From positions 1 to 64,000 of the forward strand of contig JACGCN010000010.1 in NCBI GenBank assembly GCA_014905825.1: a stretch of 64,000 bases of DNA. The letters are read 5' to 3'. This document shows, in pieces, positions 1-64,000 of this stretch (positions are counted from its first letter, which is position 1; each line of letters starts with the position of its first letter). The DNA comes from Lyophyllum atratum. Lineage: Eukaryota > Basidiomycota > Agaricomycetes > Agaricales > Lyophyllaceae. The notes beneath the pieces were generated by a model. It had not been told where the DNA came from and ran no database searches. It saw only the letters and a list, made by a program, of their open reading frames with translations. A program made the position numbers and the translations under genes.

Positions 1-2286
1 TGGCGTTCTCACAGTACAAGATTTGGGGCTCGCCTACGTGAGGTCTTCCTCTGGTTCTCGTGTCGTATCTTGACATGGAATGAACGCGAAAAGAAGCAGA
101 AAATGAAAACCCCGTGGCTGCGAGCTTTACGATGGAACATGTCATAGATAAATTCGTGTCCAACAGTTCCGAAGAGAAGCGCCATCTCACAACGAGTGGT
201 GTTCCACTCCGAGGAGATATGGCATTCTGAAGGCCAATGATTAAATATAGATGATCAGTCAGGCATGTGAAAATAAGCCTGACGCGGATGGTGTGGACGA
301 TGTTGTTCACCTCACGCCCCATTTAAGAGTGCGAATAGCGGGAATGCTGTGAGCGTATATCGGATGCGTTGTTATACATGAAATGTCTGAGATACGAGGC
401 TGCACCACAAGAATCTCAAAAGATTATGAGGTTGGCGAGAATGGAACGCACGCGTACATATGGATTTTCCTTGATAAATGCAGGCACTTAGTATATTTCA
501 TTCGGCAAACACCTCTGGAATGTCGAGGGATGATCGAGTATTAACTTACACGTACAGGGTATACAAGGGCCTTCATATTAAGATTATAAAATCTGCGTTA
601 CAGGTTCGCTTAGTATGCGACACCGTAAGAACTTCATCAGCATGGCTACCACGGTGATCAGAGGTGGGTCGGCGAGTGGGTTGCGTGGACATTCGCCGTT
701 GCCAGCCTTCGACTTCAGTGGGCGGTTGTCGGCGTGTATGGGAGATTGGTAGGAACAACGAATGAGCTGATGGTTGACGACTGTTTGTGTCATATGTCGA
801 TTGATGCACAAGGGCGATAATTACATTACCTCTGTCAAAGTCGGTGATGGGTGTGAGCGGAGGTAGCAGTGTTCAGCTTGGCGGGTGCAAGGGAATAGAC
901 GAAAGTCTCGGAGGACTCGGAGTCGATTGTGAAACGGGCTTCTTTTAGCGGGGCTTTGGATAATGAGATTTACGTTAAGTGAGGGGGGCTGGATAGATAA
1001 ATAAGCTAAGGATGGTCTTGCAGACGAAACCCTTTGCATTCCCGGGCCGGAAATGTATGTGGTGAAGGTTTTACCTGTTTTGCCATTGGGGTGACTCGAA
1101 GAGTGGGTTGGGATCTCATCCAGTGAAAATACGTGTCTGACTGATGGAAGGTGTGCATGTGAAAACCACGTCATGACTCGTGAACATTGGGGTAGCGATT
1201 ATTCCCCTAAAGTTGTTCTTGCTTAAAGGGGCCGCCGCGAAACTTGACCTTTGGCCTTAATGGAATCTCTTCCCGTGCCAGAAGAACCGGTTGATGTGAC
1301 TGCAAGTCAAGGCGAGTGCTTCATTGTCGATTTTGTGAGGTATTCGACAACGGTTTATCACTCTCAGTTCCTCGAAAGAGGGGATGGATGGAAATCCGAA
1401 TCGAGGTGGATGAGGGATACGATTTTGATCTCCAAATTCGACGGGGTGAGCGGAACTCCTGCCATTGTCTGTTCTGGGCATAACCTAGTTATTTAGACCC
1501 GACAACGGGAAAACTGACGTCGAGGTTGGTGACCATAGAACAGGCTGAATTTGTAGGAGATTTGAGCGAGGTTCCGGTGCGGGTCTCGATGACGAAAGGG
1601 TTGCTAGGTGTAGGTGTTTCTCCATTGCAGGGAAGGCGGGACGCAGCAGGGGTTAGGGTGGGAAGATGTGGATTTGCTGGTACGGAGTTGAGTGAGGTCG
1701 AGGTGGAGTGTGACGATGTCCTGTCAACAATGGATCAGAGTTGGGACGAAGATGGGCGTGGCATATTTGAAGAGACTGGGGGGGTGTGTCTACGGGACTG
1801 GGAAGAGAGCGACCGGGACGTGTTTGAGAGGATCGAGGAGGGCGCCTCTAGCGAGCTTGCATCGGAGGAGGGCATTTTCGGGAGTGATTCCAACGGTATG
1901 TGCCTATGTTGGTATTGCGGACAGGATCTCATTGGCTGCGGCTTTTCCCAGACTTTAGCGAGGATTTCAGTGAGGGTTTGAATGGATGATCTGTGGTGAC
2001 TCAGCGCAGAAGATGTAGATATGAGTAGCTGGTGTCCTACTACGAGTGAGTTAGGTTATGGTACGTCTCAGAGTGACGGTCGAGAAATGCCGCAGATACA
2101 ATCGTGGACGCTATATTATAGAAGCTCAGAGAGATAGCGCGCATTGGGCGTGGTCATGCATCACCGTAGACTGGGACAATGCGGAATGTCTCATGTTAGT
2201 ATGTAATGACTTGTGGGATACATTCTCGTAGGAATGCATTGTGGCTCGATACACGATGTAAGAGTGCATAAATTGTACAGGTAAAA
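1..2286. other. No confident gene
   Basis: Several open frames of 60-150 codons occur on both strands, but none shows a recognisable domain, a consistent intron chain or a conserved motif. The longest plus-strand frame (1526-1981) starts with TTG. The opposite strand at 1735-1932 reads as Ser/Pro-rich sequence. I cannot choose between them. This stretch may hold the left edge of the accessory island described under the findings, but I saw no terminal repeat or target duplication here. Confidence 0.4.
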
Positions 2287-3845
2287 TCAGGGGCATGTCA
2301 TTTCGAATTCTTCCCATAGGCTGGAGTGAGTAAAGTGGGCAATAGATATACGTTGGCCTCCTTCCCAAACCTCAACCTCGTGCTGCAAAATCCTGCCACG
2401 AATGAACACCATATCACCTGGGACGTATTTGAGACGAATACTGAGGCGAGGAATGAACAATGTCCCATTCTTAAAGTTTCCGAGAATTACGAGAACAGCC
2501 CATGCAGAAAGGGGGTCCAGCCGATCAGTGTGGCGGGGTGTGGTCCGATTGAACATAATCGCTCGACCCTCCATGTGGAGCGGGTCGATCGCATTAAGAG
2601 CCTTAATGTGAGGGTACTTTTTCTCAGCTTTTTCCATGAGCTGGCGTAATGCCTGGTATTGAACTGGATCGATGGCATCATACGCTTGATTGACGCGATG
2701 AGAAAGCATAGAAAGTTTATCGATGAGGCTCATCGATTGCCCATAGTGTTGCCCTGACTTTATAAAATCCTTCGAGATGACTGAGTCTTCATTCTTTGGC
2801 AGGAGCTCAATGATATGGATGACGGTAAGGTGTATAAGACTCACCGTGTGACCAATTGCGTGCCAACATTTTACGAGCTTCACAACACCGGTCAGCTGGC
2901 CTTTGGCAAAGACATAAGAACCCAGGGCATTTCTTCCTGCATTGTCTGCTCCTGTGCCCGTGGTAAGTGGGATGCTCCGACCGTAGTGGGTGAGCACTTC
3001 CGTCAGGATTTTCTATTTCCGAGTTAGCTACCGATTATTATGAGAAGGGTGGTGCCATACACATGAAGCGGGACGAAATGTGTTGGGCAGATAGTATAGC
3101 ACATCTACACCGTCACTACTGATCGCACGACGAGGTTGATTGTCAAGCCATTCTCGAACATCCTTGGGGGCCTTGTCCAATGCTAAGTGAGCATAGCGGA
3201 CACCACCACTGGTGGATGTCGCCTTGGAGTAGTCAAATCCAGGGACATGATCTATACCCACTGTCAGTATCGGCATGATTCGTGAAATTAGTCTTACATG
3301 TATTTGCTTGGGTACGTGCAGAGGCGATGTCTCTATTGCTTTGCTTCTTGAAACCTTTTAGGATTTCAGATGTCTTCATGGCAGGCGAAGGTCTATGAAG
3401 ATGGTTTAGGGTTATTAACACGAGTGAATACCATAGTATGTACTTTTTACTGATCCGAACGGATGTATGACCGGTTATGTCTTCCCCAACCTCTTCCGTG
3501 TCGGTCAAATCATCCATCGACGAGTTGGCGCCTCCAAAAACCTCTTCGACGAGCTCATCCCATCGTGTAAGCAATGGGTTTCGTGGTTGCAAGGCGATAG
3601 CGACGTCGGCAAGCGTTGACGCAACATTCATCATATTCACATCGACCGAGTGGTCGAGGGTGGAACCAGAGATGTTCAATGTGTCTGCGATTTGAGCAGA
3701 TAGGGTATCTGGATCAGGTTCTGACGGTTGCATATTTCCGGTGGTTGTGTCGCGTTGCTCGGGTCCATGCTGTTGGACTTTGGCACGCTTAGAGGGCTCT
3801 TTATTATGCGCTAGTGTTTTGCGTTTGGCTTGGGGTGCGACATAT
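2287..3845 (-). CDS. TET/JBP-like 2-oxoglutarate/Fe(II) dioxygenase
   Basis: Nucleic-acid base dioxygenase of the fungal TET/JBP type, which is known to oxidise 5-methylcytosine or thymine bases; the substrate here is inferred. The C-terminal exon (3012-2287) carries the metal-binding HTD triad start, a GNFKNGTLFIPRL strand, the motif YVPGDMVFIRG, the distal His in LQHEVE, and the 2-oxoglutarate-binding Arg in GGQRISIAHF. Upstream exons join in frame: a basic nuclear-signal region (KRKTLAHNKEPSKRAK) starting at 3845, then a segment ending in RTQANT, then LGIDHVPGFDY, ending at 3061 before a 49-nt intron. Two further in-frame introns are likely (51 nt with a GTACAT donor near 3430; 51 nt with GTGAGT near 2820). 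The first exon lies upstream of 3845, possibly at 3.9-4.2 kb, and is unresolved. All visible catalytic residues are present and no internal stop was needed, so it looks functional. Such genes are lineage-expanded in mushrooms and often lie near transposons. Confidence 0.75.
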
Positions 3846-4454
3846 CTGTTGAGGAGAGGTGGTCGCGCAGGTAACGACTGTGTATTGATTATAAGGATGA
3901 CTAATCTATATCGTCACTAGGAACGTACACTCATAGCTGGCTCCAGTTGACTAACGGGTCGAGGGATTTGATAGGACTAGTTCCTTGGAGTATCGATTGT
4001 GAGTAAAAGACAAGGGGGGTTTGGGCCAAAAGTGGGAATGTGGACACAACTCCTGCGCTGGCTGGAGTTGCGATGCCTGATGGCTCTGACGAGTCCAACA
4101 GGGTAGAGGAGAAATGGTAAATGGACACAAGGAAGTTTCAAAAGCTGGCAGCAGGTCCGCCAGCATCGATCGTTCCAGGTGATGCCTGGACCCACGACGG
4201 AAGTGCCGCCAATGTGGGTTCAGGGTAGAGGATAATATGCAAGATGGATTGGGTAAAGGAACTACGTACGATAAATGACTTATTCTGCGGGTGTGGACTC
4301 AGCAATGTCTGTAGAATATTCCACTGGACACGCTTTCTTGAGATAGTAGCCAATGAATTGAGGTGGGTGGGTGATGGAGCGTGGGGTCGTCAAAAAATTG
4401 CAACTACTGATCAACAAAGGGTGTGGGAGTAGCGTGACTAAAGTCAGGGACTGC

Positions 4455-4600
4455 TGTTTATGGAAGTCAGACGATGCTGTTTATGGAAGTCAGACGATTC
4501 TGTTTATGGAAGTCAGACGATTCTGTTTATGGAAGTCAGGCGATTGTGTTTATGGAAGTCAGGCGAGTTCCATTTATGGCAGTCAGGCAAATGATGTTTA
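4455..4600 (+). repeat. 23-bp minisatellite, about six units
   Basis: Head-to-tail units of 23 bp, each built on TGTTTATGGAAGTCAG followed by a short variable tail. The first four units are nearly identical and the last two are degraded (one is 25 bp long). It lies between the dioxygenase gene and the 489-aa gene. A related core, TTTGGGAAGTCAT, recurs in a second minisatellite at about 17.42-17.53 kb. Confidence 0.9.
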
Positions 4601-4725
4601 TGTATTCGAAAGTGTCCGCTTGCGATGCAAAGGTAATGCGATTTTTAACGGTAAGGTAACTCATAATTCAAACAACCGGATACAAAACAAAGCAAAGGGG
4701 GTGTGGTTCGGCCAAGCTTTCGATA

Positions 4726-6346
4726 CTAGAACGAAGGTGAAAACTCTTCGACAAACTCTTGTACCCATGTCAGAATATGCGGCAAGTCAAAGACATTTAA
4801 AATTTGCGAAAGAATGTCAAGATGCATGGCTTGGATATGATCCCGGTATTCGTGAAAGTCAAAACCTTCTGCGTCGAGAGCAGGTGGCGTGTCGAACGCA
4901 TGCGAGAGGTCGTGCAGGAGAAGGTTGAGAGTCGAACCGAAAGTGGGTGATCTCTTTGTGTCCGCCTTCTCTGGGGTAGTCGCCCAGGTCGGATCCAAAA
5001 GCACTCCGACTCCAAACTAGGAGGTAGTATGTGATCTCAGAAAGGGAAAAAGTGACACTATGCACTCACGACGTTATACATCTTGCGTAGATGGTTGCGC
5101 GATGTTACTACCTTTTGATGCCACTTACGGAAAGCTTGTCTGAGGGACTTCATTTTCTTGTTTCTTTGTGCACCAGCGAATTGGATATTGATGCGCTTGA
5201 TCTGCGAGGCGCGGAGTCGCTGGAAGGCTGCATCGGTATATGCCATTTTTGCGTTCTTTGTCATCGATTTCCACTCTATCGCCCATTTGAGTGTGTGTAC
5301 AGTTCGAACAAGGTGGAGCACGTAAGCGTATATTCGCTGGCCTTGTGGGTGTACGATGAGGTACTGCGCGAGACTCATCAGTGCGGTTAGCGGTAGCTGT
5401 AGAGAGACTACCTGGTCCCGTGCGAGGAGCCGCTCTGCCTGGTCACCCTCATCATCGATGCGGACTGCATTCTCCATTAGGACGTCCTGGAGTCCAACGT
5501 GCGGGAGCGCCTCGCCGAAGAGAATCTCCTACTTGAAATCCTGAGTTTGTAGTCAATGTATGCGCATTGAACATTACTAATATCGCGTCCTCGACCGGTG
5601 CATATCCACATATCATCCGCACGAAAGCTGGGTTCTCTCGCTTCTCGTGCGTCCCTGAGGGCTCTGTGAGGATGATTTCGACGAGGGTGCGGATGTGGAG
5701 TGGCGTTAGGTTATCGGGTATCAACGCATCAACACGGTCTTGAACGTACTGCGCAACAGTGAACGTGTAACTTTGTAGTAGTAGTTGTCGACTTACTCGG
5801 ATCATTATCTCTTCCTTGTCAGGCTGGGAACCTTCGTCAGCGGCTAGTTGTTCTTCCGGAGGTGGGGATTGGCCAGGGGGTGGTGACGAAGGTGCGATGT
5901 GTTTAGAGTCTACATTCTTCTGACTGGAACCGGGGCTGTTAAGGTAATTGTCGTTCGAGGGGGTTTCGTTGCGACGGTTGCGTCTGCGGTCATCATGGTC
6001 TGTCTGGCTAGAGGTAGGAGTCCCGCGGTGGACGGGGGTATGCACGAGCAATTGGGCGTTCACTGAAGCATAGTCAGCGCATATATGGACTATGTCATGA
6101 TGTTGACTTACCCCCTAACCCTGTTCCATCCTGGGGAGCACCATCGTCCATGAAATCGGCCGTGACTTCGCGGAGTAGCTGGACGTGAGCAAAAATTTCG
6201 CCAGCAAGCTGCGAGGCCAATCGAAGGGTTTCCCCAAAGCCACTATGAGGATAGTTATCTTCGACCCCTGACATTGGCTCGAGTGAGCCTAGAACGGCGA
6301 GCGCGGTTTCGAGAGAAGCGATAATTTGTTGATGGTCGGTCGACAT
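4726..6346 (-). CDS. Orphan 489-aa protein
   Basis: I do not recognise this family. Four exons join with correct phases: 6346-6112, 6062-5578, 5528-5070 and 5016-4726 (introns of 49, 49 and 53 nt). The ATG at 6346 is preferred; a TTG-initiated frame extends it by five codons. The N-terminal ~78 residues look helical. A Pro/Ser/Gln-rich linker follows (SPPPGQSPPPEEQ). The centre is helical with a DNA-binding-like basic stretch (many K/R over about 60 residues around QRNKKMKSLRQAF). The C-terminus ends in aromatic and acidic residues (FVEEFSPSF). There is no signal peptide or membrane segment. It is transcribed toward the dioxygenase gene and diverges from the JmjC-like gene with a ~500-bp gap. 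The intact frame across three introns argues for a maintained gene. An island-specific accessory role is inferred from position only. Confidence 0.6.
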
Positions 6347-6846
6347 AGTGGAGGGTAGCAAGGAGCTTGACGGAGCTGTAAATACTCGTCGGGATTTTAT
6401 GGAAAATGTGGCGATCCGTAGCGTGTTGCATGGTCAGCTGCTGGATTTGAGGCCTTCGATCGGAGCGTGAGGGATTTGATTAGGGACAGGCGTTGTTTGG
6501 TGCTATTTAGTGTCCAAATCTGAACGTAGGCATGTTGGTTTCATCTCAGTGACATAGCGACATTCTGCACCTCCTGGCGTCCTGCCATTCTAGCTTGCGT
6601 GAATTTATACCGTTCATATCGAGTTTGGTTGATTGACAAGCTTAGAGCAGGTGCCTCGGGACCTCGTACACGTCTTCTAGCAGCATCATCAAGATTTCTT
6701 TGCGTAGCGGAGTTTTCTGCGTGCAAAGGAATTTTTTCGGCTATATTTCCGTTAAATTTTGCTGTAAGTTTTTCTTCAATGGCTGGAAGAGTGCCCGAGC
6801 TTAATGGTGTGCTTAGCTAGGTACATTGACATGAAACGAGAAGGAG

Positions 6847-9727
6847 ATGACGTGTTCAAGGTGGAGACTGGCCAAAAATCACAAATGCCGAGAGCCTCCA
6901 ACAAGAGGTGACTCCCGTTCATATGGCGACTATATGTGTAACCTGACATTGCGGGACAGGATTAAGAATGACGCACAGCGCTTGAAGGTGGCCGCGCAAA
7001 ACAGGGCCGCTCACCTGAGGAGGGCCGCAAAAAAGAAAGCGGAACGAGAGGATGGCGCGCACTTAACCCCCGCAGTCGACGTACAATCTGCACAGATGGT
7101 TTTCCACATCAATGAGTTGGCGCAATCGACAGAGGCTGTCGGTAACAGTCTGCCTGGCCAGCTTTACACTATTCAGGACGGGACCGATGGTCGGGATTGG
7201 CATGACTCCGGCGAAACTCGGGATGCGGGAGAGGCATTTGGTGCAAGTGCTGTTCGTTCTTCAGCCCAGGGTTCATCACAAGGCTCGCGGTGGAGTGATC
7301 AAGGAACATCTTTGTCCCTCTTCGGCTCTCATCAGTCCCCGCCGACCACCGATAACTATTCCTATATCCCAGCTATCCTATATCCCGGGTATAATTCACG
7401 CGATACCTCCTCGACCGTGGAACCCTTCGGAGGAGACGGGGCTACATATCACGCATGGGACACGACACGGTCATCTCAGGATCGAGGAGCTAACTGTCAG
7501 AGCAGCGCGCATGGAAATGCACCAATCTGGGTGCCTCAGAGTCAGCATATCATTATGGGAGACCTGCGGACAGAGCCACAAGGCTCTCTAGTTCCGATTG
7601 ACGGTGGGGACTTTCGGGAAGCTCTGAGGCCGGGAGAGGATGGTACAACTCCTTTGGTGTCGTTGGAGTCACCGGTTGGAGGCCCAACGCAGCCGAATTT
7701 GTTTGAGAGGAAGGGGTCGGAAGAACTCGATACGGCCAACGACGCGCTTGCTTCCTCGGATACAGATGGGATCGATGTCCTGATTGTTGATGGTGTTGAG
7801 GAGTCTCCCCGGCAGATCGAGGAGGAGGAGCTTCTGTCAAGGAGGTCAATCGTGTCGACATCCGGGCTTACTTGCATTGAGGAAGAGGATGACTTTGACG
7901 ACAAGAGCTCGGATTTAAGTTCGGTCCCAGAGGATTTCGTGGCCATTGATGTGGCTTCGGGTCGAATCAAAGACTTTGTGACGCCTGTGCGTGGGGTGCA
8001 GCTGTCTTCCGAGGCTCCCGTAATCCACTGGCCGGGCGATGTGAGGACGTGTGTTCCGTTCATCCCCGAGGTTCGTGAAGGGAGGGAGACCGTGAATACC
8101 CTAAGCAAGGCACGTATCTTGGATGGTTTTATAGAGAGGCTCGATTGACATTCTTCTTATATAGGACGAGGACGTCGTACGACGGATGGCAGCTTGCCCG
8201 GGATCGCGAGTTTCACCCTTCATCACTCATATGGAGATGGATCCTCTACCTTTTTCGGCAGTTGGGGAATGTCGGAGACTTCTAGCGAAAGGAGATATCT
8301 TAGTGCTGAGGGATTCGATTATGCGTGAAAACAGGGACTTTCGAGAATACATGGTCGATGCACCCATCAACGGAGAAACCCTCTTTGACGTCCACGGTAA
8401 ATTAGACGCCAGCAGTATGAAAGGGGTCAGTACTAACATTACGCAATTCTAGACAGTTCTCGACGTTTGTTGGCGGGGGAGCCTAACCCTCGGATTTCTC
8501 TGGACACCTTTTTAGAGGGAACATGTGATCCCAAGTCGGTGCAATGCATCCTGAGCGTGGAGCTGGACCTCCAGAGCGTGCCCTGGATTGTCTCGTGGGT
8601 TAATGTTTGTCGATGGTCGTTGTGTGGCTAACGCACGGTGTAGGAAACTGGATGATGGCTACTCATGGGGCTACAACAACCTTCCCGAAATCCTCAAAGG
8701 AGAACGTCTTGTCGGAGACTTTCACCGCGCGCGGAGCTGGGCACTGCTTCACCATGCTGGCGTTTTGACCTTCATCCATCATGATGCGGAAGGTTTACTG
8801 ACATTCATAAGGATCCTCATAGGCGGAAAGATGTGGGGGATTGTCCGCCCAAAGGATTACGAAAATGCGACGACCTGTGCCGAGCTAGACGGGCTCCAAG
8901 ACGAGTTATTTGATATAGATACGCCTCCTAGTGACCACTGGCAGCGTAAATGGGAAGAAAAGGGGGGGAGCATGTACACGATTGACGTCCAGGCTGGAGA
9001 TTTGGTGTAAGTTCCACTACTCCCCCTAATTCCACTTCTTTCAATGAAAAGTGCGTAGCGTAATGCCTCCAGGTTCTGGCCACATGGTTTTCACGCCAAT
9101 ATGCACCATCTCCGTGGGAGGTCACCTCACGATGTATGACACTCTGCACTTGACGGAGGTCTCCAGGGCATACGATGTCAAGAAAGGGTTGACATCAACC
9201 AATACCTCGCATATGAGCGTGTACGTGATGTTGTGTGGAATGGCCGTCGGGATCCTGACGCGGCCTAAAACACGAGGTGCGTGGTGTCGCTGTGTCTAAA
9301 TAGATATACTAACTATGGGGGCTATGAAGTACTTTATACCAAGTGCATCAGGGCTTTGTGTCGTATGGTACTGCATCCCAAGGCCTATATCCCGGACGCA
9401 CCGAGGGATGAAAAGCGGGAGTATACCAAGGAGCTTGAACGCCTTCTTCGAGAGAGTGATATTGTGAAGTCGGGGCTGTTAGTGGCAAGTCGTATCGACG
9501 TTGGCATGGGATGGAAATGTACGGGGAAGAATGATACCACCGACCGCGACTTTTTGTTTCAGGGAGGCTCGAGTTGGATGGATCCAGGTGAAGAGATTGA
9601 CGAAATCCAGTTGGCCGAAGTAGTGAAGATCTTTGAGGATACTGTGTTGTGGCCAGGGAAGGCGGACTCTGGGATTCCACTCAAGAAGATACTGTCACCC
9701 GCTTGGAAACGCAAGATGACGATGTAA
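6847..9727 (+). CDS. JmjC-like dioxygenase-fold protein
   Basis: Multi-exon gene. The long first exon (from 6847, or the internal ATG at 6934) encodes a basic N-terminus (RRAAKKKAERE) and about 350 residues of low-complexity Ser/Gly/Asp-rich sequence. After an intron near 8095-8165 the conserved part begins: a helical LPFSAV..GDILVLRD segment, then DSSRRLL..., then SKLDDGYSWGYNNLP. The cupin core follows: HHAGVLTFIHHDAEG contains the HxD metal pair (HHD), GGKMWGIVRPK is the following strand, AGDLV joins VMPPGSGHMVFTP across an intron (9009-9057) and supplies the distal His, then TISVGGHLTMYD. The last exon starts about 9328 (donor GTGCGT near 9275, a CTAAC branch motif, acceptor GAAG) and ends at 9727. 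This matches mushroom-specific JmjC-like proteins, which may be histone or RNA demethylases or hydroxylases; activity is not shown. The Fe(II) triad looks present. The exact first junction is my least certain call. Confidence 0.65.
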
Positions 9728-9897
9728 AATACATACTGCCGCAATCGTATATTGAAAACTCACTACATTCGTCTCACATTAAAGTTATCAAAGTGCGAAC
9801 ATGATGGTGGGTCGTTAGGGGTGCATCGCTTGCGTTCAAAACAATATTGTATTACTGATAATCGACAACTATGTATTTTGCGGTGATGGCTGAGCAT

Positions 9898-12884
9898 CTA
9901 TCGGGTGAGTTTCCCGACAGCCAGCTTTGCCCGTTCCTCACAGAGTTCCAACATAGCCCTTGTGTACTTGTGCCCGTTCATCTTTTGAGTCCACTCTCCG
10001 TAACGCATGGGGGCTGCTTGGCCTTTGTTGATTTGTTGGAGGCGGTCAGTATACCAGCGTTCATTTTTTTCGGTCCAAAAGTGGACGTATGCTGCACTTT
10101 TCCTGCTGTTAGTGGCTCGGACAGGAGGCCACCAGGAATACATGGTCCTGTTTCCGCTGGGACCTATAAATGCATTAGTTCGTTCGACCATTTATGGTGA
10201 TAAATCAAGTTACCGTCACGCAGGTAATATACACCACAGATTAGGTTACATTCGTCGTCAGAGAGAACATCGTCGTAAAGATAGCGGTCACGGCGTTGGC
10301 TTTTGAGCACAGTGAGGCAATTCCTACGGTAACCAAGAACTTCCACCGATGGACCATCGAGGGCAAGGTTCAGCCTGTCCTGGTATTCAAGAACATCTTG
10401 TGCTATTCTGGCTACGATGCCTCCTTTTAAAATTGCACCCCGGCCACGCTCTGAGGTGATAAAGCGCCGGCGGCGATCAAGATACTCTCGCCAGTCATAC
10501 ATGGTGAATTTATAGTCGGAGGGATAATGGTCGGGGACAGTATCCTCAATTTCTCGAGGAATATGGAGGTAATTGTAAGGGTAGAGCATTACTGTGTGGA
10601 ATGGGATGCAGTGTTGTACCAGTGTCCCGACAACGTTTTCGTACGTGAATGGCATGATGCGACATGCAACGAGCAGAATGTAGGCGTCATCAAAGGCTAG
10701 GTCCGGACTTCCCTCGGTGTTATTCTCAAACGCGAGGATATGATATTGACCCGTGGTGGTGAGGTGCTTTGAATTTTGGAAGAGAGTATGGTCAAGGATA
10801 TCCCATGAATGAGGGTTGGGAACGTTGTTTGGTGGCGGATTCTTGAACGACGTAACGAAATCTTGAATAGAGTCACGGAGCGTATTAGGGGTGTTGCGTG
10901 GGTGGGTCAATGAGCCGACAGAACGCATTACTTCGATCCACAGCTTGTCTGGAACGTCTCGTTGCGACATCGTCAAAGGCTTTTCGGGAACGATGAACCC
11001 GTACATGAGCTGGAGTGTTCGGACGACTTCTGAGTCAGCAGAAAGAACGTCAACATCGGTGACAACGGGAACTTTAATGATGGTCGGGGAATATTCGGTA
11101 AAGGTGGGACGGAGGGTGGGTACAGATTCACGCTGATCCATGGAGTGGTCCTGCGCAACTTCAAGGAGTTTGGGCATACGGCCAGGCCAGTTTACAGGAT
11201 CCTCGTCGTCGTAGATCACATTGTCTTCTTCCAGACGGCTTGGTTCTCCATCGTCGCCTCCAAACTCTGTACAGAGATCCCATTCATCACGGAAGGGGTC
11301 ATACCGACGATATGGGTACCTATAATCCACCATCATTGCCAGCACACAGTTTTTGTCTATCTTGGTGCGCTGCCTTTCTCCAGGACTATCGCTGATGGTG
11401 TCCCAATAGTAGTATGTGGACCTTTTACTGAACGAGTTCCTGGCGAACTCCATACGTGAAACTCGTGATTGCCGGGCGTGTGGGCTTTCGTTTCGTAGGG
11501 TTTGTTGATCGCGCAACTCTCTTTTTGCGAAGAAAGTCTGCCATGTTGGAATTGGGTTAGGGACCGGGCACTGGAGGTGTGTGGCTGCGACGGCTGCGGA
11601 TTCTGGAGATGGTGGCCGGGTGGGTAGAATGGGACTTGAAAGGCCTGGGACGTCATTGGTTGGGATGTTCGGGGCGGTAGAGTCGCACTCTTTGGAAAGG
11701 GGGTGATGGAGTGGGCTGAGTGCCGAAGACCTTTGACGGGGAATGGGTAACATAATGTTGCTTTGCTGTAAAAATACCGATGTGTCGTCGCGACGGGATA
11801 AGGTGTGCCTGAGAATACGTGGCACGGACTGTCTCGCCTTCTCCTCTTGTAGCACTTCTTGGGGCGGCGCATAATGTCGCATCATGGGATCTGTACGATA
11901 GAGACTCTCTTCGCGGTCACCCCAAATGTAGAACGGCGGGGCCCTCCATTTGACCATGACATCGAGGATCTGCCGGCATTGAAGGATGGTGAGGTGTTCC
12001 AGGGTTACAAAAGCTCCAACCCTTTCGGAACGGTGCGGAGACATGATGCTCGATGTCTTCAGAGACTGGATGGTTCTCATGTCAAATCCTCTGGCCTGAA
12101 TGTGTTCATGCATTTCACGGTCTATGTCGTCCAATTGGGCAAAGGTCCATGTGACGAAGGCCATGAGCATCCGCATCCACTGCTTTGAAGCCTGTGCCTG
12201 ACGTGTTGCAATGGCCCGAGTCCGGTGGCCACGTTTATAACCCAAGTCACCAGAACGTGTGGGTTTGACGATTCCTGAATATGCAAAGCTGTCGGTGAGG
12301 TACTGTAGGAAGTATTCTACTTGTGTCCATTTCTCGATGATGCCATTGGGGAGTTGTATGAGACCTTGATCGGTGACCTCCATGTGATCGGGTGATGGGA
12401 CATATTTGAGGCTATCGAACAAGGGACAGTCGAAGTCGGCTTCCATCGCAATAAAGGGAATGTATGGATAAAATGAGACGTATGGGCGGGGTCGGAGGTA
12501 CTTCATGAGGCGCATACCATCAGGCGTGTAGAATTGGTTCTGCCACATGAGCAGGACGGCGTCGTCCCAGGGCTGCGGGGGTGGAATTTGCCGGGTGCAG
12601 ATGGGGGAGTAGTAGACTAGATCTTGGAAGCGATAGAGGCGACCAATGGTGCCGCCGAGGAGTTGAGTGCACTCTACTTCAGACATTACACCCGATGGTG
12701 CCGGTGCCTCCGGTGGTGGGATATACGCGTGATGTGGGAGTGCTTCGTGACATCTGCGTCGAGAATGAATATCAGTGCCCATGGAAGATGTACACGAAGT
12801 CTTGATCTCACTCTGTTCCCGTATTGGTCCGTTTGGGTGCCCGTTGCAACGTTGCTTCCTGTCTTTTCTGAGGTTTACCAACAT
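9898..12884 (-). CDS. Large Agaricomycete-type orphan protein (~990 aa)
   Basis: A nearly continuous frame from 12884 to 10214 joins through a 50-nt intron (10213-10164, donor GTAACT, acceptor ATAG) to a last exon at 10163-9898. The C-terminus carries a tryptophan-rich signature, SWWPP...FWTEKNERWY..RL..I, which I recall from uncharacterised mushroom proteins; no enzymatic motif is visible. The centre (about residues 330-480) is Pro/Ser-rich and disordered. The parts before and after it are rich in Tyr, Asp and Trp and appear folded. The start is uncertain: the frame opens with TTG, and a spliced start within the first ~70 codons is possible. It converges with the JmjC-like gene, with only ~170 bp between their stops. 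No transposase or polymerase motif was found. Role unknown; the large uninterrupted frame suggests selection. Confidence 0.6.
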
Positions 12885-13453
12885 GTTCGGGTGTGAGGAG
12901 ATGGACCCTTACTTTGCAGCACCGGGACCTTGCTCGAGATACCGTTTCATGGTGAGTATCTATGGCCTGTATTGCCGGATTACAACGAGGCTGAGCACAC
13001 CCTCGAATATTCGAGTTCAGTGGCCCTCTCTTCGTGATTGGTTGCTGGTTTATAGCTTAGGGGCGGATGATACAGGTTGACGTGTGGGAAGGTCAAAAAT
13101 CGATATGATGTTGGTTTTCGCACCTTATGTGAGGGTGTGTACAGTTTGTAGCGGCGTTGAACAAGGCGGGTGGTCACCGGTTATGAGCTGATCGCGAGCT
13201 GGGTTTAAAGCATAACTACCGCCCATGTCGATCGTTCGATTCTTCCTGCTGTGGCTGTGCCGTCAGCGGCTTCCATCTTGGGACGGAAACGGCGCGTAGC
13301 CGCGGCATCTTACTGGACTTCAAGATTATTCAGATGGTTCTCGCATTCCACCTCTGAGTGCAACACGGTGATGTGACTTGTGACTTCGTTTCCTCCTCCC
13401 TGCCACGATACCCCCGGTTCTGCAAGGTTCGTTGAACTGTAAATTGTGCAACG

Positions 13454-14105
13454 ATGAAAGCAGGCATGTATATTTCACAATATCAGTATGGGCTGTCTAA
13501 TTTGACGACGACTCAAAGACTACGAGGATTACGTCTCACTTCCGTTGATGAAGAGTGAGTCGATGCGTTGATTCTTATTGGCGACGCTGCCCTAAAATTG
13601 AGTATACGAGGCGTGAAACGGCCAGCGGATTTGGAAGAGCCAACATCTACGAAAAGGCCCAAGACAGAAGCGACGGATGGAATTTATCTTTTTGAAGAAA
13701 GACGGGAGGATAGGGGTTCGCACAGCGTTGAGGGACTGACGACTGGTGATACGGAGCAGGCAGACGACAGTTCACAGGAGGTTATTCCCATCAGCGACCA
13801 CAAGGTGGCGGTGACAGCGACGGGATGCGATAGTGAGGATGACATTGATGAGTTCACAGATGAGGAGATCGAGGGGCGGCTGGATGATATCGAAGAAGAA
13901 GAAGATCGTGACAGTGATGGTCATGAGGACTCCCAATCAGGCTTTGGTATGTTCTCTTCGTTTCTTATGAATTATCACACAGGCATTGACAGTGAATGAA
14001 TTTTCAGGCCCAGAAGACGCATATAGAAGATGCCTATGCGGCTGTAAGTGGGCACTGGATGCAAATGGGGACGTTATCCGCAAGGGATGTGTGTCCAGGA
14101 ATTGA
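13454..14105 (+). CDS. Small acidic protein with bipartite NLS (180 aa)
   Basis: Three exons: 13454-13554, 13603-13946 and 14008-14105, with introns of 48 and 61 nt in matching phases. The N-terminus is Tyr/Gln/Leu-rich. A bipartite nuclear localisation signal follows (KRPADLEEPTSTKRPKTE), then a long acidic Ser/Asp/Glu tail, and a short Cys-rich end (CLCGCKW...KGC). Family not recognised. The layout fits a small nuclear co-factor. It stands alone on the plus strand between two minus-strand genes. An alternative donor inside the last exon (GTAAGT at about 14044) could change the C-terminus. Confidence 0.5.
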
Positions 14106-15450
14106 TTGTGGACTTGAGCGGCGACTTTAGGCTGGTCGATGCATTTCCTACTTGACGACTCCTGGCAATTTTTATAATAATGCTTCTTGGGCAATTCCTA
14201 CTTTTGTCGTTATAGCTGGTGTGCGGGAGGAGGCTAGATGAGATTAACGAGACGCTCTCCAGAGGTGCGCATGGTTGGAATCCCCTCATCAGGGTGTGTG
14301 GCGTCCTTGGAGGCAATCAGTAAATTGGGAAACAGGAATTTTGTATCTAGAACATCGGACACGCACAATGACTCTTAATGCCACCGCTCCGCGGCTACCG
14401 TCATTGCGGAACAACCGTTATTGACATGCGACGCGCTCCGAAGTTTCGGTTACGGGAGAGAAATGATGAAGACGCCATCGTGGTGGGCGGATTGGAATAC
14501 AGGCAGCCAATTTCCCAATGTGGCGGGAAGCAAATGTGGGATGGTCGAAACACGTTGAAGCAGCATCTATGTTTCTTCGCTTCTTTGGTTGAAGGATGCT
14601 AGCCTGGGGATCACACCGAGAACGTTCCTGTACTCCGGATGTATCCCATCCATGGCGTAAGCGCGTGTAGAAACCGGGGGTCCCGCGAGATGGAGGGATC
14701 AGCGAGGATTCTGTGTTCATTGGATGTGTTGATGCAGGGCTCCTTACCAGCGTGATTTCGGAATTGAGTGTAAAGAATTATTCGCTGTGCCTTACCGATG
14801 AAGAAGCCAACAGTCTTAAGAGCGTCGATGATGACGACTTGTAAATGGTTCCGTTCGGCCGGGAGACATTGCAGCGGGGGTCAAAGGAGTTGGGTTCTAC
14901 ATTGTGTCACGTTATGATGTCTGATGGGAAGGCATGGAAGACTGAGCCCGATTTGCAAGCTCCTCGGAGGATGCCACCGACGGCGATAAGCAGAATCGCC
15001 CGGTCGACAATGAGGTCAGGAGGTCGGGGTTGTTTGATTGAAGCTGCGGTTCCGCTTTGAGACACCTACCTTGTCGATCAAAACGCGCTTCCAGGTGCGG
15101 AGCCGGATCTGTGCGCTGTCGGGGATAAGATAAAAAGTGTCCGACGTGTGGTCAAACATACGTAGTGGGGGACCATTTTTTCTTCTTACAACAAATTGTT
15201 TAAAGATTGCGGGCGTGCTATTGGAATGCATTTTGGAGAACCCATTACACGTGTGTCTCAACGAGATCAAAGAAGGGTTCAACAAAGCAGTGTATTGATT
15301 TGCATTGATGCGACGCAGCATCAAACGAAGCGGTGGAAGCAGGAGCGGGAATATGCGACAGAGTACGAAGAAAAGCGTTCAAATGCGTACGGGGTAGAGA
15401 GTAGGGGAAACACAGGTATGAGGGGAACGAGCGACTTTAACGGGCAACTT
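14106..15450. other. Mostly non-coding, possible gene relic on minus strand
   Basis: No full gene was found. On the minus strand, 15229-15063 reads as an open segment starting at an ATG (MHSNSTPAIFKQFV) that ends at a GTAGGT donor. A second plausible segment (PDLIVDRAILLIAVGGILRG) ends at a stop at about 14915. The reading frames do not join cleanly at the available acceptors, so this is either a degraded gene or a mis-joined model. The rest holds only short unsupported frames. Confidence 0.3.
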
Positions 15451-16876
15451 TCAAAGCCATGCCTCTATCCACGCTGCTTCCATTGTCGCCTCAAACTCGT
15501 GGATGAGAGCTGGTGCCGAGTCGCGTGTGGGGATCCATTCGAGGTGAAGTGGTTCTGGTAAGTGGAAACGTCGAGTCGCTTGGCGGAGCTCCATAGCGAG
15601 TTCTTGGATTACAAGGGTGTTATGAGCAACGAGCTGGGGAAAGTGCGAGACGGTGAGTGTTATATGGAGCGCGATCGTTATTTTTGGGGGTAGGGGCTTG
15701 TGGAGTACTGGAACGATGGTGGATATGAGATGTCGAATGTACAGGGAGTATGGGTGCAAATTGACGTATTCGAATATAACGGATGTGACATTGCCTGGGA
15801 ATACCAGGATCGGGGGTGCCTCCGCTGTAACTTTAGATTAAGTGTGAAGATTAAGTGAAAAGGTGCGGTGACTTACCAGGCCGCGGCACAGATTGAAGCT
15901 TGTTGAACACCCAATGGATGCGTTGCAGAGTGTCCTGTGCCAGATTGCTCATGAGATTGGCAGCGGCAATATCCCCTGGTGCTTGGCCGTGAATGTGTAG
16001 TGAGCGTAACCTAGTGAAGGTAATAGCAGAGCGCGGCGAGGTGGAGTGATAGAGTAGCAGTAAGAAGCTCTGGATGCTTTTAGAGTCAACGTGAAGTTCT
16101 TGACAGACGCCAAGGTCAGCCGCGGCGGCGATGGGCCAGCAGTGGTCTGTGTCTCTCCATTTTGCAAAGGAGAAGCGGTCGGTGATATCAAGTACGTATT
16201 CGAATGTGCTGTCGTAGTCCTCTTCGCCACTCTCCAAAATGAATTGTCGCGTCGTCTGATGTACCGCCTCTTCCATCGCTTGTTGACGAACGGGACGTGG
16301 AACGACAGGGAGTGTTGCCCTCTCAAGGTCCTCATTTCGGCTATAGTCACAGGAGATGCCGGACAGGGCAAGGTTACGAAGAGATGGGAGCCCTGCGATC
16401 CAGGAAATCGGAATTGCCCAAACTCCACCCACGACGCGTAGGTCTTGAACGCCACATCGTTGCACGAGCAGGAATACAGCCTTGATGAGCGATGACATGG
16501 GGCTGGGGTGTATCTCTTCAGTAAATCTCAGCTCGACTGACGAGACTCGGTCCAATTTCCCGAATGAAGGGAACGCGAGGCGGGAATTAGGGATTCGCTG
16601 GGAACATAATATGGTGATAGAACGGATGTAGGAGCCGATTGCTGGATTATTTTCGATAATCTGGGCCAATGAGTTGTTCACTGCGGGAGAATGAGAGTCT
16701 GTGGGGTTGTGGGGAACTACCCTATATGTAACGTTGGCGAACGCAGTTTGTTGGGCCTTCCGTCGGAATTGGCGACCGACCATGGCCCATGTACTGTTCT
16801 CCGCATCAAGAGAGTGAATGAGGTGAATAATATCATAAGGGAGCTTGGGGGGGCTTTCCTCTACGGACAAGGGCAT
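15451..16876 (-). CDS. F-box-like protein, 457 aa
   Basis: Two exons, 16876-15877 and 15824-15451, separated by a 52-nt intron (GTAAGT...ACAG) with correct phase. The N-terminus, PPKLPYDIIHLIHSL...F...A, fits the F-box-like fold used to bind Skp1 in SCF ubiquitin ligases. The remainder is Leu-rich with irregular repeats (LPSLRNLALSG, FTRLRSLHIHG), typical of mushroom F-box/LRR-like proteins that recognise substrates. The substrate is unknown. It reads as intact. F-box-like genes are hugely expanded in Agaricomycetes, so its presence in the island may be incidental. Confidence 0.65.
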
Positions 16877-16894
16877 TATTTCGGGGCGATGTAA

Positions 16895-17675
16895 AAGAAT
16901 TTTGCGGAGGGGAAGGTGGTGGCTTCAAACATGGACAAATAGTATTCTGAATTTAGATTCTTTTTTGTGGCCTGGCAAAGAAGTCGGGATTCCAGCTAGC
17001 CAATTGCGCTCGTGGCCTTGAAGGCACGATGACTCATGTAAAGTTTCTATAACGCAAAGCGCCGACCTAGTAGTCCAGAACAGGTTCGAGCAAACTGTAC
17101 CTGGAATAGTGTGTTGGCGCGAGTATTAATGGCGCCTTGGTACCGCGATGTGATACTAAAATGCGCGGGGCCCTTTATCAATTTTATTGGTGGCGGGTCC
17201 GCGCTCCCCAGGTAACAGAAAACTTACCCGTGCATGGGGTGGACAAGGGAAGTGCGGATTTTAAATCGTAACGGCGCATCAAAGATTCTAGTGCACGGAT
17301 AACCTGTAGCTAAGTCGATAGTTGACGCGGGAAATGGGCGGCGTAGGAGCGTCTGAAAAGACGCTCGTGTGATGGGGTACTTTACCTGTGAAATAACAAG
17401 TGCATTGCGTGTTCCGGTTTAGGAAGTCATGCGGTGGTACCTGTTTGGGAAGTCATGCGGTGGTTCCTGTTTGGGAAGTCATGCTGTGTTGTGATGGTGC
17501 TCTTCCAGTTTGGGAAGTCATGCTCTGTGACGTGCGGATCCCCTGAGGCGTCAACGACTCGTTGGTATAAATTATCCATCGTACGAGGTTATTGGCTCAG
17601 TAACCCTAATGACATAAAGACTACAGAAGAAGCGTGTGCAGTTTATAGCAGAGGAGAGAAAAAGCGATGAGACCA
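16895..17675. other. Intergenic region with minisatellite
   Basis: No gene is supported between the F-box-like gene and the C2H2 gene. The stretch at 17421-17530 holds the tandem repeat listed separately. Confidence 0.5.
17421..17530 (+). repeat. Degenerate minisatellite with GGAAGTCATG core
   Basis: Four spaced copies of a TTTGGGAAGTCATG core (the first reads TTTAGGAAGTCATG). The first two units are 27 bp long and the later ones are longer and irregular. The core resembles that of the 23-bp minisatellite at 4455-4600 (TTTATGGAAGTCAG). Confidence 0.8.
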
Positions 17676-19356
17676 TCAGGAACAACAATCTACGGAGGAG
17701 GTACGAGGTCTGAGCACAACGAACGTTAGCAGTTGAAATGATAATAATGATTCCTGCTTGCCATCGAGTGTCAGCGCGCCCGAGGGAAGAGCGCCTTGTT
17801 CTTGCAAACAAAGGTATGCGTAGACAATGGCGACCAAGTTCGAGATCTTCCGGTTCGGAGTGAATGTGCTCGCGGGTTTGATCAACCACTTCGCGAAAAC
17901 GCTGGTACCTATGAGGAGGGTGTGGTCAACATGTAGGAAGCCAAAAACCGCCTCACGCAGCGGCGTGCATCTCCAAATTAGGTAGCTGATACCGCGCCAG
18001 AAATCCTGATGCGTGTGCTCCGAACACCTGCGCCCGGTGTCCTGCTCATGGTGACCAAGCGCCGGGTACGGAACCGGGCACCAACAGGTCCAGCACGCGA
18101 GTATATTACATTGACGATCGTTCATCTGCCGCCTGAACTGCGTGTAATAATGGGAGTCCTTGCTTCGCAAAGGGTAGTCGCAGAAGCGGAGTTGGGTGTG
18201 ATGGTCTTGGTTTTCCTGCTGCAGCACATAGTGCGCAACGCATGCGTCCTTCATAGCCATTACCATTGGTGTGACGTACTTGAGGATCGCATCGCTGGTA
18301 GGAGCCGCAGAAAAAACAGTCGACGGGATGATGGGAAGAATAGGGTCGGGAGTGGGTGAGGAATAGAAGTCTGGAGAAACGGGTGAGGAATGCGCTGCGA
18401 CGGAAGATGGCCCGCTGGAGGCAGATGTGTCCATATTCCATGGGTCGTTGTTCACAATGGGGGAGGAAGGAACACGATAACCAGGGGGGGGTCGAGCTGA
18501 GGTAGGTATTCGAGGCATTTCGGCCTTGGTGGAGAACGGGGTCATAGGTGTGTATCGGCTTCTTGTGTTCGCAGGTGTTTCCCATTCCATCTTGCGCTTA
18601 GCGCGCTGCATGACTGGGGTGGTGACCTGCCCAATCAAAGACGTAAGGGTTGTACTAGGATCGGTAGGGATGTCTTGGGTGCCCTGTGATGTAGAGTCGT
18701 TAAGAAGAGGTACGCATGCCGTACTGTCAAGTGCAAACCTGGCCATGGGCAGAACGGAGGTGTTCATAGAGGTCCGCTGGTTTGTGCGTTACGTCGCATG
18801 GCGTGATTGGACATGGGAGCCTTCTGGTGATGGGGTCACGAGTGAGGAGAAACAACCGTCCTGTGGTATACTGATTAGCGTTTTCCGACTCCGATGAGGT
18901 ATTCATACTCTTACCAAGTACGGCGAATCCTACGATAGGGTCGTCGTTGTGGGTGGCTAGATGATCAGACATGGCATTGTCGTCGGGAAAGCGGGCGTCG
19001 CATGCTGGGCATGTCACGCTAAATGAGATTTCAATGAGCGGCGAAAAACTTCGGTGCCATACGCGACTTACAAGCCTAGGGTACCATTTGAAGCCATATG
19101 AGCGTGAGTACGGATGTCGAGCGTAGAGTGAATGTTTGGAGGAGGTGAAAAACGGGATGAGGCGCAAGAACGATTTCCTCGGAGGATGTCCTTCATATAG
19201 CTCCCGTGAAAAAGAAGAAAAAAGGCCAGCATCATAGTGTCGTCACCTTGTAGAAGTTCTGACAAGAAGGATCAACGCTGTCTGTTCCTCGACGATCTGG
19301 AAGGTGTGGTTGAGCGGATCATCCAGTTCACCGTAGATGCATGTCACATTGAACAT
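17676..19356 (-). CDS. C2H2 zinc-finger protein with Cys/Trp module
   Basis: The first exon starts at ATG 19356 and encodes MFNVTCIYGELDDP...EEQTALILLVR. The following exon boundary is uncertain. Then a chain joins cleanly: ...TLGF|VTCPACDARFPDDNAMSDH (a C2H2 finger with H at a TH end), a 53-nt intron, then RLFLLTRDPITRRLPCPI...HLRSAHGQ (second C2H2 finger), a weaker GTTTGC donor, and a long last exon. The last exon is Ser/Pro-rich, then helical (YVTPMVMAMKDACVAHYVLQ), and ends in a second Cys/His module with CWTCWCPVPYP and GHHE. A similar C-x-x-C-W-x-P...GH...C arrangement ends the neighbouring helicase protein. Located ~200 bp downstream of that helicase gene and on the same strand, so the two probably act together. 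Function is inferred as DNA or chromatin binding. The C-terminal ~60 codons may contain an unrecognised intron. Confidence 0.55.
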
Positions 19357-19558
19357 CTTCTATGCCGCAAAAAACGGAAATGGCATGTGATATAGGAAAT
19401 CGGGGAGGACGGGGGAGCTATTGGCGATTCAAAGTCACGGCAGGTTATTGATAGACCTTGTCGCCTATTTGACGCCCTGGATGTGGGTGCGCTTACAGCT
19501 TTACCAGTAGATCTCGATCATTTGCATTGTGTGCGCACTACCTGTACATGCGGTAATA

Positions 19559-22500
19559 CTATGGATCTACCTCCATGATCTTCATGTCGAGCGTTCTGTA
19601 CACCCGGTAGAACTCGGTGACGAAGCGGACAGGATTCGGGACCTGTGCATGTGAGGTGGGGGCGATCGCAAGCCAGTCCCTTAACTGCGCCGGTGTGTTC
19701 CAATTGTCGATATTCACCCCTACCCTCTCCGCAATGACGTCTAGAACAGGGTGTGCTGCACCTGGTTTGTGAGCAGCGATTATAGATATAACAGTGGGGA
19801 TGATCGACGGGACGGTGGCATGATGCGGACAGTAATCAGTGTTTCCCCCCTCTCCGCGTCCGTAAGATTTGTGACCGAAGTTACCACGAAATGGAATCCA
19901 GCATATGTAGCACATGGGCCAAAAGTCCCGATCATGAAATCGACCTTTGCGGATAATGTCACTCCAAAGCTTGTAATACGGTGTGCGTGTGTGTTGGTGT
20001 GGCCCACGGACTTCGAGATTTCCTTCAACCCAGCAGTCTGGGCACCCGACGGCGACGATTTGGTCGATGGCTTCTTTGAGTTCTTGGAGATCATCCTCTC
20101 CGTTTTGCATTTCTTGAGCGACGAGCTGGCCGTTTGTTGCGACAGACAGGAGCCGCGGTATGACAAGGTTTGTTGATCCCTGCTTTGGAACATGGGTGGA
20201 TTGACCTCTGACTGCTTGGTTGTGATTGATCAATGTGGTGGGTTGGGACTGCGGGGGACGATTCATGGGTAGAGAAGCAAGCGGCGCATCGAATCGTAGG
20301 CGGTCGGGGGTGCGGACGTCGTCCCCAGGGGCCTAATAAACGATTAGGTGGGCAATAGGCATCATAGGGGTACTCACGAGGCTAGCGGCTAAGCAATTGT
20401 CGCAAAGAGGTGCTCCACCAAGCGAAGCACACGAATACGATACGCCATTCACCGGGGCGAACTCTAGAAGTCGGCACATGCGCGTAGTCAGGAATTCGCC
20501 CATGGGTATCAAGCCGGTGTGGTCGCCGCCTTCTTCACTGTCTTCAAAGATGGAAGGCTTCCTTGACCAGAAGAGATTAGAGTGCGCAAGCTTTCCGTCT
20601 CGCCCTGCGCGCCCCACCTCTTGTACGAAATACAAGATGCCGCGAACTTCGTAATGAATCACATGTCGCACTTTGGGATAATCGATTCCCTGTCCAAAGC
20701 ACAACGTCGCAATCATCCAGCGGTCCTTGGGCTGCGTGCCTTCCCGCCACACGTGCGTCAGGTGCGCCTTGATCTTGTCATTCTCATGTTGCTTTTCATC
20801 TAGTGACATTGCGCCAGCATTCCCGATGATATCGCTCACGTAAAAGTTGAATCCAAGCTTTTCACTAAGTGCCCTGGCGTCGGTGGCATTTCTGCAGTAA
20901 ATGAGTCCTCGGTCCTCGGGACCTAGCTCAATGCTATCGGTTAAACGATGTATATGGTCGGGGATGTCATCGCGCTCGGGGACGTGTTCCACGGTGTACT
21001 GAATATTCTTCCGCACACTGGGAGCCCGTATCTCGTGTACGAGATCACGAGGTATCTTCATTCTGAAACATAAGAGGTCGACGGAGTGGGGGAAAATAGT
21101 GGCAGATAGGAACGTGATGGGCTTGCCGACGCTCGTGAGGTACTTGAAGAGATTGAAACATGTTCGGTAGTCTGAGGTGTACGTATGGTGAGCCTCGTCT
21201 ACGAAAATACGCTTGAGCCTATAGCGCGAAGCACGACTGAAATTCAGGAAGTGTTCACTCCCAGCATGTTCGGCGGAAACCAACACTATACGCGACTTGG
21301 CGCCGTCAACATTGGGATATATGCCACCGTCGATGTGTGTAGCAGCGACCCTCCTGTACATATCTTGTACTAGGGCCTTGAGGGGGAGGATGACGATATA
21401 CAGATCCTGTGGGTTGAGGAGGGCAGAGGCTAGAAACGCGAACGTTTTTCCACTTCCAGTTGGAAGTATGGCAATGACATGCCTGCCGCTTTGACAGGCT
21501 TGGATAACGTCAGCCTGCTCGGGACAGCTCCACTTCAGTTCAGTTCCATGGGGAAGCAGTGGTGCAAGGCGCGCGAGGAGCTTGGGATGCACCATAATAG
21601 AATGGTGCCTGGGGGCTCGACTGTTTGGACTTGGTGTTCCACTGGCGTTGCTGGTCAGGAGGGAGGCGATGAAAGACCCAACTGCTTGGAATCCACTGTC
21701 CAAGCGATCGATTAGCGTGGCTGTTAGCTTTTCCATCGACTTGTCCAGTTCTTCCTTGACGGCGTCGACGATGTTATGGGTAATTGATTCAAGATCATCA
21801 AACATGGCATGCCGTGATTGGTCCGTACCCTGAAAATGTCGATGAGAATGGTGAGCTGAGGTGACGGAGGCTTACTTACCATGCTATGGTCCTTTAATTT
21901 AAGTGTAATGGAAGGATGCAACTTCCCAATACATGCGTGCCATCGGAAGCAAACACGCTGATCTGAAGCAATGGCGGTATGCGAGAATTGGGGTAGGGAG
22001 TTGCTGATTTGGAGGGCATAATGGTCCCCTCCAGTCTCAGTATTATGGTTGTAGGACTCGTGGATGGCCTTGAGATCCTCGTCCTCGGCATCAGGGATGC
22101 CAAAGTCAATATGCCCGATGTTCACCATTATAGTGCACATCACCTGCCTCCAGTCACGAATGCCCATGGCTAAGCCGAAGTTTTGACGCGTGAACAAAGA
22201 AAGTGCTTTCGAGAACTGGTCAGTCTTCATGATTCTTCCGTGCTGCACAAAGACGTGGCTTGCGTAGTTTTCGGCGCTAGCGACATCCATCCCACACAAG
22301 GGGGCCATGTGATACGCGGCTGGATAAACGAATCCAAGCACCAGCAGCAGGAGTCGAGATACATGGAAAGCAGGTGCATGGGCGACGCGGCGTCCCCCAC
22401 CGTGAATGTTGACATTTTTGTCGTAAGAGGGCGCGAAGGTGAGGATGTTGTTGAAAATAAACATGTTGCGGCCACCGTCTTTGTTGTTGGCGAATTTAAG

Positions 22501-25224
22501 ATCATCGCACTCGGTCCCTCGTGCACCGCCTCCCCATGTAGTGGAGGCCAGAACAAATATCAAAGCCACGATTTCGTCGAGGAGCCCAAACCACGCCCAG
22601 AGTTCTATAATTATTGATTGTGAACACTTTCCAAGATCCAGAGACGACATGGCCACTTACTAGCTGTGCCGATCGTTTCACCATGGACAGACTGCAACAA
22701 TTCTGTGTCCCGGGAAAGATGGTGTAGTAGACGGTGCTTAAACTTGTCGAATCCATTGCTACTCTCCTTGAATACCGAATAGCAGATGGTGTCTTTCAGG
22801 GGCTGGTCGCGGTACCAATTCCCAGCGCGCTCCGGACTGGGGTCGAGTCTGGAGTCGATTTCTTTAAGAATATCTTTGTATGCGCAGCCGCGTAGGAGGT
22901 TGACAATGAGAGTCTCGGCGCGCTCCAGACCGGTGGTGATGGAGGCATAGAACACGCTCAGCTGCATTGGGAACCCGTCTATACTGAGTACCGCCTTGTG
23001 AATGTCCCAGCCAAATTTTGGGATTCCTGGTTCCTGCTTCGCCAGTGTCGTAAATAACTTCATGTTCTGGCGGAGCGTATTGAATGTATGCACTTCCCCG
23101 TCGTGCAGGAAGGGTTTGACAAATTCGGTGTAACAGCTTGGGCACCATTAACTTTAATTTTGAACGAAAAGGCTGCGGAAATCTTACGCATGATCAGTGC
23201 GACCCGTAATCGACATCTGGCGGAGTATCTCGCAGCAGGCGGACGCACGGAATCCCCACTGCATCCGGTTTATATTGTGAGGGAACTCCCTAAGAGATTT
23301 CATTGTCCCATATTCATCCTTGAGATGATTCGCTATGAGAAACCGAGTGAATGGGTCATCGCATTCGCGCTGCATTAGCTCTTTGCTGGGAATGGATGCA
23401 ATAGACCAGACGCAGAGGTGTATTCCTTTTACAATGTCCGCGTCGGGGGTCGTCTTATCCGCGAGTAGTTGGTGCAAGCTTGTGAGATTGTCAGTGACAG
23501 TGGGATGTAATGGAACTCGGAAGGTGGTCATCGAATCCAGGATATGGCGTACAAGAAAGGCTAGGAAATTGCTGACATAGTCAGCGTAGTGGATTACAGT
23601 GTTTCCTTCCTGTGGCTTGCCAAATGGTTTTGGGTCTATAGTGCTGGAGATCGTTGAGTGAGTGGCGTATGAGATGGGCTGGAGGGACCTACTGTGTTTC
23701 TGGAGATCGGATCAGACGTCGGGTGAGCACGCTGATCTCGGGGAGTCGCGTCATGACTTCATCATAGTAGCACCTAGTGAGCTGGATCATACGGAACAGT
23801 ACGTGCTCGTGTTCCTTCGCAGAGAGCGCCGATGTGCGCAGCTGTCCGAGATCCACCCCAGAGAGAAGGCAGTCCCACTCCGTCCTCATGAAAATAATAT
23901 GGCGCGCATGCGTGTTGCCAGTAGGGGTATACGTGGCAGGAAGTTCCCCAAGGCCGATGGATTTGCTGTGGGCCAAAATATCAAGAAAAACATCTATTTC
24001 GACCTGTGGTGAGTGCGTGACCTCTATAAACACCCGTTGGTGACGAATCTTGCTGAGGGCCTGACTTGGAACGATCGAGTAGAGTCGCTCGGCTGGTTTC
24101 CAGTGCGGATGGGTGCGGAGGCAGTGCTCATTAAAGCGTTTCTTCCCAGAAAACACTGGCTGGCCCGCGGAGCATGACGGATAGCGACACTTGAATCCGT
24201 CGACAACTTCGATACCTTGAAACGGGGGGATAGGATGTGACGGGAGTTTCACCGGATGATGTGCTTGTAGCTGCTTCAAAAGGTGCTCCAAAATGTCTTT
24301 CCCTGGAAGTCTGCGCTCTGACGGTAGCTTGCGCTGTGTCCCGCGAGCATGGGCGAGGGCGTGTGGATGTATGCGGGAGAAAGGGACCAGAGAGCTGCAG
24401 ACGAGGCAGACTATGCGGTTATACAGCGGATCAATGTATATACTGAACCGCGCCAGTTGTTTGCGAATGGTTTCCGCCACTTCTTCGGGGACGTCTACAT
24501 GGTGTGATGCATCCTCCAATTCATCTTCGTCTTCCCCTCCGGAAACTTCTTCTTCATCCGTGGGTGGAGGACTTTGAGGTTCGCCATCATCGCTAGAACC
24601 ATCCCACAAGGGAGAGATGTTGACTTCGCAGCTGGACGAGGCGTGAACGTCTTCTTCCGGGGTAAGACGATGGTCGCCGGAGATCTCCATTTCGATGTCA
24701 CTAGTAGCTCTGCTCCCCGACGTGTCCGCCGGTTCTGGCATAATTTCCATGTGGACGTATGCAGTTTCGCTGGTGGTTGGGTCACTCGTATCAGTTTCCA
24801 TAGTCATCTCGGGGGCGCTGGCCTTCCGAATTTTGCGAGCTGGTTTCGAATCTAACGGAGGATCGTCATAGAGGGGAGTGTCTGGTGGTGGATGGACTTT
24901 GGCTTGATTTAGTTGGTAAAGTCGAAGGAAGTTGAGTCGTGAGTGGCGCGGATCCCCGCATGGGCAGGGGAGAAGTCCCGTTTCCTCGTCTCTATAAACA
25001 TGTATCGTCTCTCCTGGAATAAACTAGTCAGACATTTGCTCTGTCACTTGCGTTACACCTGCATACCGTGGTACGTGAATGTGTTGAAGGTGGAATGGTA
25101 GTTGGTGTTGTGCGCCTTCTGGCTCTGTTGGTTGAGCTTGGGACGCTTGCAGTTGAGCTTGGAGCATTGAGATCTACAAAAATATGGGCATAGAATATCG
25201 ATACGCAGTTTGAGGTCACTTACG
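19559..25224 (-). CDS. OrsD domain - tyrosine-recombinase-like - RecQ-type helicase fusion
   Basis: Eight exons: (upstream start)-25224, 25173-25059, 25013-23693, 23643-23188, 23136-22661, 22604-21880, 21829-20378 and 20332-19559. All phases agree, giving at least 1,770 aa from ATG 25167; an in-frame 5' exon upstream of 25224 is likely. Domains in order: CPCGDPRHSRLNF motif and acidic region; an OrsD-type (DUF3505-like) zinc region with CLVC...H...H and CRYPSC...H...H; a helical part. A tyrosine-recombinase-like domain follows with TTWGGGARGTE (first Arg), GIRDWRQ (second Arg, with the usual box-II His replaced), and YNHNTETGGDHYAL (His and presumed Tyr nucleophile). A DEAH helicase follows: LPTGSGKTF, VDEAHH, FLSATI, QEVGRAGRDG, with a Cys-rich end. 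The tail has CPDCW, CYICWIPF, GH and CPHH. No frameshift was seen. Related OrsD/RecQ proteins are common and often subtelomeric in mushrooms; the recombinase reading is mine. Confidence 0.75.
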
Positions 25225-25343
25225 AGCGCGGCATTGTGCTTTAATGGATCTAAACCGACAAGCTTTGCCAGCGTAAGGGCTTGTATGCGTGGAAAAAGGT
25301 TGGTAGGGGGATTTTGGGCGACACGGATATGGGTGAGTCAACA

Positions 25344-25370
25344 AAACAAGCTGAATATTCAACTTTGTTT
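25344..25370 (+). promoter_or_regulatory. 27-bp imperfect palindrome, copy 1
   Basis: Arms AAACAA and TTTGTTT flank the perfect palindrome TGAATATTCA. It lies about 180 bp upstream of the first presumed start of the helicase-recombinase gene. An identical 27-bp copy lies at 25656-25682, within a longer diverged duplication of roughly 60 bp. It could be an operator, a recombinase site or a relic; this is inference from symmetry and position. Confidence 0.55.
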
Positions 25371-25655
25371 TGGGTCTTGTTTGCGTGAAGGGAGGACGGA
25401 AGGCTGCGTTGGGCTACTCCTTGACTCCTATGGGAAGTTCAACAAGTCAGATGCTGTTGCACAGAGTCGCGTACGCATTGTGCATCGGGACTCAAGTCGA
25501 AGACTTGCGAAAATTGTTGATCGAGTGCTTGTATGCGTAAAAAAAATGAGGTATGAAGACAACGTTACCTAGTATATAACGTGGCGTGATCAAAATGTAG
25601 TTTGCGAAGGGCGGCCTAACAAATTTGCGGCGAGACGAGTATGGGAGAGTCGGCG

Positions 25656-25682
25656 AAACAAGCTGAATATTCAACTTTGTTT
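25656..25682 (+). promoter_or_regulatory. 27-bp imperfect palindrome, copy 2
   Basis: Identical in all 27 positions to 25344-25370, while the flanking sequence has drifted. The spacing between copies is 312 bp. Identity of the symmetrical core against diverged flanks suggests constraint. Confidence 0.55.
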
Positions 25683-26240
25683 CGTGTCTTGTTGCTGAAC
25701 ACAGGGGGAAAAGACACGCTTGTGTGTTGGTTGACTGCTATGAAAGGTTGGCCGATGGGCAGAATCCGATTGCACTGGGTGGTGTGCGGCTCGTACAACA
25801 CGCTTAGAGTTGGGGGTTTGGTCGAAAATGTTGATTGAGGACGTGATATAAACCTGTGACCAAATTAAGAACGCCTGGTTCCTTATTAGGAAATTTGGAA
25901 CCTCACAACCTGGAGTGTAAAAGATGCGCAGCGTTGGCGTTTTTTTTGACGCCCTCGTTGTGGGTGCGTTTCAACCGTGTTGGGGCTTGCCAAACCTCTA
26001 CCACGCTGCCTACGAATAATTGGGCGGCGTACTTGAAGATGTTGATTGATGGGGTGGTCTATATTTGGTAGATCAACCTGACTGCCATATGCGGAATCAC
26101 GGCACCTGAGTAGGAACGCGTCATTAACCGTTCAAACGGAAACTGGAATGGGTCCTGGAGAGTGAAAAAGAGTGCCAGGACTTCGCAATACTCAGGCATG
26201 GTGGTGTTGATGGCTGGCGATGTCTATTGATTAGAATCAA
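25683..26240. other. Non-coding, diverged repeats
   Basis: No gene is supported. Short segments resemble the preceding 300 bp: a GAAAATGTTGATTGAGGACG stretch near 25830 is echoed near 25510 and 26035, suggesting several decayed copies of one unit. Confidence 0.4.
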
Positions 26241-26630
26241 CGAGTCGAGCGCGTTGTGTACAAGTGCTTACATGCTCAAACAGGAAGGAGAGACTAAGAT
26301 TGCCAGATTGTATAGCTTCCACATATGCTGTGTTCCCAATTTTTACGTGTATATGGTCCTGAATGCGCCTCAAAGCGAACAGTGTATACGCCAGAGGTTA
26401 GTGGTTGACCCCCCGGATGTTGTAGAGGCATTCGTGCCAACCCCGGCGCATTGTTTACAAGTGTTTACAGCCCGAGTCGACAACAGGATGCCAGATTATG
26501 TAGCTTCCACATATGCTGTGCATCTAATTTTTGCATGTAGAGGGTCCTAGAGGTACATAAAAATAAGCAGTACATGACACAGAGCTTAGTGGTTGACCCC
26601 CCGGGTGTTATTGAGGGATACATGCGAGCA
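26241..26630 (+). repeat. Two tandem copies of a ~195-bp unit
   Basis: The units at about 26248-26440 and 26441-26632 share several blocks in the same order: TTGTNTACAAGTG, CTTCCACATATGCTGTG, and TTAGTGGTTGACCCCCCGG followed by a shared tail. They differ by indels and are non-coding. Possibly the remains of a larger array. Confidence 0.8.
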
Positions 26631-26699
26631 AAGTGCCCAGATCACATGATCACGTGACTCGTCGACAAGTGCGAGGCGTGCCATTTCTACGGTGCTACG

Positions 26700-27530
26700 G
26701 CGCCCTAGCAGCATTTCTCTAAGCAGCATTGCTGTAAATGGGTGATATTTTTCACAGCGACTTTATTTGTGTGTCGCGGAGCGTCGACGTTTTACGGGAA
26801 GGTAAGTCGACAATTATTACGGAGCCTCAGCAACCTATATTGCGGAACATGACTCTATTTCACGGAGTATTTTTCCCCCACTTTGAACAGCATATATAAC
26901 CTTACATTTGGATGCATGTGAACATAAAATGTTGTCACACCAATTACATTTTCCCATATACGTGACAGGTGGGGGCGGGGGGCAAGTGCGGTGTTGTTTT
27001 TTGATCGTGTAAAACACCGTGGGAATGCTTTCCCCTTGATTTCTCCACAGCCCTTCGGTCGATTTTCGAGATTTTTAGATATTCGGGTAGCCACCGAAAA
27101 TTAGCATGGGTTAGTGGCCAGAAATACTTGTAAAATATGTCTCAACAAATGTGTATATGCTAAATTACACTATGATTTTATACTGCACGTGATCCTTTGA
27201 AAATTGTCATGGAACAAGGGGAATTGGGCTCATATGCATAAAGTTGGAGTTATAACCCATTAATGGGACCCTAATGAACCCAAAACATTGTGTATGCCGA
27301 AGGTTTTTACCCTGAAGGTCGTGAATGAGACGGGGATATTTCGGCAACGGCCGTTAGGCCTAACGGCACGGCTACAATTACTAGGAGGTTATGTTGATAG
27401 ATAGTTACGGCAAGTTTTATCAAAGCAAGGATGTGGTAAGAAAGAAGAGGGTAGAAATCAACAAGGACACCCAAATGTTATGCCATGTTAGTATTTGCAT
27501 ATGTTTCAACAGGTGTTACAGTCCTGGAAA
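26700..27530. other. AT-rich non-coding stretch with one strong palindrome
   Basis: No coding potential was seen. It contains the 18-bp perfect palindrome GCCGTTAGGCCTAACGGC at 27350-27367. Confidence 0.6.
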
Positions 27531-27688
27531 GTGTTATGCTACCCTAGTGTCACCATATGAGTGACATTTATCAATCAGTTTCAGAAATTGCCAAAATCAT
27601 TTTTGAAGGGGCTCAGAAAATGGGGGCTTCAGATCCAAAATTGTCACAAAAGTGTTATGCTACCCTAGTGTCACAGTATGAGTGACAT
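27531..27688 (+). repeat. Two copies of a 37-bp motif
   Basis: GTGTTATGCTACCCTAGTG followed by TCAC..TATGAGTGACAT occurs at 27531-27567 and 27652-27688, differing at two positions and 121 bp apart. Each copy has inverted GTCAC/GTGAC ends around TATG. Confidence 0.85.
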
Positions 27689-27770
27689 CAGATAGGCAGG
27701 TGATAAGTGTCATGCTTCAGATCACATGTGTTACATTAGATCATTTCTGACAGATAAGGCCTTGTTGAGC

Positions 27771-28720
27771 TCAAACCTGGGGGGTATAGTCTGAAAACTT
27801 GGATTCTACACCTCTTCAATAGTCCATTGAAGCTGGTTATAAATTGGTGCTATACCCCCCTGGTTTGACAGGGCTAGACACCAATCAGTCAATCTCAGGC
27901 CTATATCAGGCAAGATTTGACTGAAAAGGGTCTGGTGAGCTCAAACCTGGGGGGTATAGTCTGAAAATGTAGATCCTAGACCTCTTTTATAGTGGCTATC
28001 CACTCAGCATAAATTTGTTCTATACCCCTCTGGTTTGACCATGCTAGTCACTGATCAGTCCAATTTCAAGTGATTTGTGACTGATCAGGGCCTGTATCGC
28101 TCAAACCTGGGGGGTATAGTCTGAAAATGTAGATCCTAGACCCCCTTTATAGTGCCTTCACACTGGTCATAAATTTGCGCTATACCCCCCAGATCTGAGG
28201 ATGCTAGACACTAGAGCAGCTGATGACTATAAGCCTAAGATGACGTCAGTCAGATCTTGGAGGAATGGTCTGAGAGTATATGTCCTAAGCCAGTTTTACA
28301 TTGTGAATGCAGCCATCATATTTTCAGACAATACCCCCAACATCCCAGCCTCGTACGCACCATCGAGTCTTCAATCTTGCAGCTTGGAGACGGAACAGCC
28401 TCCACGGGTGTCAAACCCGGGGGGTATAGTCTGAAAATGTATATTCTGGACCTCCTTTGCGGTGCGGTCGCAGCCATCATAAATTCGGACTATACCCCCC
28501 GGATCTCAGAAATGCCGACAACGCGGGCGGCGACGGCGAGGGCATCTTGACAGCTATCAAGATTCTGAGTTGACCAAAAGATGCGGGGTACCTAAAAGCC
28601 CCCCCTCGAGCATTTACAGCCTATACCCCCAACATCTGAGAAGGCCAGGGCCAGATACGTTGTTTTAAATTCACTCGACGGCCTCCACAGCTCCGGGATC
28701 CGGGGGGTATTGACAAAAAA
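27771..28720 (+). repeat. ~165-bp satellite array with inverted arms
   Basis: At least five units lie head to tail. Left arms TCAAACCTGGGGGGTATAG start at 27771, 27941, 28101 and 28411 (the last with CCCGG). The matching right arms CTATACCCCCCTGGTTTGA lie about 80 bp later (27850, 28020, 28180, 28490). A diverged unit sits at about 28248-28346, and partial units reach to 28710. Within a unit the arms are reverse complements of about 19 bp, so each unit can fold as a stem-loop. Between the arms, AGATCCTAGACC and CATAAATTTG blocks are also conserved. There is no coding capacity. It resembles an array of a palindromic, MITE-like unit or a satellite. Confidence 0.9.
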
Positions 28721-29584
28721 GACTGGATTGGTGATGAGGAGCTCAATACCTAACTTTTGCTCTCTTCAGATAGTTGTGGCTTTGACGGTTTGCACGGTCA
28801 CTGACCATGCAACCAGGATATGGTTAGGGACAGTGAGAGGAGGGCAAGGGCGGGGCGCGAGGTGGAGAAGAATGACGGGGTGGGTATCATCACAGAGGTT
28901 GCGGAGGCGAGCGGAAGATGGTGGATCTGTTAGTCTTGACCTCGACCACCTCGCCTCACCATCTTCGCCCAGCAACCCCTATCTCGTTACGCCTGCTATT
29001 GACGTCGCTCGGACCGGATAGGAAGACCGAGACGAGGGCAAAAGGGGAGGAAGGGCGAGTGCTGCTGCCGGTACCGTTGGTCGAGATACCGTCAACACTC
29101 GAGAATCGGAGGAGCGGGAGCGGGAGCCCTTTCTTCTCGCGGACATCGGCGGGAGAGACATTCTTTGGATGGGCTGGTTGTGGGAGTAGCGCCTTCATTT
29201 ACCTTCACGCTTTCTTCACCGCTCTTCTCCTGCTCTTTGTGTGTGATTTCTCGTTGATAATTTGGCCGGTCGGTATCTCATATCTTGTACATCGACTCCA
29301 AAGATGCCGAATGCTCACAATGAGAGGTCTTTCACCGTCCCAAGCTTGAGCTTCATCGCCAGAGACCGTCACCGCCAACGACGTCGGCCAACGCCCGAGC
29401 CCTTCTCTCCGCCATTGTGTGAACGTTGGAACCAGAGCTGACGCGCTGTGCTGCTCTCTGTGACCTCTGAGGCATCCGAATCCCAGAAACAACGCTGAAA
29501 ATGACATATAGCTATCGTGCAAAGGAATATGTGGGTATTGAAGGGTGTTGCTTGCAGCTGCGTATCGACCAGGAACACACGTCA
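28721..29584. other. No confident gene
   Basis: GC-richer than the satellite beside it, with overlapping frames on both strands. A plus-strand frame (28918-29349) includes one hydrophobic stretch (FFTALLLLFVCDFSLIIW). There is no motif, intron chain or start context that supports a gene. Confidence 0.4.
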
Positions 29585-30442
29585 TTATGCCCTCCAACGC
29601 TCAAGCGCCTCCAACAACTTCGGGACGTCGTCTTCTTCCCCTTCAAGCGCGATTGAAGGTCCAGAACGGAGGTAAAAGGCGCCATCGAACTCTGGTGGGT
29701 AGTAGCCGGCGTACTCCCAGTCTAAGATGGCATTTATCTTCAGCGTCGTCTCATCGACCATGACATTATATTGCGAGACATCATTGTGGCATAGAACGAA
29801 CTCCTGCGTGGACGCCTCGCAACATTTGAAAATGACATCGTGAGGCATGGTTTTGCTAACGCGGTAGGGCAGAATCACGTCACCCAAAAAGCTGCCCATA
29901 AAGTTCAACTTTATCGTGTGCATTTGCGCAATATATCCCTCGAGCTCCTTGATAACTAGAGCTTTCTTGTCCTCAGGAAGCTCCACCAGGGGCACACCAG
30001 GAACCATATCGGTGATAATATAGTAGCGCCCGTGGTCTTCGAAGGCGCAGCGGATGTTCGGAGTGGGAATGGTGGTGTTGCTCTGGATATACCTGATGGC
30101 GGCGACCTCGTTCTTCATCCTCTCCATGCACATGTAAGGAAGGATCAGATTCCCCGCTAGAGTAACCAGGTATTCTGACGGCGTGAGGCTTCGCTTAATG
30201 AACACGGAACCCTTCGCATTCATAAATTCGTAGTATTTCTTCTGATCTGTGATGGCAAGACATCCCTCCTCCTGGATACGCTAAATGGGTGTCAAGACCA
30301 TTAAAGATGCGTCGAGTAAGTGGCGGCATACAGTATTATCAACAGGATCCAGACGCCGTGGATCGGGAGCCACGGAGTGGACATAACCAGCCTCAGTGTC
30401 GCTCGATGCGCAGCGATCGAGTTCTGTAACGTGTCTAAGCAT
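29585..30442 (-). CDS. Aminoglycoside-phosphotransferase-like kinase (268 aa)
   Basis: Two exons, 30442-30332 and 30280-29585, joined over a 51-nt intron (GTATGC...TTAG), phase zero. The second exon shows the hallmarks of the APH/choline-kinase fold: a nucleotide-binding segment (IKRSLTPSEYL), a linker (YIITDMVPGVPL), the catalytic loop HNDVSQYNV (HxDxxxxN) and the metal-binding ILDWEYAGYYP. These small fungal proteins are probably small-molecule kinases; drug resistance is not implied. The ATG at 30442 gives a 37-codon first exon. The frame stays open further upstream through a CACAG acceptor, so a longer N-terminus is possible. No neighbour suggests a pathway. Confidence 0.7.
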
Positions 30443-33360
30443 GTCGTTATAATATTCTACGTGATACGATGTGAATGTCGGCTTGACGCTGTGGCGATAG
30501 GGTTAACTCACCAGCAAATCAAGGGAAGCAGAGCGAGATTCTGGCTGCTCTGAATGGCGTTTTTGTACCCTTCACATCAATCCAGCCATCATTGCATTTC
30601 GGGCTCCGTCACCTGTGATTCGTTTCGTTCAATCGAGCACCCAGGCTACCATCCTGCTGTCAACCTGGCGGGCATGGAGTTACCCATACTCAGCACCTCG
30701 CCGATTTCGCCTAAGGCGTGTCCAAATCAACGAATCCACCGAGCTCGGGGTGCGGACGCGTTTTGAGAACCTGGAAGGGCGAGCAACCGACGGACGCATC
30801 GATGGCATGATCTCCTTTAGACAATGCTTTGAACAGCATCGTGAGTCGCCTGCTTTTTCCTCTACAGCTGTACCTCCGCCTGTGCTGACGATCCAATTAG
30901 CTTTTGGAGCTGCAATGCTTTCATATCGCTACGAGGTGCTGAACGTGCAATAACAACCATCGAAGCTCGTGTGGACGAGGCGGAAAGTTGGCTAGACGGG
31001 GAGCAGGGGCGCGAGAGAGGGAGACTCGATGAGGACGGGATGGGAAGGGAAAGAGGCGGCGGGGGTGACAGAATTCGGAGACGCAGAGACGTGGAGAGGG
31101 CGGAGGCACGGGTTAGCTGTACGAGGACAAAGTCGTTCATGATGGCTGCATCGGTATGTGGTCGTAATCTCGCACCTCCCTCCCACATCTACTAATATTA
31201 CTTCCACTTACAGACGCGCGCACAGTTTCTTGATGCGTGCACTGTTCTCCCCCGACATCCGCGCCTGCACTCCCCTGGGTACGGTCACGCCGAGATGGAG
31301 CTGGAGTAGGAACTGGGTGGCTAATCGAGTGTGAGGGCGACTGCGAGGCGCAACGGTACGTTCAATGTTCCCATAACGTTTTCCAGCCCCTGATATCATT
31401 TTATTCTGCAGAGTCAACAACGTGGGTTGGAACGGGCGACAACATTCCTTTACTGAACGCTCACGGGACGTTGCCCGCCATGAGGCACCTGTTAGACGGC
31501 TGAACTCGGGATTGTCAGGTGCGAGGTGGGGTATCAGGCGAGGTTGGAAACGGAGGACTCCCGACGGAGCCTTTGCGGACGCCCTGTTTTCGGGCGTCCT
31601 GTTTTTCGGGTGTCCCCTTCTCTGGTCGCGCTCTCTGTTGTTTTACCTCTTTCTGCCATTCGTTTATTTGTGTACCCCTCTGATATTGGTCCTCATTCTT
31701 AATCTCACAATGGTACAGTACTTATGCATATAGGCAAATCTAGATAAGAGTCCGTTCTACAGGTATGGATGAAGGCATAAAGGCGAGGGCAAGAAAGAGA
31801 GCACTGAAGTTGATACTGAGTCCGTCGCGATACATGAAGCCCAGGAGATTTGGGCTGGCAAAACGAGTTCGACAAATGAATGTATGACGATCGGACGCCA
31901 AGCCAAACATCGAAGACTCTTAATGTTTTCGCATTTGTTTTCACCTCCCCGACATCCCATTCTTTCAACGTGTCAATTACTTTGGTTCTTCCAGAAGCGC
32001 AGTTGTATAGTTATCGCACTCAAGAAAACGGGTTTATGCTCGGTGGCCACAGCGAGAATCCCTGGACGGCAATATCGATAGTCGCGGTGCCTTTTTCAAA
32101 GCTTCCCCGCATACCAGAGGTGCAATTTGGGTTGTATTTTGGCGCTGTAAATCATACTGACGCTCTCCGTGACCACCAGAATGCTTCCAATGCACCCGAT
32201 TATGGACCGCGTTTCATTCCAACTATCAAACACGGAAACCCACATGGGCTGCCGTGGCAGACAGTGTCCGTGAACTCGCACTGCATACATACTTCTGTGG
32301 AGAGATGGTGATGACAGCGTAGCGAGGAAGCGTTTCCGTGGAGTGTTGAGCTCGATTATCGTAATCCCTGGTGAGCTCATAATTTATCATTTTCCTCCAT
32401 CGTTCTCCTCATCTATACCTCTCGAATTCCCTTGATACACCCCCTTCGATCTGTCTGGCTCTGCGTCGCCCCTTCTCTCCTCCCACCCACTTCTTCGTCA
32501 TCCATCCTCTGAATCGGCTCCTAGACTAATTTCACATCTCTCCACCAGCGACCACTTCGACATTAGCACAGCCAAAGACCCCACCCAACGACGCGGAATA
32601 TATGATGGGCAAAGCTCCGCACCATCAGCCCTTCTGCTGCGAGAGAAGACAAGACTGCCATCTGAAGCCGCTGTCCTTTGTCCTTCGCTAACCTGGCGCA
32701 CGAAACATACAGACAAGCGGACAACGTATCTGGTTCTTGGTCAACGTACTCTATCTCCCTCCTAAGCGATCTTATGGCGTCCAAAAGCCTCATGATATAC
32801 CTTTCTCAACGTATTTGTACGAGTCGGATCCCCTCCACGTCACCAGTCATCACATCCTGCGCTCGAGTCCATGGCGTCAGGCGTGACTAGGGATATGCCA
32901 CTTGCGTCATCTACTATCTCGCATGAGGGTTCGATCTTTGGACGCCATGATGTTTCAGGTAAGTTAATCGTCGATACACCATCGTCATTGCATGGAAATC
33001 CTCCTCCATCCTCTCCCGCCTCGTTGCGCCTTCAGTTCCTCCTTAAGCCCTGCTTACCTTCCGCCGTTTTGCTTTTCATGCTCCCTTCCCTTGTTTTTCC
33101 TCTTCCCGTCGAATCGATTTTTGACAATACTTTTCTCACAGCCGTGGCATCAACATTCGTCGCAACGGGGGCGGGAGTGAGGGATGGTTGGAGTGGTGCA
33201 GGATGGCGTGGAACGAAGGGCGGTCTGCCAAGCTCTTTAGGCTTTGTCGTCGACTTCAATCTGACTTCTCGATGGATACTTAGATCCTATTTCCCAACTT
33301 TTAAACCGGCTATCGGAATCGACACTTGGCTCATCATATCGCTCGATTAGCTTGAGTCAT
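30443..33360. other. No confident gene
   Basis: Nearly 3 kb with many short overlapping frames and no domain. Points seen: a perfect 8-bp stem with a 7-nt loop (GGACGCCC/GGGCGTCC, 31577-31599) followed by T-rich sequence, and pyrimidine-rich tracts around 32.4 kb and 33.0 kb. A frame at 31880-32311 may be a decayed gene, but nothing identifies it. Confidence 0.4.
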
Positions 33361-33363
33361 TAG

Positions 33364-33447
33364 CGGCCCATTGGCATAGCGGATGCCGCTCTTTGACCCT
33401 CAGAAGGCATACAGAGCTCCCGTTCGACTCGGGCGATGTGCATTGTG
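33364..33447 (+). other. tRNA-like sequence (pseudo-tRNA or SINE head)
   Basis: TGGCATAGCGG matches the internal A-box consensus and CGTTCGACTC matches the B-box core, about 50 bp apart. A GCAT/ATGC D-stem and a TCCCG/CGGGC-like T-stem can be drawn. The anticodon arm (TTTGA..TCAGA) has only a 3-nt loop and the acceptor ends do not pair. It looks like a decayed tRNA, closest in feel to a tRNA-Arg, or the head of a tRNA-derived short interspersed element. Confidence 0.3.
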
Positions 33448-34116
33448 CGATCGCTCATGACGTTCCAGTTTCGCTTCCCATTGTCGTCTACGCGGCCTGA
33501 TCCTCGCAGACTCACGCGGAAAGAAGGCTATTCCTCGTTCACTCTTCAAAGTCCTTCTCATCGTAAGCCTCTTGGGCTGTCTTGTGGTGGGTCTAACAAT
33601 GCTGGTTTGTGTCTTAGTGGTCGATCGCTGATGTGCAAAACACGATATTGACAATCGTTGCTGAACATTTCCCTCTTCGCAAGTCCTCATATGCGGTCAA
33701 CTGCAAGTCCTTCGCCGTATAGAAGGGGAAACCCCTTATCACCATATCAATATCGACGTCACAACACTCGTTCAGTCGAGGCCCTCGACCGTTCCGTGTG
33801 ACTATGCGGTAGAAATACTCTCAACCCTCCAAGGGATGTCGAGCGACAATAAAGCACCGCTAAAAGCTCCCGGAGTTGCCACCTTTAGCTTTTGGAGATT
33901 GCTCGCCAGTCGAAAACGGTTTAATATCTCTTCAGTCTGATTCCACGTCAACAACGGTTCCAAACTGCAGATCTAAGTGCCGCAAATAATCGTGGTGATG
34001 CTGAGACGATCCCGCACAATTCGGTAAACTCGGCGGCATTGATACACATATCGACTTCCTGGACACGCTAAAGACGAGGTACTTACGCTGCCCGCATTGA
34101 CCACTGCGACACTGCA

Positions 34117-34560
34117 TCAAGACGCGGCCGACAACATTGCTGCTAAAGGAACATTATCCCGGGTGCGAATCAAGTTCCAGCGATCCATCGGGTGAGCCAT
34201 TTCAAGACTGACTTTGCCCCGAAGGCACGGCTCGCTGCGAGAAATGTGCCTCCACAGAGAGCATACACGCCGGAGGAGCCATGGTGGTTCGTTGACTATA
34301 GGTGATAGAATCTCTTTGTCGTGTCTGGGGGATTTGGCTGGGAGGCAAAGGAAGAAGATATGCGAGAGGATCTCGTGTGGAACGCGTTTGTGCGGAGCAA
34401 GAGCGACGCAGAATTTCTCGGTGATCAAAGCCTTGGTCTCCATATCAAACTGGGAGAGAATGCACTCCTCATTGGGTAAGATCTCCTTGCAACGTTAGAT
34501 CTCTTGACCTGGTTAACCATCCCCGCTTGCGCCTCGACCTTGGCAATTAGGGCTTCGTCT
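34117..34560 (-). pseudogene. F-box protein fragment
   Basis: The frame 34443-34117 contains the typical mushroom F-box core LAPHKRVPHEILSHIFFLCLP followed by WLLRRVCSLWRHISRSEPCLR, then stops. The same core (LAPHKRLPTEVLSQIF) occurs in the intact gene at 35200-36954. Upstream, a coiled-coil-like segment (EALIAKVEAQAGMV) is in another frame, so a frameshift separates the two. The Leu-rich body is missing. A relic is more likely than a functional gene. Confidence 0.55.
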
Positions 34561-34599
34561 GAATGGACTGTCATTTCAAAGAAAGATATCTGTCTGGCG

Positions 34600-35199
34600 T
34601 ACTAATAGGCGGTCAAATTGGAGGCGACTGGTCTGAGACAATGTTTAGAAGGCCAACACACCTGTTGCGGTGCGGACACAATGTGTGTTATGGTCTGGTA
34701 CTGCACGTGTCGATTGATCACTACCCCATTGACTGTACACGGTGCATCAGCGATGCCACCCATGCCAATTTTTTAGCATAGCTCAGTGTGTACACGCAAG
34801 AAGGTTGATTGGACTCACATACCAGAACGTTCTAACAGCCTGAGTAGGCTACACAATCAGTTCGCCTGTATACGGGCCGGCGATCAAATGAGTGTTTTTT
34901 TCAAGAGCCAGTGGACCAAACAGTAGGACATTCTTTCCGTACGTCACAAACCTCATGGTTACCTCATGACTGTTGGGTTATATTCACGCGAACGTTGGAC
35001 TTGACGGCTCTGCGCTGACCATACGAAATTCATCACACCAGAGGAGTCAAATTCCTACCACCATCCCATAAAGTGGACATTCCTGGGTCTAGCTTACGTT
35101 CTTCCTCGCCCTAGTAAGTAAGCCGAGCTGTGGCATACTTGCGCAAAGTGTTGCAGATATTGACGAGCCGAGATTGCTTCGTTTCCTGACCTGCAGATA
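34600..35199. other. Intergenic, nothing recognised
   Basis: Contains the 5' flank of the F-box gene starting at 35200. No other feature was recognised. Confidence 0.4.
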
Positions 35200-36954
35200 A
35201 TGAAGTATCTTATCGGAGATCTTCTACTCGTACAGAAGATCGAACAGGCGACCAATGAAGAGGTCCTTTCAGATCAAGAGAGAGATCGCGCCAGGTCTAT
35301 GCTCTCTGATATGGAGGCAGAATTTTCTCGCTTAGCTCAGGATGTCTCCCAATCCATCACGGAGCGTGAGGGGCTCGGGAAGGCTATACCGAAGTTTCGG
35401 CTCGCTCTCGCGCCTCACAAGCGTCTGCCGACTGAAGTCCTTTCTCAGATTTTTGTCTATGCTGCCGTTGCGGAGTCAATCACGTTTCCACCTCTTCTCA
35501 AAAGGGTACCGTGGGTGTTACGAAACGTTTGCTCTAAATGGAGGAGGGTGGCGTTGAACGAAATCCGCCTTTGGAACAGATTCACCGTTTATGCGAATCC
35601 CGTCACCGCGAGATGGTACTCGAAATTCATACCCATCCTTAGGAACGTCTTGCCGCCCGCCGGATTGTTATCTATCACACTCAAGCAGCAAGAAGATCCA
35701 GACTCGTCGCCTATCGCTGTCATTGACACACTCATCGTGCCGAATCTTTCACGCGCGAAGGAGCTGGATCTCGCAATCTCTCAATCCTCATTGCAGCACC
35801 TTATCACCACTCAATCCGACTCGCTCATCCCACTTGAATCTCTGAGCTTAGACCTCTTGAAAGTGGACGACGTCGATGAACTCAGGCATCAGTGCGCCAA
35901 TTCTGTCATTTTCCGGAATGCCAGAAATATCCGAAGGCTAGAGCTCGGCTCGCTACCCTCGCCACCAGTCGTGGACATTATGACGAACTTTCCCCTTCCA
36001 TGGAATCAGCTCACATCACTTATCATCATGTCACTCAGGCCTTTTTCGCTCGTGGACCTGCGGCGCGTACTTCATGGATGCCATTCTTTGCAAAACCTCC
36101 AGGCAAGATTCCGTTACGCCAGCCATACCCCTCCCGCAGATCCATACGACGGTCCAATCTTACCCGACCTTCGGTATGTTGAGCTGCGTGGGGAAATTAT
36201 GCGCGGAGATTCGCTAATGAGCCTTTCACTGCCGTGGAAGCAGCTGAGATCCCTCAAGCTTAAATACCTCCGCGGTTCATGCCAAAGCATAGAACCCTAC
36301 AATATCCTCCGCAATTGCGCACAGATTGAAGAGCTTTCCCTTATACTTCAGAACGGCTCCTCGCCGTTGCCAGGTAGCCAAACAGGAATGTTTACGTTCT
36401 CGAGATTGACAACCCTCGACTTGGACATCAGCGAGACGCTCATTCTCGAAAATCTCATCGTGCCGGCGCTCACCTCGCTGCAACTGCACAGCGGAATAAG
36501 CGGCCCATCTCCACTGATCCACGCTTCTAACATGATTCTCCGATCTGGGTGTTCTCTGTCCAGCTTCAGTTACCATGCATGGTCAAAGAACGGCGATCTC
36601 CAAGCCTTGCATCGATTCCTTACCCTCGTCCCCTCGGCGAATGAACTGAAATTCGACGTCGTTCTCGTCCTACCGTGTATACAGAGCATCACGAGCGTCG
36701 ACGCTTTCCCGTGGCTTAAATACGTGTACTGCAGACTGCAAGCAACCACCATCGTACAGTTCGTGGAAGGTCTAGAGATTCGCGCGAAGTTCGCGACAGC
36801 GGGGTCCTCCAGGACAAGGCTGGATCGGGCAGTTGGTTCTATAAAGCCGCCGGAGGAAGTGGCATCTGGGTTGATTTATGATTTGAACTGCCGTCTGGGG
36901 CGAGTGAATGCCGAGTACGGGACAGAGTACATGATTCATGTCCCTCGGAGGTAG
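35200..36954 (+). CDS. F-box domain protein, single exon (584 aa)
   Basis: An uninterrupted 584-codon frame from ATG 35200. An N-terminal coiled coil (about residues 10-60, ERDRARSMLSDMEAEFSRL) precedes the F-box (LAPHKRLPTEVLSQIFVYAA...WVLRNVCSKWRRVAL, about residues 70-120). The rest, to about residue 560, is an irregular Leu-rich-repeat-like body (LRSLKLKYLRG, LTTLDLDISETLI). This is the common Agaricomycete F-box architecture, expected to act as a substrate adaptor of SCF ubiquitin ligases. Its paralogous fragment lies at 34117-34560. No defects were seen. Confidence 0.85.
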   Translation: MKYLIGDLLLVQKIEQATNEEVLSDQERDRARSMLSDMEAEFSRLAQDVSQSITEREGLGKAIPKFRLALAPHKRLPTEVLSQIFVYAAVAESITFPPLLKRVPWVLRNVCSKWRRVALNEIRLWNRFTVYANPVTARWYSKFIPILRNVLPPAGLLSITLKQQEDPDSSPIAVIDTLIVPNLSRAKELDLAISQSSLQHLITTQSDSLIPLESLSLDLLKVDDVDELRHQCANSVIFRNARNIRRLELGSLPSPPVVDIMTNFPLPWNQLTSLIIMSLRPFSLVDLRRVLHGCHSLQNLQARFRYASHTPPADPYDGPILPDLRYVELRGEIMRGDSLMSLSLPWKQLRSLKLKYLRGSCQSIEPYNILRNCAQIEELSLILQNGSSPLPGSQTGMFTFSRLTTLDLDISETLILENLIVPALTSLQLHSGISGPSPLIHASNMILRSGCSLSSFSYHAWSKNGDLQALHRFLTLVPSANELKFDVVLVLPCIQSITSVDAFPWLKYVYCRLQATTIVQFVEGLEIRAKFATAGSSRTRLDRAVGSIKPPEEVASGLIYDLNCRLGRVNAEYGTEYMIHVPRR

Positions 36955-36957
36955 CAT

Positions 36958-37518
36958 GCTGGTCAGGTTTCTAGCTTATATAGCAATGTGTTGATATTTT
37001 GAGCGCACATTGATACTACTCGAGCCAGCAGTCACTGAAAGGGCTCTTGACCTGAAGCATGGATACATCGTTTGAGGACATGGCGCTTACAGCGCGAACT
37101 CTCTCGCTCGAATAGGGAGGTGTGGCGGGACCATGTCAAGCGGCGGTTTTTGTTGATCTTTGCTGAAGACAACGACGGATCCGTCTGCCTCTACTACATA
37201 TGAACGTTCTCATGCTCTTCATAGCTACATAACATGGTTCTGTTAACAGATCGGTCTCCGCAGCTATCGCATCCCGCGCCGTGGCCATACTTTCGATACC
37301 CCGAATCCTCGATTACCAGGCTTCGCCGAAGCTTCCCCCAGTCTGTATCCGCACTCAAGCCTCTTATGCAGGAGAACTCACTGAACGTTATCTGATGAGA
37401 TTTGATATACGCGCTCAGCATCCTCGACTTTCTTGTTGACTATTTTAGCTAGCGAAGGCCTTTGATTACCGACAAGGTTTTATTTCAATGAATACTGCCT
37501 CAACAGCATAAGACTACC
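36958..37518. other. Intergenic, nothing recognised
   Basis: A short F-box-like echo (SNREVWRDHVKRR-type reading near 37110) may be decayed sequence. No gene is supported. Confidence 0.35.
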
Positions 37519-38496
37519 CTACTTCGGCATCCACAAGTCCTTGTTCGCTCTGACATAGTCAACGAGACGTCGCTTCCCTACCACCTTCACCTCTCCTTGG
37601 AAGAACTTCTCCTCGCGTCCCATAGCACTGAGTTTCTCCAAATGTAACAAGAGCTCAGCAATCGGCCTGTGCATTCCGTTCGCCGTCTGCATATCAATGT
37701 ATTCCTGATCCGTGAGTTGCTTATGGGTTATCTCTCGCCCAAGAACGTCACTGAAAACCGCCGCCGCCTTCGAAAAACGTAGCGCATGAGTACGACAGAC
37801 CCGTTGAAAACCAGAAAGGAATGACCATTACCTCGGCGTAGCTCAGGAGTTCTGGCCCAACGATTATATGGTGGGTATTATGACTCTTCTCGTCGACGAG
37901 GGCACTAAAAGCGACGTCGGCGATATCTTCAACTGTTACGAAGGCGACGCGACCATCCCCAGTAGCAGACTTGATGACATTCTCATCGCGTATACCATTC
38001 AAGAAGTATGGCCAATTCGCAAAGTTATCTAGTCTTGCGATTGAGCGCCCTCAGACGAGAAAGGAAACCGAAAAACGGCAACTAACGTACCAGTGAACCA
38101 CGTCGGCCTCAAAACGCAATAATCCACTCCAAGCTCCGTGACGTACTTTTGCACAGCTCCCATCGCCGGCATACCCGTCTGCGTGCCCGTCTGCGTAGAG
38201 GTGATCAGGACAATCCGGTTCACCCCTTTCGCGATCGCGAGCTCGAGGAACGGTTTCACCACCCCCAGCATGTCCTGAACGTTCGGAAGAAGGACGTAGA
38301 TGCGGTCGATACTGGGGTCGGCTTGGAAGGGATTCTCGTGGGTAGAGGCATCGACCCAATCGAAGTGAACGCCCTTGAAGGGCTCTGGGACGGGTTTTGA
38401 GCGGGTGGTGAGGAGGACGGAGTGGTTGGCGTCGTGAAGGTGTTGGGCGAGGCATAGGCCAGTGCTGCCGGTTCCCCCGGTGATGAGGATCGTCAT
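37519..38496 (-). CDS. NmrA/EasG-type NAD(P)-binding protein (283 aa)
   Basis: Three exons: 38496-38091, 38028-37832 and 37767-37519, with introns of 62 and 64 nt in correct phase. The N-terminus has the Rossmann nucleotide-binding motif TILITGGTGSTGLCLAQHL (GxxGxxG). RIVLITSTQTG and VDYCVLRPTWF correspond to the atypical short-chain-dehydrogenase core. VTVEDIADVAFSAL is the usual later motif, and the C-terminal helix ends NKDLWMPK. Length and motifs match the group annotated as ergot-alkaloid-biosynthesis-like (agroclavine/festuclavine dehydrogenase-like) proteins. No other alkaloid gene is nearby, so a general NAD(P)H-dependent reductase role is safer. Confidence 0.8.
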
Positions 38497-38569
38497 TGGA
38501 TTGGAAGAGTAGTTGAACTGGATAATGGGAAGATTTAGCGGGACGATGACGACCTCGATATATGCTCAC

Positions 38570-39389
38570 GTTTTATATCTTTTTGGTGCTCTCTGCGCGT
38601 TCGTCAGCCATTAGAGGACGCGGAGGCACGGCCTGGTTCATGAATGGGGGAGACGAGGCATTATTGACCTGATGGAGATCACACACACGTTGATCGCACC
38701 GATAATCTTCACACATGATGATACATCCAGACTTCCGGTATCTGTTTGTCATCACCATGACCTCAGAAGTTCAAGGGCGCCGTTGCCGAAGACTGATCAT
38801 CCCCTCTCCAAGTGACGATCCCAGTGACGAGGCCCGTCGGCGCAGAGGTGATTGTTCATAGCATCCAAAAGAATATGCCATGCATACAGTTGTTCGAGAC
38901 TCAACCAACCTCCGAGATTCATCAGCAACGATGGGCCAGGTGACCGAAAGTTCTTCTGCGCATCGAGAGTCCGCAAAGTTGTCCGATGAGTAAATGCAGT
39001 TCGAATTTGTCATTAAACAGGTTGAAGGTCGTTTTACCAAACTGTCGGTAAAATTCTACGCTTCATATGGCATGTACCTCGCCAGCAGAACATACATCAT
39101 GCATAGCGTTTGGTCACCTTGGCTAACGAGGTTCGTACAATTCCGCCACCGTCGAAGAGCTATCGAAGCACATGCTTCCTCCTGACCAAAGAACCGGTCG
39201 AGTACATGAGCAAGCGGTGCAAGTGTTGGAATTACATCCGCCGATCCACCTGAGCATTATCAATCGCCAGCTGTAGGCGTCATGATGTATGATGCTAGGT
39301 AGAACGGTCCAAGCATCAGCGTCGGTCAATGGGATTTCGAGATATCGACGAACCCTGTAAGGCTTTCTTCAACGGCGTGTGCGCGACGA
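38570..39389. other. Non-coding, nothing recognised
   Basis: Only short unsupported frames are present between the NmrA-like gene and the duplicated segment. Confidence 0.4.
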
Positions 39390-39800
39390 ACGATCTGGGG
39401 AGATCGAGGTAGCAGCACGTACCTTCGATCTCGTAGGGCCGTCGTTTCCGTTGAACCAACCCCGCCCGCGACGTCGACCATGTCCACCTGCCGTGAGCGT
39501 CGCTTTCCTTCACGTAGCATAGCGCTTCGTCGTTCTGCAGTTTAGCGTTTCGTTGGCCGATTGTATGCGTGAAAGAAGGCCCGTGAGGGTTGAGCGGTGG
39601 AGTCGACGATGTACACGGCGACGGGGCTGTAGGAAAGGAGGACGGAGGGAGAGGCGAGGACCGACGTGTACGCGACCGACTGATCTTGGGAGATCGAGAT
39701 CGTTGATGTATCGAGGTGCGACGTTGAACGAGGTGCCTGTGTTGAAAGTGAAATGAGAAGATGTTGACGAGGAGGGGTAGAGCATCCGTACCTTATAATG

Positions 39801-39827
39801 GAGAGGCGCAATCTCTGCCAAATTGTT
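39801..39827 (+). repeat. Left terminal inverted repeat
   Basis: TGGAGAGGCGCAATC, then T, CTGC, C, AAAT. The reverse complement of the right end differs at two positions in the first 24 bases. Confidence 0.93.
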
Positions 39828-40314
39828 TTTGTTTGTATATGTTGTCTCTCTCTGTATGATAGTCTCAGAGCAGGATAATCCAAATTTTGACCTAGCCACC
39901 GCCAGTATGGTCATGAAAAAGGCGCAAAACCTGTTTTTGAATGAAAGCGGAGGTTCTGTTCTAATCAAATCCTGATTTGGACATACCTGTTACAGAAACA
40001 TGTCACTACATACGAGACACTGACATCCTGAGAGAAGGTAGTCATGGTTTTTTCAGAACAATACCTGCTCATTGACGGGGAAATGCCATCTGAGCAAGAA
40101 TTGAGGCAATAGCTAAACCATGTGAAATTAAATCTGGGATGAGTTTTTGACGCGTCGAAAGGCGGTCATTTGATTACATAACACGCGCCAAATCGCGTCG
40201 CGTCCCACAAATTTTTCATTCTCACTACTTTCTGTCCGGCTCTACACTAATATGGCCGCCATATTCACTCTCTAATAACTCTAAAACATCTAATTATGAT
40301 CAAAAATCAATGCC

Positions 40315-43237
40315 ATGGCCCGAAGCTACATCAAAAAATCGAAACGACGCTCCGAGGGGCAGCGGCTCAGCCTCATCACAGCCCGGGAATCCTACACACA
40401 GCACCAGAACCTCATGAAGGGCCTGGAAACGGATGCATCAGCTGGGAAGGACATATTTCAGCAGGAATACAGGGAGAAACAGGTCGCACTATATGCTTGG
40501 AAGGCCAAGCAAGCAACAGCCGGGTACTGGAATGAGAGGCGGCGGTGCAGAAGGAAGGAGAAGGCAGAGGTGGCACGAAAGCTAGAGTTGAAGCGGCTGA
40601 AGAAGGAGAATCAGAGGTTGATGGTGGAGAATGACCGGTTGAAGAAGGATGCAGCACGGACCGAAGAGGATATCAAGCAAGTCCTCGATGACTTTTCTAC
40701 GAGGATCAAATCACTGATTGCAGAGAGAGATGGACTACGGCAAGAGAGAGCACGCCTAAAAAGGCGATGTGAAAGCCTGAAGAAGGTAGCTAAAAATATA
40801 AAGAAGCGCGGCGCTCAATTGGGTAAAGGTGTTTTCAAGATTACGCACCGCGGGGTTTACACGAAGCAAGCTCGCGGGCTCGCACGCTACCTTGCATCAG
40901 TTGGAACGGCGGAGAAGAACATTGGCACGGCAATAAGAAGGGTCGGGGAAGCGCTCGGCTTTGAAGTGGATCGCATCATGAGCACAAGAACCGTCCAGCG
41001 AGCTATTCTTGAGGACGGTGTGGCGGCCGACATTCAGCTAGGCTATGAAATGACAAAAAGCGATAGTAAGAAGTTTATCTATGCCCCCGACAATTTATTT
41101 CTTACCTCTTTCATCATTAGAGTTGACTTATAGTTCGGATTCGACGTCACACCGACATATTGAATATGAATCCCGATTTATTGCAGTCAAGGTCGTGGAC
41201 TTCACTCAGCCTGATGCTGAGCCACAATGGAAAACGCGCTCCCTCGGCATTGATACATCTGTCAATCACACCAGCGAAACACAGATCAACGGTCTCCGAA
41301 AGCGACTCACCGAGATTGCCGAAACTTTCAACAATAGTCCTCTTGCGAAACGCGAGAACCTCCATTTCTGCCCTGACGACTTTGTCTATCAACTGATTGG
41401 AACGAGCGGTGATCATGCGGCAGATCAGAAGAAGAGCCATAGGATTCTGAGTGAATGGAAGGTAGATGTCGTTCTCCGGCGTCTGGGTGAAGAGGCTATT
41501 TTTGGGCTGCCGGCAACTCGTGTCGTGGCGTACCTTCTCCCGTTCAAGCTTCGTCTCGTTGAGGAATTGGGCGGCTACGAGAAATGGGAGAAGCTGAGCG
41601 ACGATGAAAAGGCAGAGTTGGATGCAAAGGTGGTTCGACAAATCGGCCTGGAGGTTTTTGAAACGCTCTCGAAGCCAGATCAAGAAAAACTCACGCGATG
41701 TATTCGTACTGGGTGCTGCATGCACAAAGACCTCAACACGTTCAAGGCTGGCGATAAAGCACTGCAGGACTTCTGGATTTCGCACGGAAAGACCCCTCCA
41801 GTCCTTCTAGCAAACAAGGATAACACTGCTGTCCTCACGGGCTGTGTTGATCCGTCGAACCCAACACCTGCAGAAAAACGCGCAGCAGAGGTTTCGAAAC
41901 GTGGTGCGAGCCATGCTACAATGCTCGGCGGCCTAATCTGTCGCAATAAGGACAAGAAGAAAGGGCAGCAAGACACGTACAATTTTTTCATGGAGGTTCA
42001 CGTCGGCGAACACATTCCCTACCCCGATGTCAGCAACACACGATACGGCTCCCACGGAGAAGCATCTGCGGTCCTCGTGGTATACCGTGAGGAGTTCGTC
42101 GCCTTCATGGAGTTCGTTCGTGATGGGAAGGACAAGCCTGGATTAACGAACATTGAGAAGAACTTTGTTGCGGCATTGAAAGACGCACCCACCTTTGTTG
42201 AACTTTGTGTCCTCGCCATGTACTGCATCTGCGTCTCTCGTCCCTTCATGCAGCATGTCCGGAGTCACAACAATCTCGTACACCTGGGTCCGTTCTTCCA
42301 GAAGAAAGCAGCCTTTCTCCTTTCAGTCGCGTCAGAACCATCATTGTGGACCTCTCAAGATTCATCTCACACGCCGAGCACCCTTGATGGAAAGAAGTTG
42401 GATCCCTGGGGTCTGCGTGTCATGGAAGCCGTCCGGTTGCATGCTAAGAATCATCCTGATCTTGATGGCGCCCTGATAGCATTCCTCAAGGGTGCGCATG
42501 CGACATTCACCGAGCGCTTCTCCGAGGAGTTTGTCACGGGAGGAGCCCTCGATCAGCTTACCGCTGAAGAACGGGCGAAGCTCTTTTTTGCGTCGACCAA
42601 CGATGTTAACGAGGGAGCGCTCGGAAGTTGGCGGCTAGCACAGAGAAAGCGACCAAGTGAAACGATTCACAAATTCAATGCCGGCTTCGTCCCGAAGAGG
42701 AATGAAACAGAGGATTTTCGCCTCCAAAAGCTATATGGAGAAGACGACGACAAATATATACACAAGCTGGCAAGGACAAGGGATGCCGCTAAGCTCCAGA
42801 AGCAAATAAAAGACGCGCAGATACGCGCCGATGCAGAGAAAGTTGCCGAGAACCAGGAGAAAGAGGCCAAGAGGCAGGAGAAGCGGGACAATGATGCTGC
42901 AGCCATAGTCGAGACGGGGAAGCGTCTGGTCCTGGAAGATGCAGTGGTTGAGAGGCTGCAAAAAGACGATTTGAATCGCCAACTCGACTGGCATCGCGAG
43001 AACGAGATTAAATTCAAGGTCTTCAATCTGGGCACTGTCAAACCTATGGTCCCGCTCAAAAGCCATATGAAAACTAATCTGGAGCGTGTCAGGGAGCTCA
43101 AGAAGGCAGTCGAGAGGTACAAAGAGCTCCTCAAACGGGTAGGGGAGAGAGCGGAGGTGTTGGAGAGTGTCAACTCAGCGGGGATACCCAACGATGATTT
43201 GCTGTATACCTCAGATTATGAGGACAACCTTATCTAG
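40315..43237 (+). CDS. Transposase-like protein, 955 aa
   Basis: Two exons, 40315-41065 and 41121-43237, with a 55-nt intron (GTAAGA...TTAG). Splicing restores the strand KLTYSSDSTSHRHIEYE, which is broken in the unspliced frame. The N-terminal ~170 residues are basic coiled coil (KRLKKENQRLMVENDRLKK), followed by a helix-turn-helix-like part ending in STRTVQRAIL. The presumed catalytic part has SSDST (candidate Asp), TSGDHAADQKK, the Cys/His motif CCMHKDLNTFK, LLANKDNTAVL, and NTRYGSHGEA. The C-terminal ~150 residues are again coiled coil (EKEAKRQEKRDND). I recall this family from mushroom genomes as hypothetical proteins. It is not a KDZ, hAT or CACTA transposase by any motif I can see. The catalytic triad is inferred. 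Confidence 0.85.
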
Positions 43238-43428
43238 ACATATTTTAGGCCGTAGAAATAGTTCCTCCTAGTTTTTAGTGTACATATATCATCTATAACT
43301 ACGAAAGATACCTTACATTGCTTTATTCTATGCGCAGAACACGATATCGACGAATAAACGAAGTGAGAGGCAGGACGAGGTACAATTGCCACATTCACGG
43401 TGGCTGTGCGCTTAGTCATACTGTCAAA

Positions 43429-43455
43429 ACATTTCGCAGGGATTGCGCCTCTCCA
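43429..43455 (-). repeat. Right terminal inverted repeat
   Basis: Read on the minus strand it starts TGGAGAGGCGCAATC, then CCTGCGAAATG, matching the left end. Confidence 0.93.
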
Positions 43456-43764
43456 CTTATAATCATAGCCTCCCTCGCCTGTCTCAGTCTGTACCTCGTT
43501 ATCCTGTATTCCGAGCGTGTTCGCGTATGCGGCATGTTGAAGGTGCTATTGAGCATCAATGAGGTCAGATGAGCGCATACTCCTCAGAATGAAAAGAGGG
43601 CATATCGTATTCGTCGAGCGAGCCTTACAATCGGTTTCTGCATCGTGGCCGAGAGCCGCGCTGAGTCTGTGTGGACGGAACAATGCAAGAGGCCTGGATG
43701 TTGAAGTTGCCGTCAGAGCGCGAATAGGAATCAAGGCATCGAAACTCACCTGAACCGTCTTCGG

Positions 43765-44417
43765 TAAGGCATGTCACGAGTGCACTCGCGAGTTACTCAC
43801 ACCCGCGGCGGTGAGTACTCAGTCTACCACATGGCTTACTCAGATCCGCATGAGTATGTATACTCACCAGACCCGGACCCGCAAGTAAAAAACTTACGAG
43901 TAGTCGAGTACTTGCGGGTATCTAAACTTATAAGTACTTACAGGTAACTCATGAGTATATATAGTCAGAAAGGGAATGTCAATCATTATTTGCCTCATCA
44001 TCACTAAGAGTAACTGCATCAGTTGCCGGTTCCTTGCCGACAAGTCTTACAACTTTGCTTCACCTTGCTGGCAAACTCTTTTGAGTGGCCCAATTGATAT
44101 AATACCATAAGATCAGGTACTACAGCCATTCACCTCACTACCAGAAAGGTACCAAGGCATTTATTGGCATTTTACTATCCTACTGTCATTGTTTGGCACA
44201 GTTTGCATAGTCTTAGATAGAAATGAACACCTCGACAGTGTTATTGAAAATACTCATGAGTTTTTGAGGGAGTACTTGCAGCGTAAAAATTGCTACTCAG
44301 ACTCGCAGGGATCCGCGCTCACAAGTAACTGGGATTCGTAAGTAGGCGCACTCATGGGTATTCCCACGGATCAACTTGCATCGATCCGTGAGTTACTCGC
44401 ACTCGCGACATGCCTTA
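43765..44417 (+). mobile_element. 653-bp MITE with 8-bp target duplication
   Basis: The ends are TAAGGCATGTCACGAGTGC and, on the other strand, TAAGGCATGTCGCGAGTGC: 18 of 19 match. Flanked by the perfect direct repeat GTCTTCGG (43757-43764 and 44418-44425). The right duplication copy has the empty site CCGTCTTCAGTCGTC at about 50420. Inside both ends, many short GAGTA/TACTC and GAGTTACTC motifs form subterminal repeats. There is no coding capacity. The 8-bp duplication fits a non-autonomous hAT-type element. Confidence 0.92.
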
Positions 44418-44571
44418 GTCTTCGGTCGTCATATCCGTTTGCTCTGAGTGGCCGGGGCTTGCATACGATTATCGAAGTCGTCTGAGACCGATGTGCGGGG
44501 TCAATTGTGGATGAGAGCAGTGTGGATTGAGCGCGAGGTGTTGATCGACGACACAATCTAATCTTGTCAGT

Positions 44572-44585
44572 GTCACGGCCGTGAC
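44572..44585. promoter_or_regulatory. 14-bp palindrome upstream of TCF25 relic
   Basis: GTCACGGCCGTGAC, perfectly self-complementary, 40 bp upstream of the start codon at 44626. The same palindrome lies 40 bp upstream of the start in the other copy, despite drift around it. A candidate transcription-factor site, possibly serving both divergent genes. Confidence 0.5.
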
Positions 44586-44625
44586 TTCAGTGAGATCTTT
44601 CCCCATCTCTGTATCGTCATCAGCC

Positions 44626-44766
44626 ATGCCGCCTCGTCTCAACAAACGCCAGCAACGCGAACTCGAAGAGCTCGAAGCCATAGGCGGCCCATCAAAACTC
44701 GATGTTTCAACGTTTGAGGATGGGATACAAAATAGCCACGGTCCGGGTGGCGGATCGCTGGCTTGA
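44626..44766 (+). pseudogene. 5' fragment of TCF25/Rqc1-like gene
   Basis: Reads MPPRLNKRQQRELEELEAIG, matching the N-terminus of the gene at 50651. It diverges after about 25 codons and ends at a stop after 46 codons. None of the later exons follow. A truncated duplicate. Confidence 0.8.
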
Positions 44767-44848
44767 CAACTTGTCTCTTGTCAAGGACAACCACGATCGC
44801 AAACTCGCAAAAAGTCGACTATATATTCCTCAACCATGACCATGGTCA

Positions 44849-45267
44849 ATGGCTCCTATGAGAGGGTATAGCGACCTTGCCACGCTCGAGCCGGATGAAC
44901 GGGGGATCGTCGTATCCTCGCGCCCCTGTGAAGAAGATGGTACGTCTCTATCCTTTTATTTTTTCATCCCCTGTTGACATGCTTTCCCTCAGCTGAGCCG
45001 GAAGAATGGAGGGTCGAGGAATACGTGCAGGAGGGATGCATCGACCAAGAAGTCATTATAACTCAAGCCTTACGGCGGCATTTCGTCGGTGAGTTCGATT
45101 CACCATCTATTGTTTTGCCTTCTCTTCATTTCGGTTCTGCTCTCCTCCACGTTCTGCCAGCGTTTCGTTCTCGTGCCCACGTCTATTTTCATTATGTGGT
45201 TCATTGTCCAAGGCACATGGCTGACGACTTCGTGTTACTGCGAAATTCAGGCTCTGTAGGAATATGA
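44849..45267 (+). CDS. Possible small three-exon protein (97 aa)
   Basis: Exons 44849-44939, 44993-45088 and 45161-45267 join with consistent phases over introns of 53 and 72 nt (GTACGT...TCAG and GTGAGT...CCAG). The product starts MAPMRGYSDLATLEPDERG, with an acidic middle (EPEEWRVEEYVQEG). Family not recognised. Could equally be a relic of another duplicated gene. Confidence 0.35.
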
Positions 45268-46004
45268 CACACGTCCAGCGGCGACGCACGCTCGAAGGCG
45301 TGGGACGAGCGTGTGATCAAGGTTCCGCTCATCAAGTCGCGAATGCGTGCGCCCCTCAAGGAACCAAGCACCTCAAGAACGCTCTCACGGCCGAAACTCA
45401 AATGCCAATCGCACACCCTATCCTCAGCGCATCACTGACCGCACCTTCACCCTCCCCCTCACCCACCGAAACCTAATACTATTCCACGTACGTTGTGCTG
45501 CCAGAGTAAATGGCCGCGGTGTCGGGAGGAAATTTTGGGTCCACCACTTCATGTAGATGTTCGTGACAGGTCTCGATGATTCGTGCGGGAAGGGGAACCC
45601 CTGTGAGGTCCAGCACGAGGTCGGTACATCAAGTAATTGTAGGGCCGTTATGAATACCATGTTCACTATCGAACCCTTCCGAATCCTGGAGCCATTCGTT
45701 GTGTATTTGCGAGTTTGAAGGGTAGAGGGTCCGCCGACGTAGACACAATCGGCATGTGATACCCAGACCTCAAGACTCAATTTAAGACAGGTAACTGCTA
45801 TGGAGAAAACGCCATGTGTTATCGAGGAGGATATTGGCGTGGGACTTACAATGGGTTCGTGGATCTCTGAGTTGAGATGGATATTTTGCGAAACGCTATA
45901 GTCCGAAATTTGACGCGTGAATACCAGTAACTAAATGGCCGTTGTGATGAGTGATAAATGAGAGTCCTATGATGATAAGGAGTGTCGTGCGGAAAGTTGG
46001 GCCC
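45268..46004. other. Possible minus-strand gene fragment
   Basis: A minus-strand open segment at about 45775-45490 (SLEVWVSHADCVYVGG...IRKGSIVNMVF) can be joined upstream over a GTAAGT intron to a short segment near 45900-45850. No start or full model could be fixed and no family was recognised. Confidence 0.25.
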
Positions 46005-47075
46005 TCAGGGCTGCCATCTCCTTCTCCAGCTCCTCTCCCGCTCTTCCCGCTCCCTCTCCCGCTCTTCCCGCTCCCTCTCCCGCTCCCTCTCCCGCTCTTC
46101 CCGCTCCCTCTCCCGCTCCCTCTCCCGCTCTTCCCGCTCCCTCTCCCGCTCCTTAAACGCTTCAATCTCCTTCGCCTGCGAATCAATCTCCCTATTCCTT
46201 TCCTCCTTCTTGTTCAGCTGAAAGTGAATTTAGAAATCGTCAATTCATAAGTTTAAAACACGTACCCCTTGTTCGAAACCCAGAACCGTTGCATCAAACT
46301 CGACCCGCAGTTCTTGAACGGCTTGAACCAGACGCACGTCGTCGGGATCAAAAGTCTTGCCAACGCGGAACCACACGCCGTCTCGGAAACGCTTAGGGAC
46401 CTTCTTCTGCTTCTCCATACGAGAGCCACATGTCGACTCGAGAACCGCCATCATTATGCCTGCCATGAAGTAGCAGTTCTGCGAGAAGAGACGGTAGAGA
46501 TCGTGGCGCTTATGGACGGCTGCAGCCAGGGCGACGATGTGATAGAGGTAAAATTCATGATCTGGGGGCAACGAGAGGGTGCCCACGCAAAAATCAGTGC
46601 GCTCTTTGCGAGACTCCGGAAGCCATTTTACGAGATCCTTCGCCATTCGATCCTTTGATGACGAATCAAGGGATGCGAGCGATGGTTTCTGCGACAACGA
46701 CGCGAGAGACGGAGATGCGGGCCATGGGGAACGAGACCTGGCAGAACCGCGTGGGGAAGGTGTGGAAGAAGCGGGTGGCAAGGAATGAGCCTCTGCAGGG
46801 GGGAGTGACGTGTCTGAAAGAGACCGCGGGGCGGGGTGCGAATCCGGCATTCGCTCGAAGGCGAAGTAGTAGTTCTCCCTTTGATGGGTCTTGACCTTGA
46901 TGACGATATACTCATGCTGGGAGCCACTGTCCTGTTTCCAGAGGGTAGCACTGACTACGCGGAGACACTTCGATTCAGCAGGGTTCTGATACTCTAGCTG
47001 GAGGAGTCTGAGATAGATTTCCACCGCGACTTCCTCAGTGTCGAATTCTGGTCCATTGGGGATTTGAGGAGGCAT
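46005..47075 (-). CDS. Orphan protein with NC motif and Glu/Arg coiled-coil tail
   Basis: Exon 1 runs from ATG 47075 (MPPQIPNGPEFD) to 46266, and exon 2 from 46217 to the TGA at 46005, with a ~48-nt intron (GTACGT...TCAG, phase zero). The core contains FYLYHIVALAAAVHKRHDLYRLFSQNCYFMAG. The spacing of a His and an Asn-Cys pair is like that in mushroom proteins suspected to have an NlpC/P60 or LRAT-type cysteine fold; this is a weak inference. A Ser/Pro-rich insert lies before it. The second exon is a Glu/Arg repeat (EREREE) encoded by a minisatellite, ending RSWRRRWQP. One frame over, the same DNA reads ELEKEMAALRAQLS, a much better coiled coil, so a slippage frameshift is likely. Confidence 0.55.
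46021..46160 (-). repeat. Minisatellite encoding Glu/Arg repeats
   Basis: Tandem CCCGCTCCCTCT and CCCGCTCTTC blocks, giving a compound 12- and 9-bp repeat that spans the second exon of the preceding gene. Confidence 0.9.
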
Positions 47076-47223
47076 TCCGAAAAGCTTGAGGATAGGAAAG
47101 ATGAGTGAGATTAGCCAGTTTCTTGAAAGAGAAACACATTGCAAAGGGGCGACAGGCAAGCAGGTGTTAAATATGGACCGACGAACAACGTTGAAGCCTC
47201 GTGGTGTTGGTGATGCATGCACG

Positions 47224-47637
47224 TTAGACTCGCGTAGCAGGAGTTAATGTGATGGATGGAGTTAACATGGCCGTCTCTGTCACAGGCTTCTTTCTTCCCA
47301 CCACTCCCTCATCTGCCACGTCGACCGCCTTTCTTTTCACCCCCGCCTGGCGCGCTTTTGTTGGAAGATGTACCACAGGTGGTATGTCGAGGCTTGAGAT
47401 GCGCACAAAGAGCTCGTCTCCGTAAGTGTCTTCCCACCCCCATTCACTGGACAATTTTGCTGATAGATCTCGTCGCGACTCGATTGGCCCTACAGACGAC
47501 AATCTTACAATCATCTCGTTGGACAGGATGGCCTCGCAGCTGAACAGCGCATGAGGGAAATCACGGTATTTGATATCCATTATCCGGGTGTGTAACTCCT
47601 CCTGTACCATGCTGCACAGTAATTGAGGATTAACCAT
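47224..47637 (-). CDS. Orphan protein (137 aa)
   Basis: A single open frame from ATG 47637 (MVNPQLLCSMVQEELHTRI) with a folded-looking acidic region (WGWEDTYGDELFVRISSLD) and a basic, probably nuclear, C-terminal part (AGVKRKAVDVADEGVVGRKKP). It lies 150 bp upstream of, and on the same strand as, the NC-motif gene. Not recognised. Could be the N-terminal exon of a longer gene. Confidence 0.4.
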   Translation of the reverse strand: MVNPQLLCSMVQEELHTRIMDIKYRDFPHALFSCEAILSNEMIVRLSSVGPIESRRDLSAKLSSEWGWEDTYGDELFVRISSLDIPPVVHLPTKARQAGVKRKAVDVADEGVVGRKKPVTETAMLTPSITLTPATRV

Positions 47638-47662
47638 CCCCGCGTTTAGATGCCGCAAGAAA

Positions 47663-48076
47663 ATGAAACGTGTCGAACGACGCGGTACACTTGAAAATCA
47701 GGCGCAGGCGCAGGCTCAAGCACAAGCACAGGCACAGGCGCAGGCGCAACAGATGGCTCAGCAGCTTCAACAACAACGCCCACATTCGCGATTGCAATCC
47801 CAGACCCAGCCCCACCACGGCCCCATCCACCGCACCGACACCCTCCCCGCTCACTCCCACCTCCACCAATCACACTCCACGTTCAGCGTCTCCTCCGCTC
47901 GAGGCGAGGATCCCAACACCACGGTGGCGCACCAGCACCAGCACCAGCCTTCCCCGCGCCCGTCCTCGACAGCAGCGCAGAGAGGTACACGAGCACCGAC
48001 GAGCCCGCTGCCTGCGATAGCCGCTAACCTCTCCTTCACTGTCCTATCCATTGCTGACCAGGTCGAGTTGCCCTAG
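47663..48076 (+). CDS. Gln/Ala- and His-rich low-complexity frame
   Basis: A 137-codon frame with eight or more QA repeats encoded by a CAGGCG/CAGGCA minisatellite (about 47699-47755), then Gln/His/Ser-rich sequence. It may be the disordered N-terminus of a regulatory protein or simply repeat DNA. No domain and no downstream exon could be fixed. Confidence 0.25.
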   Translation: MKRVERRGTLENQAQAQAQAQAQAQAQAQQMAQQLQQQRPHSRLQSQTQPHHGPIHRTDTLPAHSHLHQSHSTFSVSSARGEDPNTTVAHQHQHQPSPRPSSTAAQRGTRAPTSPLPAIAANLSFTVLSIADQVELP

Positions 48077-49734
48077 AATTACACCACTTTCTCTTCAGCC
48101 CTCTCGCGACTCGTGAGTTCCTTCCTCCCGCTCGTAGCTGTCACTGAGCTGGCATTGTAGAACAACGCGCACCATGACGACCTGACGAGGTAAGTACATC
48201 TTACATCCTTCCCTCCCATACAACGCGCTCACAATCCCGAATTCCAGCCTGACAACATCGTGAATGCGCAAATGCATCGGCCACACGTCGAGCGGCACCA
48301 CACTTCCCTTTCTCGAAGGCAAATTATCCGTTAGTACGCCGTTTGGAGCGGTACGCAAGCACGTCAATACTCGGTTCGCAACTTAATTTGAATCCTCCTG
48401 ACATGTCGCTTACACGTGAATTCCCAGATACTTCGGCCGTACACCCCATCTCAATTGGCACGTCCGCCGTATCCGTCGTTTCGGGACTGATTACCTGGTA
48501 CGTTCACGCTTTTTATTCCATCCAAACCTTACACCGCTAATGCTCGAAATCCGTCGTTTTCTCTTCAGAATTTCTGGGATTTCGGCCCCGCGGCGAGCGG
48601 CACCACGCCCCCTGCTCTTCAGGGCATCGTGTGCTGAGGCGGAGTGGTGCGTAGCACCGCGATAACACGTCTGTCCTTCCCGATATGTGGCTTGATAAGC
48701 CCCCGTTCCGTTGGCGCACGTCTTGATAGTTGCTGAGTTGGCGAGTGTGCTGTATTCCAGGTTAGTATGTTTGGAGATGCGGCTCTCATGCTGGTGGGAG
48801 CGGTACTGTGCCCGCCGCCGTTGTGTATGCGTGTAGAGTTCGTCCGCACCACGAGAACGTTGTCCTCGCCGTGGTGGGCTGTCCCTACTGCATGACGAAG
48901 ACCGCCCCGTAGAATTACTCGTTACCTCGTTGATCACGCGTCTCCGCTCACCGTGTATCAGTAACGCAGTATACTCGCACATAAGTTCGCGACGAGCAGA
49001 GCTGCACAGTGCCCCCGTACATATTCGCCGTCACCCGCTCGAACGATACCGCTCCCGAACCGAAAGGTCAGCCCACGCCGTCGTGTGCCCGTCTATCACG
49101 CCCGCCGACAGCGTGCACGGCACACTGACCCCTGCGACGTCCATTGAGCCTAGTATACTAAGACAGAGTACCGTTAGCACCTCTCGATGTATTTACCCCC
49201 TGTACTAGTAGCACGTACCCGTTGTCGTAGACTAGCCCCGAATATGAAGCCCTTTATCCCACCATTCCGCCCTGCCCATCGTCGAAAAGCTAGGTTACGT
49301 GTCCTTGCGTGACGTCGGGAAAGAATGCGCGTGCGCTCCACACGACGTCGGCTGGAGTGGTGAGTGGTGTGGTCTTCTCATCGAGGGTGTCGTTGTGCGA
49401 TAACGGCTTGTAGACCTGGAATGTGATGTATAGATCAGTGATTAATGTTCGTCGAGCTGTAGAAGTGTTTCGAAAACTCACTTGTATGCGTTGATAGACG
49501 TCGGGAAGCCGTAGCCCTTGATATATGCCTTCGTTGTAGACCTAGATTACGACGTTACGACCGTTCGTTGGGCGTAGATGTATAACCGTCGTATACGCGA
49601 ATGGATGTCGGTCGAGAAGGGAGACGGCTCGAAACGTTGCGAGGTATCTTGAGATTCGAACGTGATTTGATCGGCGGCCACAGTACACCTGAAATGTTAA
49701 CAGTATTGAGCGATTACAAAGGTATCGGCGAGAT
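48077..49734. other. No confident gene
   Basis: Short frames only. Around 49.30-49.55 kb the minus strand shows splice-like signals that might be later exons of the divergent TCF25 neighbour, but no protein can be built. Confidence 0.35.
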
Positions 49735-49739
49735 GGAAA

Positions 49740-50436
49740 TAGTAGCACGTACCTCCGATCTCGCAGCGCCGTCGTTTCGTTGAACCATCCCCGCCTCGAC
49801 CATGTCCACCTGCTGTGAGCGTCCCTTCCCTTCTGGTAGTATAGCCCTTCGTCGTTTTGCATTTGAGCATTTCGTTGACCGATTGTATGCGTGAAGGAAG
49901 GGCCGTGGAGGTTGAGCGGCGGAGTCGACGATCTACGCGGCGACGGGGTCGTTGCAGGAAAGGAGAGTGGAGGGAGAGGCGAGGACCCACGTGTACGCGA
50001 CGGAACGATCTTGGGAGGTCGAGATGGTTGATGTATCCAGGCGCGACGTTGAAGGAGTTGCCTGCATTGAAAGTGGAATGAGAAGGTGTTGACGAGGAGG
50101 GGAAGAGAAACGTACCGTATAATCATAGCCTGCCCTCGCCTATCTGTACCCTGCTCCGAATTTCGGTGGTGTTCGCGTATTCGGCATCTTGAAGGTGCTA
50201 TTGAGCATCAATGAGGTCAGATGAGCCCGTACTACGGAGAATGGAAAGAGGACGTACCGTTTTCGTCGAGCAAGCAGCCCCGGTCCACCTTACGATTGGA
50301 CGCCGCGTCGTGGTCGAGAGCCGTGATGAGTCTGATTGGAAGGAACGATGCAAGAGGCCTGGATGTTGAAGTTGCCGTCAGAGCGAGAACGGGAATGAAC
50401 GCATTGAAACTCACCTGGACCGTCTTCAGTCGTCAT
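49740..50436 (-). pseudogene. Divergent neighbour of TCF25, right copy
   Basis: Starts MTTEDGPG at 50436. Exons 50436-50415 and 50358-50258 join in phase (GLLHRSFQSDSS...). The third exon has lost 8 bp relative to the left copy, which puts a stop in frame. The last conserved segment (NDEGLYYQKGRDAHSRWTW) is still recognisable. Shares a ~215-bp divergent promoter region with the TCF25-like gene. Family unknown; probably decayed. Confidence 0.4.
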
Positions 50437-50596
50437 ATCCTTTTGCTCTGAGTGGCCGGGGCTTGCATACGATCATCGAGTTCGTTTGAGACGGGTGTGC
50501 GGGGCCGATTGCCATGACGGAGCATCTGGATGAGAGCAGTGTGGATTGAGCGTCGATGTGGGGTGTTGATCGAGGACATCATCTAATCTTGTAAGT

Positions 50597-50610
50597 GTCA
50601 CGGCCGTGAC
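50597..50610. promoter_or_regulatory. 14-bp palindrome upstream of TCF25-like gene
   Basis: GTCACGGCCGTGAC, identical to that at 44572-44585 and at the same distance from the start codon. Confidence 0.5.
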
Positions 50611-50650
50611 TTGGGTGAGATCTTTCCCCGTCTCCGTATCGTCATCAGCC

Positions 50651-52453
50651 ATGCCTCCTCGTCTCAACAAACGGCAGCAGCGCGAACTCGAAGAGCTCGA
50701 AGCTCTAGGCGGCCCATCAAAACACGATGCCTCAACCGACGACGAACCTCCTGTGTCGAAAGTCGCCGCCCCGATCTTCTCCAACGTGAGCCGATTCGCG
50801 ACAACGATGCGTTCCACCACTGACGTATCTCAACCAGTTCCTGACCCCAGAAGACATCCAATCAGAAAGCGAGGACAACGAAGAATCGCCGCAGCTAGCG
50901 AAACCACGCAAGGTCCGCCGTCCTGATTGGCCAGGGCTCGTCGTCGTCCGCTCATGACTGTAGAACACGTAGAAAAAGAAGACTAAGAAGAAACCCGAGG
51001 CACCATCGCCGGCAACCGTCACACCCAAGAATGAAAAGAAGGCGCTGAAAAAGGCAAAGGCGAAGGAGAAGAAAGCTGACGAGGATGAACTTGACCAGGC
51101 TCTGGCCGAGTTATCCATAAAGTACGTCATCCATCCCATTCCATCTACTACTACGAAACGTATGAACACACCCTAGGTACCCCGACCTCCACAAACCGGC
51201 ACGCACCACGCCGGAATCACACTCCCTCGCCGGCCTCCTCGCCGTGTCACTCCCGCACCTCGACAGCGAAGCCGAAATGCGCAAATTCTTCGGCTGCAAG
51301 GTTGTCCAGGCCAACAAATCCGCGTCGACATCTTCCGCCGCGCGCAGACAGCTGCGCTCGAATCTGACGCGTCCGCAGCCGTCGTGGTGGTCTGCCAGCC
51401 AGCGGGAGGGGCTGTCGATACGGACGCTAAGCGAGGAGGAGAAGCTTGATAAAGTCGGGGGAGAGGGCGACAAGTGGTGGACCGTGGAGTATAGTCAGCG
51501 CTACAAGAGCATGACCAAGTTGTTCATCCAGGCTGTCATGAGTGGACGTGAGTCGATTCCTCGTCTATTGTCCCCTTACTTTCCTTCGTTCCTCACTTCT
51601 TATGCAGACCCCGACGCACTCTGGGAAGTGCAGCGCAAGCTCCCCTGGCACGCCGACAACCTCCTGCAGCTCGCCGAAGTGTACCGCCACCGCGAAGGTG
51701 TGTCTTTTCTCTCTTCCCTAGGGCCATACTCACCGTCTCGCAGAGTACGCCCAAGCCGTAGACTTTGTCGACCGCGCACTATTCACATACGAACGCGCCT
51801 TCATCGGTGCATTCACATTCACGAGCGGCATGAACCGCCTCGCTTCTGATCAACAAAGCGCCGCAACCAAAGAGCTCGGTCGCTCTTCGTCGAGCTCACG
51901 AGGAAGCCTTTCCGCCAACTTCCCTCCGTCTGTTGTGGATCAGCGGGGTGCTGATGTTCGACAGCGTGATCCCAGCGGTGAGTTTGACATCGAGCACCCT
52001 TCATCGAGGAATCATCCGGACTCTCCTCTTACATCAGAGGCTCCTTCATTTTTGCGCGTTGAAGACGCCCCAGAGCACCAACCCACGATGATGTTAGAAG
52101 CAAACCAGAACTCAACGACTGGGGGGGGAGAAGGACCGTTGGACGCGATTGTTGCAGCGTCAAGTACGTTGAATTCCAGTTCTTCTCCTTGGGATAACGA
52201 TGACAACGCACCGCAGCCTACGTCATTGCCTCATACGCCACGACGAACCTCTGCCGACGTTTTCGAGACACTGTTTCCATTCCGCATCTCATCTTGCACC
52301 TCTCCGAACCGTGGCCATGAAGCTTCGTCACCGCCACCTCCGTATTCTGACCGTTTTCAAGACACAATCCCTTGTTCAATCATCAACAAGTCCTCTGGAT
52401 GTGTCCGCACCAATCAGGCCGAACTCGATGGTCGACTCCCAAGCTCGGAATAG
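50651..52453 (+). pseudogene. TCF25/Rqc1-like gene, 3'-truncated and fused
   Basis: TCF25/Rqc1 is a ribosome-quality-control factor that works with the Ltn1 ligase. Exons read cleanly: MPPRLNKRQQREL...PIFSN; FLTPEDIQSESEDNEE; KKKTKKKPEAPSP (basic); YPDLHKPARTTPES...AEMRKFFG; WWTVEYSQRYKSM...AVMSG; PDALWEVQRKLPWHADNLLQ; EYAQAVDFVDRALFTYERAF. Introns have good donors and acceptors. The conserved text stops at FTFTSGMNRL (about 51840), where family members normally continue for several hundred residues. Instead the frame runs 200 codons through Ser/Pro-rich sequence to 52453. So the front half is intact and the back half is lost or replaced. Either a broken gene or a chimera; the functional copy should lie elsewhere in the genome. 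Confidence 0.7.
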
Positions 52454-53960
52454 CCCAGCACATCGACACTGCGCTCCTCGCAGAAAGCCCAGGTCCGCGG
52501 CGAAGAATTTTCTTCCAAGGTCAGGGGCTGGGTGCGAAGAAGGATACGAGGACGATGATTATGAACGAAAGTCGTGCCTTGAAGACAAATTTCCGCCCTT
52601 CTTTGTAGTGCACCTCCACTCATGTCCCCACCTCATCTGCCATCTTTCCCACACGCGCTAAATGTTGCCCGCTTAGTGACGAGTTGCTCAAGCTCCAAGA
52701 GTTTACTCAAGTTCTTCCTTATTTCTTCATAATTTCTCTCTCTTTCATTTACACCATCCCAATTTACCCTGTTTTAATACACTTATCCGCCTGCTTACGA
52801 CCTCACCGTGATTTCCGAATTCTCTTGCTCCTGAGTCTTGACTTGACCCATACCAACATCTTGCTCGTGGGATTGCCTGCCAGTGTTCAAGTCATCAGTA
52901 CATCGAGACTGGGGGGGCTATGTTATGGATACGGGACACGCTACTGTGCCATAGCTCTCCCCTGCCTACTCTTTGAAGTCTCGATATACTGATGAGATAA
53001 GACATTGATCTTATCTTTAGCCGATTCCCGTGTTTGCATTGTTTGGCAACGACCTCTCGGCTCTGGGCCGGCAACGCGAATTCCCGGCGACGCGAGATTC
53101 CCCAAGACCTTTGAAGAATCTTCTCAACGCGTCGCGCCACTCGGGCATCGCCCTCGACGACTGACTCATCGCCGAGGTCTTCTGTATATATATTGACCTG
53201 TAGTGTACTTGTAGAGTTATCTTAACTTTTACCAATATCATTTGTCTTCAACCTAAACTTGAGTGATTCTTAAGTTATCTCTTGCAGTGCGCAAGCCCTT
53301 ACACGCCGCCTACCTTATCGTTCACAGGGGTCCTGTTGCACGATCGAACGTCAGTACGACTTCGAGGTAGGCTCACGAGTAAGCCAGTTGGAAACAGATA
53401 TATTTGTAAGTCTCAGTATTGAACTTCATTACAGTCGAATACCAGTGATCCTCTCCGGAGATCATCGCTGGTCTTCAACACTCCATGTCGCGCGAATAAA
53501 CCGAGGACATGCGCGCAACAGCCGCCGCCTCACTCACCAGCGCCAACGAGCCCTCCGCTGCCAAGGCACCACTCTCGCGGCCACCTGCCGATGACAACAG
53601 TGGCCCTCGCCTTTGCAAGAACGAGTCTGCGCCCCAACAGCCCACAGCGGTGACAATGACCCCAGTGCCCAAGTGTCGAGCCCGACCCACCGCCGCCGCG
53701 CCGCCGACCCACCTGGATAACAACTACACCGCCACGTTGCAGCAGCGGCAACGAGGTGTCGTCGGACTGAGGTGTTGTCGGACTGAGGTGTTATCGGACC
53801 GTCGCGCATGCCTTTCTGTCGCATCTAGGCCATTGTGCCCATGGATTATCTTATTAATTTACATTAGATTTTTGTATTGGTGTAGCCTTTAATATACATG
53901 TTTTTTTCTTTCTGTGATGTGGCCTTCTAAGTTAAAGAATGTCGTGAGGATTGCACTTGA
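52454..53960. other. No confident gene
   Basis: Short frames only. The plus-strand frame at 53509-53892 is Ala/Pro-rich with no support. A possible decayed long-terminal-repeat-like stretch at about 53.0-53.4 kb was considered and not accepted. Confidence 0.4.
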
Positions 53961-53979
53961 AAAGTGGGAAGGCCCTTGA

Positions 53980-54525
53980 TTATCTTACTAATTGAGTGGG
54001 ATGGCCCAGAAATATGTGGTCAATAGTGTGGGATGGACCTATCTGTGCACTGGGCAGCCTATAGCCGTCCCATTACTAGAGTGGGACTTCCCATGCGAAG
54101 TGGGCCCGTCCAATGAACACGATGGGCAGGCTTGAGGAATACCTTATCACTGGGGTGGGCAGGCCCATACAGGTGAGGATGTGTGTAGGGACTGTCCTAT
54201 TAAAAAGCCTAGGGAATGACCATTTTGAAGTATGGGATGGCCCATAGCTGTCCCATTTTTGAGTAGGACGACCTCGGGAACTTCCCGTTAGTCAAGTGGG
54301 ACCACCCATGGGTGTGTATTAGTATGTGGGATGGTGCGAGGCATGTCCCATGGACTCCCCCATTAGTCAAGTGGGAATACCCATCGGTGTTTATTAGTAT
54401 GTGGGATGGTATGAGGACTGTCCCACAGACTATCCCATGACAAAGTGGGAAGACCCATGACTACCCATTGGTAGTGACATGGGATGTCCCTTGGCCTGGC
54501 TATATACAACGTGGGACGTTCATAG
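53980..54525 (+). repeat. Cluster of GTGGGA/TCCCA motifs
   Basis: About a dozen GTGGGA(T/C) motifs, mostly GTGGGATGG, alternate with TCCCA or CCCAT motifs at 20-50 bp spacing. Two longer blocks repeat (GTGTTTATTAGTATGTGGGATGG-like, near 54315 and 54390). The cluster ends just before the ORF at 54531, so the transcript leader could fold into many short stems. Confidence 0.75.
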
Positions 54526-54530
54526 GCGAA

Positions 54531-55187
54531 ATGTCACGGTTAGCAACGCTAAGTAGTACCCCTCGGACCTACTTGGATGCAATTGAAGCCCTTACGGCGC
54601 TTTACATTGTGCGTGGCTACCCGGAAGCGTTAGTTAGAAACTGGCGAAAGAGCAACATGCAAGAACGATGGGCTAAACGCCTCAATGAATCTCGGCCTGC
54701 GCCGGAAGGAGTTCTTGTTCTTAAGTCGGAGTTTAACACCGCATGGGATTACTTTAATGCTAAAGCATTAGGAGATACAGTATTAGGATACTGGCGCGAG
54801 TGGATTAACCGCGCCGTAGATGGCCGTTTCGATGCCGGCCACTACCAAAATTGGGGTGATTTCGTTGGCGATGTCGATGCCGACCCGGAACTCTGTTCCA
54901 AGGTCGTTGTATCCGGCACCCCTGTTCTCATGCCCGATATTACTAAATTAGATATTCTAAATCGTAGAGTCTTGGTCGCGCAACGTCGCACCAAAAATCT
55001 CTTTGACCTTACCGGTCTTTGGAAGAAGACTGTACTCTCCGCGATGGAGCGCGAAGTTTCAGATCCAATGAATCAGAAAGAAGATACCCCCGATCCCGAC
55101 GCAATGGATGTCGAATCGGACTCTTCGGATGAAGATCCTTGGGTGCGCGCTTGGAATGTCGATCATGGTTTCCAGGCTGCTCGGTAA
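54531..55187 (+). CDS. Orphan protein (218 aa) of a repeat-associated type
   Basis: Starts at ATG 54531 (MSRLATLSSTPRTYLDAIEAL). The motif YIVRGYPEALVRNWRKSN resembles the RGYP segment found in or after the thumb of some retroelement reverse transcriptases. FNTAWDYFNAKALGDTVLGYWREWINRA follows, and the C-terminus is acidic (DPDAMDVESDSSDEDPWV). No polymerase catalytic motif is present in the window, so if it came from a retroelement only the tail remains. The coding sequence itself contains perfect short hairpins (for example TAATGCTAAAGCATTA and CAGTATTAGGATACTG). Identity is uncertain. Confidence 0.4.
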   Translation: MSRLATLSSTPRTYLDAIEALTALYIVRGYPEALVRNWRKSNMQERWAKRLNESRPAPEGVLVLKSEFNTAWDYFNAKALGDTVLGYWREWINRAVDGRFDAGHYQNWGDFVGDVDADPELCSKVVVSGTPVLMPDITKLDILNRRVLVAQRRTKNLFDLTGLWKKTVLSAMEREVSDPMNQKEDTPDPDAMDVESDSSDEDPWVRAWNVDHGFQAAR

Positions 55188-56135
55188 TCCCGAGTACCCT
55201 TAACCTCTGCCCTTCGGGGTACGTTACCCTGTGTGTGGATAATTGGCAGGCTGCCAGCCATTGCGGCCCAGCCCCCGTCCAACTTGGCGCCTCGGCCTTC
55301 GTTGGGAGCCGGACTTTGTCCGGTACCAGCCCGTTAGGGCAGCCACAGTGGGCTCAGTTGAGACCGCATACGAAGTGCGGCTCGGTCGTATGCGGGGTTG
55401 TAACCCCGCTAAACGCTTCCTGCTTCTGGCTTTGCAAGTCGAAAACCGGTGTTCTTATGCCGGGGAATAGAATGTAACCCGGGACACGTCGCGGCGAGAG
55501 CTCGGAGATACTCCCTTGTAACCAAAAAACCACCTTTGATCGTCCTCCCTCACATCATGATTTAGCTACACGCTAAAGTACACATCGTACGTACTACGGT
55601 TTCTGCAGATTCATGCAGACGGTACTAACCTACCGTGTCCAACTAGAAAGTGATTGTACCGGAACCAACCGGAACTAGTCGGAGAAAGGCGTAAAACCCT
55701 AATCCTAACCGTAAGTACATTCAAGTAATTGAAATACACAAGTCTAACCGACAGTATCCAACAGCTAACTCTAACGCTAACCTAACCGGTTAACCGCGTT
55801 GGAGATAGGCGTTAGTGCAGGTAAGCAGTCCTTATTCAGATTCTACCAGAATTCACCTCAGAATGGAGTTGGGGTGGGACGTTGTTCATCGACGTTGAGA
55901 CTGCTACAAGCGCTTACGCCTTCGGCGATACTTCGGATCTTTACATAATATCAGGTGACTTCGGACAGGTGCCGGATCACCGGGTATTAGTCAAGATGAT
56001 TGAGTCATCGGCCGCCGAGCCGGCCCGCTTACGTAGCGGGCTTTATTAAGCGGCCCTGACATCAGTCAGCGTGTTTCACACGCCTGTCAAAGTCTGACTT
56101 TGGCGGTCCTGAGTAAAGATGGTTGCTACGCAACC
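55180..56135 (+). repeat. Tract of at least 14 perfect short hairpins
   Basis: Stems and loops found by reading: 55180-55194 CTCGG; 55217-55229 GGGTA; 55309-55323 CCGGAC; 55329-55340 GCCC; 55364-55395 CCGCATACGA (10 bp); 55392-55409 GCGGGGTT (8 bp); 55561-55577 TTTAGC; 55602-55619 TCTGCA; 55619-55636 ACGGTA; 55917-55927 CGCC; 55995-56009 GATGA; 56023-56041 GCCCGCT; 56056-56069 CTGAC; 56069-56083 GCGTGT; 56088-56102 CAAAGT; 56121-56135 GGTTGC. Most have loops of 2-6 nt, and several abut. Non-coding. Confidence 0.85.
55694..55789 (-). repeat. Degenerate telomere-like motifs
   Basis: AAACCCTAATCCTAACC at 55694-55710 and CTAACTCTAACGCTAACC at 55765-55782 resemble degenerated CCCTAA (TTAGGG) telomere repeats inside the hairpin tract. 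Confidence 0.5.
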
Positions 56136-56291
56136 TTTACAGTAACATGTGCCACCAGACAAAAAGTTTTTTGATGGTCAGCGTGTGAACCGATTGTTAT
56201 CAGGACCTGAAGAGCATAAAAGCGAAACAGGTTTGGCATGGGAATCCCCCATAGCCTGTTGTCCTGTACGCAGCCCTCTTCATCAGAGAAT

Positions 56292-56381
56292 CCCCACAAC
56301 GACTTTCCAAGGTTGTTGTTCATCCAACCCTAACCCCCACAACGACTTTCCAAGGTTGTTGTTCATCCCACCCTAACCCTA
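56292..56381 (-). repeat. Two 43-bp repeats containing CCCTAACCC
   Basis: Units at 56292-56334 and 56335-56377 each contain ACAACGACTTTCCAAGG and GTTGTTGTTCATCC, and end with ACCCTAACC. The second is followed by CCCTAACCCT (56371-56380). They form the last codons of the NB-ARC gene. Confidence 0.85.
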
Positions 56382-58394
56382 CTTCAAGCTTCTCGGCCTC
56401 ATTCAAGCGGCCCTGACTATGATACGTCAACGCCAGGGTTTCCATACTTTGAAGTGTCTCGTGGTGCTCCTCGCCAAGTATCCTTTCCCTCGCATCCAGG
56501 ACTCTCACTGATAGCTTCTCCGCTTCTTCAAATCGACCCAGTTGGCGATATGTCGTTGCCAGATGTGCCATAAACTTGAGAGTGTAGATATGTTCGTCGC
56601 CAAGTACCCGTTTCGCCACCTCGGTCACTGTAACCTGAAGCTTCTCGGCCTCCCAGAATCGACCGTTTTCGCAGTATACCACCGAAAATATTCCTAATAA
56701 AAAGAATGGCATGTCCTTGCTGTATCGCAGTACAGCATCAACCTGGGGCTGAAGCATCCGGCGTAACCTCACGCCTTCAAGATCATAGAGTGGCGGTATC
56801 GACTGTGCCACCAGATAGTGTGCGCATGCTTGGATGGGAAGGTCGTTCTCGGCCATTGTGCGCATCCAGGTGTGTACCAGTGGATGAATAGAGAACACCA
56901 TATTCACGTCATCAAAGTCTATGAGTGAGTATGACCTCACGTCAGCCACCATTTCTTGAAAAAGATATGGGTCCCAGTTCCCGTCAGGCGCCAGGAAGTT
57001 ACTGAGGAAATCCGCCAGTGGTACCAGCTCCTCCCATTCACTACTGGAATGTACTGCGGCCGAAGATGCCTCGAACATTTCCTCGGAAAGACCATCGTGA
57101 TGCAGGAATGAGCAGATTCGCAAGAATGTGGCTGCTACTGGCTGCAGAAGGTCTACGCTCATTTGCCAAGTTGTATGCACTGTCCACCGGTAATCATCAT
57201 GCTTCTGTCCGGGCTCTTTCTTCCAGAGCTCGACTCGGTTCCTCTTATATAGCTCGAGGTAGCTGCTGAGATTCCCGGTCTTTGTAATGTACGCGCCGGC
57301 CTGTACAACTGCGAGAGGAAGACAACCTAGCTCCTTTACGCAAAATCGCGTCAATGATCCACTGTGAAGTGATCGCAAATCGGTACTTACATTCACAATT
57401 GTGGTGGCTTGGTCGCGTGTATCGTAGGTGACATTATCATTTCGAGAGACCATGCCTAGGAGGAGATCTCTAGCCTCCTCCTCGTCCAAATGTGTGACCC
57501 TGAAGCCTGCGTTCGGCGCGTGGATACATAATTCTGGGTTTCTCGTCGTAATGAGGATATTACCATGAGAACAGGGCGGGAAAAATTGGGAAAGATCTAC
57601 AGTGATGTCGTCCGCGTTATTGAATAGGATAAGCCATTCCTCGCATTCGTTGACAAGCCAGCGCAGCGCGTCGCCTGCTGATTTGCCAATCTTCTTGGCT
57701 AGAGAGATGTTTTCTAAATCTGTGTTGATGGTGTCGATAGTGCTTGCGTCGATGAAAAAGACCTGGGAGAAGCTGAGATCGATCATGACTCATGAGCTCG
57801 ACGCACTTTCGAGAAGGGTTGAAGTTGACACACCGTTGTGTCTCAGCGCATATTTCGACAAACCGGTATCCTGTCTGAGTCTTTCCTACTCCTCCGAGCC
57901 CGTACAGAACACAGACGTGCCGGTTACCAACAGCACTCAGAAAATAAGCCATCATGTCATTGAGAATATTCCGTCGACCAGTAAAGAGATGGGTTGGGGG
58001 TGGGCAGCGTTTATAATTGACCTCTGCATAACTGATACATCAGAGGCAGCGCGGTCAGAGAGATCCGAGGCATACCTGTCGAATCCCGATTCATTGCAGC
58101 ACCAGCTGGTGCAGAACCGTAATTCACGATGTAGTCGCCGCCGACAGCAATGAACGTGCAATCATGTTGACTGAAGTTATGCGCGAGAGGGAAAAAATTA
58201 ATCGTTTCAGACGTGGGGCCACTGTTCGCAGAAACTGCGCCTGAAGCGAGCGACTGGCTAGTGATCACGGGCACTGGGGAGCTGTCGGGTGAGTTTGCAG
58301 CTTCGATCACTATGCTCCCGTTTGTTCGCGAGTGAGGATCGTGTGCCGCTTCTGGCGCATTCGCACCCATACACTGAGCCATATCTATATCCAT
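56320..58394 (-). CDS. NB-ARC/TPR STAND protein (NLR-like), C-terminus replaced
   Basis: Fungal NOD-like signalling NTPase. Exons 58394-58076, 58023-57834, 57772-57391 and 57333-56320; three introns of 52, 61 and 57 nt (the last stays open if unspliced). The product is about 634 aa. An N-terminal ~90-residue Ser-rich part ends in FSQHDCTFIAVGGDYIVN, a Gly/Asn motif common before mushroom NTPase domains. CPPPTHLFTGRRNIL leads into the P-loop LYGLGGVGKTQ, then FFIDAST, WLILFNNADD (Walker B), ILITTRN and ELGCLPLAVVQAG (GLPL-type), then a winged-helix-like region. TPR/kinesin-light-chain repeats follow (YTLKFMAHLATTYRQLGRFEEAEKL, ETLQSMETLALTYHSQGRL). The third repeat stops after EAEKLE and runs into 43-bp telomere-like repeats, ending about 20 codons later. 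The motor looks intact; the sensor array is truncated. Confidence 0.8.
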
Positions 58395-58867
58395 AGTAAC
58401 GGATGTTGAGTAACTGGTTCAAAGAGCCTTGCAGATCGTTTGCTAGTTTGTAGGGTTAGAACCAAGACAGGCGTTCCCATTGTACATAGGCTTTGCTTGA
58501 CGGATACGTGCCTGTTCCTGGCATGGCAGTGTTGAGGGGGTGGCGATCGATAACGAACTCCGCCTGTCTGATCGTTGTACAAGTACAGTAAATTATAACT
58601 GGTTGGAGTGAGTCGTCAAGCCGCTCGTAAATGGATGAAGAATGTGTAACATCGGACCCGGTTTTGAACAATTGTCGTCGCGTGAGGAGAGAAGAAAAGA
58701 TAAGCAAAGCAAAGGCTGCACGCATTCCTTACTCTGTGACCCTGAGCATCCGATCGCACAACACCCGCATCACTTGCATTGATACCTGATGATGGTCATG
58801 TCAATGTCAATCCTCTGCTCATCGGCTCAATCCGCTGGTCGTCCGGGGTGAGCACTCGTAGGTCTAC

Positions 58868-61352
58868 CTAACACGAGCACTGCCGAACAGCGGACGAGAG
58901 CTTAGCAGTAGGAGGGCTCGAAGAAATTGGCAGACGCGGTAGCGCCGGCGGACGTGCCAGACCTGAAGGCGGCGGCGAAGTGCTCCCTATGTCCATCCCA
59001 TTCACGCCATGTGCCCCAGACTCCTTATCCCTCACCACATCCTTCGGCACTTCCTTCTCCCTCACCACATCGTTCGCTACTTCCTTCACCCGCTCCTCCA
59101 CCCCCAACCCCACAGTCTTCACCACCGGCGACGCCTCCACACTCCGTGGGACACTCCCCGCTGCACTCGCACTCGCACTCTCAGACTCGCTCACCACGAC
59201 TGTCTTCTCCTCCTCCTCCTTCCGCTTCTGTTTGCGCAGCATATAGTCCCTGAGGGACATCTTCACCTTCGGGACCGGCGCTGGCGGCGGAGTGAGCGTT
59301 CGAACGTGGATGGCGGATGGAGTGGGCGACCGTTGTACGTCCGATGGGGGTGGTGATGGAGGTGGAGTTGGGGTGCGTTTCGTTTCGACCAGCGACGGAG
59401 TTGACTCGGGGAGAGGTGATGGATGTCGTACTTCCAGAGGGTCAACGGACTGAAGAGTAGCCTGCGGGGGCGGCGTCGGTGTCGGCGAGAACAGTTTCCT
59501 CGACAGGAGGCCCAAGAGGTTGAGCTGCCATCGAGCCTTCTGCTTCTGAGGCAGACGGGAGCGTGACCGAGCCGCCATCAACGGACATGGCGGATACTCC
59601 ATCAGCGAGCGCGACCGTCGCCGACTTTCCACACCGTGTATGTGTTCATCTTCCGCTGGTACAGGACAAGCGGGAGACGGGGAAGGCGGTGGCGATTCCG
59701 GTGACAAAATCGTCGGCTCCCGCATTGATACTTCACCCACCCCTCCTTCCGAGCCCATATCCGCCTCCTTATCAACATCTATATCATCCTCACTATCTCC
59801 CGTCAACACCTCTCCTTCACTCTTCTCTTCCTCCTGCTCTTCCCCATAATCCACCGCGCGCTCTCTCCATCGTCGCTGTCAGGATGCGGAGGCACGCTGG
59901 GAGCTTCCAGTGTTACGAGCCTCCGAAGAGGACTTCGCAGGAGCTGCGGCGACTCCATCGTATCCGCAGACTCCCCACTCCTGGCCCCGCTGATACTGCT
60001 GCGAAGTTGGGAGACGACGGGCATGACGAGCGACAGTCGTGCAAAAGACGCGGAGGGCGAGTCCGTTGAGGTTGGTAGCAAGGGTTTGCCGAGCGTAGAC
60101 GTCGGTACAGGGTGTCGGCGTAGCGCGGAGGGCGAGGTGGAAGGTAGTGGGTGAGTCGATAGCGCTGGTGATGGACTTGGGCTCGAAGTTGACGCTAGCG
60201 TCGAGTTTGGTGGAGGGACGGATGGAGATGGCGAGCGCGGAGCCGGGGACGGGGATAATGGAGAATACATAGCATCTCTAGACCTTGTAAGCAAGGCAAA
60301 CCGACCAAGACCAAAAACAAACGCACCATCGCGAGTCGAGACATCTCTATTGACCACTATAGCCATTTTCTCCACATCCTTCTCCTCAGGTGTGGTTTCA
60401 CGCGCAGTTTCGGCTCGCGCAGGTAGCAGGGACGCCATGCTTGGTGGCGGAGTCGACCTCGTACTGAGAACCGAAGTCGACTCAGGCATCGGCTCGGGTT
60501 CCGGTAGAGCTTCAGCCGGCGACGCTGAACGCCGCGCAGGCGAAAGAGAAGGTTGATGATCTGAAGCTGCTTCACGCGTTAGACATACCCACAAACATAA
60601 CATCGAATGCCAACACACCTATCGCGTCAGGGTTCACCTGCCCGTTCTCCGACTCCTGCCATAGATGGGTCTTCAACGATGGAGAAAGCGATGCCCTTGC
60701 TGGACATTCATAACGATCCGGAGCTTCAGTCCAAAAGAGTCAGCTACATCGCAAAATACGAAGTTGAGGAGAACAGCTTACAAATCACGTGACACGCGTC
60801 CTCCTGGAGCCTCAACTCCCTCTCGGGAACGTGGAGGGGGGACAGAGCGCGCGTAGGTTGAGGGGCGAGGTCTTGTAGTGCGGCCGCTGCTATACATCGA
60901 TGTCAGAAAGTCTATCAGTGAAGAAAAGTGAGCTGGCGAACCTTCAAGACGTCGAGCGTCCTCCGCAACCTCCAGCTCCTCATCGACCTCCAGCTCGCGC
61001 ACACCCCTTCCCTTCCCATCCACCTCCGCCTCACACCACGAGTCCCAACTGAACCTAAAACCAATCAGTCTCCTTCGACCCCCAAAGCCACAAATCCACC
61101 CACCCTGCATATCCACATCCCTCCCAATCTACTGCCATCGTGCTCCTCTACCCCTTCTCCATCCCGCACGGCGGTCTCCCACGGCGCCTCCGCCTCCTTG
61201 TGTATCCATCGTTTCCGCATCTCCGGCGGCATCTTGTCCTCCACCTCAGGCTCCGAGGGATCCGGCGGTCCTAGCTCCTGCGTCGCGAAATGGGGGTGAC
61301 GATGGTGTTGTTGTCGGTGGTGGCGTCGATCCCCATGTTGTTCGGGATCCAT
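58868..61352 (-). CDS. SET3-like C-terminal region, low complexity
   Basis: Several Pro/Ser-rich segments read on the minus strand: EVEDKMPPEMRKRWIHKEAEAP near 61.25 kb; a long Ser/Pro segment 60618-59890; then, after a CAG acceptor at about 59871, RRWRERAVDYGEEQEEE and an acidic stretch; and VPKVKMSLRDYMLRKQKRK near the end. The KVKMSL(K/R)D motif is what I recall from the C-terminus of basidiomycete Set3 proteins, subunits of a histone-deacetylase complex. The PHD and SET domains that should precede it were not found in 61.4-62.3 kb, so the gene is 5'-truncated, or the model is wrong. Exon joins between these segments were not all fixed. Confidence 0.4.
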
Positions 61353-61399
61353 AGGCGGCGGGCGTAACGGGTGAACTGGGACCGAAATCTCGTCAGCAG

Positions 61400-62344
61400 G
61401 AGCCCGCAGATCTGTATCTGCGAAAGGAAGTGGTCAGGTTATGGGCTCATGGGAACACCGAGCTGCTTGAGCGTCGCGCAAAGATCGTTTTCGAAGGTAA
61501 TCACATAGTCAAAGAAGCAACATGGAAGCGCCAGCGCATGCGAATACGGCGCGCTGAGCGGTACGTGTCTCAATGTCTCCAGGATGCCAACAAGACGGAG
61601 GCCCCGAAGCACCCGCCGGAAATGCTCGATGCAAAGATTGTGCAAAGATGTTGGTGGAGGAAAACACCGGAATTGGTTCAATGGCGACCTGTGCGATAAG
61701 ATAAGATCCGGTCAGATGTTGATGCCACGCGTTTTGAATCCCTCTACAGTCGCAGAACCATCAGCTTGAACTGCTGCCACAGGGAGACTGACAGACTTCG
61801 GACATGCAGTAACAGTCCTTCAATCTCCTTATGCTGTCTCCCCGCGCCATCGTCTCCCCAGCACCTTGCTCTGACTCATCCACCGGACAATCATCCACCA
61901 TGGCACCAAACACATCTCACTGACATACTAGAGCTGTCGAAAATCGATGTCGCCTTGCAAGGAAACTACAGGTACATGATTGAACAAGACAGAGGTGCGC
62001 TAATTCTCCGACATTTTTGATTCGCAGCAGGGTCGGAGAGACACAACGCTGACTGCACATGGAGAGGATGGAGCTGAAGGCCTTCGGTGTGTACAACCGC
62101 GGGCGACTTGTCGTAGATGGGAGATGGTGGGATGTGATAATAGTTAAAACAGACTGGGATGAACAACTGAACGAAGGCGCAGATCATCACGAATCCCCAC
62201 GTCGCAAGCAATATTTCTGTGTTTCCCGCTGGAAGGGAGCAGGAGAAGATAAGACGGCCGGTGCCAAAGTCAAGCAGGGCGCACCGAGACGTTCCCCCCA
62301 CCAGATGAAACGGGGCATTCCACACTCTCGCTAAAATACCTATC
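61400..62344 (-). other. Possible membrane-protein relic
   Basis: Minus-strand readings include a hydrophobic segment (EILLATWGFVMICAFVQLF, about 62.22 kb) and CCFFDYVITFENDL (about 61.53 kb). The latter recalls the first helix motif of mushroom DUF6533-type membrane proteins. The pieces do not join into one frame. Confidence 0.25.
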
Positions 62345-63686
62345 TCAGTCCCGCAAATCGACGACTACAGCCTGAAATCCCGGGCCCCCAAACGGCACCC
62401 GGTGCGTCCCCCGCCACGCCCCCCGCCCCGCCGGGAATGTCGCCGCATTGACAAATACTGTCTCCTCCGCCGCCACGTCCGCATCCATGTCCATTCCTCC
62501 CGTTCCTCCCGCCCCCACTTCCTCTACAAAGGGCACATCCAGATCCGTAAAGTCGTCGTCTGCTTCATGGTTCTTGTTCTGGATGACTGGCGGTTCCGAC
62601 GCACCGGCGCCATCCCAAGCGTGTACAGTGGCACCGCGGGCCTCGTGGATGTGGCCGAAGAGATGGATGCGGGGGCGGAGAGTGGGGAGACGGGCACGGA
62701 GGGCTTCGCAGCCTGCGAGGTTGCCTCCACGGGTGATGTCAAATATACCGGAGGGAGGGCCGTGTGTTAATCTGTTGAAGGGTGATGTCAGTGGGGGGTC
62801 GAAAGGTGGAAAGAGGATATGGGAGAAGGAGGAGAGGTAAACCAAGGTACCCCATCGACGTAGCTACAGATGAAAAGAACCGAAAAACGTACAATATGTC
62901 GGTCTTGGGAAACTTCTCGACAAGAGCTGCGTATTAGAAATGCATCAACGGCCTAGTGCAGTGAATGTTACAATGTATTCATACCTTCACCCTCGTCGCG
63001 GGGATAATTGAACGCCCAGTCGTAGAAGTAAGGCGACCACTGGTGAGGTATGGATCAACACAAGAACCATGCGCTATCGTAAACGGGAGCCGCACCGGCG
63101 AGCCATAAATACTCCACGTCCGTCCATCGGGCTTCGTTTGAAAGGTGTGTGAAGAGTCTTGCAAATAGACTAGGCCGGCTGCCTGAGCGCGAGATCCAAC
63201 GAGGAGCTCAAGGATCGATGCCACGTCCTATAGGAGGTGTACATATTCAGCATTACGAAAACATGGAGGATGACGAGGACATACCTGTTTCCCGATATCT
63301 CGATGCCATTTCATGTGGGTGTGCTCATACCAGTCGGATTGCAAAGTAAGGTCATGGTTGCCTGCGATAATTCTGTACAAACAGCTCAGGCGGGCGTTAC
63401 GACACGGCAGCAAATGAACTCACATCTTGACCTTGTGTGGAAGGGAATACAGCCACTCCATCGTCTTCTCAAATTCGGCTAGTGTGCCGCGGTTTGTAAG
63501 ATCGCCACTGTGCAGCAGCACATCGCCATCAGGCACGTTGAAGGAGCGGGTGTGGGTGTCACTTATGCAGACGAAACGCGTCCATGCTGGAGATGGGACT
63601 GGTGGGAGCGTTTCGGGGTCGTACTCAGCATAGACAACGGAGGCGGGGGTGGTGATGGTGCAGGATGTATATTGAACCGCCGTCAT
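62345..63686 (-). CDS. Calcineurin-like metallophosphoesterase (332 aa)
   Basis: Six exons: 63686-63424, 63372-63285, 63227-63096, 63039-62985, 62926-62893 and 62771-62345, with all phases consistent (999 nt). Metal-binding motifs occur in order: CISDTHTRSF (DxH), LLHSGDLTNRG (GDxx), IIAGNHDLTL (GNHD), LLTHGPPSGI (H) and HLFGHIHEARG (GHxH). YGSP|WSPYFYDWAFNYPRDEGE spans an intron and is typical of the UPF0046/MPPED-like fungal group. It probably hydrolyses a phosphodiester or phosphomonoester; the substrate is unknown. The C-terminal ~120 residues include an acidic insert. Complete and apparently functional. Confidence 0.9.
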
Positions 63687-64000
63687 TGTTGTGATTGAGA
63701 GTGATCGGGGAGTGCCGGTTATTTGTACAAGACGCCTTCGATGCCATGTCCTCCGAGGTTGTCTCTTGACTCACGCTGCTCTCCACCCCGACCGACGTCC
63801 TCGCATTGTATATTGCCTCTACTTGAACCTAACATCGCGCCTAAACTCGGTAAAGCATATCCTCATAGCCTCTTTTCTGGGTTCATTATTCACCGAGTTT
63901 CCTTTACGTCTTCGACCAAATAACCTGTGAAGTAACTAGTAGAAGGCCCAACCGATTCCTGGTGTGTCGGAGGCACGCTGGGGCACGATTGGAAATAGAA
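63687..64000. other. Upstream flank of the phosphoesterase, nothing else seen
   Basis: Promoter side of the metallophosphoesterase gene. No feature was recognised up to the window edge. Confidence 0.4.

What the first reader, a model, noticed from the sequence alone, without database searches (positions are those of the whole stretch)
19559..25224. A tyrosine-recombinase-like domain sits between an OrsD zinc domain and a RecQ helicase in one intact protein
Between the zinc region and the helicase, the spliced protein shows TTWGGGARGTE, then GIRDWRQ, then YNHNTETGGDHYAL. This order and spacing match Arg-I, box II Arg, and the LGH..T...Y His-Tyr end of tyrosine recombinases. The usual box-II His is not seen. 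OrsD domains and RecQ-like helicases together are known in mushrooms, but a recombinase in the middle would make the protein a self-contained mobilisation enzyme: cut and join plus unwinding. All seven introns restore the frame, so selection is probably keeping it.
Basis: partly seen in the sequence, partly recalled or inferred. Interest (0 to 1): 0.85.

Follow-up and report, generated by a model that had tools for sequence, protein, structure and literature searches.

The report
Recombinase hidden in telomere-type RecQ helicase
A mushroom protein of the kind found near fungal chromosome ends carries, between its zinc region and its DNA-unwinding motor, what looks like a working cut-and-rejoin enzyme, and DNA copies carrying this gene begin at one exact, repeatedly used joining point, which suggests that the protein moves or rearranges DNA near chromosome ends.

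Summary
The gene (25234-19559, minus strand, 8 exons) encodes 1773 aa: OrsD-like zinc region, middle domain, RecQ helicase. In 72 aligned middle domains (two clades about 20% identical; named hosts all mushroom fungi) the tyrosine-recombinase (YR) residues stand: R819 72/72, E822 71/72, K853 72/72, R943 69/69, H977 70/71, Y986 71/71, with the His-to-Tyr spacing of six reference YRs. A homologue's predicted structure matches XerH and Cre best, but Foldseek alone and all sequence profiles found nothing significant. The YR exon is under purifying selection (dN/dS 0.07).

At all seven loci with a known empty site, that site has CCT at the point. The distal target half was not found rejoined, and all ten junction records point to the nearer contig end. 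I propose YR strand exchange at CCT, with helicase help, that exchanges or extends chromosome tips; a Starship-like giant element is the main rival. No 3' end was found; catalysis is untested.

The parts
19559..25234 (-). Gene for the OrsD-YR-RecQ protein; exons 25234-25224, 25173-25067, 25013-23693, 23643-23188, 23136-22661, 22604-21880, 21829-20378, 20332-19559
   Evidence: 8 exons, 1773 aa, no internal stop; closest returned homologue P0001, 85% identical over the searched region
24169..24426 (-). OrsD-like zinc region (aa 236-321)
   Evidence: Pfam PF12013 22.3 bits, below its cut-off here; 36.4 bits in P0053
22661..23643 (-). Exons 4-5: N-terminal (core-binding-like) part of the middle domain, about aa 481-790
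   Evidence: aligned in 31 homologues; the structural match to Cre/XerH starts at residue 322-323 of P0025 and spans this part
21880..22604 (-). Exon 6: YR catalytic core with R819, E822, K853, R943, H977, Y986
   Evidence: conservation; fold of a homologue; model of this exon, pLDDT 80; dN/dS 0.07
20378..21829 (-). Exon 7: RecQ-type helicase core (aa 1135-1444)
   Evidence: DEAD and Helicase_C; family profile matches RecQ/BLM chains at E 5e-42
19559..20332 (-). Exon 8: C-terminal region with a Cys/His-rich stretch
   Evidence: no Pfam family there
27332..27385 (-). Fixed 5' terminus of the element: CCT|AGTAATTG... with a hairpin
   Evidence: sharp border shared with C13:1759131 and C86:1024; a copy of the flank without the element on C61 reads CCT|GCAG; hairpin z -2.34
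17749..27385 (-). Stretch homologous to other copies: 98.5% to C13 over 18389-27385, 74% to C71/C78 over 17749-25170; the 3' end of the element is not known
17679..19242 (-). Downstream frames with a C2H2-like stretch, possibly a second gene; mostly inside the part shared by subfamilies 1 and 3
   Evidence: ORFs, weak zf-C2H2 matches below cut-off, homology range
27386..28400 (.). Flank on the inner side of the element; a second copy (100% to the nearest per cent over 1015 bases) on C61 ends 1.1 kb from a TTAGGG array

Best explanation
The protein is a tyrosine recombinase (YR) fused between an OrsD-like zinc module and a RecQ helicase, encoded by the first recognised gene inside one end of a mobile element found near contig ends. 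Shown: intact, nearly invariant YR residues and a YR-like predicted fold in a homologue; purifying selection; a fixed element 5' terminus (AGTA plus hairpin) in three diverged subfamilies; joining directly after CCT at targets that already have CCT; one orientation relative to contig ends. Inferred: the YR binds the hairpin-bearing terminus and a CCT in another subtelomere, Y986 attacks beside the CCT overlap, R819/K853/R943/H977 assist, and strands are exchanged; the helicase opens or extends the joint. Because only one end is joined in the sequence held, I think the usual outcome is that the distal chromosome tip is exchanged for, or copied (by break-induced replication) from, the tip carrying the element. 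That would explain both the one-sidedness and the uniform orientation, since the opposite orientation would give an acentric or dicentric product. How likely: YR domain 0.92; element end made by this enzyme 0.75; tip exchange or copying rather than ordinary two-ended insertion 0.45.
Confidence: 0.6

Rival explanations
1. A Starship-like giant element: the YR-helicase is the first ('captain') gene, a circle or excised element integrates at CCT, and the 3' end lies beyond the contigs or the fetched stretch.
For: It is the first recognised gene inside a fixed terminus, 2.15 kb from it, reading inward; short target motif; several copies. Starships are YR-driven and reach about 700 kb (abstract of PMC12134995 in the listings).
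Against: C46 runs 126 kb past the junction without the distal target 25-mer at up to one mismatch. All 10 junction records are outward, which an ordinary integration does not demand. No DUF3435 match.
Confidence: 0.22
2. Host break-induced replication or end-joining at CCT microhomology spreads subtelomeres; the YR domain is a domesticated DNA-binding or structural module without catalysis.
For: Duplicated stretches near contig ends are plentiful here; three bases is a plausible microhomology.
Against: The breakpoint is the same base in three diverged subfamilies at nine loci, next to a hairpin. The catalytic residues are kept across two clades about 20% identical, which a non-catalytic module would not need.
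Confidence: 0.13
3. The middle domain is not a YR; the motif match is a coincidence in a domain conserved for another reason.
For: No significant sequence-profile similarity, no significant Foldseek hit, and a structural Z that helical models can reach by common arrangement (note).
Against: Pattern found in 0 of 200,000 shuffles; the 11 best structural entries are all YRs; R, E, K, R, H and Y conserved, though not the box-II His.
Confidence: 0.05

Closest known systems
Fungal telomere-linked RecQ helicases (TLH; Ustilago UTASa/UTASb, Metarhizium recQ, Agaricus bisporus var. burnettii subtelomeric RecQ, Magnaporthe and Fusarium TLH)
   Same: RecQ-type helicase, OrsD region (PMC10532341 and PMC11457142, passages), several copies, probable subtelomeric setting; a clade-2 homologue from Mycena is annotated tlh1
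   Different: No YR domain is described for them in the passages read; [quoted passage not shown] Whether the ascomycete and Ustilago ones also hold the YR was not tested
Crypton transposons (CryptonF)
   Same: Eukaryotic elements driven by a YR; short shared sequence at the joint; some encode a C48 peptidase (PMC3212892, passages), as does the YR-helicase homologue P0031
   Different: CryptonF has YR plus GCR1_C (PMC3212892, passages; the word helicase does not occur in its main text); here no GCR1_C match, a RecQ helicase, an OrsD-like region, a terminal hairpin, and no second direct repeat found
Starships (DUF3435 captain)
   Same: YR gene as the first gene inside one terminus, reading inward; short target motif (Starship anatomy recalled)
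   Different: Described as Pezizomycotina elements (abstract of PMC12134995 in listings); no DUF3435 match; captain not fused to a helicase (recalled); here one-sided and outward
Helitrons
   Same: One polypeptide joining a tyrosine nuclease and a helicase, hairpin near a terminus (recalled)
   Different: HUH Rep plus Pif1-type helicase there (recalled); YR plus RecQ here; no CTRR and A|T insertion rule (recalled) seen
Telomere resolvases (TelK/TelN/ResT)
   Different: Weak match only; no sign of hairpin telomeres here, since C61 ends in TTAGGG repeats

Membership tests
Tyrosine recombinase superfamily | Box I Arg (R-x-x-E/D) | tested here: met
   R819 72/72, E822 71/72; Arg invariant in the six references
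Tyrosine recombinase superfamily | Lys in the beta-hairpin region | tested here: met
   K853 72/72, six residues after a predicted strand; K invariant in six references
Tyrosine recombinase superfamily | Box II His-x-x-Arg | tested here: inconclusive
   Arg943 69/69, but the His position varies (2 H of 40 in clade 2); H in 6 of 6 references
Tyrosine recombinase superfamily | His/Trp nine residues before the nucleophile Tyr | tested here: met
   H977 70/71, Y986 71/71, spacing 9; spacing 9 read in 6 of 6 references (sequences and numbers)
Tyrosine recombinase superfamily | Catalytic-domain fold | tested here: met
   [not shown]
Tyrosine recombinase superfamily | Recognisable sequence profile | tested here: not met
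   Pfam none, PDB profile 0 hits, hhalign not significant
Tyrosine recombinase superfamily | Covalent 3'-phosphotyrosine cleavage and strand exchange | not testable with these tools
   needs biochemistry
Crypton (CryptonF) | GCR1_C DNA-binding domain | tested here: not met
   not among the Pfam matches at E<=10
Crypton (CryptonF) | Short direct repeat at both termini | tested here: inconclusive
   CCT at the 5' end in 7 of 7 sites; 3' end not found
Starship | DUF3435 captain | tested here: not met
   not among the Pfam matches at E<=10
Starship | YR gene first inside the 5' end, reading inward | tested here: met
   gene start 2.15 kb from the terminus
Telomere-linked RecQ helicase | RecQ-family helicase core | tested here: met
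   RecQ/BLM chains at E 5e-42
Telomere-linked RecQ helicase | OrsD region | tested here: met
   18 of 24 members matched at E<=5; the window copy is below the cut-off
Telomere-linked RecQ helicase | Next to telomere repeats | tested here: inconclusive
   YR copies lie 4-120 kb from contig ends; no exact four-unit TTAGGG array on those contigs; the same flank on C61 ends 1.1 kb from one
Helitron | HUH Rep plus Pif1 helicase | tested here: not met
   neither among the Pfam matches at E<=10; the helicase is RecQ type

The most novel reading that the evidence does not exclude
A new class of eukaryotic mobile element: a YR fused to a RecQ helicase that works on chromosome tips, replacing or copying everything distal to a CCT in one site-specific step. 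Fungal telomere-linked helicases, known since 1998 (a reference listed in PMC10532341) without a settled function, would then be recombinases of this class.
Probability: 0.3. Interest if true: 0.95.

Novelty: new variant of a known kind. Interest (0 to 1): 0.84.

Why it matters
RecQ-like genes sit at chromosome ends in a number of fungi and their role is unsettled; one study of Agaricus found no domain besides the helicase core (PMC7473861, passages). A conserved recombinase active site inside such proteins, tied to a fixed, reused DNA joint, would turn 'telomere helper' genes into agents that reshape chromosome ends, help explain why fungal subtelomeres are so variable, and give a direct assay: cleavage and joining at CCT.

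Tried and rejected
Sequence-only detection of the YR: Pfam on the window protein and 24 homologues (25 of 45 families shown), PDB profile searches and hhalign with six reference YRs and four controls did not reach significance; the case rests on conservation, spacing and fold. Foldseek with the whole 982-aa model: 176 matches at E<=10, none at E<=0.001, top rows unrelated. The third homologue search, with a 24-sequence profile, was meant to reach ascomycete TLHs; it returned 15 proteins at E<=1e-10 of 7990 scored: two already known, P0071-P0075 new with the YR domain, P0076-P0083 without it. P0075, an unnamed environmental protein, keeps R, K, R and Y but has Arg at the His position.

A stack of tip replacements: I first read every distal breakpoint as one. 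Those at C13:1768133, C46:1213643 and C79:4133 begin with a similar terminal sequence, and frames on C13 just beyond look, by eye and recall only, like a KDZ transposon; so they count as probable nested transposons and were dropped. Calling C61 the allele of the window flank was also dropped: a stretch further in (44800-46000) has no match on C61. C86 and C79:14793 have no empty site in hand (one search gave for C86 a 420-base repeat and partial paralogues only; none was sought for C79:14793). Clade-2 copies: no CCTAGTA terminus in the 6-7 kb fetched upstream.

Rows left out: P0016 and P0026 of 31 from A1; P0004, P0006, P0028 of 31 from A2; A3 used 24 of 70 proteins, A4 12 of 72. The 72-row set holds one duplicate pair (C46b and P0032) and several near-identical Lentinula rows. 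P0071-P0075 came later and are not in it.
Full report
What is there. The minus-strand gene at 25234-19559 has eight exons and seven GT-AG introns of 45-56 bases and encodes 1773 aa without a stop. Pfam sees DEAD (1135-1281), Helicase_C and ResIII, and OrsD just below its cut-off, but nothing between residues 322 and 1134. The family profile matches RecQ and BLM structures at E 5e-42. The genome has 64.8 Mb in 151 contigs; two proteins returned under the name Lyophyllum atratum have source contigs exactly as long as contigs C78 and C10, and P0032, also L. atratum, one as long as C46, so I take that as the host. The window is the start of contig C2.

The middle domain in relatives. A search with residues 490-1020 returned 31 proteins of 4133 candidates. 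A copy in the same genome, 22% identical over the YR core (C46:1263517), sits upstream of a helicase frame with 34% identity to ours and aligns to the family profile at E 2e-37 (in a set of three sequences). Searching with it returned 39 more (7990 candidates scored). Named hosts in both lists are mushroom-forming fungi (Agaricomycetes by my knowledge); a few hits are unnamed environmental proteins.

Active site. In clade 1 (32 rows) R819, E822 and K853 are invariant; R943 is 30 of 30 with two gaps; H977 and Y986 are 31 of 31 with one gap. In clade 2 (40 rows) the counts are 40/40, 39/40, 40/40, 39/39 (one gap), 39/40 and 40/40. In the joint 72-row alignment they are 72/72, 71/72, 72/72, 69/69 (three gaps), 70/71 and 71/71 (one gap each). 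In 24 whole proteins from both clades only 12 columns are invariant; 11 lie in this domain and one in the helicase. Six reference recombinases read here (XerC, XerD, FimB, FimE, lambda Int, Cre) share R, K, HxxR and Y, with nine residues from His/Trp to Tyr, as here. Our R-to-K distance is 34 (references 23-28) and R-to-H 34 (22-23). Shuffles gave the pattern in 0 of 200,000; this test was made after the pattern was known. A more distant environmental protein, P0075, keeps R, K, R and Y but not H.

Selection. Against the C78 copy the YR exon has dN/dS 0.07 (dS 0.68) and the helicase exon 0.18. The C13 copy is 98.5% identical in DNA over 9 kb but has one stop in the YR exon.

The element end. 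The window and C13 copies become identical abruptly at window 27385, 2.15 kb upstream of the start codon; C86 holds the same end. Copies on C46, C79, C67 and C10 (subfamily 2) and on C78, C71 and C79 (subfamily 3) begin with related ends: CCT, then AGTA, then a hairpin whose stem starts within 20 bases (hairpin z -2.3, -3.8, -3.2). That is ten records at nine loci, since C67 and C10 share one flank. Sites without the element are known for seven of the nine: C2 by C61; C13 and C46 by C41, C125 and C10; C78 by C13 and C46, and C71 by C13; C79:11384 by C78 and C71; C67/C10 by C73, C50 and C76. In seven of seven, at six target sites, the target itself has CCT at the point of change; chance for six sites is about (1/64)^6. 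So joining needs or leaves a CCT shared by element and target, as an overlap in a recombinase reaction would.

One-sidedness. The target's distal half was not found downstream of the element in eight of eight distal stretches (seven loci, 11-43 kb), and a 25-base piece of flank A's distal half has seven copies in the genome at up to one mismatch, none on C46 or C13. On C61 the target lies 1.1 kb from a TTAGGG array. All ten junction records read toward the nearer contig end. Either tips are replaced or copied, or the elements are very long, or later rearrangement hides the other joint; the assembly cannot decide. Exact TTAGGG arrays were found on four contigs only, none of which carries the gene.

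Mechanism. Most likely the zinc and core-binding-like regions hold the terminus and a CCT target, Y986 cuts beside the CCT, strands are exchanged, and the RecQ motor opens or extends the joint. Only the anatomy, the conservation and the DNA joints are shown; binding, cutting and the role of the helicase are inferred.

Literature. Eight searches were made. In passages read, TLHs of Ustilago have RecQ and OrsD parts (PMC10532341), a Metarhizium recQ gene matches OrsD (PMC11457142), and subtelomeric RecQ genes of Agaricus were said to have no other domain (PMC7473861). The word recombinase does not occur in the main texts of PMC7473861, PMC8381367, PMC12857005 and PMC7593156. PMC3212892 (passages) describes Cryptons and does not use the word helicase. 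I found no description of a YR in these helicases; the library lacks most subscription papers and preprints, so this is not proof of novelty.

Verdict.

Noticed in passing
window 2290-3012 (-): TET/JBP-type oxygenase frame (Pfam Tet_JBP, E 7e-12), distal to the YR-helicase gene; possibly in another mobile element.
   Followed up: no
window 55686-56336: 651 bases 97.8% identical to the stretch just before the telomere array of contig C61: an interstitial copy of telomere-adjacent sequence.
   Followed up: no
window 44800-46000: Repeated near the other end of the same contig (C2:1667458, 100%), on C76 (99%) and on C13 (94%).
   Followed up: no
window 56323-57789 (-): Tetratricopeptide-repeat protein frame (TPR_12, E 1e-22).
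   Followed up: no
C13 copy, locus L002: 98.5%-identical sister copy with one in-frame stop inside the recombinase exon while the window copy is intact.
   Followed up: partly
[not shown]
   Followed up: no
P0031 (Lentinula raphanica): YR-helicase relative that also carries a C48 (Ulp1) peptidase domain (PF02902), a domain also reported in some Cryptons (PMC3212892, passages).
   Followed up: no
C71:49907 (L015): Another terminus with two strong hairpins (z -6.4) set in an otherwise C78-like stretch right after CATCCTA; a possible fourth, unrelated element end.
   Followed up: partly
C86:1203-1622 (L034): About 420-base repeat with roughly 38-base inverted ends, six further copies of 95-99% identity listed: looks like a small inverted-repeat transposon.
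   Followed up: no
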